Positions 1-64,000 of a DNA stretch of 64,000 nt are shown one piece after another. The notes under the pieces are model-generated. The model was not told the origin of the DNA. It saw only the letters and a program-made list of their open reading frames with translations, and did not search any database. A program made the translations under genes and the position numbers. The stretch comes from Rugalucina vietnamica (Eukaryota; Mollusca; Bivalvia; Lucinida; Lucinidae): the NCBI GenBank assembly GCA_964017185.1, contig OZ024870.1, positions 65,388,812 to 65,452,811 on the forward strand, in the 5' to 3' direction. The number at the start of each line of letters is the position of its first letter. Positions within the stretch are counted from its first letter, which is position 1.

Positions 1-53
1 TGTGTCGGACCTGGTCGGAACCCCAAATTGCTGGTTTTCTTACGCAAAGGCTC
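1..53 (-). mobile_element. M1 MITE, truncated by window start
   Basis: Only the distal end is present (GTCGGACCTGGTCGGAA ... AAGGCTCA). See the 2592 copy for the full M1 structure. Confidence 0.85.
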
Positions 54-121
54 ATATATATTGTGGCACCACGTAAAGAGGATGAGGTGCAGATGGTTAC
101 ATCAAACAATAGATTGATATA

Positions 122-357
122 TGAGCCTGTGGGTGAGAAAACCAATAATTTTGGTTCCGACCAGGACCAACACAAACAGGCCTGTACAGTCACAGAAGAG
201 GGTTAGAGGCTGAAAATTTTGGGTTTAGAAAGTAGAGGAATTGTACTATCCGTGTAGCGAAAACAAAGGTGCTGATCAGCTTCGCAGTCACTGCGAAGCT
301 GATCTGCACCTTTGTTTTCGCCTGTGCATATTGTTGGTTTTCCCTTGTGGCGGCTCA
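122..357 (+). mobile_element. M1 MITE, full length
   Basis: Starts TGAGCCTGTGGGTGAG and ends GGCGGCTCA, with stem GGTGCTGATCAGC / GCTGATCTGCACC. Flanking dinucleotides differ (TA and GA). Confidence 0.9.
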
Positions 358-499
358 GATGAAAGGTAAAATGAGTAGTAAGGCTAAAAAGTATGATTCT
401 GTTAGTACGAGGAAGAGGCAATAGTTAACATAAAAGCCAATGAAAACAACAAATCTAACATTTTGGCATAATATGGTTGAGGCTAGCTTTCCTAGCTTA

Positions 500-636
500 G
501 TTGTTTTTAAGGCTTAAAGCCACTGGCCTTGGGTTCACATGTTCATTCTCAAGCTTTGGTTTTACGCCAAAGTTCCATCTCCATATGACCTAAGCTGTTG
601 GTGAGATGTTAAACCCCAAATCAACAAACAAAGAAA
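500..636 (+). mobile_element. SINE 3' part with CAAA-type tail
   Basis: Contains a box-B-like GGGTTCACATGTTC, the shared 3' core CCATCTCCATATGACC...AGCTGTTGG..GATGTTAAAC and a (CAAA)n-like tail abutting the next M1 copy. The 3' core recurs at about 20060-20130. Confidence 0.6.
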
Positions 637-859
637 TGAGCCTGTGCATGTCAAAACCAACAGTTTGGGTTTATGACCAGGGCCGACACAAACCAGGCTG
701 TACAGTCACAGAATAAAGCTAGAAGCTTGAAACTTTGAATATATTTACTATCCGAATTGCAAAGACAAAGGCGCTGATCAGCTGTGCAGTTACTGCACAG
801 CTGATCTGCGTCTTTGTTTTTGCATATGCAAATTGTTGGTTTTCTCATGCAAAGGCTCA
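637..859 (+). mobile_element. M1 MITE
   Basis: The stem loop uses the GCTGTGCAGTTACTGCACAGC variant of the apex. Follows directly on a SINE tail. Confidence 0.88.
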
Positions 860-959
860 AATTATCATGTGCTTGTGCTATATATTAAGAAAACCTGCCT
901 TTTTTCATAGCAAACACAGAGCAACTGTATAGTAACTATTCAACTGATGATCTCAAGGA

Positions 960-1330
960 TCACAACGACATTAGAATATCAATCATATCTTTTATTCACT
1001 CGTAGAGTTTTAATATAATTTATCATATGACGTCGCTGTTTTCCAGTGGATAAAGTCATGTCATAAAAATCATATGACCACACGTGTATTAACACTTTTG
1101 CGGGAATACGTAACGTCATTGACGACGTCCGTAACAACAATGTAAATTTTCATTGAAAATATGTCCACTTCGAAGGCGATAAAATCCTATTTTAAAAGTC
1201 ATATGATTATGACAGATAAAACGAATCTTGCACTCGTGGTCATTTCATATGAAATTTATTAAACTCGCCGAAGGCTCGTTTAATGAATTTCATATGAAAT
1301 GACCACTCGTGTAAGATCCTCTATTTATAG
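960..1330. repeat. Dispersed bivalve-type repeat with CATATGA motifs
   Basis: No coding signal. The segment contains inverted halves around 1247-1312 (GGTCATTTCATATGAAATTTA against its reverse, loop at CTCGCCGAAGGCTCG). Related pieces occur at 10925-11040 and 19000-19210. Confidence 0.6.
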
Positions 1331-1434
1331 GAATATATTCTAGCTATCCTCTTGACACTAAAACAAACTTACATGTATTTTATTAACCTGTCTGTGACAA
1401 ATGAACTTGCCATTATTATCATTTTGGCATGTTT

Positions 1435-1713
1435 CATTACGAAAACTTGTCCATGCAATATTCAGAAAAAAAAATGGCTGAAAAAAATGAAATTTTTCAC
1501 TAGAAAAATTTTGATATTTTTCTTATTTTTGCTCAAAACATAGATTGTGGGTACTTGTTAGAACCGCCTCGGCGAGGCGGTTCTAACGAGTACCCACAAT
1601 CTATGTTTTGGAGCAAAAATAAGAAAAATAGGTATACCCCTGCATACCCCAGTTTTTCTATATAAAAGTGGGGTTTAAGGGGGTATTTATTGCACAGACA
1701 TGTTTTCCTGATG
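1435..1713 (+). mobile_element. M4 MITE, full length
   Basis: About 280 bp. Ends are CATTACGAAAAC(A/T)TGTCC and ACATGTTTTCCTGATG (inverted). The centre is a hairpin whose stem runs from GCTCAAAACATAGATTG through GGGTACTTGTTAGAACCGCC to an apex at CTCGGCGAGG. The 3' half carries GGTATACCCCTGCATACCCC. Definition copy for M4. Confidence 0.88.
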
Positions 1714-1729
1714 TAAGGGCATCAAGAAT

Positions 1730-1852
1730 GAAATTCCGAATGATTTTCCTAAATATTGTTTCATTATTTGTTAAAATTTCTTGAAGCAAACAGAATAGCC
1801 ACAGATGTAACCTACCCAACATTCTGTGGTGTCACATCAGGAACTGTCTCGT
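1730..1852 (+). mobile_element. M5 fragment
   Basis: Carries AGCAAACAGAATAGCC, ACATTCTGTGGTGTCACATC and GAACTG; a diverged and shortened M5 (see 5089). Confidence 0.6.
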
Positions 1853-1897
1853 GAAGAAAACACATGGGCAAAATGTTTAGATTTAAGCACAAATGAT

Positions 1898-2105
1898 TTT
1901 AACCCATAATTTGATGAATGGACTTGCCCATCATGGACATTTCATTGTTATTTTAAGGGGCGTCAGGAGGGATTTTGAATTTTTCAACGAAATTCCTCTA
2001 AGCAAACAGAATAGCCCCAGATGGGAAGCCGCGTTCTGCTGTGTCACATCTGGGGCTATGTTGTTTGCTTATGTCCCATAAAAAGGACACCAGGCTCAAA
2101 TGATT
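1898..2105 (+). mobile_element. M5 element
   Basis: Starts TTAACCCATAATTTGATGAA and ends near GGACACCAGGCTCAAA. Stem AACAGAATAGCCCCAGATGG / CATCTGGGGCTATGTTG. Ends about 28 bp before the NDOR1 exon at 2133. Confidence 0.82.
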
Positions 2106-2118
2106 TTAAAGTGAATGA

Positions 2119-2241
<123 letters not shown>

Positions 2242-2262
2242 TGATCTTGTTTGTTGTAAACT

Positions 2263-2542
2263 CATTACGAAAGCTTGCCTATACAATATGCAGAGAATTT
2301 TCAGCTATAAAAAATTGAAAATTTCATTAAAATTTTTTTGATGTTTTTAATATATTTGCTCAAAACATACATTGCGGGTACACGTTAGAACCACCTCACG
2401 GAGGCGGTTCTAGCAAGTACCCACAATTATGTTTTAGATCAAAAATAAGAAAAATAGATATACCCCTGCAAACACCATTTTTGCTAAACAAAGGTGTGGT
2501 CTAAGGGGGTATTTATTGCACAGAGGACATGTTATCCTGATG
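2263..2542 (+). mobile_element. M4 MITE in NDOR1 intron
   Basis: Begins 32 bases after the exon donor at 2231/2232. The central hairpin is slightly diverged (ACCTCACGGAGGCGG). Confidence 0.87.
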
Positions 2543-2591
2543 TGAAGTTTCTGGGTAGCACTTGTATTTCTGCCAAGATTTTTGTATGATA

Positions 2592-2828
2592 TGAGCCGCG
2601 ACGCGAGAAAACCGGTCTTCAGGGTTTCCGACAAGGTCTGACACAAACTGACCTGTATAGTCACCGAAGCGGGCTAGAAGCTTGAAATTTCGGATATAAG
2701 AAGAAGAGGAAATGTACTATCCGTGTAGCGAAAACAAAGGCGCTGATCAGCTTCGCGGTTACCGCGAAGCTGATCTGCGCCTTTGTTTTCGCATAGGCTA
2801 AAATCCGGTTTTCTCACGATGCGGCTCA
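2592..2828 (+). mobile_element. M1 MITE, near-consensus (reference copy)
   Basis: 237 bp. Terminal inverted repeat TGAGCCGCGACGCGAGAAAA against TTTTCTCACGATGCGGCTCA. Order: TIR, CGGGGTTTCCGAC..GGTC-GACACAAAC, GCTAGAAGCTTGAAATTTCG, CTATCCGTGTAG, then a long stem (GCGAAAACAAAGGCGCTGAT / CTGCGCCTTTGTTTTCGC) with apex GCGGTTACCGC, then TIR. Flanks TA/TA suggest a 2-bp target duplication; other copies show AA, TT, TC or GT. It has no transposase; the short ORFs inside it (ENKGADQLR-type peptides) are by-products. Autonomous partner unknown. Confidence 0.93.
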
Positions 2829-3108
2829 TATTTGGCTACATTGTGAATTAAGTCACAAACAAAGCAACTTCATGGTAAACAAATTATAAAAACAACTTCA
2901 CATAATGATATAAAAACAGAGTGCCCTTTTCCACATCAGTAAGCCAGATTTATTTAGTTCAAAATGTATTAAAGTTGCTTAGAAAACCCCAATAGAGAAA
3001 CTGATGATCATGTAACCCTAACCTCCACGACTAGAAATTATACACTCCCTGGTTAACCTTATAGGTTGATTTAACTCTGATTTCTCATGCTGCTGTTCAT
3101 ATTTTCAG

Positions 3109-3210
3109 TGCTGACGCAGTTGTGTACCCCTGGTTAGACAGCCTCTGGGAGAAACTGATGAGCCTCTACCCCTTACCCCCAGGCCAGGAAATTATACCAG
3201 CTTCTGTCAG
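3109..3210 (+). CDS. NDOR1: NDOR1 exon (FMN-FAD linker)
   Basis: Reads ADAVVYPWLDSLWEKLMSLY, then PLPPGQEIIPASVR. The PWL..LW..L..LYPLPPG signature closes the FMN domain and starts the linker of NDOR1. Acceptor TTTTCAG, donor CAG|GTAATT. Entry and exit phases fit the neighbouring exons. Confidence 0.93.
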
Positions 3211-3241
3211 GTAATTTTCATGTCGCACAATGAGAACATCA

Positions 3242-3470
3242 GGTCCCGAGGTTATAAAACTTTTTTCAAGCTCAGCTCAGTTGAGCATGAAATTTCAATT
3301 GCTCATAAATATTGAAATAGTCATAGTTAGTGGAACTAAAAAACCAGTAATTTATCCATCTCATAAATGTTAAAATGCCAACAATTGTTGGCATTTTAAC
3401 ATTTATTAGCAGGATAAATTTTAGTCTCAGCTGAGCTGGGCATGAGAAAAAGTTTTATTATCTCGGGACC
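3242..3470 (+). mobile_element. M2 MITE, full length
   Basis: 229 bp with ends GGTCCCGAGGTTATAAAACT and AGTTTTATTATCTCGGGACC. The central palindrome is GTTAAAATGCCAACAATTG followed by its complement, flanked by TTTATCC..CTCATAAA type arms. Definition copy for M2. Confidence 0.9.
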
Positions 3471-3558
3471 AGAATAATAAGGGTTAAGAAGGGAAATTTG
3501 TCAAATAGTGATTTTTATTTTCTTGCCCACAAGTTTTGGAATACATGTTTTTTTTCAG

Positions 3559-3747
3559 ACCATCTTCGAAGTACAGAATTGATTTCATTGAAAGCGGTGA
3601 AGATGTCATGCAGTTTGATGGTTTGCCAAGGTGGCATCACCCTACACCATTTCCTGCTAGAGTTATCAGTAATGACAGAGTTACACACCCTGACCATTTC
3701 CAAGATGTCCGCCTAGTTCGACTAGATATATCAGGCTCTGACATAAG
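3559..3747 (+). CDS. NDOR1: NDOR1 exon (start of FAD-binding domain)
   Basis: Begins PSSKYRIDF, continues PFPARVISNDRVTHPDHFQD and ends VRLVRLDISGSDI. The VISN.RVT...HFQDVR block is the NDOR1 start of the cytochrome P450 reductase-type FAD domain. Acceptor TTTTTTTCAG, donor AAG|GTGGGT. The open frame runs past the donor into intron, so the true exon end rests on the downstream match. Confidence 0.93.
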
Positions 3748-3834
3748 GTGGGTATGGGCAGAATTACTGCCCTTTATATCAAAGTATTGTGCCCACCTAA
3801 TATTTTGTGAAAGAATAGAATTTTTATGCCCCCA

Positions 3835-4680
3835 ACTTCGAAGAAGTTGAAGGGGCATATTGGTTTGGGTCTGTCCGTGCAGTGAGTCTGTCTGTCCGCC
3901 TGTGATACATGAGCACTTGGTCAGGAACCGTTAGAGCTAGGATCTTGAAATTTGGTATGTAGTTTGTATATGAAAATTAAGAGGACACACTTTTTTTTCT
4001 TTCAGGTAAATTCAAGGGGCTAGGGGCCCATTTTGTGAGTTATTTTCCTTTTTAATTCTTGATAAAGTGAATAGATAGTGGCTACCTTATGTGCGCAACT
4101 CCTCTTACAGTTTTATTCCGATTCTCTTGAAACTTTACAGATGTTGTAACCATGCTTTGAAGATATGCATGTGGTTTGGATATAATCCTCTGACTAATTT
4201 TTGTCACTTTTTTCGCAATTCGAACTTAGCCATTTTTCGGGCATTTTCACAATGAAAGTGAATGGGCAGTGGGTACCTTGTGTGCGCAACTCCTCCTACA
4301 GTTTCATGCCAATTCATTTAAAACTTTACATGTGTTATGGGCATGGTCTCAAGATATGCATGTGGTTTGGATATAATTCTTGGATTATTTTTTGTCATTT
4401 TTTTCACAATTTGAACTTAGTCATTTTTTCGGGCATTTTAGTGAATGGATAGAGGGTACCTTGTGTGCGCAACTCCTCCTACAATTTAATACCAATACTT
4501 TTGAAACTTCGCAGACATTGTGACCATGCTTTGAAGATATGCATGTGGTTGGGATACACTCCTCAGAATAATTTTTGTCATTTTTTTTACAATTTGAACT
4601 TAGTCATTTTTTGGACATTTTTTCATCTTGAAAGTGACTTACCAGTTGGGGGCATAGTGTTTCATAAACACATTTTCTAG
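3835..4680 (+). mobile_element. P-B element: TATGCCCC hairpin ends, ~187-bp tandem core
   Basis: Opens with hairpin TATGCCCCCAACTTCG / GAAGTTGAAGGGGCATA, then a GTCTGTCTGTCC-rich stretch, then three ~187-bp units marked by GTACCTTGTGTGCGCAACTC (near 4080, 4270, 4455), and closes with GGGGGCATAG. The architecture (hairpin end, microsatellite-like stretch, satellite core) resembles pearl/HINE-type elements of bivalves. A second copy is at 55938-56809 in inverse orientation. Confidence 0.75.
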
Positions 4681-4787
4681 TATAAGCATAGAAACAATGA
4701 AAAGATCTAGCTTTGGATTGTTACATGTACGTGTCTCTTTATGCAAAATTTTATTATGAGTTACTTCCTTTGCTTGACATCATTATT

Positions 4788-5023
4788 TGAGCCACCTCGT
4801 GGGAAAAGCAACCATGTGATTTCCGAACAGGTCCGAAACAAACCGAGCTGTACAAGCACAGAAAAGAGCTAGAAGCTTGAAATTTCTGATTTAAGTAGAA
4901 GAGGAACTGGACTATCCGAGTAGCGAAAACAAAGGCGCTGATCAGCTTCGCAGTTACTGCGAAGCTGATCTGCGCCTTTGTTTTCGCCTAGGCAGATTGT
5001 TGGTTTTCCCATGTGGTGGCTCA
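4788..5023 (+). mobile_element. M1 MITE
   Basis: Full length, 236 bp; TT flanks on both sides. The stem is nearly perfect (GGCGCTGATCAGCTTCGC / GCGAAGCTGATCTGCGCC). Confidence 0.92.
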
Positions 5024-5088
5024 TTTCCTTGTCAGAATTTTAACTAGCATATTGAATTTGACAAGATTTAACATCGGATTGTTAAGAT

Positions 5089-5302
5089 TTAACCCATATT
5101 TGATGAATGGATTTTCCCATCATTATCATTTGATTGAGTCCACTTAAGTTCTTAGGAGCGTCAGGTGTGATTTTTAAATTTAATTCAGTTTTTCGATGAA
5201 AATTCTCTAAGTAAACAGAATAGCCCCGGATGGGATGCCGCGTTCTGCGGCGTCACATCTGGGGCTATTCTGTTTGCATATGCCCTATAAAAGGGACGCC
5301 AG
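5089..5302 (+). mobile_element. M5 element (reference copy)
   Basis: Order: TTAACCCATATTTGATGAAT, CCATCATTATCATTTG, GAGTCCACTTAAG, AAACAGAATAGCCCCGGATG, GCCGCGTTCTGCGGC apex, CACATCTGGGGCTATTCTG, TAAAAGGGACGCCAGG. No coding capacity. Confidence 0.85.
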
Positions 5303-5515
5303 ATTTTCCCATCATTATCATTTGGGTGAGTCCACTTAAGTTCTTAGGGGCATCAGGTGTGATTTTTAAATTTTATTCAATTTTTCCATGAAAGTTCTCT
5401 AAGCAAACAGAATAGCCCCGGATGGGACGCCGCTTTCTGCGGCATCACATCTGGGGCTATTCTGTTTGCATATGCCTCATAAAAGGGACTCCAGGCTTAA
5501 ATGAGTTAAGATGGG
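5303..5515 (+). mobile_element. M5 element, tandem second copy
   Basis: Follows the previous copy directly but lacks its first ~15 bases, joining at TTTTCCCATC. This indicates tandem duplication by homologous exchange rather than an independent insertion. Confidence 0.82.
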
Positions 5516-5717
5516 ATAGTTTCTTCCTAAATTTTAAACAGAGTTATGCTCTTGGTAGACATAAGATTTTTTTTCCAGCTTGTTAACAATTAGACAGAAT
5601 TTTACCAAAGTTTGTATGCATATAAACACTGGATACCATAACGATTCATGATTATCGTGCATTGAGACTTAGCCTTAATAAATGATCTAACAATATTTCA
5701 CAAATGTTGGAACACTT

Positions 5718-5946
5718 TAACTCATATAAGCCTGGTGTCCCTTTTGTGGGACATAGGCAAACAGTATAGCCCCAGATGGGACACCGCAAAATGTGGCATC
5801 CCATCAGGGGCTATTCTGTTTGCACAGAGAAATTTGATCGAAAAATGAGATAAAAAATAAAAATTACTCCTAACACCCCTAACAATGAAAGTGGACTCAC
5901 CCAATTGATAACAATGGAAGAATCTATTCATCAAATATGGGTTAAT
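5718..5946 (-). mobile_element. M5 element, inverted
   Basis: Reads from GCCTGGTGTCCCTTTTGTGG to CAAATATGGGTTAA on +, the complement of the consensus. Faces the pair at 5089-5515 across ~200 bp. Confidence 0.83.
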
Positions 5947-6018
5947 TACATTATTACTTATGACTACTATAACAGTTTATGCATAGTTTTTCAAAGTATG
6001 CACTAATTAGACAGAAAT

Positions 6019-6066
6019 TATGTCTCCCCCCGACAGGGTCGGGAGACATATTGTTTTTCCCCGTGC

Positions 6067-6105
<39 letters not shown>

Positions 6106-7352
6106 ACAAATCGTGTCCGCTCTATAACTTGAAAACCATTAAAGATTTTTCAATGAAACTTGGTACACTTGTAAACCAAGATGAGACGATGTGTCATGCA
6201 CAAGAACCATAACTCTAGCTTGAGTATTTTTGGAGTTATTTCCCTTTGATTATTTTCGATACAATTTCGTGTCCGCTGTATAACTTGAAAACCGTTAAAG
6301 ATTTTTCAATGAAACTTGGTACACTTGTAAACCACGACGAGACGATGTGTCGTGCACAAGAACCATAACTCTAGCTTGAGTATTTTTGGAGTTATTTCCC
6401 TTTGATTATTTTTGATACAATTTCGTGTCCGCTGTATAACTTGAAAACCGTTTAAGATTTTTCAATAAAACTTGGTACACTTATTAAGCCTGATCAGACG
6501 ATGTGTCATGCACAAGAACCATATTTCTGGCTTGAGTATTTTATGAGTTAGTTCCCTTTGATTATTTTCCATACAATTTCGTGTCCGCTTTATAACTCGA
6601 AAACCGTAAGAGTTATTTCAATGAAACTTGGTACACTGATAAAGCACAATGAGATAATGTGTCATGCTAAAGAACCATACCTCTTGCTTGCATATCTTTG
6701 GAGTAATTTCCCTTTGATTATTTTCCATACAATTTCGTGTCCACCCTATAACTTGAAAACCGTAAGAGAAATTTCACTGAAACTTGGTACACTTATAATG
6801 CATGTTGAAACGATGTGTCATGCGCAAGAATTATAACTCTTTCTTTCATATCTTTGGAGTTATTTCTCTTTGATTATTTTTCCATACAATTTCATGTCCA
6901 CTCTATAACTTGAAAACCATAAGAAATATTTCAATGAAACTTGGTACACTTATAAAGCACAATGAGATGATGTGTCATGCTAAAGAACCATAACTCTTGC
7001 TTGCATATCTTTGGAGTTATTTCCCTTTGATTATTTTTCATACAATTTTGTGTCTGCTCTATAACTCAAAAACCATTAGAGATTTTTCAATGAAACATGG
7101 TACACTTATAAAGCATGATGAGACGATGTGTCATGCTCAAGAATCATTACTCTTGCTTTCATATCTTTGGAGTTATTTCCCTTTGATTAATTTCCATACA
7201 GTTTCGTGTCTGCTCTATAACTTGAAAACCGTAAGAGATATTTCAATGAAACTTGGTACACTTATAAAACAGAATGACAGGATATGTGATGCACAAGAAC
7301 TATAACTCTTACTTGCATATTTTGGACATGCACGTAGAAAGGGGGGAGACAT
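6019..7352 (+). repeat. P-A element with eight 156-bp tandem units
   Basis: Opens with hairpin TATGTCTCCCCCCGACAGG / TCGGGAGACATA, followed by (GTCT)n at 6067-6100. Eight units follow whose CGTGTCC marks lie at 6112, 6268, 6424, 6580, 6736, 6893, 7049 and 7205, a period of 156 with one step of 157. Each contains TTGAAAACCGTTAAAGA, GAAACTTGGTACACTT and TTTGGAGTTATTTCCC. It ends with a GGGGGGAGACAT repeat of the start. Pearl/HINE-like by architecture. Confidence 0.9.
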
Positions 7353-7382
7353 CAGTTTTCACATAGAAAACAAATTCTAGTT

Positions 7383-7623
7383 TGAGCCTGTGCATGACAA
7401 AACCAACAATTTGGGTTTCCGACCAGGTCCGACATGAACCGGCCTGTACATACAGCCTCAGAATCAGTCTAGAAGCCTAAAATTTCGGATTTAAGAAGAA
7501 GAAGAAGTGTACCATCTGTGTAGCAAAAGTAAAGGCGTTGATCATCTTCGCAGTTACTGCGAAGCTGATCTGTGCCTTTGTTTTTACCTATGCAAATTGT
7601 TGGTTTTCTCATGCAGTGGCTCA
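7383..7623 (+). mobile_element. M1 MITE
   Basis: Full length with a few substitutions in the stem (GGCGTTGATCATC). Confidence 0.88.
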
Positions 7624-7757
7624 TTTTAATAGTTTTGGAGAAAATTTTGTAAACAACAACAACTAAGCACACACAATGCTAAATATAACAAATACACATA
7701 AAGTATTAGCTGATTGTTTTGCTTATATCTTAGCTAGTGCTATTTTCTTCAGGGATG

Positions 7758-8088
7758 TAATGCACTCGTCATTTGTAAACATGCCACCCCCCCCCCCCCA
7801 CCCCTACCCCCTAGTCCTGGGGGAGGGGATAGCCGTGGAAATAAGATTGGTTTTTACCTTCAATTGTCCCCCCCCCTCCCCCCCCCCCACAGTGCAGGGG
7901 AGTTGTACAGGGTTTGCATTATATTTGTAAAAGTAGCAGTACAAAAAATACATAGCAGACTGCAGGGGAAATAAGCAGGGGTATTCCAGATGGGTGTCTC
8001 CACAGTGCAGAGCTTTTTTCAGTGGTTTGCTGGATGAAAAGTCCCTAGGACTGGAGGGTTGCGTGGTTACAAACGACTAGTGCATAAA
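7758..8088. mobile_element. M6 element with poly-C tracts
   Basis: Ends TGCACTCGTCATTTGTAA and TTACAAACGACTAGTGCATA (inverted). The interior holds two C-runs (7783-7799 and 7867-7889) and AGGGGATAGCCGTGGAAAT. It ends just upstream of the NDOR1 exon at 8111. Relatives at 53905 and 57390. Confidence 0.8.
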
Positions 8089-8110
8089 AAGCCACATTTA
8101 TAATTTACAG

Positions 8111-8232
8111 CTACAGTCCAGGTGATGTGGCTATGGTTGTCCCTCAGAACATGGTGGACACAGTTGATGATTTTATATCCTTCTTTCACCTGAAGCCAGA
8201 CCAGTTACTGAGACTTCATCAAACAGATTCAG
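8111..8232 (+). CDS. NDOR1: NDOR1 exon (FAD domain)
   Basis: Reads YSPGDVAMVVPQNMVDTVDD, then FISFFHLKPDQLLRLHQTDS. The PGDV..V.PQN segment and the DPDQ-like turn match the FAD domain of NDOR1. Acceptor TTTACAG, donor CAG|GTAGTG. An M6 element ends only about 22 bases upstream of the exon, so the acceptor tract is partly element-derived. Confidence 0.93.
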
Positions 8233-8824
8233 GTAGTGAGAAATAAGTAGTTATGGGAGATAACCTGCATATTGTAAAACTTTTAATTAATGGTAATTGT
8301 GGTTAAATGTCCCTATCAACAATTTTCGGTGAAGGCTGGACAGATTTGTCACCAAATTTTAAAAACATTCCAGCAGAGAGGCATTTGTAGTGGACTGCAG
8401 GTGTAACTTCAGATATCACGTGAACTTGAGAATCTCTACTTGGTTACAACAAATGCTCAGACAGGTCATGTATAGATTTACTGTAGAGGGCTTGATGAAT
8501 GTATGTATGATTTTTCCCCACATTTTTGCATGTTACAGAATTTAAAATATGTATTTTAAAATATGTGCTATAGTAAAGTATTTTTGCGTGCAGCTTCTCA
8601 TTCGGCTTACGATATGTTTCATGGTATAAGTGCTTGATTGTTAGTTTGGTTTTTTCCCACCTCGCTTTTTGGAGTGGGAATCTCTTTCTGATTGCGCCTT
8701 TTCCTGATCTTTGCCTACTTGTACCTTTCTATACAGTTCAACCTCATTATAACACACATCTTTTTAACACAATTGGGGGCCTGGATAGTGTAGTGCATAA
8801 CACATTTGCTTCTCAAATTGATTA

Positions 8825-9414
8825 CTGTATTCATTCTAATTAGCGCACATGCTCCAATAAGCGCACACCCTGATGGGTTCTGAAAAACTTGCATAAGCGC
8901 ACACTGCTGGACGAGCATATTGGTATTATACTTCAGTTTTGCGCATTAAAACCGTATTTACTTCAAGCAAACGTAATTTTGAATGATAAAACACCATTTT
9001 GCAACGATTGGAACGCTTAAATGTCATCATAAATGAGCCGCATCGTGAGAAAACCGGATTTTTGCCTAGGCGAAAACAAAGGCGCAGATCAGCTTCGCGG
9101 TAACCGCGAAGCTGATCAGCGCCTTTGTTTTCGCTACACGGATAGTACAATTCCTCTTCTACTTAAATCCGAAATTTCAAGCTTCTAGCTCTTTTCTGAG
9201 CTTGTACAGGTCGGTTTGTGTTGGACCTGGTCGGAAACCCCGAAGCCCGGTTTTCTCGCGTCGAGGCTCAAATTATATATTTGGCATGGTTATTACAGCA
9301 GTCTATGTGTTGTTTTTGTTTGTAGTGTGCGCTAATTAGTACGATATTTTGTTCACTAACTTTAAGGTATTTTGAAAAGTTAAGCGCACTGTGCGCTAAT
9401 TAGAACGACTACAG
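8825..9414 (+). mobile_element. M8 element (GCGCAC family), nested in M7
   Basis: Ends CTGTATTCATTCTAATTAGC and GCTAATTAGAACGACTACAG, flanked by TA on both sides, consistent with a Tc1/mariner-type target. The subterminal part has repeated TAATTAGCGCAC / AATAAGCGCAC motifs. It is itself interrupted by the M1 copy at 9034-9270. Confidence 0.82.
9034..9270 (-). mobile_element. M1 MITE nested in M8 nested in M7
   Basis: Full-length reverse copy, AA flanks. Innermost layer of a three-deep nest inside one NDOR1 intron. Confidence 0.93.
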
Positions 9415-9536
9415 TATTTTGCTTAATGTCTATTGTAAATACCCTCATTATAACACAGTTTCACTAATAATACAGTCTGTTTCTATGGACCCCAAAGATA
9501 GCACTAAGATGATGTGGACATGTATTGTTTTTCTAG

Positions 9537-9706
9537 ATGCCCCAGTACCAAATATACCCCGGCCTTGTACAGTGAGATTTCTAGTCACAAATTACCTGGA
9601 TATAAACTGTGTTCCCCGCAGATCTTTCTTTGAAATGTTGCTGTATTTTGCTGATGATGAGCTGGAGAGAGATAAACTGAAGGATTTTTGCTCTCCAGAG
9701 GGACAG
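9537..9706 (+). CDS. NDOR1: NDOR1 exon (FAD domain, connecting region)
   Basis: Encodes DAPVPNIPRPCTVRFLVTNY, LDINCVPRRSFFEMLLYFAD and DELERDKLKDFCSPEGQ. The LDI..VPRRSFFE.L block is a hallmark of the connecting domain of diflavin reductases. Acceptor TTTTTCTAG, donor CAG|GTAAAA. The upstream intron is filled to within about a dozen bases of the acceptor by the triple-nested elements at 8732-9524. Confidence 0.95.
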
Positions 9707-9928
9707 GTAAAAATGCAGGTCTTTTTCTCTAAATCAGTCTGGTTTCTGGTACCAAATGTTTTCCTAATGGGCTGAAAAATTCCTGATTAGGAGGAAAACC
9801 TTAATTTAAATGGTAAACTTTGGTTAAAAATGGCACTTTTTCCAATTAAACAAAACAATTTGGCCTTTTCCCCCCCATTTCCATCTGTACTAAAAATTTC
9901 CCATAGAGGTGAGAAAAAAGCCCTGAAA

Positions 9929-10035
9929 TGAGCCATGAAATGAAATGCTTTTGGCATGTGTGAAAACAAAAGCACATCTCATCTGTGCAGTAATTGCACA
10001 GCTGATCAGTGCCTTTGTTTTCATTTCACATACGA
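9929..10035 (-). mobile_element. M1 fragment
   Basis: Keeps TGAGCC and the stem (GTGCAGTAATTGCAC apex) but is lost beyond TTTTCATTTCACATACGATG. Confidence 0.65.
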
Positions 10036-10084
10036 TGCAGTCACTATTTTTCCAGCAGCAGTGGTCTAGTTATAGATTAAAAGA

Positions 10085-10215
10085 ATCAATGATGGGGTTG
10101 AGGCTGAGACAAAGAAATCTCAGGCAAGTTTTCAGATTATTCAAGTCTCATCCGAGGCTCTGCCGAGGATGAGACTTGAATAATCTGAAAACGAGCCTGA
10201 GATTTCCTTGTTGAG
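10085..10215. repeat. Long imperfect hairpin
   Basis: Arms AAATCTCAGGC, TTTTCAGATTATTCAAGTCT and CATCC around the apex GAGGCTCTGCC (10152-10162). No other copy seen in the window. Confidence 0.75.
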
Positions 10216-11104
10216 GCTTCAACACCATCATTGATTATTTTTCTCACCCACCTTTTAAAACATTTTGACTCTGAATAGGCTTCAAGTTCTGTTCAGGCAG
10301 CCATTTTGTTTGGACATAAAATAATATGCAAATTAGCCTGTGAAACAAATAAAAATAATTTTGTATTTGCAAGTTCACCTTACAAAAATATTAAATCATC
10401 ATTTTGTTTTATTCACAAGATTCCCAGCAAAATTAATTTTTTAGATTTTTATGGGAGCAGCAGACTACAATTACTCTTGATATCTTCCTGAAATTAACAC
10501 CTGCTAGGCTATTTTTGTCTCTGACAGTTGACACCTGGCTCATCACTTCCTTATATGGAAGTAAGCATTAGGTGTACATTTCTATTAGCTAAATACAGAA
10601 ATGATTGACATTTTGAGACAGCTAAAAATGTACTAGTACTGAGACAGAAATATCCCAGACAGGCACACAAAGGGATATGCTTGTCTGGTGGGTGAGAAAT
10701 TGACCTTTCAACCCACGGCAAGTGTTTTAAAGTTGTATCCAAGGCCAGTACATGCCTGTGTCTTCATTTTGATCTTGACTAAATAAAGGCAAACCGCCCT
10801 AAACCTGAAAATTCTTACCTTTCATGCAAACATATTCATGTAATGAATTCCCTCTGACTCCCATCTTTATACAGTAAAACTGGGGTCAACATTAATTTTA
10901 ACGACCATAAATAATGCTGTTCATTGCACAAATAGAGGATCTTACATCATGAAAGCGAATTTCATATTAAACTATTAAACAAGCTTTTGCTGAGATAAAT
11001 AAATTTCATGTGAAATGACGAGTATAAAATTCCTTTTTAGCTCGACTGCACGTAGTGCATAGACATGGGCATGTTTTGTAATTGATAGTAATTCAATGAA
11101 TATA
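10216..11104. other. Intronic sequence, no gene
   Basis: AT-rich NDOR1 intron with no coding signal on either strand. The piece 10925-11040 is a relative of the CATATGA repeat at 960-1330. I see nothing else. Confidence 0.6.
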
Positions 11105-11340
11105 TGAGCCGCATTGTGCGAAAACAGGATTATTGCCTATGCGAAAACAAAGGCGCAGATCAGCTTCGCAGTAACTGTGAAGCTGATCAGTGCCTTTATT
11201 TTCGCTACATGGATAGACAACCCCTCTCCTTCTTAAATCCTTAATTTCAAGCTTCTAACCATCTTCTGTGAATGCACAGACCAGTTTATGTGAGACCTGG
11301 TCGGAAACCCCGAAGACTGGTTTTCATGCGTAACGGATCA
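11105..11340 (-). mobile_element. M1 MITE upstream of short NDOR1 exon
   Basis: Ends 23 bases before the exon at 11364, so the likely branch-point region of that intron is inside or right at the element end (TAACGGATCA). Confidence 0.88.
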
Positions 11341-11363
11341 TATAATGTGTGACATCATTGCAG

Positions 11364-11411
11364 GATGATTTGTTCACATACTGTAACAGAGTGAAAAGAA
11401 CAACTTTAGAG
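11364..11411 (+). CDS. NDOR1: NDOR1 short exon (48 bp)
   Basis: A 16-residue exon reading DDLFTYCNRVKRTTLE, matching the conserved E.LF.YCNR..RT.LE motif of NDOR1. Phase 0 on both sides; acceptor TTGCAG, donor GAG|GTAAAT. It is too short to be found by ORF length. An M1 element ends 23 bases upstream of it. Confidence 0.93.
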
Positions 11412-11447
11412 GTAAATTTCATGCTTATTGCATATTAGCAGTAACTG

Positions 11448-11612
11448 CACAGCTGATAAGATCCTTTGTTTCCACTTTATTGATACTACAATCACTCCTT
11501 TACTTAAATCCAAAGTTTCAAGCTACTAGCCTGCTTCTGTGACTGCACAGGCTGGTTTATGTCGGACCTGGTCGGAAACCCAGATTGTTGGTTTTCTCAC
11601 ACGAGGGCCTAT
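11448..11612 (-). mobile_element. M1 fragment
   Basis: Begins in the apex (GTAACTGCACAGCTGATAAG) and runs to the GAGGGCCTATA end; the other half is missing. Confidence 0.75.
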
Positions 11613-11814
11613 ATGCACAAACAAGGCACAGATGAGAAGCAGGGTAATATTGCAGCTCAATCAACATTGTTATTTTCACAACTTAAGCAGGAGTTGTGTG
11701 TTGGACTTATGGTTAGAGTTCATGCGACTGAATCAAGGGTGGGTTTGATCTACATTTTCACCGGAAGTGTCGTTGAGCAAGGCACATGAACTCACCATAG
11801 TGATAGATAAAACC

Positions 11815-12063
11815 CTGGACCCAGTTGTTCAAAGCATCGTTAGCTTAACGATATCGTTAAGACATAAATTTGTTAAGCAAATATCAGCTAAAGTAACAAA
11901 TACACTGTTATTTTTTGTTGAAAAAATGTGAGAATCCTTTGCAGTGCAAAGGATTCTCACATTTTTTCAACAAAAAATAACAGTGTATTTGTAATATTAA
12001 TGTTTGAAATTTTAACGAAACTTTAACTAACGACGTCGTTAGTTTTGAACAACTCGGCCCTGG
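11815..12063. mobile_element. M3 MITE with ~50-bp perfect palindrome
   Basis: Ends CTGGACCCAGTTGTTCAAAG and TTTTGAACAACTCGGCCCTGG-type. Subterminal GTTAGCTTAACG and CGACGTCGTTAG. The centre is a palindrome from AACAAATACACTGTTATTTT to its complement with apex TTTGCAGTGCAAA. The copy at 57911-58159 is nearly identical. Confidence 0.88.
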
Positions 12064-12245
12064 AAGTGCATACTCAGTCCTGACATTGCTGCACAATAAT
12101 GTTTACTGGGATGTTAAACCACATAATAAACATAAAACTGCTGAAGAAGTGAGCCTGTAGCTTGGTAATGGTCGATAGTTTGCTGCTTTGTTAGCAGCTA
12201 AACAGAGACCAGTCATTGTATTGACATTTCTTTTGTGGAAACAAA

Positions 12246-12481
12246 TGAGCCGCCTCGTGGGAAAACCAACAATCTGCATAGGCGAAAACAAAGGCGCAGA
12301 TCAGCTTCGCGGCAACCGGGAAGCTGATCAGCGCCTTTGTTTTCGCTTCTCGGATAGTACAATTCCTCTTCTACTTAAATCCGAAATTTCAAGCTTCTAG
12401 CTCTTTTCTGTAACTCTACAGGTCGGTTTGTGTCGGACCTGTTCGGAAACCACATTGTTGGTTTTCCCACGAGGCGGCTCA
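12246..12481 (-). mobile_element. M1 MITE
   Basis: Full length, AA flanks; TIR variant TGAGCCGCCTCGTGGGAAAA. Confidence 0.92.
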
Positions 12482-12946
12482 AAATTACTATTAATAGCTT
12501 TGTAGGGCAGAAGTGAATGGACACTAAATATTTTTGCTGTTGTTTCTGGGAAACTATGCCCAGGTACAGTTTGATGGTGTAAAAACTGTTGAATTACCTG
12601 AGCTGTTATTAAACTATAGATGTATTAAGGCCTCCTCACTCATAAGTGAAAATCCCTCGACGGAGACTTGGGTAGACATGTGTTTTATTGTGAATAGAAA
12701 TTCTTGTTTGTTTGATTCATTGCTTTATGTCCCTTTCAACAGCTTACATTACGACATGACCATTACTATTGACTGGTACATAAAGCAATTACTCAAACGA
12801 ACAAAAACTATTTTCATGCAAGTCTGTGTCGAGAGATTTTCGCTTATGTGGGACAAGACCTTCAAAAGCAACAAATCAAATAAACAAAGAGTACAGATAG
12901 TATCATTCCTCTGATAGATAGAGAGCCATTTTCTTATTAATTTCAG

Positions 12947-13054
12947 GTGTTTCACGACTTCCCGAAGACCAGTGCCAACATTCCGTTTGCCTATTTCTTT
13001 GATCTCATACCAGTGCTGCAACCTAGAGCTTTCTCTATAGCGTCATCTATAATG
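12947..13054 (+). CDS. NDOR1: NDOR1 exon with FAD-binding R-x-F-S motif
   Basis: Reads VFHDFPKTSANIPFAYFFDL, then IPVLQPRAFSIASSIM. RAFSIASS is the FAD phosphate-binding motif (R-x-[YF]-S) of the ferredoxin reductase-type fold, here in NDOR1 form after LIPV..PR. Phase 0 at both ends; acceptor TTTCAG, donor ATG|GTAAAC. An M1 copy starts about 17 bases after the donor. Confidence 0.95.
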
Positions 13055-13069
13055 GTAAACTGTGTCAAG

Positions 13070-13416
13070 TTATGAGAAAAACTGGATTTTTACCTATGCA
13101 AAAACTGGATTTTTACCTATGCAAAAACTGGATTTTTACCTATGCAAAAACTGGATTTTTACCTATGCAAAAACTGGATTTTTACCTATGCAAAAACTGG
13201 ATTTTTACCAATGCGAAAACTAGATTTTTACCTATGCGAAAACAAAGGGGCAGATCAGCTGTGCTGTTACTGCACAACTGGTCAGCACCTTTGTTTTCGT
13301 AACATGGATAGTACAATTCCTTTTCTTCCTAAATCCATCTTCTGTGACTGCACAGGCTGGTTTGTGTCAGACCTGGTCAGAAACCCCGAAGACCGGTTTT
13401 CTTGTGTCTCGGCTCA
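13070..13416 (-). mobile_element. M1 MITE with internal 23-bp expansion
   Basis: Starts with ATGAGAAAAACTGG (the TGAGCC tip is lost) and ends GGCTCA. The region just inside the TIR has expanded into the tandem array at 13077-13241. It starts about 17 bases after the NDOR1 exon donor at 13054. Confidence 0.85.
13077..13241 (+). repeat. 23-bp tandem repeat inside M1
   Basis: Seven units of AAAAACTGG-ATTTTTACC-TATGC; the last two diverge to CAATGC and CTAG. In other M1 copies this subterminal stretch occurs once (AAAACCGGATTTTTGCCTATG). Confidence 0.95.
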
Positions 13417-13454
13417 AATAAGAATAGAAATTCCAGCATTGTTACAATCGAAAT

Positions 13455-13651
13455 TGTGCCACGATGCAAGAAAGCCGATCTTCGGGGTTTCCGACCAGGT
13501 CTGACACAAAAAAAGCTGTGCATCTACAGAAGCAGGCTACAGGCTTGAAATATTGGCTATTGGTAGAAGAGGTATTGTACTATCGGAGTAGTGAAAACAA
13601 AGGCATCTTTGTTTTCGCATATGCCAAAATCTTGTTTTCTCAAGACAGGGC
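13455..13651 (+). mobile_element. M1 copy with deleted stem
   Basis: Left TIR GCCACGATGCAAGAAAGCCG, then a body whose hairpin is reduced to GAAAACAAAGGCATCTTTG. Confidence 0.75.
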
Positions 13652-13702
13652 TCATTTACTATCCCAGCTCATGATGACAAAAAATTCTTGGGTTTTTACA
13701 TA

Positions 13703-13926
13703 TGAGCCGCGACGCAAGAAAACCGGTCTTCGGGGTTTCCGACAAGGTCTGACACAAACTGACCTGTACAGTCACAGATGCGGGCTAGAAGCTTGAAATT
13801 TTGGATGTAAGAAAAAGTGGAAATGTACAATCCGTGAAGCAAAAACAAAGGCGCTGTAACCGCGAAGCTGATCTGCGCCTTTGTTTTCGCATAGGCAAAA
13901 ATCCGGTTTTCTCATGATGCGGCTCA
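13703..13926 (+). mobile_element. M1 copy with half-stem deletion
   Basis: Normal ends, but the ascending stem is cut (GGCGCTGTAACCGCGAAGC), losing about 13 bases next to the apex. Confidence 0.88.
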
Positions 13927-14178
13927 TATCTGATAAGAAGGATGTAGATCAGCTGTGCATCCAGCACTTTTGCTTTAGCTGATCAAGAGAGAACAAAATT
14001 ATTAATCTTCCTCAGATATAAATTCAAATTTTCAGGCGTTTAGCAATCTGTGGCTGAACAGTGTGATTTGTGTCAGTCCTGGATACTAACCCTGAAAACT
14101 TTGTTTTTCTCGTGATGAGTCTCCTAACATGTACCTTGTCTGAAACCATCGTTCATCGGGTTGTGTACTTATGCAAGA

Positions 14179-14537
14179 CATACCGTATTCGTTCCAATTA
14201 GCGCACAGTGCGCTTAACTTTTCAAAATAATTTAAAGTTAAGGTACCAAAATATTGTTCTAATAAGCGCACACTAGGAACGAAAACAACACATAATCTGC
14301 TAAAACTACCATGTAGAAACTACCAATAATGATGTCATTAAACTCTTCCAACCGTTGCAAAACAGTGTTTGGTCATCTAAACTTGAGTTTTAACCTTATT
14401 TAATGCGCTATAAATGTGTAAAATTGATTATAAATACGAATATGCTTGTCAAGCAGTGTGCGCTTATGCACACGATTTTCGGAAACGACCAGGGTGTGCG
14501 CTTATTGGAGCATGTGCGCTAATTAGAACGAATACGG
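14179..14537 (-). mobile_element. M8 element, uninterrupted
   Basis: Ends CGTATTCGTTCCAATTAGCG and GCGCTAATTAGAACGAATAC; same subterminal GCGCAC motifs as the copy at 8825, without the M1 insert. Confidence 0.85.
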
Positions 14538-14586
14538 TAATTACTTTCCACAGTATTGTTGCTTCCAACATTCATCCTATTTGCAG

Positions 14587-14785
14587 GCACATCCAAATGA
14601 AATACAACTTCTAATGGCTGTGGTGAAGTATAAAACCAGGATTAAAGCTCCGAGACGAGGCGTCTGCTCTACATGGTTGTCCAGCTTGAACCCGGCTGCT
14701 GACACTATGGTACCAGTCTGGGTAAAGAAGGGAACCATAAGGTTTCCTAGCAACAAGGATACTCCTGTGATTATGGTTGGGCCAG
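14587..14785 (+). CDS. NDOR1: NDOR1 exon (FAD/NADPH domain junction)
   Basis: Starts AHPNEIQLLMAVVKYKTRIK, contains APRRGVCSTWLSSL, then the loop and VPVWVKKGTIRFPSNKDTPV ending IMVGPG. The PRRG.CS.WL motif and VIMVGPG (start of the NADPH phosphate-binding loop) identify NDOR1. Acceptor TTGCAG, donor CCAG|GTAATA. An M1 copy begins 8 bases after the donor. Confidence 0.95.
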
Positions 14786-14793
14786 GTAATATT

Positions 14794-15025
14794 TGAGCCG
14801 CATCGTGAGAAAACCGGATATTTGCCTATGCGAAAACAAAGGCGCAGATCAGCTTCGCGGTAACCGCGAAGCTGATCAGCGCCTTTGTTTTCGCTACACG
14901 GATAATTTCTCTTCTTCTTAAATCCGAAATTTCAAGCTTCTAGCCTGCTCCTGTGACTGTACAGGTTGGTTTGTGTCAGACCTGGTCGAAAACCCCGAAG
15001 ACCGGTTTTCTCGCGTCGCGGCTCA
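14794..15025 (-). mobile_element. M1 MITE 8 bp after an NDOR1 donor
   Basis: Near-consensus reverse copy with TT flanks. It begins immediately after GTAATATT of the donor region. Confidence 0.93.
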
Positions 15026-15155
15026 TTTGTCATGCGAGAAAACCTGTCTTTGGGATTTCTGACAAGGTCCAACATAAACCGACCTTTGCAGCTTTAGAAT
15101 ATGGCTAGAAGCTTGAAATTTCTGATTTAGGAGAAGTGGAATTGTACTATTGAGT
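15026..15155 (+). mobile_element. M1 fragment abutting the previous copy
   Basis: Left half only, to GGAATTGTACTATTGAG; no hairpin. Confidence 0.75.
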
Positions 15156-16461
15156 GTTAAAATTTACATTTCTTGCCTTCATGATAATTTCATATTCCAA
15201 CACAACATTATCATTTTCGCCTTAAGATGTGAATATTTGTAGCCTCACAATTCCAAAATTTTTGCTTATGTTGAAAATACCTTTTTTGATACATATACAT
15301 ATTCTATTATAGTTGATATAGAATACCCATGAACTCAAGAAATAGCAATTAATTTCGAAAATGTCAATTCATGGAATAATATATTGTCGGTCGGGTACCA
15401 AATCCTTGTATCTGCGATTTTACAACTTTCAACCTATGGAAACGGTGTATTAGAAAAACGGTGAATCAACGGGGGTTAATCGGAAAAATGTGAACCATCG
15501 GGCGAGGTGTCGGTGACACATGGGGATTTGCACTAGATAAAAGGTATGTTGTTTGTTTACTTCTATTTTGAAGCGAAAGCTAAAAATACTGCAGTAAATA
15601 AAAACAAATCGAACACTTGCAGGAGCTGTAAGGGTCTTTGATGCAGCCCCGGAAACCCTAAAATTGTTGAAAATGTATTTTGTTTAATCGCCACAGTGCG
15701 CCCCATTTTACTACTCAAACATTTCAGTTGACTTTCGGTTGTATTTTTTGTTTATTTTTTATGCTTACATCGAATTACGAATGTAAACAACCTTAATTCA
15801 GATTGGTGAATATAGAAAAGTAAACTCCTGATTATCAACCTTCAGAAAATTTGTAAAAAAGACTGAGAAAATCGAGATTCAGCCGGGTGATTGATTATTT
15901 GGTAAGTCTCCGGGCAAGTTGTGTGTGTCGCCGGGGAGCAACCAAATTTTGATGGAATAAAACTTTATTTTCTTAATTCTAGCCAGTACATGATTGTTGT
16001 TTTTTAACTTTTAGGTGGAGTGGGATCATATCTATCCCAATTACGGATGCTATAAACACACGTTAATCACCGGCAGTGATGAGAACTCGGACGTTCCTCG
16101 TCCGCAGCGTCCGTCATATCGCACTGTTCGCATATATATAGTTTTTTTTTTTTTGCTGGTTAAATGAAGCTGAAGCAAATGAAAACGTGTAAGAAATAAT
16201 TGGAAAAGATACTGTCTCCAATTCATAAATTTCTTCGGTTGCCGATTTGAAGACTGGGAAAATTATAACAGTAAACGCAGGTCCAATCTTTGGAAATAAC
16301 ATGGAACAGTATCTATTGGGGTAGCTTCTTTCCCAAAATTATCAGGGCCTGAAATGCCCCCTCTGATGTCTACCGCTGAGGTGCCAGATGTTTGCGTGTC
16401 GAAGCTTAACGTTTCTTGTGAGATCTAGGGACAACGATACCACAGTCACAGCCCCCGCTAG

Positions 16462-16698
16462 AGCGCGGTAGCTGAAGCGGTAGAGCGTCAGACTGTCACT
16501 CTGGAGCGAGAGGTCCTGGGTTCGATCCAAACGAGCGCCGTGTAGGGTTCGAGCCCCGCACGGGTCACATGTGGGACAAGTCAAGTTCTGCTTGCAGGTG
16601 TGTCAGGTGCTTTTTCCTGGAGTACTCCTATTTTCGCCCCACCTACTGATTTGTTAATGAGTGAAATAATTGGCTTTTAAGGCACGTAAAACTTAATC

Positions 16699-16729
<31 letters not shown>

Positions 16730-16740
16730 TCAATAAAAAT
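16462..16740 (+). mobile_element. tRNA-derived SINE with (AAT)n tail
   Basis: The head resembles tRNA-Asp: A box TAGCTGAAGCGGTAGAGCG, anticodon-like GTC in ACTGTCACT, B box GGTTCGATCC (16519-16528). The body contains CAAGTTCTGCTTGCAGGTG and CCCCACCTACTGA; the tail is (TAA)n at 16702-16732. Acceptor stem pairing is poor and there is a 3' body, so it is a SINE rather than a functional tRNA gene. Confidence 0.78.
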
Positions 16741-17629
16741 AACTGATTCGTAAAACATGACATTTCGACAGGTTCCCAAGTTTGATTAGCTTTACAATAT
16801 ACCAGGACAATGCATACCTGACGGTATTAATTGATGTTAACTTTAGGTTCGGTCTCCTTTTGTTGCTCAGTTCACACGACTGGACATTTATTTTCTCACG
16901 GGAAAAATGAGGATTTTCGACATGACTATCCGAGTAACACAAGTATAAGCGTTTCCAAAACGCTTGCGATCTCTCAGCACTAATTTCTCTGTATGACCGC
17001 GTATAAATCCACGGCTATAACCACAGACCGAAAAGACTCTGACAGCTCGGTTCAACGTGAGCTTTCATACCCGAGCCGGCATGCGCTATTTAGTGTGACC
17101 CAATCGAAGCTGCCTTGTCCAATCAAGTACGACCGGAAGTGTGGTCGATTTACAACAAGATTCCAGCCCTGTTCAATTATATATGCGCTCTCGCCGTGGC
17201 GAGATCGCAAAAAGTAACTCGAGTAACAAGACCAAACAGCACGAGTTACAGTAATGCGCATACGTATCTACGTCATGTGCTTGCGCATAACTGTAACTCT
17301 CACTTAACTCGTGTCGGCATTCAATGTTACTCGAGTTACTTGTGTTACTCGGAGTGCTGAATGCAAATGGTGATTTTATCAGGAATAGTGATAGTTCTTT
17401 CCATATTTTTGTATGTGCAGTTGGAACATCAGACACAGATTAATTTGCGCCCAAATATGCACTTTTAGAGGTCTCAGCAAATTGCTTATCAGCCATTTTC
17501 AAGTTGATTCCCGGTTTGCTTCAGTTTCCATTACTGTGGAATAGCCTCCACATGGTGCACTAGGTCACTCACTATAACAACAAAGAGATAAATGATTTTG
17601 AAAGATCGAAAAAATGTCTACCAAAACTA

Positions 17630-17841
17630 TCCTATGTTGCACCCCTTGCTTTGGAACGAAAATAAGAAAAATAAGGATACCCTTGCTACATAAAAGTGGG
17701 GTAAGATGGACGGGCATTTCTGCATGATGAGAGAGGATTCTCACATTTCTTCAACAAAAATAACAGTACATTTCATTATGTAGCTAGTTTTGTTAACAAC
17801 GATAGCGTTAAGCCAACAATGTTTTTAACAACTGGACCCTG
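17630..17841. mobile_element. M4 and M3 remnants
   Basis: 17630-17730 keeps the right half of M4 (GAAAATAAGAAAAATAAGGA, AAAAGTGGGGT). 17730-17841 keeps the right half of M3 (GGATTCTCACATTTCTTC ... AACAACTGGACCCTG). Confidence 0.68.
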
Positions 17842-18280
17842 ATATTTCTGTATTTGTTATTCTAGAATAGTGTATGAAGGTATTTCCACCAAGATGTACG
17901 TATGTATTTATCAGAAAACGTATTATTCACCATTTTTGCTGATAATAGGAAACAGCAATATGGTAAATTTTAAGCTTTCTACCAGAAAATTGTAGCTTTG
18001 TGTGGAAATACTTTCATACATTGTAGTTAGATGACTGCAGATCCTGATTGTGGTAACAGTTTTGTCTAAAATTTATCCAGCATTCCACACAGATGTGAAC
18101 AGAATCAAACAAGGGAGCAACTTGTAAATGGCTGATAAGCAATTTAGTGAGGCCACCAAAATACATATTGGGACATAAATTAATCTGCATTTGTTGGACC
18201 AACATTTGTTGGACCAACTGCACATACATGCACAAAAATATAGAAAGAATTACTATCAGTATTCCTGATAAAATCACAAT

Positions 18281-18517
18281 TGAGCCACCGCATGAGAAAA
18301 CCAACAATTTGCATATGCGAAAACAAAGGCACAAACCAGCTTCCCAATAACCGCGAAGCTGATCAGCGTCTTTGTTTTCGCTACGCAGATAGTACAATTC
18401 CTCTTTTTCTTAAATCCAAAATTTCAAGAGTCTAGCCTGCTTCTGTGACTGTACAGCCTGATTTGTGTCGGATGTGGTCGGAACTCCAAATTGTTGGTTT
18501 TCTCATCCACAGGCTCA
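18281..18517 (-). mobile_element. M1 MITE inside element A
   Basis: Full length; apex diverged (CTTCCCAATAACCGCGAAG). Confidence 0.88.
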
Positions 18518-18607
18518 ATTTTCCTTTGTACAGGTAAATTTTATAACAAGTATTAGATTTTAAGATCGGCATCCCCTTAAACCCCGACTGTTTTTCGCCT
18601 CGGAGGT

Positions 18608-18886
18608 CATTACGAAAACATGCCCATGCAATATATAGAGATTTTTTTCAAAAGCCAAAATTGAAAATTTCATTGGAAAATTTTTGATATTTTTCTTATT
18701 TTTGCTCAAAACATAGATTGTGGGTACACGTTAGAACCGCATCGGCAAGGCGGTTCTAACGAGAACCCACAATTTATGTTTCGGAGCAAAAATAAGAAAA
18801 ATAAGTATACCCCTGCAAACCCCAGTTTTTCTATATAAGAGTGGGGTTTATGGGGGTATACATTTCACGGACATGTTTTCCTGATG
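18608..18886 (+). mobile_element. M4 MITE inside element A
   Basis: Complete ends (CATTACGAAAACATGCCC / ACATGTTTTCCTGATG); good central hairpin with GCATCGGCAAGGCGG apex. Confidence 0.88.
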
Positions 18887-18999
18887 TTAAATTCCGACAC
18901 GTCCCCGCTATATGGGGGTGCACATTCTTTCGTTGTTAAGTGGCAGAATAAGCGGAAGAAAGGTCATTGTACCAAAGCATGACAGAAGTTCGTGTATTA

Positions 19000-19210
19000 C
19001 ATTAACGATCATACATTAGTGGTCATTTCATAGGCGTGTATCATAAATTTCATATGAAATGTAAGATTTTTATTATAAGAGTTTAGAGATTTTTTTTTTC
19101 TTTGATAAAATATCGTTGTCACGGACGTTACTAATTAATATGTTATTACACATGTGGTCATCTCATTTTATGGCATGTCGGACATGACCTTATCCACTGA
19201 ATAACATAGA
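19000..19210 (-). repeat. CATATGA-type repeat fragment
   Basis: Reverse relative of 960-1330 (GTGGTCATTTCATAGG, TTTCATATGAAATG, GGACATGACCTTATCCACTG). Confidence 0.6.
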
Positions 19211-19354
19211 TGTGATGCGATATATGAACGTTCGTTGAGCTACGGGCGTGGCAGCTACTTCGGTCATGCAGCCCAAAGACGTTTCTTTTGGGTCACATTT
19301 TTATGTATATACCGTAATTTTACCAAATCTGTCATTTGTCCTATATAAATGTAT

Positions 19355-19620
19355 ACACCCTATATACTGTCGGATGCAACCAAATTCTTACAGCGCAGAT
19401 TGTTGCAATATCACAAGACACATGCCGAAAGGGAATGTGTTGACTGGAAGCCGGATAAATTAGGCAACAACCTACAACACAGCAATGAACTTTTCACTGT
19501 GGGTTGTTGCTCAATTGATCTGACTACCAATCAGTAAACTCCATTTTTGTCAGGTTTCGTGTGTCGCTGCATCAATCTGCGCTGTAAGAATTTGATTGCA
19601 TCCAGCGGTATACGGCGGTG
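19355..19620. repeat. Inverted repeat around a hairpin
   Basis: GGATGCAACCAAATTCTTAC-AGCGCAGATTG at about 19371-19402 is answered in reverse by CAATCTGCGCTG-TAAGAATTTGATTGCATCC at about 19573-19603. The spacer has its own small stem (GCAACAACC / GGTTGTTGC). Confidence 0.7.
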
Positions 19621-19957
19621 AGGATAGAAAGGTAAAGAAATAACCTTTAATAATCAAGAAAGTCAGACTTAAACGATGGTCAGTCCTAAAAGGGAATAAG
19701 TCACGATTAACGACCGACATTAACATTGTCACATTTTTAAACATTAAATCACTGCCAGCACGAATTAACAGAATTCGAGGCTAACGCACAAGCAGGCTGA
19801 AAAAACAAATAGATCCACTGTTGATACGAATAACATAGAATGCAGAAATGCGTATCAGTCAGAAGGTTTATTTTCATAAATTTAAAGTAGTTCCCCTGGG
19901 GTGTTACTACCCAATTTATAGTTTCACGGCAATCACTAATATTTCCTTAGAAGCCTC

Positions 19958-20130
19958 CGTGACATGGTGGCCAAGCTACTAGCCTTGTAAATCAGGGGTC
20001 GTGTGTTCGATCCCGGGCTTCTCCAGTCTTTCGGATGAGACTTTAAACCGAGGCCCCTTCTCCATATGACCTGACAGCTGTTGAGTGGGAAGTAAAACAC
20101 CAATCAAACAAAGAAACAAACTAATATTTC
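19958..20130 (+). mobile_element. tRNA-derived SINE
   Basis: A box GTGGCCAAGCTACTAGC, B box TGTTCGATCCC, 3' core TTTCGGATGAGACTTTAAAC ... CATATGACCTGACAGCTGTT, tail CAATCAAACAAAGAAAC. Same family as the inverted copy at 30975-31090. Confidence 0.75.
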
Positions 20131-21449
20131 CGAAAATATTTCCAGATGTCGTTAGCAGTTAACGGATGGCTCATCGGAACTAAAATTGCAATTTGGTGAT
20201 GACGCTGTGTAATTGCTCAAAATATTACTGACAAAATTACTACAGTTGGGGTTGAGTTTAAAATGAATATATATACATCTACATATTTTAAACAACAAAC
20301 GGTAATCCGTTTGGGAACGATTTTCACACAAGTTCTGGCAATGATTCAGGTGAACGCTAGCGTTTTACACTTGTCGGTCTAGCACTTTAATTTCCCAACA
20401 AGAAAGGGTCGAAGATGATGCGGAATATGAAATTACCGGGTCGAAGATGACACGGAATATGAAATTACCTTGATCAAAAATAGCTCTAGAGTGTTTATAA
20501 TCGGAAATTAATGCAATTAGTTTTGATTGCCCGATGACTCACAAAATTCGCCCCGTTGTCTCACACAACTTGCCCGATGCCTCACATTATGTAAATGCAC
20601 CTAGCATTAAATCCCTTTGCAATGCTTGGCGAGATTTTATTTTTTGTGGGAATTTTCCAGTATACTATTATTCATTTGCAAATACCAACGTGACCTTCTT
20701 GGTCCATTTCTTTTACTAGAAAATCAAACGAAAATGTGTTTTCGTGACCTTGAAAGGCATGCCCTCTAAAATGGGGCGCACAATCACGCGTTTCTTGGAA
20801 TATTTATTTACAAACTGTTTACATAATAAAGAACAATAATGATTTCTACAGCTCCTGCAGCAAACAGAATTTTGACATACAACGTCACCCAGCCATGTCG
20901 GAACAAAACAAAAAGAAAATTAAAACTACGTACCGTGTCGCCATTGTAAATCCCGATGTGTCACCGACACCTCGCCCGATGGTTCACATTTTTCCGATTA
21001 ACCCCCGTTGATTCACCGTTTTTCTAATACACCGTTTCCATAGGTTGACTTTTCAGGAGTGAGAAAAAACTATTAATTTTTTATAGGGACTGTCAATATT
21101 TATGAAATCCAGATATGATATTTACAAAAAAATCACAGATTTTTTTCTTTCTTTAATTACTGAAATGGATCATGGAAAATCAAATAATTGAATGAGATAC
21201 AAATTTTTGACGCATTATTTTTTTTACAAATAATTGGACGAAATACGACTTTTGACCTTATTTTAGCATGTAATACCACATTCTGCCAACAAAGTGGTGA
21301 GGATATTGTGCCAAATGCTCGTAACTTAAGCAATTTTTGTGATCTTTTATGTGTTCTTATTGGCCTAGGACTACGATAATTTGATAGAATGTTCGCTGAA
21401 TGACTAATATTCCCATGATGTAAAAAAGCAATTTGACAAGAAGTCTACT

Positions 21450-21727
21450 CATCAGGAAAACATGTCCGTGAAATGTATACCCCCTTAAACCCCACTTTTA
21501 TATAGAAAAACTGGGGTATGCAGGGGTATACCTATTTTTTTTATTTTTGCTCCAAAACATAGATTGTGGGTACTCGTTAGAACCGCCTCGGCGAGGCAGT
21601 TCTAACTTATACCCACAATCTATGTTTTGAGCAAAAATAAGAAAAATATCAAAAATTTTGAGCCGAAATTTTTCAATTTTAAAGTTAAAAAAATCCCTAT
21701 GTATTGCATGGACAAGTTTTCGTAATG
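21450..21727 (-). mobile_element. M4 MITE
   Basis: Full length in reverse, ends CATCAGGAAAACATGTCC and GGACAAGTTTTCGTAATG. Confidence 0.88.
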
Positions 21728-21823
21728 CAACAAGGTTTTGGTACCAGACTGATGATATGGCCATGCAAAAATTTTAGTGCTCACAGTAAAGCTCACTAAT
21801 TACAATTGCCTGGTTATGCCATT

Positions 21824-22047
21824 TAAGCCTTCAAGTGAGAAACCAAAGGTCAGAGTTTCGACCAGGTAAGACTGACACAAACCAGGCTGTACTACAACAG
21901 AAAATACATGTACATGTAGTAAGCTTAAAATTTTGGATTTAGTAAGAAGAGGCATCATACTATCTATGAAGCGAAAACAAAGGCGCTGATCAGCTGTGCA
22001 GTACCTGCACAGCTGATCTGCATCTTTGTTTTAGCATATGAATCATT
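21824..22047 (+). mobile_element. M1 MITE, diverged
   Basis: The stem is recognisable (GGCGCTGATCAGCTGTGCAG); ends degraded. Lies 33 bp before the NDOR1 exon at 22081. Confidence 0.8.
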
Positions 22048-22080
22048 GGTTCTATGCTTATTTCTCTCCTTCTCTAACAG

Positions 22081-22140
22081 GTACAGGGTGTGCTCCGTTT
22101 AGAAGTTTTATTCAAGAAAGAGCGGTGGAGAATATTGGTG
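22081..22140 (+). CDS. NDOR1: NDOR1 exon (NADPH-binding TGxAPFR)
   Basis: Encodes TGCAPFRSFIQERAVENIG, completing the VGPGTG-x-APFR NADPH-binding loop begun in the previous exon. The usual V of GTGVAPFR is C here. Acceptor CTAACAG; donor GGTG|GTAAGA. The preceding intron (14786-22080, about 7.3 kb) carries the 5.6-kb inverted-repeat element at 15430-21047. Confidence 0.92.
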
Positions 22141-22289
22141 GTAAGAAAAATATTTCAAGTTTTAATTTCAGATTAATAATGGTCTCTATTTTGTAAATTG
22201 AATTAATATTGCTTTTGGGAAAGTGTATCTTATATGTATCTTCATACATCAGAGACCCAAGTTTGCACCAAATTTACATGTGCTGCAAA

Positions 22290-22497
22290 GTGGGAAAACA
22301 GGGCTGACACAAACCGGTCTGCACAGTCGTGAAGAAGGCTACAAGCTTTTAATTTCTGATTTGAGGAAAGGGAAGAGATCATACAATCCATAAAAAGTAA
22401 ACTCGCTGATCAGCTGCCCAGTTATAGATCTGTGTCTATGTTTAAGCATATGTCAAAAAGAAGTTTTTTTTATGCAGCACTGGTGCAGCTCATAAAT
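22290..22497 (+). mobile_element. M1 remnant
   Basis: Strongly decayed; keeps GACACAAACCGGTCTGCACA, CGCTGATCAGCTG and GGTGCAGCTCA. Confidence 0.6.
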
Positions 22498-22574
22498 TAG
22501 AATTGCCATACCCAAAGCATTTCATGTCAAAACTTTCAGTCTGTTTATTTTTTTTTTTTTTTTCACTGGTGCAG

Positions 22575-22693
22575 GGTGTATTTTGTTCTTTGGCTGCCGC
22601 AGCGAGGCTAAAGATTTCTACTGCAAGGGAGAATGGGAGGAGACCAAAAATAGGGGGCTTCTCAAACTATACACAGCTTTCTCAAGAGATCAG
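22575..22693 (+). CDS. NDOR1: NDOR1 exon whose 3' end seeds a tandem array
   Basis: Reads GCILFFGCRSEAKDFYCKGE, then WEETKNRGLLKLYTAFSRDQ. FFGCR...DFY...EW..........AFSR(D/E)Q is the NADPH-domain block of NDOR1. Acceptor GGTGCAG, donor CAG|GTTTGT. The last ~40 coding bases plus the first ~12 intron bases are repeated in tandem for the next 0.9 kb, so about 18 near-identical donor sites follow. The first donor keeps phase 0, which agrees with the next exon and with the family protein. Confidence 0.92.
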
Positions 22694-23590
22694 GTTTGTA
22701 AATAGGGGTCTTCTCAAACTATACACAGCTTTCTTGAGAGGCCAGGTTTATTAACAGGGGACTTCTCAAACTGTACACAGCTGTCTCTAGAAACCAGGTT
22801 TGTTAAAAGGGGCTTCCCAAACTGTACACAGCTTACTTGAGAGGCCAGGTTTGTTAACAGGGGACTTCTCAAACTGTTCACAACTGTCTCTAGAGACCAG
22901 GTTTGTTAAAAGGGGCTTCCCAAACTGTACACAGCTTTCTCAAGAGACCAGGTTTGTAAACAGGGGGCTTCTCAAACTGTACACAACTTTCTCAAGAGAC
23001 CAGGTTTGTAAACAGGGGGCTTCTCAAACTGTACACAGCTTTCTCAAGAGACCAGGTTTGTAAACAGGGGGCTTCTCAAACTGTACACAGCTTTCTCAAG
23101 AGGCCAGGTTTGTTAACAGGGGACTTCTCAAACTGTACACAGTTTCTCAGGAGACCAGGTTTGTAAACAGGGGGCTTCTCAAACTGTACAAAGCTTACTC
23201 AAGAGACCATATTTGTTAACAGGGGGCTGCTCAAACTGTACACAGCTTTCTCAAGAGGCCAGGTTTGTTAACAGGGAACTTCTCAAACTGTACACAGCTT
23301 TCTCAAGAGACCAGGTTTGTAAACAGGGGGCTTCTCAAACTGTACACAGCTTTCTCAGGAGACCAGGTTTGTAAACAGGGGGCTGCTCAAACTGTACACT
23401 GCTTTCTGAAGAGACCATATTTGTAAACAGGGGGCTGCTCAAACTGTACACAGTTTCTCAAGAGACCAGGTTTGTATATAGGAGGCTTCTCAAAATGTAC
23501 ACAGCTTTCTCTAGAGATCAGGTTTGTCAACAGGAGGCTTCCCAAACTGTACACAATGTTCTCTAGAGACCAGGTTTGTTAAGCATCACA
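22642..23590 (+). repeat. 52-bp tandem array derived from NDOR1 exon end plus 5' splice site
   Basis: About 18 head-to-tail units of 52 bp start inside the NDOR1 exon ending at 22693 and run through the following intron. Successive CAG|GTTTGT junctions fall at 22693, 22745, 22797 and so on. Each unit keeps roughly 40 bases of coding sequence (GGGGCTTCTCAAACTGTACA core) followed by the donor and a short TAAACAG stretch. The motif AAATAGGGG occurs at 22648 in the exon and at 22700 in the intron, exactly one period apart, so short homology may have started the duplication. There are no unique spacers and no cas genes, so it is not CRISPR. Confidence 0.95.
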
Positions 23591-23635
23591 ATAACTTGTC
23601 ATGTAATAAATATCCCCTTATATCCTACTATAATA

Positions 23636-23875
23636 TGAGCAGCATCGTGAGAAAACCGGATTTTTGCCCATGCAAAAACAAAGGCGCAGATCAGCTTTGA
23701 AGCGGTAACCGCGAAGCTGATCAGCGCCTTTGTTTTCGCTACACGGATAGTAAAATTTCTCTTCTTCTTAAATCCCAAATTTCAAGCTTCTAGCCTGCTT
23801 CTGTGACTGTACAGGTCGGTTGGTGTGAGACATGGTGGGAAACCCCGAAGACCGGTTTTCTCGCGTCGCGGCTCA
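23636..23875 (-). mobile_element. M1 MITE
   Basis: Full length with TA/TA flanks; a 3-base insert in the stem (AGCTTTGAAGCGG). Follows the 52-bp array. Confidence 0.92.
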
Positions 23876-23883
23876 TATAGAAC

Positions 23884-24110
23884 AACTTGGGTGTACAGGG
23901 GTATACTTACTTTTCCTATTTTTGACCCAAAACATCGACTTAAACTGCTTCACTGCGGCGGTTCTAGCATGTACCCAAAATCTATGGGCTTTGAGCTAAA
24001 ATTAAAAAATTATCAAAAACTAATTCAGCTGTAAAATTTAAATAAAATTTCAGCTGAAAATTTTAAACTTTTACATCGCTGTTTATTGCATGGGCATTTT
24101 TTCATTATTA
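23884..24110 (-). mobile_element. M4, diverged
   Basis: Retains GGGTGTACAGGGGTATAC, GCTTCACTGCGGCGG, GTACCCAAAATCTATG and a TTGCATGGGCATTTTTTCAT end. Confidence 0.7.
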
Positions 24111-24202
24111 GCCAGTAAACATTACTACATGTACTTTAATATTTATATTTGTCAGAAGTTCAGCTACTGTACTGTCACCAAAATGTGCACTGAGTTACTT
24201 AT

Positions 24203-24399
24203 GAAAAAAAAACAGGTGTTTTGCCTGTGCCAAAACAAACACGTAGATCAGCTGTGCCCACTACACAGATTGTACACTGCCTCCTCTTCTTAGATCTGAA
24301 ATTTCAATGTTCTTACTTATTTCTGTGAGTGAGCAGGCTAGTTTGTGTCGGACCAAGTCAGAAACCCTGAAGACTGTTTTTCTCGTGATGCTGCTCATA
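24203..24399 (-). mobile_element. M1 remnant
   Basis: Apex and part of the stem deleted (GTAGATCAGCTGTGCCCAC); the right side is intact to GATGCTGCTCA. Confidence 0.75.
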
Positions 24400-24464
24400 C
24401 AGTTACCTCATCCCCATCACAAAAAGACCACTTGCTCCAGGTAACCCTCTGGTTTCACTTTCAG

Positions 24465-24559
24465 GAGCATAAAGTTTATGTTCAGCATAAGATAGAGGAG
24501 TTTGGACAAGATGTATGGGAGGCTTTGGATAAAGAGAAAGCTTGTTTCTTTATAGCAGG
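24465..24559 (+). CDS. NDOR1: NDOR1 exon (NADPH domain)
   Basis: Reads EHKVYVQHKIEEFGQDVWEA, then LDKEKACFFIAG. KVYVQH...E....VW..L....A.F..AG is the conserved penultimate block of diflavin reductases. Acceptor TTTCAG, donor AGG|GTAGGT (two bases of the Gly codon). An M1 copy starts 12 bases after the donor. Confidence 0.95.
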
Positions 24560-24571
24560 GTAGGTGATATA

Positions 24572-24808
24572 TGAGCCGCATCGTGAGAAAACCGGATTTT
24601 TGCCTATGCGAAAACAAAGGCGCAGATCAGCTTCGCGGTAACCGCGAAGCTGATCAGCGCCTTTGTTTTCGCTACTCGGATAGTACAATTCCTCTTCTAC
24701 TTAAATCCGAAATTTCAAGCTTCTAGCTCTTTTCTGAGCTTGTACAGGCCGGTTTGTGTCGGACCTGGTCGGAAACCCCGAAGACCGGTTTTCTCGCGTC
24801 GAGGCTCA
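24572..24808 (-). mobile_element. M1 MITE 12 bp after an NDOR1 donor
   Basis: Near-consensus; TA/TA flanks. Confidence 0.93.
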
Positions 24809-25259
24809 TATGGGATGCATCATAAGAAAACCAACATTTTGCATATGTGAAAACAAAGACGCAGATCAGCTTCTCAGTAACTGCAAAGCTGATCAGCGCC
24901 TTTTTTTTCACTACTCGGATAGTACATCTTCTCTAATATCTCCTTATATTCGAAATTTCAATCTTCTAGCCTCCTTCTGTGACTGTACAGACTGGTTTGT
25001 GTTGTAGTCCGGCACAAAATCAATTTGACCTGGAATTGTGGTATAAAGTTTTTTTTTTTACAGATTCTTGTAGGTTAGACATTGTCATTAACGATTCTGG
25101 ATGATGACAGCCTGTCATCATTGAGCATTTTGTGAAATTCAAGATGACATCCAAGATGTCACAAAATAATGAAAATCCATATACTATTGTACAATGTGCC
25201 CCTTAAAATGAATAAAAATGCCATGTTTCCTCACAACTTAGCAGGTATTACTATATATA

Positions 25260-27640
25260 ACATAAGTTATTGTTTCTTGGTTTAAGGATCAAAATTGACA
25301 TCCAAGATGGCGGCCAAAATAGGATATCTTGACGAATACAAATTTTTGCACAATATATACATATTTGAGCTTCTAATGCATACATATTTTGATCATTTAG
25401 GCCTAAAAATGACATATTAAGTTTTGTTTTCTTTATAAATTCATGCATGTAAGACATTGTCAATAAAGAATCCAACTTCTGACACCTTGTCAGCATAAAA
25501 CAATTTCGGAAAATCAAGTTGTCATCTGAAAATATTTTCATGCACTGTTTTATAGTTTGCCTCTAACAGAATGAAAAATACAATATATCATATTATTTAG
25601 TACATATTGACATATCTAACATTAGTAACCTTTTCCAGGCTTATTTCTCATTTTAATGCACCATTAAACACGTTTAATTCTTAGGAATACTAATGAAAAA
25701 ATAACAAGAGCTTCACTGTATATGTTGCTCTCACACAGTCTGTCTGGTCAATATTCATTTTATTTTGGGTTTGCTGTCATAGAGAACAAACAGCAGCTTA
25801 TCAAATCTATAGGCTATGGTCTTAAACAGGATGCTTAGTTGCTTAGTTTTAGAAAGGAAGCAATGATATCCACAAACTAGTTAAAAAAAGCAAAATATGT
25901 GTTTCAATTAAAAGTATTGACATGAAAACACTTAAAAGCAGATAGATATACCAGATATTCACTCTTGTAAGTCATGAAAATCTAAAAGAAGATTCAATTG
26001 TAGCGGGTGACACTGATGTACGTTTTTGTTACTTTAAATATCAACACCTCACGACTCCTGGTACCGTTTGAAAGCAAGAACTGCCATAAGCCGACAGACT
26101 ACGTATAAAAGAATGCTTAACTAACACCTGATTTAATAAACGTTCATGTTCTATAAAGATTGGCTACTATTGCACGCTTATATACGTTGACCTAAAAAAT
26201 TGAAATTGTCAGTCATGCATTTTAAAATCAGAACTGCCAAGTATATTGCCAGAGTCATTTTGGTGGCTGACAAATGAGACCAAACTTTAACTGTCCCTCT
26301 TGAATACCACCAGACCGCCTTCTTTAATCAACTGAATTGCATTTTCGAAGTGAAACTGAAAGTCATAGCGCCGCATAGCGCAGTGGATTTGCTTAGGCTT
26401 GTAGGATATAAATAACACTGTGAGAAAAATTGTTTTTTGACTGCGTCCTTAGCTGCATAATTGTGGTTTTAGTGCATCTGCTTATAGCATGGGGTGTTAT
26501 AAGGGCTCAACTTTTTGGATGTAACAATTTTCCTAGGTTAAATATACTTTCAGATATCCTTGATCTATTTTGTATGTTCCATTCACTTTGACTTTTGAAT
26601 GTTTTGCCAAACTATGTTTAGTCTAGCATTAAAGTGTGTTTATCAGTAATTTAGCTGTAATTGTGAAACTTGATTTTTATTATTGATTTAGTGTTTGTCC
26701 TTCATTCACATGAATGTGTTTGTATGTTTCAAGCACACACCTTCAGCTGTTGCCCTTGACTTATATTTCATGCTCCACTGACTCTAGCCAAATTAATTTC
26801 ATATTACTTAACTGGCTGAATGTGTAACTGTCTTTGAATTATTCTTTAAAAAGTTCTTTAAACTTGGAGCCCTTGATTTCCTTCCGGGTTGTTGGCTTTG
26901 ATTTATAAGTTGAGGCTAACGTTTGGATTGTGTAATCATGTCTGTTGATTGACATTGATGTACCTTGACCTGGTATACGCCTTAGTCTGATTTTTATACT
27001 CTGTTGACTTTGATTACATTTATGTCAGGGCTTGCACGAAGGTGTGTTTTAGACAGCTTGGTGTGAATCCGTAAATAGTAATTTCCCCAGGACATTGATC
27101 TATATCGTATGCTACCGATATTTGCTGATATAGATCCTTAGATATGAAAGGTCCTTTGTACATACTTCGGCTGAAGCAGCCCTGGTACATGACCTACACT
27201 GTGTGTTGTAATTATTTCATCCACTGCAGTTGCAAAATCGACAGTGGCGTTCTTATCATCAATGCTGTTGATTTTTTTTAGAGTAAATATCTTCTAGATC
27301 TAAACCCAACACGACTTATAAATAAGAAAAAAAAACTGTACAAAAGTATCCACTGTGTACTTAATATGTAAGCTAGTTTTTTGGCTTTATCTTTGTGGAG
27401 GCAATGCATTTGATTATATTCGTATTCAATTCAAGCGAAACTATCTTCATTTATACTATTATAATTGCCAATTTGATGATTTTACATGTATCATGCTGCT
27501 GATGAATCTGTGAAGGAATGATTATGCTATTTTCATCATCTGTTTACACTGTGTTCATTTATTATGGATCCTTTTTGATAATATGTGTAAAAATAAAGTG
27601 AAATTACATAAATAGAATGGCAGCACTGCATGTTTTAAAT
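25260..27640. other. Interior of element B, no gene
   Basis: AT-rich with no convincing frame on either strand. 25280-25540 repeats motifs of the element's arms (CATCCAAGATGGCGGCCAAA, AATTCATGCATGTAAGACAT). The remainder up to an AATAAAG-containing stretch near 27593 is not recognised. Confidence 0.5.
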
Positions 27641-28689
27641 CTGCACTAGACGGAATATTTCCATCTGTATTCCGTTAGACCTCTCCATACCAACGGAAAC
27701 GACATGTATTGAGCCCTTGGTCGAAAATGAAAAATCATCGAAGACGCCAAATAAATTGAAAATTATGTTATGTTATATCTTTTCTGACTGATATGGCTTA
27801 GTTTTTACATAATCTAGATGTTAAGATACGCAGATTCATAAAATACATCATGTTTTCTGAGGAAAATATCACATGTGTCTATAAATAGATAAGGGGAGAC
27901 TACTGAAGAATATGGGACACAAAGTAGAAAATTGATTGCTTTTTGCAAATTAATTGAAATTCTGCAGGCTAACCTGATGTTTACAAAAAGATTTTTGTAT
28001 TTTCTAACAAAACATAATAAAAATTCTAATCATTTTCATCAAATAAAGCAGCTATAAGCTTCTTACGAAATCCATAATCTGTTCGACCATAGTTTAAAGG
28101 CAACTAATGCTAAGCTGTCACGAGAGAGGAGCGAGGTCACGAAGTGTATCGGAGTGCAGGTTAGCCAGCTGATGTAAAGCTGCACTTGTAATAGCTTCAA
28201 TGATAATTCAAAGCCACTAACTCCTTAAAATATATATAAAGCATTTGCTTAGATAAACGCGGTATTTTAGTGTATATTTTACAACAATAATATACAAAAA
28301 GAGAAGAAACTGTGTTGTTGTTCTTGGTTGCCATTTTGGATGCAATCTTAGATATGATAATTTTACAGCTTGAAAAGTTATATAATCTTCAACAGCCCAA
28401 CAAACATTCAAAAAACCAATCACTTTCAGATCAGTGTAATTGACTCTATAGTTGGAAATCTGTACCTGGTGGATATTTTGGATGCCATCTTGAATTTCTG
28501 ACAAGTCTCGACGTCATGAGATCATTATTTTGATTCTATAGTGTCAGTGTCTAAATCAGAACAAGCTCAAATATATACCGTATAAATATATGGTAAAACA
28601 GTTAAAATCTTTAAAAAAATCTAATTTTGGCAGCCATCTTGGATGCAAGTTTTGATTTTCAAACCAGAAAGCATTAACTGAAGACAATT

Positions 28690-28770
28690 GAGTTAATACG
28701 GGCATGGCACGAAGTGCGCGAAGCGCACTGAGGCTGGGCCGAAGGCCCAGCTGCGTGCCCGCCTATAGGT
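28690..28770. repeat. GC-rich short palindromes
   Basis: GAAGTGCGCGAAGCGCACT and GCTGGGCCGAAGGCCCAGC lie side by side, enclosed by GGCACG...CGTGCC. A compact cloverleaf-like fold is possible. Confidence 0.75.
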
Positions 28771-29029
28771 AACGCGTACACACGGGTAAATGAACTCTGA
28801 TGTTGTTTACCTAACTAACTTTGTGCACCTGAACGTCCGGTCCTAGTCTCGGGGGATATCGCTAATCTCCCTATCTCGCGATAATTCGCTATCCCATCGG
28901 TAGTTCTAGATAAAATATATACATCCTTTTTCCACCCATGATTATACAGTTTAGCTTCTTTGTGGACAATATATTTTTTCGTTTCACTTGAGATCAATTT
29001 TGTTTGCTTACAAAAAAAAAAAAAAAAAA

Positions 29030-29400
29030 AAAAGGTTACGTCACTTCTTCAGCGCGCGAGAATGCTCGATTATCGCCATAATCGGGTATCACAATTTAGC
29101 GAAACAGGTGCGTCTTAATAGCGAAAGTGGGTCGATTCGGCCGCGAGTCGTTACATCCAACCCCCTGGTGAAATAATGTCATTTGGCGTGTCACCAGTAA
29201 ACTATTCAGATTCAGATCAACTTTCATTCTAAAGTTACAAAAAATAAATAAAAATTACGTCACAGTCACGCGCGAAATTCTTCTAATATCCGGTGTTACT
29301 ATTTACCGGAACCAGAACGGGCCGGAACGATGCGTCTAAATAGCGAAATCCGGTCGTTTCGGCCCGAATCGCCGATACAACCTTAAATCGGACATCCAAA
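29030..29400 (+). repeat. Two diverged direct copies of a GTCAC-rich unit
   Basis: About 29033-29165 and 29255-29400 share TTACGTCAC, GCGCG.GAA, GGTATCAC/GGTGTTAC, GCGTCT.AATAGCGAAA and GGTCG.TTCGGCC. A run of A's precedes the first copy (29010-29032). Confidence 0.65.
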
Positions 29401-29649
29401 TGCAAGTAACTGGTCGTTTCGGCTCCGTGAGTCATGACGTTCGTTCTTCAGTCAGCTACCCGAGGGTTTTACCTGGCGCACAAAATGAACGTTTTGGCCC
29501 AAAAATGACCCCCAAAATACCCAGTTCTGTTCAGAGAGGGGACCATGATGTCCCCCAAAATTAATAAATATTTCTTGTTCCTGATATTGTCCTATTTTGT
29601 CAGAATTTGTCAGTAGTGGGACATTGGTCCCCTAAATTAATACTCTGAG

Positions 29650-30310
29650 GTCGATGGGGAACACCCTGGTACTAGGTAAGGTAGGGATAGTGAAGAGAGG
29701 GGTAGGAGTAAGGGTAGGGTAGAGTAATGAGTAAGGTAAGGGTAGAGTAGGGTAAGTAGTAGGAGTAATGATAGGGTTTGGTAGGGTAGGGTTAGGTGGG
29801 GTAGGGCACGGCAAGGAGTAAGGGTAGGGTGGAGTAATGAGTAAGGGTAGGGTAGAGCAGGGTAAGTAGTATGAGTAAGGATAGGGTTTGGTAGGGTAGG
29901 ATATGAATACTGGTAGGGTAGAAGTAGGAGTAAGGGTATGGTAGGTTAAGGAGTAGCAGCAATGGTAGTAAGGGTAGCCTGGTAGGGGTAAGAGTTTGGG
30001 TAGGTAGAAGTTAGGGTATGGTATTGGTAGGATAAGGGAAGGAGTAAGGGTTAGGGCAAAGAGTATGAGTAAGGGTAGAGTATGGGTATGAGTAGGGTAG
30101 GGTAGGGTAGGAGGTTATGTGTAGGGTAGGAGGTTATGTGTAGGGGTAGGAGTAAGGGTATGGTAGGGGAAGGATTTGGAGTAGGGGGAAGTCGTAAGGA
30201 TAGGGTAGGAGGTAAGGTGTTGGGTAGGTGGTTCGGTGTAATGGTAGGAGTAAAGTTAGGGTAGGAGTAAGGGTAGGGTAGGGTATTGGATAGGGGAGGA
30301 CAGGACAATG
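29650..30310 (+). repeat. Degenerate (GGGTA)n-type array
   Basis: About 650 bp of GGGTAGGGTAGGAGTAAGGGTA-like permutations, with almost no C on the + strand. It lies inside the loop of unit B'. It resembles telomeric repeats only loosely (unit 5-6, irregular). Confidence 0.92.
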
Positions 30311-30974
30311 GCACAACATATACTTTTACAGTAAGTTTTGTTCAGTATTTTTTTTTTTTTTATACTTTTTTTTTTCCTTGGCGAGACCAGTACTATATAG
30401 ATCAGCTGGCAAACCTGCACTCCGATACACTTCGTGACCTCGCTCCTCTTCCGTGACAGCTTAGCATAGGTTGCCTTTAAACTATGGTCGAACAGATTAT
30501 GGATTTCGTAAGAAGCTTATAGCTGCTTTATTTGGTGATAATTGTTAGAATTTTTGTTACGTTTTGTTAGAAAATGCACAAATTTTAAGTAAACATCTGG
30601 TTATCCTGCAGAATTTCAATAAATTTGCAAAAAGCAATCGATTTTCTACTTTTTGTCTCATATTCTACAGTGGTCTCCCCTTATCTATTTATAGACATAT
30701 GCGATACTTTTCAACAGAAAATACGAAGTATTTTATGAGTCTCTGTCATTTTACATCTGGAATATATATATAAATTAAGTCCTATCAGTCAGAAAAGATA
30801 TAACATAACATAATTTTCAATTTCTTTAGAGTCTTCGATGAATTTTCATTTTCGACTAAGGACTCAATAGAAGTCATTTCCGTCGGTATGGAGAGGTCTA
30901 ACTGAATACCGATGGAAATTTTCCGTCTAAGTACTATAGTAGGTTGTTTTTTTATGGGTTTGTTGTTCCGGGAG

Positions 30975-31090
30975 CACCCGAAGGCTCAACCGGGAGGTTG
31001 ATTTTTGTTGTTGTTTTAGGAGAAGCCCGTGATCGAACCTGCGACCCCTGGTTTACAAGGCGAGTGACTTAACCACTGCACCACGGAGTT
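30975..31090 (-). mobile_element. tRNA-derived SINE, inverted
   Basis: On the - strand: CTCCGTGGTGCAGTGGTTAA (A box), CCTTGTAAACCAGGGGTCGC, GGTTCGATCACGGG (B box), followed by an ACAACAACAAAAATC stretch and a CCCGGTTGAGCCTTCGGG hairpin. Confidence 0.72.
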
Positions 31091-31469
31091 TAGTAGTTGT
31101 TAAATCAATAATAATTTCAAAATCATGATGGCATGCCCGTTCTAGGCAGTGCCTAAGTTCATATTACCATATAAAGTTGTGAGGCAACATAGCATTTTAT
31201 TCATTTTATGGACAAACTGTATAGCAGACCATATGTATTTTCATCATTTTAGACATCTTGGACGCCATCTTGAATTTCTCAAAATGCTCAATGATGACAG
31301 GCTGTCATCATCCAGAATCTTTAATGGCAATGTCTAAGCTACAAGAATACATCAAGAAAAAAACTTTATACCCGACTTCCAGGTCCATCAAAAATATGCC
31401 ATATTCGTGCCGGACTATTGGACCTAGTCAGAGTCCCAAATTGTTGGTTTTCTCACGCATCGGCTCATA

Positions 31470-32087
31470 TGTTTGTTAATTTGATTTGTTGCTTCACATC
31501 CCTGACCTGTCAACAGCTATGGTCATGTTGAGACGTTGCCTCCATTTTGTGGGACTTTACCCAACATTTGGAGGTTGTGACATGCAAAACATGCTCTAAT
31601 ATATAACCGCCCCTGTAAACAACTAGTTTTATGTATGGATGGGCAAGCTTGTACCTTCTAGGCAGTTAACTAGTAATCAAGATCAGTCAGAGAGGTAAAT
31701 TCCAGTGTTACACCAATGCTTAGCCAAGTCATTTGTATATGAAGGGAGAAATCAGCCTTGGTTTCAACATGGTATAACAGTCTTGGTCATTTAAAGGCAT
31801 TGGTTCATGGGTAGCATATACACTCTACCCCTTTATTTGGTGACATATTTTCTCTCTTTTACTGTATTGCAATTTTTCCAGGAATGTGGAATTTGTTCAA
31901 TTTTCACATGAAAGTGTGCTTGTATATATCAAAGGGGTAGAGCGCTACAAGCTACCAAATAAAGGATCACTACTGATAAGGCGAAAAAAGACCCTAAAAG
32001 CCTAAAATTTAGGGGTTGATTTTGGAGTTATCTCCACCTGTTGGTACATAGGAGTACTGCCAAATCCGTTTTTATAGAATTTTCATA
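31470..32087. other. NDOR1 intron remainder
   Basis: No gene. 31800-31980 contains an imperfect inverted pair around CTCTACCCCTTTATTTGGT and AAAGGGGTAGAGCG...ACCAAATAAAGG, probably another small element. Confidence 0.5.
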
Positions 32088-32780
32088 AAGCCCCTATCTC
32101 ACTGGACTGTGACAACTGGAGACTAGTTCGTGAATACTTCATGACTATTTCGCGACAAAATTTAACAACACAAATACAACTTTCACATTGCTGCCTCATT
32201 GAATGGACATTTATGCGACAAATTCACGAATTTCAGTCTAATTTTGAAAATATATCTCGCAAATGTCGTGGGACAGATGCGAGACATTCGTGAGAGTGTC
32301 TCACGACTTTCCCGCGAATGAATCTTATTTTCATTTTCATTCATACGACAGTTGCGCGACATTCCTGAGTGTCGCACGATATTCGTACAAATGTGGCTTA
32401 GTTTTATTTTCTTGCCAGATAGTCGCAAAATGTCCGCATGTTTTCTCAAGACTGTCACGCTACTGTCGTACAACACTCGCATGACATTCGTACGAGTGTC
32501 GCGAAAATTTGGCATTGTAAATTTGCCAAAATTTCATGGCGACAAGTTTTTGACACTCGCACAACTGTCGAGAGGCAGTCGTAGGACAGTCTTGCGAAAT
32601 TTTTTGGAGAAAAAATTTGCTTAAAATTTTTAAACATGTTTAAAAACTGTGCGACAAGTTCGCAACACATGTAAGTTCTCACGACACTTGTGCGACACTT
32701 GCACAAATGTCCTGCGAAAGTCTGCTACAATATTCACAAAACAGTCCCAAGAAATTTGCATGCCAGTGAGATACTAGCTT
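32088..32780. mobile_element. CGAC-rich inverted-repeat element in last NDOR1 intron
   Basis: Ends AAGCCCCTATCTCACTGG and CCAGTGAGATACTAGCTT. The interior is filled with GTCG/CGAC words (TCGTGAG, GTCGCACGA, GCGACA) spaced along ~650 bp. These create several overlapping short frames on both strands that are not genes. Ends about 150 bp before the terminal NDOR1 exon. Confidence 0.75.
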
Positions 32781-32931
32781 AAATGCACAATAAAACAGTT
32801 ATTTTCCTTCTATTACGTTTTGAAAATTGACCTTTAGATTTTAGGATTTCAGGAACTTTTCTTGACTTGTCTGTAGAGATCATTTATTTGGTAGCCTAAA
32901 ATACTCTACTCATGTATAACGTATTTTCCAG

Positions 32932-33076
32932 GAATGCCAAACAGATGCCTGAAAATGTGAGAGATGCCCTGAAATCTGTGATCATGAAAGAAGGGAACAT
33001 GGACAGTTCTGACGCTGAAACGTACTTGAGAACTTTAGATCAAACAAAACGTTACCAAGCAGAAACATGGTCTTGA
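32932..33076 (+). CDS. NDOR1: NDOR1 terminal exon and stop
   Basis: Reads NAKQMPENVRDALKSVIMKE, continues GNMDSSDAETYLRTLDQTKR and ends YQAETWS-stop (TGA at 33074-33076). GNAK.MP..V..AL ... RYQ.ETW is the canonical diflavin reductase C-terminus, and the final Trp stacks on FAD/nicotinamide in the family. Acceptor TTTTCCAG. The intron before it (24560-32931, 8.4 kb) contains the 6.4-kb element at 25005-31417. No canonical AATAAA was seen nearby; ATTAAA occurs at about 33091 and 33272. Confidence 0.95.
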
Positions 33077-33079
33077 TTT

Positions 33080-33516
33080 AGGCCTGAATTAAAAAATTGT
33101 TTGTTTGTCCTTTACCTACCCAGCATTTTAATCTAGGGAAATTATTATATTATATTTTGCTTTCTGTAGAAAATAGAAAATTAACTTTCAACATATTAGT
33201 GTAGTAAGAATCAGCCTTTATTTTGCCTGAAATACTACATTTACTTGTATATGCAATATAGGCAAGTATGAATTAAATCAATAGATATTTCACATTCAGT
33301 GCACAAAATTTCCAGGAGAGGCAAATTTTACAAGTTTGTATAAAGCATTAATTTTGAATGATTGACTTGATAAAACCAAAGTCATACATTTCAGTCATAG
33401 AAAAACAAAAACATTTTTCCTCACAAAACTGCAATATAATTTTTTGAGTACGGGGCAGAATTGTGGGTAGGAAGGTAAAGTACAACCAAACGAAATTTTA
33501 TTTTCAGCCTAACGTT
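33080..33516. other. NDOR1 3' flank
   Basis: Probable 3' UTR and downstream DNA; AT-rich, no ORF. ATTAAA at about 33091 and 33272 are possible poly(A) signals. Confidence 0.4.
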
Positions 33517-33989
33517 TTAGCCTTTGTGGGAGAAAACTAACAATCAGGGTTTCGGACCTGGTCCCGAGGTTATAAATCTTGTTTTATGCTCAACTCAGCT
33601 GAGTTTAAAATATCGGATGCTCATGATTAATGAAATAGCCTAAATAAATTGAAATTTTAGGTTAAGATCACAATAGCCTGTAATTTATCCTGCTTATAAA
33701 TGTTAAAATGCCAACAATTGTTGGCATTTTAACATTTATGAGCAGGATAAATTTTTGTCTCAGCTGAGCTGAGCATGAAAAAAGTTTTATAAGCTGGGGG
33801 CCAGGTCCGACACAAACCAGGCCTGTAAAGCCACAAAAAATAGAAGTTGGAAAATGCAGATTTAGTAAGAAGAGGCATTGTACTATCTATGGAGCGAAAA
33901 CAACCGTACTGATCAGCTGTGAGTTATTGCACAACTGGTCTGTGTCTTTGTTTTTGCATATGCAGATTGTTGGTTTTCTGATATGGCAT
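33517..33989 (+). mobile_element. M1 MITE split by M2
   Basis: The left part ends GGGTTTCGGACCT, the right part resumes AGGTCCGACACAAACC; the M2 copy at 33560-33802 sits between. Confidence 0.82.
33560..33802 (+). mobile_element. M2 MITE nested in M1
   Basis: Ends GGTCCCGAGGTTATAAAT and TTATAAGCTGGGGGCC; intact central palindrome. Confidence 0.87.
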
Positions 33990-33993
33990 TTTT

Positions 33994-34668
33994 AGCTCAC
34001 CTGAGCCGAAGGCTCACAAGGTGAGCTTATAGGATGGTCATGATCCGGCGTCCGTCCGTCCATCCGTCATCCACAATTTCAAAGATCTTCTTCTCTAAAA
34101 CCGCTTGGCCGATCAAGTTGAAATTTTATGTGAAGCCTCCTTGGGTAGTGGCATTTATATTTTATTCGTGATATCTTGGTCACATGACCAAGATGGCCGC
34201 CACGCCCATATATGGTAAAAACCCTTCAAAAATCTTCTCCAGAACCGGCAGGCCGATTTGCATGAAACTTGGTATGTAGCATTTGGGACTCCAGCCCATC
34301 ATACTTTGATCAAATGATGACCCTTGACCTATTTTATGGCAAGGTCAATTTTGGAAACATAGGCTTTTACATGGGAAAAGGCAAAAGTAATGGATATTTT
34401 GGAAACTATTGCAGCCTGAGACTTGAAAGTTGCTAGATGCAAACAACCAATGGAGTCAGTGAAGGTTTGTGATTAATTAAGGTCAAGGTCATTTCTTTAC
34501 CTTGACACAAGGTCATTTAGATATCAAAATTAAGATTATGGTTTTCTCAGATTTCACTGGGTTTCAATAAAGGTGTGTGAGTATTCAAGGTCAAGGTCAT
34601 TTCATGATGACTTAATGCTCGAAGATCAGGCTTCAGGTGAGCTTTCTCAGGACCAATGGTCCTCTGGT
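33994..34668 (+). mobile_element. P-C element (AGCTCACCTGAGCC type)
   Basis: Begins with hairpin AGCTCACCTGAGCCGAAGGC / TCACAAGGTGAGCT, then GGCGTCCGTCCGTCC, AAATTTTATGTGAAGCC, CCAAGATGGCCGCCA and AAGGTCAAGGTCATTT, and ends CAGGTGAGC...ACCAATGGTCCTCTGG. The type is widely seen in bivalves (from memory; not searched). Confidence 0.75.
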
Positions 34669-35558
34669 ATATGTTTGTTTTGGGGTATAACAGTCGAGTC
34701 AAACATTTTTTTCAGTCATGTTGGAACAGGGCCATTACTTCTTTGGAATTAACCAGCTTCCGAGGTTATAAATCAGCTCATATGAGACTAAAATTTATCC
34801 TGCTCATAATTGTTAAAATGCCAACAAATGTTAGCATTTTAACATTTATGAGCAGGATAGATTACTAGTTTTTGAGTTTTGAACCTGAATTTTCCACCAA
34901 TTATTTAAACATTTATGAGCAGTTGAAATTTTGTGCACAGCTGAGCTGTGCTTGAAAAAAAGTTTTATAACCTTGTGGCCAGTACAATATGGAGTTGAGT
35001 AAATGTGTCTCACTCAAAGCTAGTGGTGATCTCTCAATCTAGAGTCTGGCTCACTAATCTTTAGGTTGCCATGCTCCCTTGTCATACTTTTAATGGTGCT
35101 ATTAAAATACACAAATAGGAATTATGTCTCTTTTTGCTGTGATATAATAAATTGTGTCAATTCAGGTTCAAAACTCAAAAACTAGTAATTTATCCTGCTC
35201 ATAAATGTTAAAATGCCAACATTTGTTGGCATTTTAACATTTATGAGCAGGATAAATTTTAGTCTCATATGAGCTGATTTATAACCTCGGAAGCTGGTTA
35301 ATTCCAAAGAAGTAATGGCCCTGTTCCAACATGACTGAAAAAAATGTTTGACTGGACTGTTATACCACAAAACAAACATATACCAGAGGACCATTGGTCC
35401 TGAGAAAGCTCACCTGAAGCCTGATCTTGGAGCATTAAGTCATCATGAAATGACCTTGACCTTGAATACTCACACACCTTTATTGAAACCCAGTGAAATC
35501 TGAGAAAACCATAATCTTAATTTTGATATCTAAATGACCTTGTGTCAAGGTGAAGGAA
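34493..35558. repeat. 400-bp inverted repeat with 266-bp spacer
   Basis: Arm 34493-34892 is nearly the exact reverse complement of 35159-35558. The arms carry the end of the P-C element, unique-looking DNA and part of an M2 copy. The two arms encode the same 70-codon frame in opposite strands, which is a by-product. Confidence 0.93.
34755..34980 (+). mobile_element. M2 MITE at the inverted-repeat boundary
   Basis: Starts CTTCCGAGGTTATAAATC and ends TTTATAACCTTGTGGCC. Its first half lies in the left arm; a matching half-copy is at 35182-35303 in the right arm. Confidence 0.78.
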
Positions 35559-35627
35559 CAGAATTGTTGGTTTTTCTTTTTTGCTTGATGTCCATGGTGA
35601 ACAGCTTTAAATTGTAGGCTTACATCA

Positions 35628-35862
35628 TGTGAGCTGTGATGTGAAAAAAACGGTCTTCGGAGTTTGCGACCTGGTCCATCAGAAACCGGCCTGTACAGTC
35701 ACAGGAGGCTAGAAGCTTGAAATTTCGGATTTAAGAAGAAGAGAAATTGTACTCTCCGTGTAGCGAAAACAAAGGCGCTGATCAGCTTTGCGGTTACTGC
35801 GAAGCTGATCTGCGCCTTTGTTTTCGCATATGCAAAAGTCCGGTTTTCTCATGACACGGCTT
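35628..35862 (+). mobile_element. M1 MITE
   Basis: Full length, diverged TIR (TGAGCTGTGATGTGAAAAAA). Confidence 0.87.
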
Positions 35863-36093
35863 GTCAGAATGGTCAGTGTGCCTTGGCAAGCCTTTCTTTT
35901 TATCACTAGTTGACAAATGCTCTTTTTGAAACAGAGGAAGGAAGTGTGGCCATAGATATTTTCATAACCTTATGTTCATAAAAATCCACAGAGGATGGCT
36001 AATATAATATTTTTAAAATACATGTATTTATTTGTTTAACTTCAATTTCATAGAAAGCTCACTGAATGGGTGTGAGTGTTTTTGTGGTCATAA

Positions 36094-36329
36094 GAGCCAC
36101 CACATAAGAAAAGCAACAATATGCATATGCAAAAACAAAGACGCAGATCAGCTATCAGTTACTGCACAGCTGATCAACGTCTTTGTTGTTGCTACACAGA
36201 TAGAACAATTCCTCCTCTTCTTAAATCCGAAATTTCAAATCTCTAGCCTGCCTTAGTGACTGTACAGGCTGGTTTGTGTCTGACCTGGTCAGAAACCCAA
36301 ATTGTTGATTTTCTTGTACAAAGGCTTAT
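36094..36329 (-). mobile_element. M1 MITE
   Basis: Stem with a 2-base deletion at the apex (GCTATCAGTTACTGCACAGC). Confidence 0.86.
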
Positions 36330-36435
36330 ATATGGTGTACAAAATTGGAGAAAATGAGAGAACCACTGACCTTGGAAACCCAGTGCCACATGCTTTTGAC
36401 TGTAATTAGAACTTGGATCCCAGAAGAGACTAAAA

Positions 36436-36672
36436 TGAGCCGCGACGCGAGAAAACCGGTCTTCGGGGTTTCCGACCGGGTCCGACACAAACCGGCCTGT
36501 ACAAGCTCAGAAAAAAGCTAGAAGCTTGAAATTTCGGATTTAGGGAGAAGAGAAATTGTACTATCCGTGTAGCGAAAACAAAGGCGCTGATCAGCTTCGC
36601 AGTTACCGCGAAGCTGATCTGCGCCTTTGTTTTCGCCTAGGCAAAAATCCGGTTTTCTCACGATGCGGCTCA
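36436..36672 (+). mobile_element. M1 MITE, near-consensus
   Basis: 237 bp, AA/AA flanks; both TIRs intact. Confidence 0.94.
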
Positions 36673-36829
36673 AATAATCTCTGATGGTGTTGAGGCACTA
36701 ACAAGATTTGAGGCCAGTTTCAAGATTATTGATCAAAGTTCTGCTGATGATGCACTAGAGCATGGAAATTCCAGAATCTAGATTGAGTGTATCTAAAGCA
36801 AATAAAAACACTGAGTTTATGCTGAAAAG

Positions 36830-37020
36830 TACAGTTCAACCTCATTATAACGCGCCTCATTACAGTGTGGTTTTCAATACAACACGGCCATATCATGGCT
36901 CCCAAATTGATTATTTTGCTATATGTCTATTGTAAATAATCTCATTATAACACGGTTCACTTATAACAGGGTCTGTTTTCATGGACCCCAAAGATAGCGT
37001 GATAATAAGGTTGACCTGTA
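36830..37020 (+). mobile_element. M7 element, uninterrupted
   Basis: 191 bp; ends TACAGTTCAACCTCATTATA and TAATAAGGTTGACCTGTA. Serves as the empty-site reference for the nest at 8732-9524. Confidence 0.87.
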
Positions 37021-38469
37021 CTTAATTTCACAAAAAATATGGCCCATCATTGCATTCATTTGTTAGACATAGCATATTGGTGATACTTCATTCATCAAAG
37101 CTTGTTTCTTCTTAAGAATGGCATTACAATCTATAGATGAAACCAGTCTTATTTTGTCTATCATTCCCAATGGAATATAAACACATTTAAGCCCCCTCTC
37201 ATCACCTACACAATTTTGTTCTTTGCTAATCATTCCAACTTCACTTATTTCCAACATTCTGATTGCTTTCTTTGAGGACCTGATATTTCAATAAAAGCAA
37301 TGCATTAGAATACTCAGTTTTCATTAAAAAAAAAATGGCAAAAAAAACAGGAGTACCAGTACTTGAGGTTTCTTCAAGCAAACATTGACATCATATTTAA
37401 ATGTCATAAAAACAATGAATGAACACATCTTTAAGGTGTCGAAATAAATTTTTGAACTTTCATCAACATGGATGCATTTATTGCAACTGAAAAAAAAATG
37501 AAAGTGTGTTAATATTATAGATGTGTATTGAAATTTGAGCAGTCTGGATGGCGGTATTTTTCCCACAGGAACATATGAGCCGCCTCGTGGGAAAACAAAC
37601 AATGTGGTTTCCGAACAGGTCCGACACGAACTGGCCTGTACAAGCACAGAAAGCTAGAAGCTTGAAATTTAGGATTTAAGTAGAAGAGGAATTGTACTAT
37701 CCGAGTAGTAGGCTAATGGCCAGTAGGGCAAACCCTCCCCCCCCCCCCCCAAGGGGGAATTTTTTGCACCATGATTTTCTGAAAGTATAGTAAAAAAGCT
37801 ATCAAATCCTGTTTTCTGCTCTCTGGAAGTGGAAGCGTTTGCGTTTTATGCTATGTTTTATTATATGACCTGATACCATCTTTTGTATAAAAATAATGGG
37901 GGTAGGCGTAGAAAATCGATCATACCTCTGCTGTTACTAATCTAGACCATCGAACTTGGTCTTTTTTTAAAGCTTAGACATAGCTCTTTCATTCTATGAT
38001 AAGTAATGCAAAATATCTACTTTGCATATTCATGAATATTAATGAAAACATGAAAATGGTAGAAAATCATCAAAAACTCATAAATTAACTCATTTCAGGC
38101 CTAAACTATCGTTGTGACATTTATATTGCACCATTTAGACATATTTCATAAATTTATTGTTGTCATGAGCCTATGTGAAAATTATCTCATTTGTATATTC
38201 ATGAATATTAATTAAAAAGAAAAAAATCCCAGAAAAATGGGTGTATACATATAGTATCATTTGTACCTTGGCTGTTGATAAACATGGAAACTAATGTGGA
38301 ATCAAATGAATGCTATGGCCATGTTCTATCACCCTTATACATATAATACATGTATTTAAGGATATAAGGCTCATCTATTTTTTTCATGAATATTAATGAA
38401 AACTAGAAATCACAGAAAAATAATGAAAAAAAATGAATTGGTATACCTACAGAATGACTTGTATCTGAT

Positions 38470-40650
38470 TATTTATGTTAGTTTTATATTTTTTGTGTAT
38501 AGAATATGATCCTGTCATCTCGTCAATCAATTGATACCAATTTCAGTTCTCTAGAGCTTTTGGTTGCTGAGATATTGTCAATTCTGTTGGTATATTCCCT
38601 TCATTTGTCTATGTTTTTCTCTTATATCTAAAGTTTTCTTAAATTTTGGCCACAAGATAGTCAACTTTTTCCTGTATCTTATTATATAATTATAAATTAT
38701 TGTCATATCTATCATTTGATACCAATTTCAGCTCTCTAGGATTTTTTGTTAATGAGATATAAACGTTTATATTGGTATACCCCCTCCATTTTTCTTTGAT
38801 TTTTATCTAATATTTTAAGTTCTCATCAATATTCAAACAACAAGAAAGTTAGATCATTTATATGTCTAATCATACAATTATAGAACATTATCATACCAAT
38901 CATATGATACCAATTTCAGCTCTCTAGAGCTTTTGGTTGCTGAGTTATTAACCTTTTCATTGGTATACCCCCTCCATTTTTCTGTGATTTTTCCCTTAAA
39001 TTTAAAGTTTTTATCAATATTCGAAAAACAAGAAAGTCAGAATGTTTGTGTGTCTTACCACATGGTTATAGAACATAATCCTAGCAATGATTTGATACCA
39101 ATTTCAGCTCTCTAGAGGTCTTGGTCACCGAGATATTAGCAATTTTATTGGTATACCTCCTTCCATTGGCAGTGATTTTTCTGCTATAACTTATGTTTTC
39201 TTAAATATTTGAGCAACAAGAAAGTTAGCTTGTTTATATATCTTATTATATGATTGTAGAATATTGTCATAGCAATCATTTGATACTAATTTCAGCTCTC
39301 TGGGACATTGGGTTGCAGAGATATAAACGTTTACATTGGTATACCCCCTCCATTTTTCTTTGTGTTTTATCTAATATTAAAAGTTATCTTCAATATTTGA
39401 ACAACAAAAAAGATCGATTATTTAAATGTTTTATCACATGATTATAGAACATCATACCAATCATTTGATACCAATTTCAGCTTTCTAAAGCTATTGGTCA
39501 CTGAGGTATTAGCAATTTTATTGGTATACCTCCTTCCTTTGGAAGTGATTTTTCTGCTATATCTTATGTTTTCTTAAATATTTGAGCAACAAGAAAGTAA
39601 GCTTGTTTATATATCTTATTACATGGTTATAGAATATTGTCAAAGAAATCATTTGATATACATTTCAGCACTCTAGAACATTTGGTTGCTGAGATATAAA
39701 CGTTTATATTGGTATACCCCTCCATTTTTCTTTGATTTTTATCTAATATTTAAAGTTCTCATCAATATTCGAACAACAAGAAAGTTAGATTATTTATATG
39801 TCTAATCATACAATTATAGAACATTATCATACCAATCATTTGATACCAATTTCAACTCTCTAGAGCAATTGGTCACTGAGATATTAGCAATGTCATTGGT
39901 ATACCCCCTTCCTTTGGCAGTGATTTTTCTCTTATATCTTAAGTTTTCTTAAATATTTGAGCAACAGAAAAGTCAGCTTGTTTATATATCTTATTACAAG
40001 GTTATAGAATATTGTCAACACAATCATTTGACACCAATTTCTGCTCTCTATGGCTTTTGGTTGCTGAGATATAAACATTTCTATAGGTATACCCCCTCCA
40101 ATTTCTGTGATTTTTCTACTATATTTATTGATTTCATCAATAGTCTAACAGCAGAAAAGTCTGATTGTAAATGTACCTTATTTCAGGGTTTAAGAATGTT
40201 ATCATAGCAATCATTTGTTATAAGTTTCAACTCTCTATGGCCTTTGGTTGCTGAGATATAAACATATCTGTAGGTATACCCCCTCCATTGTTCTGTGATT
40301 TTTCTCTTCTACTGAAAGTTCTTATCAATATTTGAACATCAAGAAAGCCAGATTCTTTCTGTATCTTATCACATGATTATAGAACATTATCATAACAATC
40401 ATTTGATACACATTTCAGCTCTCTTACAGTTTTTGGTCACAGAGATACTAGCAATTTTGTTTGGTATACCCCTTCCTTAATCTGTTTCTTTTCTAATATC
40501 TGAACTTCTTTTTAATATTTGAGCATTAAGATAGCCAGCTTGTTTATACATCTTATTACATGATTATAAAACATTGCCAAAGCAATCATTTGATACCTAT
40601 TTCAGCTTTCTATGTCTATCAGTAGCCAAGATACATGTGGTAATAGAGGT
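38470..40650 (+). repeat. Satellite core of element C, ~12 units of 179-190 bp
   Basis: Units are marked by ATTTGATACCAATTTCAGCT near 38540, 38720, 38900, 39090, 39280, 39460, 39650, 39840, 40025, 40215, 40400 and 40590. Two unit types tend to alternate: TGCTGAGATATAAACGTTT and TCACTGAGATATTAGCAATT, suggesting a dimeric repeat of ~370 bp. The whole array is AT-rich with GGTATACCCCCTCC in each unit. Confidence 0.92.
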
Positions 40651-41130
40651 GTACCACAATAATTCCTCTGCTTATTAGGGGTGGGGGTAATCACTAAAAT
40701 GGGCATTAAAGTGGTCCTCTGACCAATTTGGCACCCATGAGCAATTGGTCTAAGGTTGCAAGGTACATCCTACAACCCACTTAAACCCTTAAATGGCAAT
40801 AGAGTAAAGTTTGATTTTCGTCATTTTCATTTATATTCATGAAAATGCAAATGAGAAAATTTTCATTAAGGTCCATGGTGTCAACAAATTTGTCAAATAG
40901 TATTATTGGTACAATAGCAATGAGCCACAATGATAGTTTAGGCCTGAAATTAGTTTTTATGGGGATAATTGATTTTTAACTTGTTTCGTTTTTCATTTTA
41001 ATGTTTTAATGAAAATTCATGAATATGCAAATTAGATATTTCCCATTACTTATTATTGGATAAAAGGGCTATGTATAAGCATTATAATGAGACCAAGGTC
41101 AATGGTCTAGGATAAGAAACAACTGAGATA

Positions 41131-43163
41131 CAGTACAGTCAGCGTGATGTTTATATACCTCACGCTTACGAACGTGGAATCTCGCATGTCACGTGACTTT
41201 TTTCCGTGGATTTTGCGTGGAATTAGCGTGAATTTTGCGCGAGTTTTGCGTGGAAGTAGCGTGAGTTTTGCGTGGAGCTTAGACATGAAACGTGGAACTG
41301 CTTAACTGTAGCGTGAAACGAAACGTGGAAAGGATTAAGAGAGTTGCGTGAGATATCTACAGTCCCACGCTCGCTCACGCTTTCCACGTTCGTTTCACGC
41401 TCAGGAAAAAGGGACATGAAAAAAGTGACTATTTTTACTTCAAATATATGTATATGTCTCTTGTCAACCAAAATCAAACAGTGAAGTCATTTCCGCCGCT
41501 GAAAGTCCGGAATTTTGCCGTGTACGGACGTACATGTACTAATCAGTATGGTGTGTAACATTTCCGAAACAAAGGAGACACCCGCAAACGTTTTTGTTTG
41601 TATTTTCTATACTTTCTTTTCTTTTTTTAACTTGTTTTTCTTTTTTGTTTTCTAAAGTTTCAAATCTCAAAGATATGCTTGCATTTTATCACTTATCACA
41701 CAAACTGAAGTGTGTGTTTGTTTGATCAGGATAATTTATAACTTTATGCACAAAATTAGAGTTGTTAATTATAACTCAGAGGCTATGTCGCTTATAAAAT
41801 TCTGTGTACAATAATTGTGCCGATACAAGAATAAAGAATACATTGATTTTGTTGACTTAGGTAAATGCTTGAAAGATAAAAGAACAGTTTACAGGGAATC
41901 AGAATTCTCGCAGGGGCATTGTACCGACTCTTAAGATGAAATTAAGATGAATTGATTTAATTGTAACGTACATCGTAATTTATGATTAAATGATACACGT
42001 ACATGTAGCAAGGTGCTTGAACCATGTAGGTAGAGCTTTTTTTGTTGTTGGGCATCATAGAGAATACGAAAGACGCATTTATTTGAGAGATGTTCTGAAA
42101 AACAACAAACCGGGGTGCTCATCTTCTCTTATGGCAAAAACATCATATATAAATGTATAATGTTCTGCATCTAAAACCACGGCAGTCAAAAACGCACCAC
42201 GCTGCCAAATAATAGTTAAACGTGCAAATTTTGTCATTAATCTACGATGATAATTGAATCAACACTGAATAACGTATTGCTCAAACATGCGTATGTATTT
42301 ACGTGCAGGCGCTTTGTCGTACAAGTGTATGCATTTGTACAGGTTAACCGTCATCATACTAAAAAGGTACAAGTAGGCAAAGATCAGGAAAAGGCGCAAT
42401 CAGAAAGAGATTCCCACTCCAAAAACCGAGGTGGGAAAAAACCAAACTAACAATCAGGCACTTATACCATGAAACATATCGTAAGCCGAATGAGCAGCTA
42501 TTTTCCCAATAGGTGGCCACTCAGTTACCTTAACTTAATTAAAAATATGAAAACATACATAAGGCGCCAACAGCACAAAAAAAATTTTACACCAAGACAT
42601 AAAACAAAAAGAACCACCACAGACGTATCGCCTTGGAACGATCAGTAACACAAAGTTACTGGCGGGCTTAAACCGATTTTACAGGATCCTAACCTCGCCC
42701 TCAGCTTCTGCAGTGGCTCATTTATACACAGATATAAACAAGAAATAAGGTAAATCATGATACGAAAATATATAGTATAGGTACCAACATGTAAGTTGCC
42801 GACCTCGTACTAAGGATGAATAAATAAAAAATAAAATTATATTATACATTAATTTGGTCACAAAATTTTAACAATTTTGCCCTTTTGAACGAGAGGAAAC
42901 GATAATCCTTTTCTCGCATGTCTCTTAATCCTTTCCACGCTTCTTTTCCGTAATGAACGTGGAAAGCGTGAGCAAGCGTGAGACTGCTTATATCTCACGC
43001 AACTCACACGCTTCTTGCGAGGAATGAACGTGGACATAGCGTGGAACAAGCGTGGATTTTGCGAGGAATTAGCGAGGGTTTTGCGTGAGTTTTGCGTGGA
43101 ACTTAATCCTTTTTTCTTTCGTGCGTGAGCGCGAAGGATATAAACATCACGCTGACTGTACTG
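41131..43163. mobile_element. Nested 2-kb element C' with TA target
   Basis: Ends CAGTACAGTCAGCGTGATG and its exact complement, flanked by TA on both sides. Removing it with one TA restores the arm of element C (GATATCTACAG), which aligns with the left arm. The TA target and CAGT end suggest a Tc1/mariner-type non-autonomous element. Subterminal zones carry many GCGTGGA, GCGTGAG and TTTGCGTG words on the left and their complements on the right. No long ORF. Confidence 0.9.
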
Positions 43164-43475
43164 TATCTACAGTTTTCTATGTGTACCCCCATTATTAAAA
43201 CACAGAAATTGAATATTTAGGGTAATATGATGAAACATAGCATAAAACGCAAACACTTCCACTTCCAGATGGCAGAAAACAGGGTTTGATAGCTTTTTCA
43301 ATGTACTTTTAGAAAATCATAGTGTAGAAAATTCCCCCATGGGTAGCTAGAAGACTATAGCAAAAACAAAAGGGCTGATCAGCTTCGCGGTTACCGCGAA
43401 GCTGATCTGCGTCTTTGTTTTCACCTATGCAGATTGTTGGTTTTCCCATGAGGCGGCTCATATTTGAATGTCTGT

Positions 43476-43650
43476 CTGTACAACCTCATAAAGCTATCTT
43501 TTGGGTTCATAGAAGTAGACTGTGTAATAAGTGAAATCGTGTTATTATGAGAATATTATGAGGTTACTTACTATAGACATACAGCAAATCATTTTGGGGG
43601 CCATCACATAGTCATGTAATATTGAAAACCACATTATGGTGTTGTCCCAT
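43476..43650 (-). mobile_element. M7 remnant
   Basis: Reverse and diverged: ACAACCTCATAAAGCTATCT, TTTTGGGTTCATAGAAGTAG and CATACAGCAAATCATTTTGG correspond to the M7 body. Confidence 0.65.
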
Positions 43651-43756
43651 TGCACCACTCTGGGTTGGCAGATCAAATGATGCGTAGCTTCTATAAAAAG
43701 TGCAGCTATTCTATACAATGTATCATATAAGTACAATCTCTGACAAACTAAATCAA

Positions 43757-43860
43757 GGAGTCGACTCTGGCTCAGTGGTTAGCGCATTGGATTTTCAACC
43801 CCAGCCATTCGGGTTCGAATCCCAGCAGGGACGTGGGATTTTTCAAACTATGCATCATTT
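43757..43860 (+). mobile_element. tRNA-derived SINE head
   Basis: A box TGGCTCAGTGGTTAGCGC, B box GGGTTCGAATCCC, followed by AGCAGGGACGTGGGATTTTT. Stem pairing is incomplete, so not called as a tRNA gene. Confidence 0.68.
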
Positions 43861-43899
43861 CTTACGATATAATGACTGCGGGGGTGCATTAGATAAAAT

Positions 43900-44112
43900 A
43901 CTGTAGATCCGGAAATATTCGCGAGAACTTAATTTTCGCTAATATTCGCGAATTGGTTGCCTCGCGAATTCAAAGTTCTCGCTAATAAAGAGTCACTATA
44001 AACTTAATAGAATACATGGACACTCACTCGCGAATTCAAGAACTCGCTAATAATTCGGAAATAGAAAATTCGCGAAATAAAAGTCACGCGAAAATTTCCG
44101 AATTTACAGTAC
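43900..44112. mobile_element. M9 MITE (CGCGAA type)
   Basis: Ends ACTGTAGATCCGGAAATATT and AATTTCCGAATTTACAGTA. The interior is rich in TTCGCGAATT / AATTCGCGAG words. TA-like flanks (ATAC / GTACT). Confidence 0.8.
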
Positions 44113-44324
44113 TAGATAAACTACTAACAATCACGTGGTATTGTTTACATACAAATCGATAAATGATCGGTGATGCACAATGCAATTGAATCAGTTGAGG
44201 TTAGATATTCTAGTTTTCTAGATAAATAGATGGGTGCAGTCCATGCAGAAATTTAACATTTATTGAAAGAAAGTAACATAAGAAATCCCAGTTATTTTGT
44301 TTTCGCAAACACTTCAATGTTATT

Positions 44325-45827
44325 AGCTCACCTGAGCCGTTAGGCTCACAAGGTGAGCTTATAGGATGGCCATGATCCGGCGTCCGTCCATCCGTGGTCC
44401 GTTCACAATTTCAAAGATCTTCTCCTCTGAAACCACTTGGCCAATCAAAGCCAAATTTTATATGAAGCATCTATAGGAAGGGGGAACCAATGTGTATATA
44501 AGAAATCCAGGTCACATGACCAAGATGGCCGCCATGCCCATATATGGTAAAAACCCTTCAAAAGTCTTCTCCAGAACCGGTGGACCGATTTCAACGAAAC
44601 TTGGCATGAAGCATCGATGGCTCAAGCACTTCAATGTATATATAAATCATGGCCCTGTGATGACCTTGACCTATTTTACGGCAAGGTCAACATAGGTCGC
44701 CAATGCATTTGAATGGGGAAAACATTTAAAATGTCATTTTTAGTGAAAGTCTCGCAGGAAATGGGCAGTAGGACTGAATATTAATGGTTCTGAAAAAATT
44801 TGCACCCCAGGGGCTCATATGCCCCCACCCCGGGGCAATATACATGTATATTACCATAATATTCAAACTTCATCTCCTCCAAAACCGCGTGGCCAATTAA
44901 AGCCAAATTTTATGTGAGGCATCAATAGGAAGGGGTAATCAATGTGTATATAAATAATCAAGGTCACATGACCAAGATGGCCGCCATGCCCATATATGGT
45001 AAAAACCCTTTAGACATCTCCAGAACCGGTGGACCGATTTCAACGAAACTTGGCATGAAGCACCGATGGCTCAAGCACTTCAATGTATATATAAATCATG
45101 ACCCTGTGATGACCTTGACCTTTTTATGGCAAGGTCAACATAGGTCGCCTATGCATTTTAATGGGGAAAACTTTTAAAAAGTAATTTGAGGTGAAAATCT
45201 TGCAGGAATGGGTAGTTTGACTGAATATTAATGATTCTAAAAAAAATGGACTCAAGGGGCTCATATGCCCACACCCAGGGGCAATATACATGTATATTAC
45301 CAAAATATTCAAACATCTTCTTCTCTGAAACCAATTAGCCAATCAAAGCCAAATTTTATGTGAAGCAATTATAGAATGGGGGAACCAATGTGTATATAAA
45401 TGATCCAGGTCACATGATCAAGATGGCCGCCATGCCCATATATGGTAAAAACCCTTTCAAAATCTTCTTCTCTGGAACCGGTGGACCGATTTCAACAAAA
45501 CTTGGCATGAAACATCAATGGCTTAAGTACTACAATGTGTATATAAATCATGACCCTGTGATGACCTTGACCTATTTTACGACAAGGTCAACATAGGTTG
45601 CCTATGCCTTTGAATGGGGATAACTGTTATTTGTCGGTTGAAGGGAAAGACTTGCAGGAAATTGGCAAATGGACAGGATATTGATTATTACGAAGAAAAA
45701 TAATGGACACCAGGGAATCATCTGCCCCTTTACTGGGGCTTTTTTCCATAATATGCAAACATGTTTATTGGTATATACGTACAACAGATTTCAGGTGAGC
45801 GTTTACAGGACCATTGGTCCTCTGGTT
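44325..45827 (+). mobile_element. P-C element with three ~447-bp tandem units
   Basis: Opens AGCTCACCTGAGCCGTTAGG and closes CAGGTGAGCG...CATTGGTCCTCTGG. Units marked by AAAGCCAAATTTTAT begin near 44450, 44895 and 45343, each with GGTCACATGACCAAGATGG and GATGACCTTGACCT. The small frames in it are repeated by-products. Confidence 0.85.
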
Positions 45828-46099
45828 GTGTTGGAAGCACTACATGTTCATTGGGCGGAAGTGCTTGCGAAAACGAAATGACCTGGATTTCTTATAATAA
45901 ATTCATTCAATAAATGTTCAATTTCTGCATGGACTGCACCTATCTATCAGTCAATAGAGTAAATGATATAGGAGAAAACTCGAATTTTTCATCTCAACTT
46001 TGTTCTGTATTGCAGTGTGTCACCGATCATTTATCCGTTTGTACATGTAAACAATATCACATGTTTATCAGCTGTGATATAGCTCCAGAATGGCGTAAA

Positions 46100-46520
46100 A
46101 CGACAATTACAGGCGGCACCTAAAGCCCCCCTATGCATATCCCAAAGCCTTTTTGGAACAGCAGTCCCATTTCTGAGCCATTACAGAGAGCGATCTTACT
46201 GTATTTCTCACGCAGCTCTAGTCGCCCACTTAAGCGGCTCCGAGAGTCCTTTGAGATATGCAGTCGTCTGGAGCTGGTTTTTGTTTACTTCCAAATCGGC
46301 GGCTCCACGAGCTGGGAGCCTCTACGAGGGCTCCAGAAGCCTTTTTTGAACCGGCAGCCCCAGAAGCCGCTTTTGGGAGCCGGGAAGCCATTTTGGAGCC
46401 GTTTTTCACCACTATATAAGGCGAGTTACTGCTGTACCAGCATCATTTGACTTTTGACTCTCCCAGAGTCAACCGGGTTGACTCCGGGTTGACTCAACCC
46501 AACCCTGAAGAGTCTTCATA
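46100..46520. repeat. GGAGCC-rich segment and GTTGACTC repeats
   Basis: 46190-46410 is rich in GGAGCC/GGCTCC/GAAGCC words. 46450-46500 has CAACCGGGTTGACTCCGGGTT-type inverted words. No gene recognised despite a 105-codon frame. Confidence 0.55.
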
Positions 46521-46902
46521 TAGACGAAACCATGGTCAGATTATCGTCAGTGTGTCTGCCAAGAGCAAGGCTACGGAGCCATAAAGGACAACGGCCCTGT
46601 CTAGACTACTCAGTCATTTTATTTTCTTCTATGCATCATTTCTTATTTAAGAATTTTCATATTCTTAAGAATAGTGAAGCACATTATAACGAGGTTGAAG
46701 TGTACTGTTATTTTTAGCTTGCTTGTGCCATTGTTTTCATAAAATGATCATATAGAATATGCATGAAATGTGGAATGATAATAAAGAAGACACTTCAATA
46801 TGAAAGTTTTTAACTATCTTTATTCAGATTTTCATTTCAAACTAAAACTTAACAAAGTACATTGCATAAAACAAGAAAAGCAAACATACAATCATTTGCA
46901 TT

Positions 46903-47117
46903 TGAGCTGTGTCATACCTGGCTTTGTGCATATGTGAAACAAAGACACAGATCAGCTGCACAGTAACTGTACAGCTATACAGAGCCTTTGTTTTCGCTTG
47001 ATTGTAAGTACAACCCCTCTTCTACTTTAATCTGAAGTCCCTAACCATCTTTATGACTGCACAGGCCGGATTATGTTGGGCCTGTTCAAAGACCTAAAGA
47101 CCAGTTTTCTCGCTCAT
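46903..47117 (-). mobile_element. M1, strongly diverged
   Basis: Retains AGATCAGCTGCACAGTAACT, GCCTTTGTTTTCGC and a TTTTCTCGCTCA end. Confidence 0.7.
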
Positions 47118-47161
47118 TTAGTAGTTGCAGACACATTAGTAACAGGCCATAGACAAGATTT

Positions 47162-47391
47162 GGCCCTGAGATTATAAAACTTTTTCATGCTGAACTCAGC
47201 TGAGCATAGCTCGTAAATGCTAAAATAGCCCAAATTAATTGACATCCTAGGTGCAGATCACCAAAGCCAGTAATTTATCCTGCTGATAAATGTTAAAATG
47301 ACAACAATTGTTGGCATTTTAACATTTATCAGCAGGATAAATTTTAGTCTCAGCTGAGTCGATCATGAAAAAAATTTTAAACCTCAGACCC
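47162..47391 (+). mobile_element. M2 MITE
   Basis: Ends GGCCCTGAGATTATAAAACT and TTTTAAACCTCAGACCC; palindrome intact apart from GACAACAATTG. Confidence 0.85.
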
Positions 47392-47654
47392 TCGACAAAG
47401 ACACATCTGAGGAGTAGTGTGTCATAAAGTTTTGCATGATCTGTATTTCATATTAAATATTCTACACCTGAAATAGTCATGATTTTTTTTTTTTTCACCA
47501 GTATTTGGTTGGTCTTTATAGCTTTGATGAAGAAAAATTATTGCTAGTGTCAACTTGTATTTTGCAAAACTTACAGGATTTGCTCTTATCTTTTCGAGAC
47601 AATAATTAATTGCAACACGTTTTGATTTTTGCAACACCTTTTTAGTTTTCACTG

Positions 47655-47880
47655 CATATCTAGATGCTAAGCATCAAAGGGTGTTCCAAGTGGTTAAGAG
47701 CACGGATTTCATGACTGCCTTTAACCATTCGATCATCTCACCGCTGTGTCTGGTGTGGGTTTGAGCCCCTTGCAAGTTCTGCTTGCAGGTTTAGGCCCCA
47801 CCTACAGACTGACTGTTTCATACGAGTTGAAATAATCTTGAAAGGGATGTTAAATTGAATAAAAATATAAAAATATTTAA
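47655..47880 (+). mobile_element. tRNA-derived SINE, diverged
   Basis: The head is decayed (GTTCCAAGTGGTTAAGAGC); the body CAAGTTCTGCTTGCAGGT and GCCCCACCTACAGACTG matches the SINE at 16462; A-rich tail. Confidence 0.65.
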
Positions 47881-48105
47881 GTCAAGACTTAGATAAATGA
47901 TAGCTTTTGCATGGCCAGAGTAGCTCACCTGACTTATCCTTTGCCACTAAAATTATTAAAATCTAATTCCTTAAGAAAATAAGAGCTGTCGCAGGACAGC
48001 GTGCTCGACTGCTTCTGACCTTTGTCAAACATAAGGCCAAACCCGACCAGTAACCCAAAGCATTATGCTCATACATCTTTTTGCCTTGATGCAATAAGGC
48101 AAAAT

Positions 48106-49510
48106 CACTAAACCATGAAAGTTAACTATAACTACCTAAGATTTAAAGGTCTCACGCATATTGTGAAAGAAGTGTGTTCATATACCAACTGAGTGCCAAG
48201 ACACAAGGCAAAATCACTGAACCGTGAAATAAGATCACACTGACCTATAAGTATTGCAGGGTCAAAGGTCTAGTGATACTTATTCATAACGTGAAAGAAA
48301 AATGATCATATACCCATTCAGTGTTGAGATATAAAGCAAAATCACTGAACCATGAAATTAGGTCATAGTGACCTATAAGTATGTTTGGGTTAAAGGTGTG
48401 GTCATACTCATTCGTAATCAGAAAGAAGTATGAAAAAATACCAACTGAGTGTCGAGATATAAGGCAAAATCACTGAACCATGAAATAGGGTCACAGTGAC
48501 CGAGGAATACTTTACGTTCAAAGGTCTTGTCATACTCATACATATCGTGAAAGAAGTATGTTCATATACCAATTGAGTGCAGAGATATAAAGGAAAATCA
48601 CTGAACCGTGAAATTAGGTCATATTGACCTAGGACTACTTTAGGGTCAAAGGTCTTGTCATACGCAAACATAGTGTGAAAGAAGTTTGTTCATAAACCAC
48701 TTGAGTGTCGAGATATAAGGCAAAGTCACTGAACCGTGAAATTAGGTCACAGTGACCTATAAGTATATTGGGGTCAAAGGTCTGGTCATACTCACTCATA
48801 ATCTGAAAAAAGTATGAAAATATACTAATTGAGTGTCAAGATATAAGGCAAAATCACTGAACCGTGAAATTAGGTCACAGTGACCTAGGACTACTTCAGG
48901 GTCAAAGGTCTTGTCATACGCAAACATACTTTGAAAGAAGTTTGTTCATAAACCATTTGAGTACCGAGATATAAGGCAAAAATTACTGAACCGTGAAATT
49001 AGGTCACAGTGACCTGTAAGTATATTGGGGTCAAAGGTCTGGTCATACTCACTCATAATCTGAAAAAAGTATGAAAATATACTAATCGAGTGTCAAGATA
49101 TAAGGCAAAATCACTGAAATTAGGTCACAGTGACTACTTCAGGGTCAAAGGTCTTGTCATACGCAAACATACTTTGAAAGAAGTTTGTTCATAAACCATT
49201 TGAGTACCGAGATATAAGGCAAAATCACTGAACCCTGAAATTAGGTCACAGTGACCTATAAGTATATTGGGGTCAAAGGTCTGGTCATACTCACTCATAA
49301 TCTGAAAAAAAGTATGAAAATATACTAATTGAGTGTCAAGATATAAGGCAAAATCACTGAACCGTGAAATTAGGTCACAGTGACCTATAAGTTTATTGGG
49401 GTCAAAGGCCTGGTCGTACTAACTCATAATCTGAAAGAAGTAAGAAAATATACTTATTGAGTGTCGAGATATAATGCAAAATCACTGAACCATGGAAAGT
49501 ATGTCAACCG
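48106..49510 (+). repeat. ~127-bp tandem array, 12 units
   Basis: AAGGCAAAATCACTGAACC marks fall near 48106, 48205, 48331, 48461, 48591, 48717, 48845, 48973, 49102, 49216, 49345 and 49473. From 48640 on, two unit types alternate (TCTTGTCATACGCAAACAT and TCTGGTCATACTCACTCATA), a ~256-bp higher-order period. Confidence 0.92.
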
Positions 49511-49619
49511 ACCCTTACCGTCATGACACACAAGTCAGTGTCACAAAGTCAAAAGATGAATGACCAACCATCCTCCTAAGTTGTTTCTATTAAGAAATAA
49601 AAAGAAAAAAAAATCGGGG

Positions 49620-50290
49620 AGTTCTAGATTTTGACCTCTAGCCCCGACCCCTGACTCCGACCCAGAGGTCCGATGTCATGGAACCTAAAGTGTATGAAGT
49701 ATGAATGCTTTCTGATAAGTTGTTGTCAAGATATGCCACTTGTAAAAGTTACACAGCAGTACATCTATTTTTTTTGTGTTCTAGTTTTTAACCTCCAGCC
49801 CCACCCCACAGGCATGGACCCAGGGGCCCGATGCCATGGAATGAAACTCAACCCTACAGGGTACCTATGGTCCGAGTATGAAAGCCCTCTGATAAAAAGT
49901 TTTCAAGATATAGACTTCTAGAATACTATATCACAGAAAAGCCATTATTATTAATGGTGTTCTAGATTTTAATCTCTAGCCCCACCCCCTGGCATGGACC
50001 CAGGGATCTGATGCCATGGAATGAAAGCCGACCCAACAGGGTGTCAATGGCCCAAGTATGAATGCTTTCTGATGAGTGGTTGTCAAGATATGGACTTATA
50101 GAAAACTTTAACATAAGACTTGCCATTTTTGAAGGTGTTCTAGATTTTAACCTCCAGCCCCACCCCCTGACCTGGACCCAGGGGCCCGATGCCATGGAAT
50201 GAAAGCTAACCCTACAGGGTATCTATGGTCCAAGTATGAATGCTTTCTGATGAGTGGTTGTCAAGATATGGACTTCTAGAAAACTTTAAC
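49620..50290 (+). repeat. ~175-bp tandem array, 4 units
   Basis: TTCTAGATTTTAACC-type starts near 49620, 49780, 49962 and 50138, each with CCATGGAATGAAA and TTGTCAAGATAT. Confidence 0.88.
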
Positions 50291-50621
50291 GCAAGTGTGA
50301 CGCGCACGCGCACGGGAACTCGCACGGGAACGGGAACGGGAACGTGGATGACCGGGGTGACTGCAATAGCTCTATGCACTTCGTGCAGTCGAGCTAATGA
50401 ATTGGACTTAGTTTACAGTAGCTTTAAAAAAATCTGTGTCACATGCAAGTCTGATTCTAACACCACTTCAAAATGCTATAGCACATCTTATTTATTACAA
50501 AGCAATAAACTCAAGTTTGAACAGACATTTTGCAGACTATACAATATACAATCTATTACATAAATAAAACATACATGTATTTTCAGACTGAGCAGAGAAA
50601 TCATTGTGAAAACATTACAAA

Positions 50622-50857
50622 TGAGCCGCCTCGTGGGAAAACCAACAATGTGGTTTCCGAACAGGTCTGACACAAACCGGCCTGTACAGCTACAGAAGCA
50701 GGCTAGAAGCTTGAAATTTCGGATTTAAGTAGAAGAGGAATTGTACTTACCGAGTAGCCAAAACAAAGGCGCTGATCAGCTTTGCAGTTACTGTGAAGCT
50801 GATCTGCGCCTTTGTTTTCGCCTATGCAGATGGTTGGTTTTCCCATGGGACGGCTCA
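50622..50857 (+). mobile_element. M1 MITE
   Basis: Full length, AA/AA flanks. Confidence 0.92.
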
Positions 50858-51118
50858 AATTATGGAATGCAAATGTTACAGAACTATAACCTACAAGAAG
50901 GCTATAACAATAATAAATAAAATACAATTACATGTACATTTTTGGACTGTGCAACTTCTGTGCGATTTTACTTAGAGGCACATGTTTTGCTCGTATGCTG
51001 AGAACAGCATGAAAAAAATGTTTAACTTCTTAACATGATCAACTATCTCAAAAGTCAGAAGCCAAGACGGTACATCAGAATAATGTTCATGTGCATGTAA
51101 AGAATAAAGCCTTATATC

Positions 51119-51350
51119 CTGTTTTAAGATTTTAATAATATAAAACTGGATGTGTATACCTATTTTATACAGGGTTTACCTATTTTTCTTATTTTTGCAA
51201 CTAAACATAGATTGTGAGTACTCGTTTTAACCTGAACCCACACTCTATGTTGTTGTTTTTTTTAAATAATAAAACTTTTTGACAAAAATTTTATTTCTAA
51301 GCCCCTAAAATAGCTATTGAATGTATAAGCATCTTTTTGTAATAAGCTCT
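51119..51350 (-). mobile_element. M4, diverged
   Basis: Keeps GTATACC, TTTTTCTTATTTTTGC, AACATAGATTGTGAGTACTC and an incomplete hairpin. Confidence 0.65.
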
Positions 51351-51427
51351 GATGAGGCTTAGATCCATGACCTCTCTGCTGATTAATCAGGAATCGTAAA
51401 GTGAAACAGATACAAAGCAATGACAGT

Positions 51428-51744
51428 TGAGCCTGTGCGTGAGAAAACCAACAATTTGGGTTCTGACCAGGTCTGACACAAACCGGGCTGTACAGTCACA
51501 GAAGATGGTTAGAGGCTGGAAATTTTGGATTTAGAAAGTAGATGAACTGTACTATCCGTGTAGCGAAAACAAAGGTGCTGATCAGCTTCGAGGTTACCGC
51601 GAAGCTGATCTGCGCCTTTGTTTTCGTCTATGCAGATTGTTGGTTTTCCCATGCAGAGGCTCAGTTTTGTTGGTTTTCCCATGCAGAGGCTCAGTTTTCT
51701 GTTTTCGCCTATGCAGATTGTTGGTTTTCCCATGCAGAGGCTCA
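51428..51744 (+). mobile_element. M1 MITE with triplicated 3' end
   Basis: A complete copy ends at 51663. The terminal part (TTGGTTTTCCCATGCAGAGG plus CTCAGTT) is then repeated at 51670-51693 and, with more of the body, at 51707-51744. Confidence 0.92.
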
Positions 51745-51750
51745 GTTAAC

Positions 51751-51985
51751 TGAGCCAACTAATAAGAAAACCAATGATCTGCACATGCAAAAACGAAGAT
51801 GCAGATCAGCTGTGCACTAACGGCAGAGCTGATTAGCATCTTTGTTTCCACTACATATATAGTGTAATTCATCTTCTTCTTAAACCCGAAATTTCAAGCT
51901 TCTAGTCTGTTCTGTGACTGTACAAGCCGATTTGTGTGGGACCTGGTTGAAAACCCAAAATGTTGGTTTTTGGATGTGATGGACC
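51751..51985 (-). mobile_element. M1 MITE, tail-to-tail neighbour
   Basis: Separated from the previous copy's last GGCTCA by only GTTAAC. The far end is degraded (TTTTTGGATGTGATGGACC). Confidence 0.85.
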
Positions 51986-52056
51986 AATTAATTTTTTGCA
52001 CTTAGCACAAACATAACAGAGAGTTTGCAAAAACAAACAGAAACAAAAATATTACA

Positions 52057-52290
52057 TGAGCCTGTGCATGAGAAAACCAACAATTTGGGTTCCAACCAGG
52101 TCTGACACAAACCAGTCTGTACAGTCACAGAAGCAGGCTAGAAGCCTGAAATTTCAGTTTTAAGAAGAAGAGGGATTGTACTATCCGTGTAGCAAAAACA
52201 GGCGATGATCAGCCTCCCGGTTACCGCGAAGCTGATCTGAGCCTTTGTTTTCGCCCAAGAATTTTGTTGGTTTTCTTATGCAGTGGCTCA
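52057..52290 (+). mobile_element. M1 MITE
   Basis: Full length; stem slightly damaged (CAGGCGATGATCAGCCTCCC). Confidence 0.88.
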
Positions 52291-52549
52291 AATATTACAT
52301 TATTATTCAATAAAAAAAATGAAAACTTCTCTCGCAACACTTTACAAAGGTCCATTGTCCCACTTCAAACCCAAAGTTCTTTGACCAACATTCGCACAGA
52401 TATTCAATATACATGTACATGTACTTCATATTTCTATCAGCTACCACTCGGTTGATCCATTCCTCCTCCCCCACTTGGGCCTGCAGCATAAAAAGAAAAC
52501 AAAACACATTAACTGTGACAATATAATAGCACGAACACCATCAGGGTAA

Positions 52550-52801
52550 CAAGTCCTTGTAATATTTACCCCACTTAAACCCAACTTTTATTAAGTAAAA
52601 CTAGAACGTACAGGGGCATACATTTTGTATTTTTGCTCTAAAACATTGATTGTGGGTACTCATTTGAACTGCCTTGCTGAGGGGGTTCTGATGTGTACCC
52701 ACAATCAATATTTTGAGCAAAACAAAAAAATCATATTAAGTTTTTTAATTTTTACAACCTCGCAAAACCTTTTATTTTACATGGACATGTTTCAATAATG
52801 C
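52550..52801 (-). mobile_element. M4 MITE, diverged
   Basis: Order AAACTAGAACGTACAGGGGC, GATTGTGGGTACTCATTTGA, GCTGAGGGGGTTC apex region, GTGTACCCACAATCAATATT, ATGGACATGTTTCAATAATG. Confidence 0.75.
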
Positions 52802-52832
52802 AATCATGTGAACAGCATAACAGAAAACAGTA

Positions 52833-53064
52833 TTAGCCGCCCCATGGGAAAACCAACAATCTGCATAGGCAAAAACAAAGGCGCAGATCAGCTTTGCGGT
52901 AACTGCGAAGCTGATCAGCGCCTTTGTTTTTGCTACTTGAATAGTACAATTCCTCCTCTACTTAACTCCAAAATTTCAAGCTTCTAGCCTGCTTCTGTAG
53001 CTTTACAGGTTTGCGTCAGACCTGTATGAAAACCACATTGTTGGTTTTTCCACGAGGTGGCTCG
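52833..53064 (-). mobile_element. M1 MITE
   Basis: Lacks the first bases of the left TIR (TTAGCCGCCCCATGGGA). Confidence 0.88.
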
Positions 53065-53067
53065 TAT

Positions 53068-53214
53068 GTCTGGTCCAGGTCAGAGGCAAACCAGGCTGCA
53101 CAGCCACAAAAGATGTACAGACTAAGGACAGAAACTTTTTGCTTCAGAAAAAGAGGAACTGCTGCTGCAACTGCATAAAGTGACAACAGTCACTGATCAG
53201 CTGTGCAGCTTATC
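53068..53214 (+). mobile_element. M1 fragment
   Basis: Ends at the stem (ACTGATCAGCTGTGCAGCTT), where the next copy begins. Confidence 0.68.
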
Positions 53215-53451
53215 TGAGCCGCATCGTGAGAAAACCGGATTTTTGCCTAGGCGAAAACAAAGGCGCAGATCAGCTTCGCGGTAACCGCGAAGCTGATCAG
53301 CGCCTTTGTTTTCGCTACTCGGATAGTACAATTCCTCTTCTACTTAAATCCGAAATTTCAAGCTTCTAGCTCTTTTCTGTGCTTGTACAGGCCGGTTCGT
53401 GTCAGACCTGTTCGGAAACCCCGAAGACCGCTTTTCTTGCCTCGCGGCTCA
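53215..53451 (-). mobile_element. M1 MITE, near-consensus
   Basis: Flanks TC/TC. The stem is essentially perfect. Confidence 0.94.
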
Positions 53452-53502
53452 TCTGTAGCATAGTTTTCAGATTCACATACACAATGAGTTTTCTTATGTT
53501 AG

Positions 53503-53734
53503 GCATGTCACGAGAAAATTGGATTTTAGCCTTTGCAAAATCAAAGATGCAGATCAGCTGTGCAGTAACTGCACAGCTGATCAGTGCCTTTGTTTTTGCC
53601 ACACACATAGTACGATTTCTCTTCTTCTTTGACCCAAAATCTTAAACTATCAGCCATCTTCCATGGCTGTAAGGGCCTGTTTGTGTCAGACCTGGTCAGA
53701 AACCCTGAAGACTGTTTTTCTTGCATCACAGCTC
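53503..53734 (-). mobile_element. M1 MITE, diverged
   Basis: GTCACGAGAAAATTGGATTT start; apex GTGCAGTAACTGCAC. Confidence 0.83.
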
Positions 53735-53904
53735 ATATTGTAAATGATACCAGTAACAAAGGGCTTTCCAACCTGGTCATTTGGATAGGAACATTTTTTT
53801 TATTTTGAGTTTAATGGCATCGGATGTATTTTCCTGCTTTTATTAAACTGGAGGATGACATTTTTGTAGGTATATCTTGAGACACAAAATCAGCCACAAT
53901 TAAT

Positions 53905-54199
53905 AATGCACTAGTCATTTGTAACCACGGCCCCCCCACCCCCCAGGGGAGTGCCGGGGATAGCCGTGGAAATGAGCGGTGCTTTGACCAAAGTTTTGCT
54001 ATGGCAGTGCGGGGGAAATACCCGGGGTTTGCTTTATATAGACAAAAAGGGCAGTGAAATGAAAAATAGCAGGCTGCGGGGGAAAACAGCAGTGGTTTTA
54101 CCAACGAGCAGTCCCCGCAGGGTCGGGCTTTTAGCGGAGATTTGCTGGACCAAAAGTCAAAGTCCCCGCTATTCCTGGTTACAAATGACTAGTGCATAA
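53905..54199. mobile_element. M6 element
   Basis: Ends TAATGCACTAGTCATTTGTA and TACAAATGACTAGTGCATAA; GGGGATAGCCGTGGAAATGA and GGGGGAAATACCCGGGG inside. Confidence 0.85.
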
Positions 54200-54274
54200 T
54201 AATGTAGCATCATATTATTTTTTTCAAAACTGTGTTTTATAATGCCATCAATATCTGGTGATCTGTAAAAAAAT

Positions 54275-54400
54275 ATTTGTGTGGATAATATGTATACCCT
54301 CTCAAACCCCACTTTAAATATAGTAAAACTGGAGTGTACAGGGGAATACATATTTTATTTTTGCTCTAAAACATAGATTGTGGGTATGCATTAGATCCGC
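54275..54400 (-). mobile_element. M4 half-copy
   Basis: Stops at the hairpin arm (ATTAGATCCGCCTC). On the - strand it supplies an AATAAA about 170 bases after the PPP1R11 stop. Confidence 0.65.
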
Positions 54401-54525
54401 CTCAAGTAAACTTTACCATCCATCAAGGCTTTGAGTGAAAATACAAAATATATTAAAATATTTCAACTGAATACTTTCTCTTAACAGTAGAAAAAAATTC
54501 GCTGTTAATAGCAAAGGCATTTTTT

Positions 54526-54680
54526 TTAATTGATAGGTGCATCATACACAATACCTGGCTCATTTCCTCCGTCAGCTCTGTAACAATGCCCCTTGTGTCC
54601 TCGACAATGCCCCGTATTGTCTCCTTCATCCTCTGATGACGATTCTCCAAACATCCTCGGCTTCTCGTATATACAACAGC
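54526..54680 (-). CDS. PPP1R11: PPP1R11 last exon
   Basis: On the - strand, after acceptor TCTCAG, the frame reads CCCIYEKPRMFGESSSEDEG, then DNTGHCRGHKGHCYRADGG and NEPGIVYDAPIN-stop. The CCCIYEKP..FGESS(S/T)E block and the Cys/His tail with acidic Ser-rich stretch are diagnostic of protein phosphatase 1 regulatory subunit 11 (inhibitor-3), a small disordered inhibitor of PP1. The first base of the first Cys codon comes from the exon ending at 58195. Its C-terminus is shorter than in vertebrates, which have a Pro-rich tail. Confidence 0.9.
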
Positions 54681-54777
54681 CTGAGACAACAAAGAATAAC
54701 ATTATGACTTAATAACTTATACAACAAATTATGCATTTCTAAATTGTTTCAGTATACTAGGTGTTTGTTGTGATATC

Positions 54778-54862
54778 TTTGTGTCCTCGGCAAGGTCCTG
54801 TATTGTCTCCTCTGAGGATGACTTCAAAACATCCTTGGTTTTGCGTATAAACAACAGCCTGA
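54778..54862 (-). pseudogene. PPP1R11: Decayed copy 1 of the PPP1R11 last exon
   Basis: Lies about 180 bp upstream of the true last exon in the - orientation. It has an intact acceptor (TTTTCTCAG|GCTGTTG) and starts CCLYAKPRMF before an in-frame TGA. The later part (ATACAGGACCTTGCCGAGGA) clearly parallels the intact exon. If spliced in, it would give a truncated protein ending soon after the KPRMF motif. Confidence 0.8.
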
Positions 54863-54948
54863 GAAAACGAAGAAAAACAACATTATCAATTACACAACAA
54901 ACCATGCATTTCAAAATTGTTTCTGTTTTTTTGATTTGCTGTGATACC

Positions 54949-55036
54949 CTTGTGTTCTCAACATGCCCTGTTTTATCTAACTCGTCCTCTTACAATGACT
55001 CCCAAACATCCTCGACACTGCATATGAGATCCCGAG
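54949..55036 (-). pseudogene. PPP1R11: Decayed copy 2 of the PPP1R11 last exon
   Basis: Third member of the tandem set. The acceptor AG is lost (TGTCTCGGG), and the reading frame is broken by stops and indels, but the order of motifs (GTCGAGGATGTTTGGGAGTC ... GGGCATGTTGAGAACACAAG) follows the exon. Confidence 0.7.
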
Positions 55037-55098
55037 ACAGAAAACAATACCATACACAATTATAAATGGTGCATATCTTAAAGGTTTCAGAATACTAC

Positions 55099-55126
55099 CC
55101 TTGTGTCCTCATAAATCAAACAGCTG
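55099..55126 (-). pseudogene. PPP1R11: Minimal remnant (copy 3) of the PPP1R11 last exon
   Basis: A ~28-base piece that fuses the start of the exon (CAGCTGTTTGATTTATGA) to a later stretch (GGACACAAGGG), apparently after an internal deletion. Spacing from the previous copy (~150-155 bp) matches the tandem period with the deletion taken into account. Confidence 0.55.
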
Positions 55127-55239
55127 GAGGTGAAAAATAATAATCAAAGCAACCGTTATTTCTCATACAGAACTCCCTCCGTACAACTGGCTCCTTTGAT
55201 AACAGATTTCTATTCATATTGATGACAGAACAAAGTTCT

Positions 55240-55520
55240 CAGCAGGATAACATGTCCATGAAATAAATACCCCCTTATACCCCACTTTTTTATAGTAAAT
55301 CTGGGGTATGCAGGGGTATATCTTATTTTCTTATTTTTGCTCCAAAACATAGATTGTGGGTTCTCTTTAGAACCACCTCACTGAGGCAGTTCTAACGTGT
55401 ACCCACAATCTATGCTTTGAGCAAAAATAAGAAAAATATCAAAAATTGTCTACTGAAAATTTTCATTTTTTTACCAACTTTTGAAATCTCTGTATATTGC
55501 ATGGACAGGTTTTCATAATG
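55240..55520 (-). mobile_element. M4 MITE in PPP1R11 intron
   Basis: Full length; ends CAGGATAACATGTCCATG and GGACAGGTTTTCATAATG. Confidence 0.88.
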
Positions 55521-55937
55521 TGAGGTCATAAGAAGAGTAAGAGTAATTTTGGACTTGTAAAAATAGAAGAGAAGCACTCTTATAGTCTATAGTTCTTTGA
55601 AAGGATAAATACAGGCTTGCCTACATCCGATCCTATGGTGCCCATATATGCTTAGAAATGTTATATTGTTACTCATCTAAATCTTTATAATATGTGTATA
55701 TATGTTGTCATGAAATTTCTAATAAATGAATAAATATTCTATGGTTGATAATACATGTATTATGTACACATTGTAGGTCTTAGAGATTAAGCAAGCTGCA
55801 ATACATTGTATTTTTTTCAGCTGTAAAAATAGAAAATTTCATTAGAGAAATTGCCGTAATGGCCATCATTCGATGTTTTTTTTACATTTTTCTTTTTTTT
55901 TTCTAGTTAAGAACTAGAAAATGTGTTTATGAAACAC
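55521..55937. other. PPP1R11 intron, no gene
   Basis: AT-rich. The only structure is TTCTAGTTAAGAACTAGAAA at 55900-55920 next to the P-B element. Confidence 0.5.
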
Positions 55938-56809
55938 TATGCCCCCAACTGGTAAGTCACTTTCAAGATGTAAAAATGTCCAAAAAAGGACTAAGTTCAA
56001 ATTGTAAAAAAAGTGACAAAAATTAATCTGAGGAGTATATCCCAACCACATGCATATCTTCAAAGCATGGCAACAATGTCTGCAAAGTTTCAAAAGTATC
56101 TGTATTAAATTGTACGAGGAGTTGCGCACACAAGGTACCCTCTATCCATTCACTAAAATGCCCGAAAAAATGACTAAGTTCAAATTGTGAAAAAAATGAC
56201 AAAAAATAATCCAAGGATTATATCCAAACCACATGCATATCTTCAGACCATGCCCATAACACATGTAATGTTTTAAATGAATTGGCATGAAACTGTATTG
56301 GCATGAGTTGCGCACACAAGGTACCCACTGTCCATTCACTTTCATTGTGAAAATGCCCGAAAAATGGCCAAGTTCAAATTGTGAAAAAAGTGACAAAAAT
56401 TAATCTGAGGATTATATCCAAACCACATGCATATCTTCAAAGCATGGTCACAACATCTGTAAAGTTTCAAGAGAATCAGAATAAAACTGTAGGAAGAGTT
56501 GCGCACACAAGGTACCCACTATCTACCCAGTATTCACTTTATCAAGAATTAAAAAGGGAAATAACTCTCACAGAATGGGCCCCTAGCCTCTTGAATTTAC
56601 CTGATAGAAAAAATATGGGTCCTCTTAATTTTCATATACAAACTTCATACCAAATTTCAAGATCCTAGCTCTAACGGTTCCTGACCGAAAGCAAAGCGTT
56701 ACTCATGCATCACAGACAGACTGACTGACTGACTGAATCACAGACTGCACTGCACGGACAGACCCAAACCAATATGCCCCCTCAACTTCTTCCGAAGTTG
56801 GGGGGCATA
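55938..56809 (-). mobile_element. P-B element, inverted copy
   Basis: Reverse of the 3835 copy with the same three internal units and hairpin ends (TATGCCCCCTCAACTTC / GAAGTTGGGGGGCATA). Confidence 0.85.
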
Positions 56810-56912
56810 AAAATCAGTATCTTATATGGGCATGTTTTCATAATATTGGGACTTTCCCTCTTTACACTGAAAGGAGGAAGCACCGTATTATAATTTGCAT
56901 AAGGGAAATATA

Positions 56913-56986
56913 TGAGCCGCCCCATGGGAAAACCAACAATCTGCATAGGCAAAAACAAAGGCACAGATCAGCTTCGCGGTAACCGT
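56913..56986 (-). mobile_element. M1 half-copy cut at hairpin apex
   Basis: Runs from TGAGCCGCCCCATGGGA to GCTTCGCGGTAACC and stops at the apex. Confidence 0.82.
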
Positions 56987-57330
56987 AATTTTAGTGTGGG
57001 TAGGTAGGTAGATTTTTTTTTTTTTTTTTTTTTTTGTTTTTTTTGGAAAACAGAAAAATATCTTTATAATTTGATACATTAGTAGATGTATATGGTTCAA
57101 AATAGGATATATTGAAGTTAAAACAGTATAATAAAACATCGTCAGAACATAAAAAAAGGTTTTGGAAAGAATAATTTTGTGAAAATGAATCCTTGTTTTT
57201 AGATTTTTGAAAAAAAAAATATTTTACTCAAAATGGCCATAAATTTTTTTGGGTAGGGCCAATTTTGGCGGGTAGGTAGGAGTACAGCAAACCAACAATT
57301 TTTTATGGTCGGCCTCAGCTATAACTTTGT
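56987..57330. repeat. Element with GGGTAGGTAGGTAG ends
   Basis: Begins GTGGGTAGGTAGGTAGA with a T-run, and has GGGTAGGGCC / GGCGGGTAGGTAGGAGTA near its end. Interrupts M1; identity unknown. Confidence 0.5.
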
Positions 57331-57389
57331 TCTTGTAAATGCTATAACAGAGTTTCTTATGGCACATCTCAGTTACTAAACTTTTAGTG

Positions 57390-57692
57390 TCATGCACCAG
57401 TCATAGGAAATCCCATCGCCCTTGCAGCCAGGAATAGTGAGGCAGGCTTAACTGCAGTGTTTTCACTGCAGAATTTTCCTGTTCTGCCATGGAATAGCAG
57501 CTGTTGTTTCCCCGCCAAAAATTGCTTTGAAACAGGGCTTTTGGCACAGCGTTTATCAAAATATTGTCCCCGTAGTGTGGGGCACCTACATAGGCTTTGG
57601 CAAGAGAAAAGTAAATATCTCCACCCCCCCCCCCCCCATACACACACACACACATCCCAGATGGATGTGGTTGAAAATGACTGGTGCATAAC
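57390..57692. mobile_element. M6 element, diverged
   Basis: Ends CATGCACCAGTCATAGG and GAAAATGACTGGTGCATAA; C-run and (CA)n at 57621-57652. ORFs of 96-99 codons here are by-products. Confidence 0.75.
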
Positions 57693-57696
57693 ATCA

Positions 57697-57906
57697 CAAA
57701 AGCATGTTCATGTAATGTATACCCCCTTGAACCCTACTTTTATATAACATAACTGGGATATGGAGGGTTATAACTATTTTTCTTACTTTTGCCCCAACAC
57801 ATAGATTGTGGATACTCGTTTCCCACGTTAATCTATGTTTTGAGTGAAAATAAGAAAAACATCAAATTATTTCTACTGAAAATTTTTAATTCTTAAAACT
57901 TAATAA
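57697..57906 (-). mobile_element. M4, shortened hairpin
   Basis: Keeps GTATACCCCCTTGAACCC and CATAGATTGTGGATACTCG; the apex is reduced to TTTCCCACG. Confidence 0.7.
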
Positions 57907-57910
57907 AAAT

Positions 57911-58159
57911 CTGGAGCCAGTTGTTCAAAGCATCGTTAGCTTAACGATATCGTTAAGACATAAATTTGTTAAGCAAATATCAGCTAAAGTAACAAATACA
58001 CTGTTATTTTTTGTTGAAAAAATGTGAGAATCCTTTGCAGCGCAAAGGATTCTCACATTTTTTCAACAAAAAATAACAGTGTATTTGTAATATTAATGTT
58101 TGAAATTTTAACGAAACGTTAACTAAGGACGTCGTTAAGTTTTGAACAACTGGGCCCTG
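57911..58159. mobile_element. M3 MITE, twin of 11815
   Basis: 249 bp, same length as and almost identical to the 11815 copy; apex TTTGCAGCGCAAA. Ends 36 bp from the PPP1R11 central exon donor. Confidence 0.9.
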
Positions 58160-58194
58160 AATATTACATAGATGTGTTTTCCTAATGATCTTAC

Positions 58195-58309
58195 ATTTTG
58201 ATTTCTTTTTATTCATATTTTCATTATCCACCGTCTCTGTCGTCCACTTCACTTTCTTGTCATTCTTCGGCTTCTTTAACTTCAATGTCACTCTCGGACT
58301 TGCAGATCG
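58195..58309 (-). CDS. PPP1R11: PPP1R11 central exon
   Basis: The - strand frame reads RSASPRVTLKLKKPKNDKKV, then KWTTETVDNENMNKKKSK. It carries the PP1-docking region K-V-x-W (KKVKW, an RVxF-type motif) followed by T-x-x-T-V-D-N-E-x-M, which is almost invariant in PPP1R11. Acceptor TTTCAAG; donor AAAT|GTAAGA; exit phase joins perfectly to the exon ending at 54680. The N-terminal exon (usually Thr/Val-rich) was not found with confidence. Confidence 0.9.
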
Positions 58310-58329
58310 CTTGAAAGAAAAAAAAAAAA

Positions 58330-58565
58330 TGAGACTGTGCATGAGAAAACCAACAATTTGGGTTCAGACCAGGTCTGACACAAACCGGGCTGTACAGTCA
58401 CAGAAGATGGCTAGAAACTTGAAATTTTGGATTTAGATAGCAGAGGATTTGTACAATCCGTGTAGTGAAAACAAAGGCGCTGATCAGCTTCGCGGCTACT
58501 GCGAAGCTGATCTGCGTCTTTGTTTTCGCATATGCAGACTGTTGGTTTTACCACGTGGCGGCTCA
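58330..58565 (+). mobile_element. M1 MITE upstream of PPP1R11 exon acceptor
   Basis: Full length, AA/AA flanks. On the - strand it ends about 20 bases before the acceptor of the exon starting at 58309. Confidence 0.9.
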
Positions 58566-58575
58566 AATAAGTTCA

Positions 58576-58812
58576 TATGAGTGGTGTTAAGAGAAATGCT
58601 GTCTTTGGGGTCTTACACCAGACCTGATACAATTTGGCTTATACATCCACAGAAGAAAGCTAGAAACTTGAAATTTCGGGTACATGTAAAGTAGAGGAGG
58701 CAATGCACTATCAGTGTAGTTAAAACACAGGCGCTGATCAGCTGTGCAGTTACTGTACACCTGATCTGTGTCTTTGTTTTCACATATGCAAAGATCTGGT
58801 TTTTTGTCTCCA
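58576..58812 (+). mobile_element. M1 MITE, diverged
   Basis: Stem GGCGCTGATCAGCTGTGCAG; TIRs poor. Confidence 0.78.
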
Positions 58813-58960
58813 AAGGACAGGTCAACAACAGTGAAGAAGCCGAGCGTGGGTATGCCTTACATTCGGGGAACATCTGAGGTCTTCAGATGCTCTCCATGTA
58901 ATACTCAACAGAGGTGTTTGGAGTACTTGGCAGATACAGATAATTACTGGTCATTTGCCC
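58813..58960 (+). pseudogene. Possible Penelope-like/retroelement protein scrap
   Basis: The + frame reads TVKKPSVGMPYIRGTSEVFR. The P-Y-I-(K/R)-G-x-S-E motif recalls the segment before the GIY-YIG domain of Penelope-like elements. Short and unsupported by a second motif. Confidence 0.3.
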
Positions 58961-59639
58961 ATTTTTTCGTGTCAAAGAAACATATTATTTTTTTAAGAAC
59001 CAACCTTTATATTTAAATGAATTTCTTCAAAATATTTAAATAAGACATATTACAGTACAAATAAGGCCAGAATTGTCTGCCATATACATTTGTACTTTCA
59101 ATTTTCTACCAAAATGTCTGCACACATCAGTGTGATTTTCTTTTTAAACTGACCAGTAACAACATTTCTACGTCAAATATTGGCCAATGACTAACTGAGG
59201 CTGTTAAACTGGTTACCTAGATGCAGACCTTCAGCTCTTGTTTACAATCTACATGTACAATTTACACGGTAGCACACAGCTTCAGTTCCTTGTATACTTA
59301 CTTTTACTTAGTACGGAAAAAATTCTTGCTTTACACAACACCATTTTAACCACAAAAATAACTGTGAAAAATGAAATCCTGCTCACCTACAATCTGCAAT
59401 CCTTGCATTGAAGACCATGTCTGGTTGAAGAGATATTAAATTTTGTCTCTAGATGATGTTTCATAAAAAAATTATCTGATTTAATATCTGTTAGATTTAC
59501 CCACTCAGCTTACGCATTTGCAGGGTTTTTTTCAGTCGCTGGGCTACACCATGCCATCAAGGTCTAATCTGGAGGCACTCACCACGTGCCATCGTTTTTT
59601 GTTCAATCAGAAATTATGATAAAAGAGAGCAGGGAAATT
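58961..59639. other. Non-coding interval
   Basis: AT-rich; no frame, repeat or RNA gene recognised. Confidence 0.5.
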
Positions 59640-60275
59640 AGTCTCTCACAAGAGATGCCAACTTGGACACACAGTCATCAGACATTTCAGCAGAGACAAT
59701 AAGAGAATCAGGGAGGTCATTCCAGTCCCTGATCTGTGGAAAGAAACTACTTTTGTATGCTTCTTGGCTAGCTGAAGGTATCTGAAAAGCCAAAGAGTGT
59801 TGATTTCTACAATGCCTATTCTTTGGGATAAGGTCATCTGTGGGTATTCTGGCTTTACCCTTTAGACTTTTGTATATGTATAGCAATATAAGTCTGCTAT
59901 CCTTCCTATTCCCATTTCAGTTGACCTAAAATACCAGTCATGCTCCCAGTTTCAAAAACATAATTTCCAGTCATAAACCTTGCCGCATGATTTTGGACCT
60001 TTTCCAGTTCTTCCTGGAGGCCATGAGTGTGAGGGTCCCAAACTGAGCTTCCATATTCCGGCCGTACCAGTCCTTTATAAGCTGCTTCTTTCACATCTGG
60101 GGGACAAGAATACAAATTTCTCCTCAAGAATCCGAGAGTTCTGTTAGCCTTTGTTCAAACATTGGAAATATGAGTATTCCATTTCAAATCATTTGTGATA
60201 GTTACACCCAGGTATTTTATGCTTTCAATGTTTTCCAGTGCATCGCCCTCAAGGGTGTAGTTAGCCTGTATCTAG
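59640..60275 (-). pseudogene. Jockey-like non-LTR retrotransposon, RT C-terminal fragment
   Basis: The - strand encodes NYTLEGDALENIESIKYLGV, ...LKWNTHI, RRNLYSCPPDVKEAAYKGLV, YGSSVWDPHTHGLQEELEKV, QNHAARFMTGNY, ETGSMTGILGQLKWES, and after a break KGKARIPTDDLIPKNRHCRN through DWNDLPDSLI. These are typical of the region after the catalytic reverse transcriptase core in jockey/CR1-type LINEs (YLGV, VWDPH, RAARF, RDWNxLP). A stop at the equivalent of a Cys codon, a missing VL before EYGSS and frame changes show it is dead. Catalytic domains are absent. Confidence 0.88.
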
Positions 60276-60428
60276 TGATATCGGAGATTTGCCCAAAATT
60301 TAAAAAATCAATAACATAAGCTCACCAGTAGATGCAGGAGATCATTTGGAACAAGATGCAGTTTGAATTTTGAAAATCCATGGAAAAATGAAAAAGTTAT
60401 TGAATTTTAAAAACGTGCAATCGTTTAC

Positions 60429-60536
60429 CTTTTCTGCCATTTTATCGATCAATGACAGCTGGTACCCGGCATTTTTGATGCGCCACATGTATTTGGAATG
60501 GAGACAGTGGGTGTCTTTGACCTTCTTGCGGGACAT
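60429..60536 (-). CDS. Possible first coding exon of an unidentified gene
   Basis: On the - strand an ATG at 60536, with an in-frame TAA two codons upstream, opens MSRKKVKDTHCLHSKYMWRI, then KNAGYQLSLIDKMAEK, followed by AAG|GTAAACG, a good donor. The composition is protein-like and phase 0 would join either to a new gene or to the PPP1R11 exon at 58309. I do not recognise the product, and it does not look like a normal PPP1R11 N-terminus apart from the trailing MAEK. Unproven without transcript evidence. Confidence 0.4.
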
Positions 60537-60539
60537 GTG

Positions 60540-62606
60540 CGCTTAGGTTAAAAATAGAAATTTCAGCATGATGTCATTGTTGCGGGCGTTCACGAACGCC
60601 CGCATATATATACGTTGATGCAAACACACATCAATCCGGAAATGATGGCAATTAGACCGATCCCACTGTTGCTCCCACATCATCATAAGTCAGTACCTGG
60701 CGAAAAACGAGTAGGGAACCAACCATAATGATACATGCTAAGAAAAAAAATAAGATCGTGAACGAATTATTTCGGAATTAGACCGAACCCATCATTGTTT
60801 CCGCGTCTTCATCCACAAGTCCACAGATGGCGAATAATGAGTGGGGAACCAAATCAGCTGTTCCAAGAATTGAACATAATGGCAATTGATTCCATGTGTT
60901 AACATTATTATTGTAAAAGATGATAAAAAAATAATCCAAAATTACTGTTTTGATTTAAAAAAGGCCATTTAAAAGTTTTACTTTGAATGGTCAGAAAACC
61001 ATTGCTATCTTGAAGCCCAACATATTTTGATAAAATGATACTTATTTATTTGGAGTTTTTCTGATGATTTTAAAAGCGAAGCATAGTAAGGTCTATCTAT
61101 GCTGCGAAGATGAAGTTAGCGGAAGCGGGTCAACTCGGCCTGATACCAACTCGGCTCCTGAGTCAACTCGGTCCTGTGTCTACTTGGCCGGGTCAACTCG
61201 GTCTGGTATTGTTTAAGGTAATATGATGTTGTGCGTGTTTTTGGCACGCATAATTTGTCACAATTGTCAGAAACCTATAAAAAGTTAAAACCCAGCAATT
61301 CATTTTCTAAGTGCGGGAATTTGGGCCAAATGCCTATGTGTATAATAATTTTTGATATCATAATGAGTAAATTATGCTACAATTCTGAGAATTTACTGGG
61401 CAGCTGTGCTGTGAGTTGATCAATGAAACATGAAAAAGTGTCACAACCCTCAACATTTTGGATAGTGGAATTTGGAAATCAGAGTTTCCGTTCTTACTTT
61501 GTTGTATTCAGGCATCCTGAACCTTCTTTCGAACTATTATGTTTGCCCTTGTTAAGTCTACATCTTTCCCGCTTGGTGTCTGGATTGGGATTTTAAATTT
61601 AATTGTGTCCATTCCTGTGCTCTCTTTTTTACTTGTTCTAATATTTGACTATCCATTTTTTTTCTGCACACCAGGAACCAGGAATTAAAGCACATATGTT
61701 GAATAGGGTCAGCTTTCATCAACGCCCGCAAGCTTTTTGAAAAAGCTAATACTTGTTTGAATATTATAAGACTATTTGGATTACTTTTGTCCACTTTTCT
61801 TTTTCCAAAATAAGGAATTTCCATATCTAAAAATAGGCAATTTTCAATCCAATGGCATCCATTGTAATAAAATGCCAGGATGAAAAATTTGCATATCAGG
61901 TTAAAGATTGGCCATTTATCTAAAAATACCCATCAAGATATTTAAAGAAAACCAATCAGATGTAAAATAACAAATGATCAAGAAAGTCACCTGCAAGCCA
62001 AGCAAAGTGAAATTCAATGGCGGCCATGTTTGTCTCCGAAAATCCGGGTCATGTTCCACTGACCAAAATATACATAAAATCAATAAACTGAAATTATTTC
62101 AATGTCTTATTTATAAGTTTAAACATTTTTCTTTCATTTGGTATCAATTTATTTTGATTTTGATGGATTTGAATAAAAATATAATGCTTTGAAAATGTAT
62201 CATTTTACATTGTGCCAGAAGGCATTATCAGAAAACTGTCAAACCGCCGATATCACTACTGCATCTTACTGGACATTTGCTGCTGTATGTTGGTAACATT
62301 GGTACCAATGGTATTACCAATGATACCAGTGGTAAAACCTTGAACGGAATTTGTCTACCAATGGTACCATTTTTACAATTGGTAAAAACTACGAACGCAC
62401 GCATTATTGTCTTAATTTCAATTTGTCAACTGGTAGAACACTTGTAGCCTGGCTCCAGGCCTTGAGTTTTAGCAAAGGTGAATAATTCTTACTTGACTCT
62501 TACTTGACCCCTTTTCTGATAATATAATCTCCCCTACTAGTCAGAAACTCAAGTTGGGCCAGTTAGAAATTTTTGCCACTCAGTACTTTTTTTTTCTTTT
62601 AATATA

Positions 62607-62637
<31 letters not shown>

Positions 62638-62670
62638 CAGTAACGACTGGAGCCAGTCTAGAACGACACT
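60540..62670. other. Mostly unassigned interval
   Basis: Contains GCGGGCGTTC/GAACGCCCGC (60574-60603), CAACTCGG repeats at 61125-61205 (GGTCAACTCGGCC words), an ACCAATGGTACCA-word cluster at 62290-62380 and a poly-A run at 62609-62637. No gene apart from the doubtful frame at 61558-61824. Confidence 0.5.
61558..61824 (-). other. Unrecognised 88-codon reading frame
   Basis: A - strand frame starting MEIPYFGKRK and ending SRHQAGKM. It is preceded by a plausible acceptor (CTATTTTTAG). The composition is protein-like (charged, helix-prone), but I recognise no domain. It could be a relic of a mobile element or an exon; the chance of noise is substantial. Confidence 0.2.
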
Positions 62671-63294
62671 GGCTATCCGCACGACGGTCGTGCCGATAAC
62701 GCCGCTTATCTGCACGACCGTCGTGCGGATAAGCGGCGTTATCGGCACGACAGGGAAATCGATTTCCAAATGTTAAACATGTTTAGACATTGATACATTT
62801 AAGTTACAAAATATATTACACTGGCTTCAAAACTGAAAAAGAATATTACACATGCAGGATTTTTTACTTTTTAATCAACAAAATTGTTACTTTGCTGAAA
62901 TTGGCTTACCTGTAAATTTACCTGTAAAAATCAGTCATGCATATGCGTAAATGAGAAAGTAATTATCGTTACCTGAATAATAAAATTATGTGGTAATCCA
63001 AAAGAATAAACAACCTTTGATTTTAACAATGGAGTATGGAAACATTTCAGTAACACAATTAGAAAAATACATTGATTATATTTTTATCCGCTGTTACAAA
63101 TCTACTGAGATTCAGTTTACATCAGCTAGATTAATCAAGTCAAACTAGTTTTCTTATTCATGATTAACAAAAATGTTTAAGCATTGCCGATAGCATTGGC
63201 TATCCGCATGACAGTCGGGCCGATAACGCCGCTTATCGGCACGACCGTCGTGCGGATAACGCCGCTTAACGGCACGACCGTCGTGCGGATAGCC
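62671..63294. mobile_element. GC-palindrome bounded element
   Basis: Left module 62671-62752 and right module 63185-63294 are chains of CGGCACGACCGTCGTGC and GGATAACGCCGCTTATC palindromes in an otherwise AT-rich 0.4-kb interior. The outermost ends are inverted: GGCTATCCGCACGACGG and CCGTCGTGCGGATAGCC. Confidence 0.8.
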
Positions 63295-63302
63295 TCAACC
63301 GT

Positions 63303-63780
63303 CTAGGGCAGAGACCTCTAATTATCGTTCCCATAGACTCCCATTGTAATTTGCCCCAAAACAAGACCCATTCCTAGGCTTCACAGCTTATAGTGGACCC
63401 CGACACATTCAGCAGACGAGAGATCGCCCCAGGCCGTGTACAAGTGCAGCACAAAAATAGGGGGTTAGCCAGCATTCAAGGACGGTACTTTTCGCTGTTT
63501 AGGGACACCCCAAAATCGCTCAACAATGAAAAAATAATTATTCAAAAATAACTACATCCGCAATTTGGCCATAGCATGGCAAAACAGCAGCCGATTAAAT
63601 AGAAGTATATAGCAAAATATTCAAGAACGACTATACTATCATGTGACAAAAGACGTTTGATAGATACGCATTTATGACCAATGGTAGGTGGCGTTACATC
63701 TTAAATTTGCCGCGGTAGATCTGCCCACACTTCGGGCCAATCACAGGCAATGTTACATTTACTGGTCTCTGTCCTAAAGA
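63303..63780. mobile_element. Inverted-repeat element, ~478 bp
   Basis: Ends CTAGGGCAGAGACC and GGTCTCTGTCCTAAAG; interior non-coding. Begins eight bases after the GC-palindrome element. Confidence 0.6.
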
Positions 63781-64000
63781 CACCCATTATTTCGTTTATT
63801 TTGACGAGATATTGCAATTATACAATGAAGGGAGCTCTTACAATAACAACGATGCTGTTTGATGCTTGGTTAAACGTATCATAGTCTTGGAGCTATTCAA
63901 AAAGTCAACCGACCCCCTACTTCAATAAGTCCAAAATAAGACAAATTTGCCTCTCTACATGGTAAAGATACAGCCACTGAATTAATTCAAAGCATTGGCG
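63781..64000. other. Window end, nothing recognised
   Basis: No frame or repeat identified. Confidence 0.5.

Follow-up and report, generated by a model that had tools for sequence, protein, structure and literature searches.

Tandem duplications of exon-intron boundaries that resemble minisatellites are described in amphioxus, where they have been called mirages and affect the Adh3 gene and the globin genes BflGb6 and BflGb9 (PMC3087553). In that account AG or GT signals are found in many of the repeat units, RT-PCR suggested that regular splicing was undisturbed, and the multiplication of splice boundaries is proposed as a route to new introns. In the human 6-16/IFI6 (G1P3) gene a minisatellite supplies several donors, for which Turri, Cuin and Porter 1995 is cited (PMC2572611, PMC3618361, PMC2915984), and two downstream repeat units are described as working donors, with three mRNAs and distinct isoforms as the outcome (PMC4526556). 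In human segmental duplications, internal tandem repeats are also reported to change the exon/intron structure of genes (PMC2812944).

Here we analyse an array of this kind at the donor of an NDOR1-like gene of the bivalve Rugalucina vietnamica, using a window of 64,000 nucleotides, by which we mean the whole stretch of DNA studied. Tandem Repeats Finder places a tandem array of a 52-bp unit at 22648-23579, with 18.0 copies, 87% matches and a score of 1374. This agrees with the approximately 18 copies of 52 bp claimed in an earlier note on this DNA, but not with the extent of 22642-23590 given there. Cut at its donor-like ends the array divides into 18 units, 14 of 52 bp and four (units 4, 6, 10 and 16) of 51 bp, so that the period is not uniformly 52 bp as had been claimed. 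The pairwise identity between units has a mean of 0.87 and a range of 0.75-0.98.

The array crosses an exon-intron boundary. In the register of the repeat finder, unit 1 (22648-22699, + strand) is made up of the final 46 bases of the coding exon 22575-22693 followed by GTTTGT, spanning the donor at 22693/22694; there is an ambiguity of 2-3 bases, and the division into about 40 exonic and 12 intronic bases proposed earlier is to be corrected to 46 and 6. Units 2-18 follow at 22700-23579 on the + strand. The donor is exactly CAG/GTTTGT (the slash marking the splice junction) in 15 of the 18 units, that is, in unit 1 and 14 of the 17 later ones. Unit 2 has CAG/GTTTAT. In units 11 and 15 the sequence is CATATTTGT and the GT is gone, which leaves 16/18 units with a GT. 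That an exon end and its 5' splice site have been amplified to about 18 copies is upheld; the approximately 18 near-identical donors claimed come down to 15 that are identical, one variant and two without GT.

The array matches the published mirage minisatellites, and the kind of structure is therefore already known. As described for the amphioxus mirages, the tandem repeat spans an exon-intron boundary, the splice signal is present in many but not all units, and the inner units are homogenised with the edges excluded. The two outermost units at either end resemble the rest less closely than the inner units do (0.842 vs 0.881, permutation p = 0.011), a test that depends on our choice of two units per side as the edge, and such divergence at the edges is as expected of unequal exchange. 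Amphioxus mirages can involve 5' or 3' boundaries, here the donor, and the units of Adh3 measure 10-72 bp, compared with 52 bp here. BflGb6 is described with 6 or 3 units of 150-160 bp on the acceptor side, where the present array has 18 52-bp units on the donor side. In BflGb9 a 3' exon boundary is duplicated once (157 bp). The repeats of human segmental duplications are similar in that minisatellite expansion changes gene structure, sometimes activating cryptic splice sites, but they belong to primate-specific segmental duplications and have units averaging 30 bp in four copies. In the sequence-level features compared here the array thus corresponds to a mirage.

The host gene is probably of the diflavin reductase type. 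Twelve exons on the + strand between 2133 and 33076 can be joined without frameshift (2133-2231, 3109-3210, 3559-3747, 8111-8232, 9537-9706, 11364-11411, 12947-13054, 14587-14785, 22081-22140, 22575-22693, 24465-24559 and 32932-33076), giving a model of 484 amino acids that stays open to its stop. The 5' part of the gene, absent from the model, probably lies upstream of the window. PF00667 (FAD-binding, 5e-50) and PF00175 (NAD(P)-binding, 3.3e-14) are both found in the one open reading frame of the 484-residue model, and a search of the PDB gives similarity to P450 reductases over residues 1-483, i.e. the whole modelled part. The alignment to the P450 reductase 5gxu begins at its residue 141, and a search of the model, which lacks the 5' part of the gene, gave no flavodoxin (FMN domain) family at E 0.01. 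At E 1e-20 the PDB search returned P450 reductases and their relatives, with no chain named NDOR1 among the matches listed. The name NDOR1 is putative and was given from the human sequence; the 48-bp exon (11364-11411), which fits the model in frame, was located with an 18-residue query from human NDOR1.

The exon that enters the array (22575-22693, + strand) is assigned as an NDOR1-like coding exon, ...CILFFGCRSEAKDFYCKGEWEETKNRGLLKLYTAFSRDQ, by translation and homology, and is bounded by the acceptor tttttttttcactggtgcag and the donor CAG/gtttgt. On the same evidence the following coding exon (24465-24559, + strand; EHKVYVQHK...FFIAG) starts in phase 0. Donor 1 sets an intron of 1771 bp (22694-24464, + strand), in which units 2-18 are followed by a palindromic repeat near 23675-23736. 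The resulting Q/E junction, from 22693 to 24465 in phase 0, is covered by phmmer alignments to solved reductases, the query being a 91-residue peptide from parts of exons 22081, 22575 and 24465. The best match is to 4dqk (E 2.4e-14), in which a gap of one residue lies two positions ahead of the junction, and the alignment to CysJ (1ddg) has no gap at the junction. With the same 91-residue part as query no NCBIfam model reached its curated cut-off, the best scoring 81.4 of 432 bits. Pfam searches of single translated frames of 18001-28001 gave one chance-level match and nothing else; the reductase domain in this segment is detectable only after exon joining.

The window holds other repeats. The palindromic sequence in the intron belongs to a family with AAAACAAAGGCGC arms around CTGATCAG, found at 23675-23736, 24611-24669, 9073-9131 and 12285-12343 and looking like a miniature inverted-repeat element from its sequence. 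CTGATCAG itself occurs 28 times in the window, a count of the motif rather than of verified palindromes, and members of the family lie in introns of the NDOR1-like gene as well. A second tandem array in the same gene (13077-13243, 23 bp x 7.3, 97% matches) begins 23 bases past the exon end at 13054 and does not take in the donor; on visual inspection its unit is similar to sequence next to the palindromic element. Arrays of longer period lie at 38524-40612 (188 bp), 48151-49506 (128 bp), 6111-7326 (156 bp) and 44410-45629 (452 bp), and the region is thus rich in tandem repeats.

The array is a real enrichment in donors. Sites on the + strand with at least 7/9 matches to the donor consensus number 15 in 938 array bases, compared with 42 in the 63,050 bases outside, and sites with a duplex energy no weaker than that of donor 1 number 15 in the array and 85 outside. 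Chance is therefore rejected as the source of the donor density. The duplex energy calculated with the U1 5' end is -7.2 for donor 1 and equal for 14 of the 17 later donors, which have the same 9-mer. This 9-mer is well conserved, though not uniquely so within the unit: it contains five differences, ties with one of the 52 circular 9-base windows and trails three.

Since 15 of the 18 units end in CAG/GTTTGT, each such unit could act as both acceptor and donor in recursive splicing, with the array excised piecewise. The 17 bases before the unit CAGs have a pyrimidine content of 0.41-0.59, set against 0.53-0.88 for 11 acceptors of the gene (scored with the 48-bp exon 11364-11411 excluded). There is an overlap with the weakest of these real acceptors (0.53-0.59), but no pyrimidine tract is visible next to the CAG, and we regard recursive splicing as extremely improbable.

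The coding outcome of later donors is uniform. Any of them includes a TAG in the frame of the exon (22703-22705, + strand), and all 17 modelled later-donor transcripts end at it with ...SRDQVCK, so that VCK replaces the last 79 residues. A GT is present for 15 of the 17; the transcripts of units 11 and 15 are formal only, the GT having gone. An extension whose length is a multiple of three results for units 5, 6, 9, 10, 13 and 17. The expectation that every third later donor would be in frame fails because four units are of 51 bp, and in any case all 17 transcripts meet the stop at 22703. Among the modelled transcripts the full C-terminus is obtained from donor 1 only. No other donor gives the full protein, and we therefore infer that donor 1 is used. 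This differs from what is described for IFI6, as none of the 17 modelled transcripts here is an isoform with the full C-terminus. The unit of IFI6 is 12 bp in length, so extra units would keep the frame.

Nothing local explains a preference for donor 1, because its strength is equalled and its structure is not more open. Preference by strength is rejected, as 15/18 units share the 9-mer and the U1 duplex energy. Preference by RNA structure is rejected too, with a predicted mean unpaired probability of 0.28 for donor 1, among the lowest of the 18 units, compared with a mean of 0.43 for the region. SRSF1 and enhancers placed between competing donors are reported to favour the intron-proximal donor (PMC5585400). 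Applied by analogy, this principle would point to the last unit here and, if anything, tells against the reading in which donor 1 is used. Exon length, which is 119 bases at donor 1 and rises to 999 at donor 18, may be a factor in the choice of donor, as would be expected if exons are recognised as short units.

NDOR1 acts in iron-sulfur protein assembly, and the array could set the dose of the reductase if some transcripts used later donors, gained the stop at 22703 and were degraded, copy number tuning expression. The identical donors of 14/17 later units, with GTTTAT in one more, would allow this, as would the in-frame stop in 17/17 modelled extended exons with a further junction (24559) downstream; a stop upstream of a further junction is the usual trigger layout for nonsense-mediated decay. 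Against it, some stretches of the unit are better conserved than the donor 9-mer, and the loss of GT in 2/17 later units fits a neutral expectation of about 2.4 (with the rate taken from the thirteen 52-bp units). The two losses, in units 11 and 15, consist of an identical change and could go back to one event. Selection to keep the later donors is not apparent, and a role in setting dose seems unlikely. That the array is a splicing brake tuned by copy number, with the 15 equal donors competing, the later ones drawing off a genuine part of both U1 and the splicing, their transcripts ending at the unit 2 stop and being destroyed, and the number of units setting the dose, we likewise consider unlikely.

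The unit pattern fits a neutral minisatellite born from the end of the exon. A 24-base unit core, allowing up to three mismatches, occurs 14 times in the window, 14/14 within the array, and a mean of 0 times in 100 dinucleotide-preserving shuffles. No copies of the unit were seen elsewhere in the window, where the best ungapped match on either strand (28/52) equals that in one shuffled sequence, and within the window the unit as a dispersed satellite is rejected on this ground. An exact match to a 36-base consensus was sought in viral_contigs, an unlikely place for animal sequence, and none was found. The array consensus encodes the same 15 residues, NRGLLKLYTAFSRDQ, as unit 1, from which it differs at three coding positions, all (3/3) synonymous. 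In the other thirteen 52-bp units there are 41 differences, 17 synonymous and 24 non-synonymous, and the contrast with unit 1 does not reach significance (Fisher p = 0.086, counting 52-bp units only and none of the four of 51 bp). Because unit 1 is conserved coding sequence, the consensus codes for the same residues and no copy was seen elsewhere in the window, the array most likely derives from the exon.

The ends of the array bear on how it began. The left flank, GAGACCAA, has no match to the tail of the unit, and the right flank starts TAAGCATC, where the heads of units are mostly (A/T)AA(C/T/A)AGGG. The breakpoints thus share about 2-3 bases. The 9-base identity AAATAGGGG that had been put forward as a possible seed of the duplication is simply how unit 1 and unit 2 both begin, and is therefore a product of the duplication.

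The array could also be an artefact of assembly, or its copy number could have been collapsed or expanded. One amphioxus mirage appears to be aberrantly assembled in a genome draft (PMC3087553). Here the units differ from one another by up to 25%, and simple stutter would not be expected to leave such differences; a dimer is repeated in units 3-4 and 5-6 (96 of 103), and the flanks are clean. Several units very probably exist and their exact number may be wrong, and we consider an artefactual origin very unlikely.

We think it probable that the array is a mirage-type minisatellite that arose from an exon end, and that the mRNA is made through donor 1. A segment of about 52 bp across the exon/intron boundary of the NDOR1-like gene would have undergone tandem duplication at breakpoints sharing only about 2-3 bp, and the pattern of the units suggests growth to 18 through unequal exchange or slippage. 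Unit 1 would still be coding exon, with the working mRNA made from donor 1, and units 2-18, as spare and for the most part identical donors, would be spliced out as part of the intron. As use of these donors adds a stop codon, they are presumably little used, or their transcripts are likely to be destroyed.

Choice among equal 5' splice sites is commonly studied with artificial constructs. The array offers a natural set, in which 15 donors have the same nine bases and similar surroundings and differ mainly in their distance to the start of the exon and to the next acceptor, with a clear readout in that the full C-terminus comes from the first donor only. Such a large and clean set of 15 identical donors, together with a clean coding readout, is what makes this array notable among those of its kind. 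The locus indicates that a splice boundary can multiply while the gene stays open.
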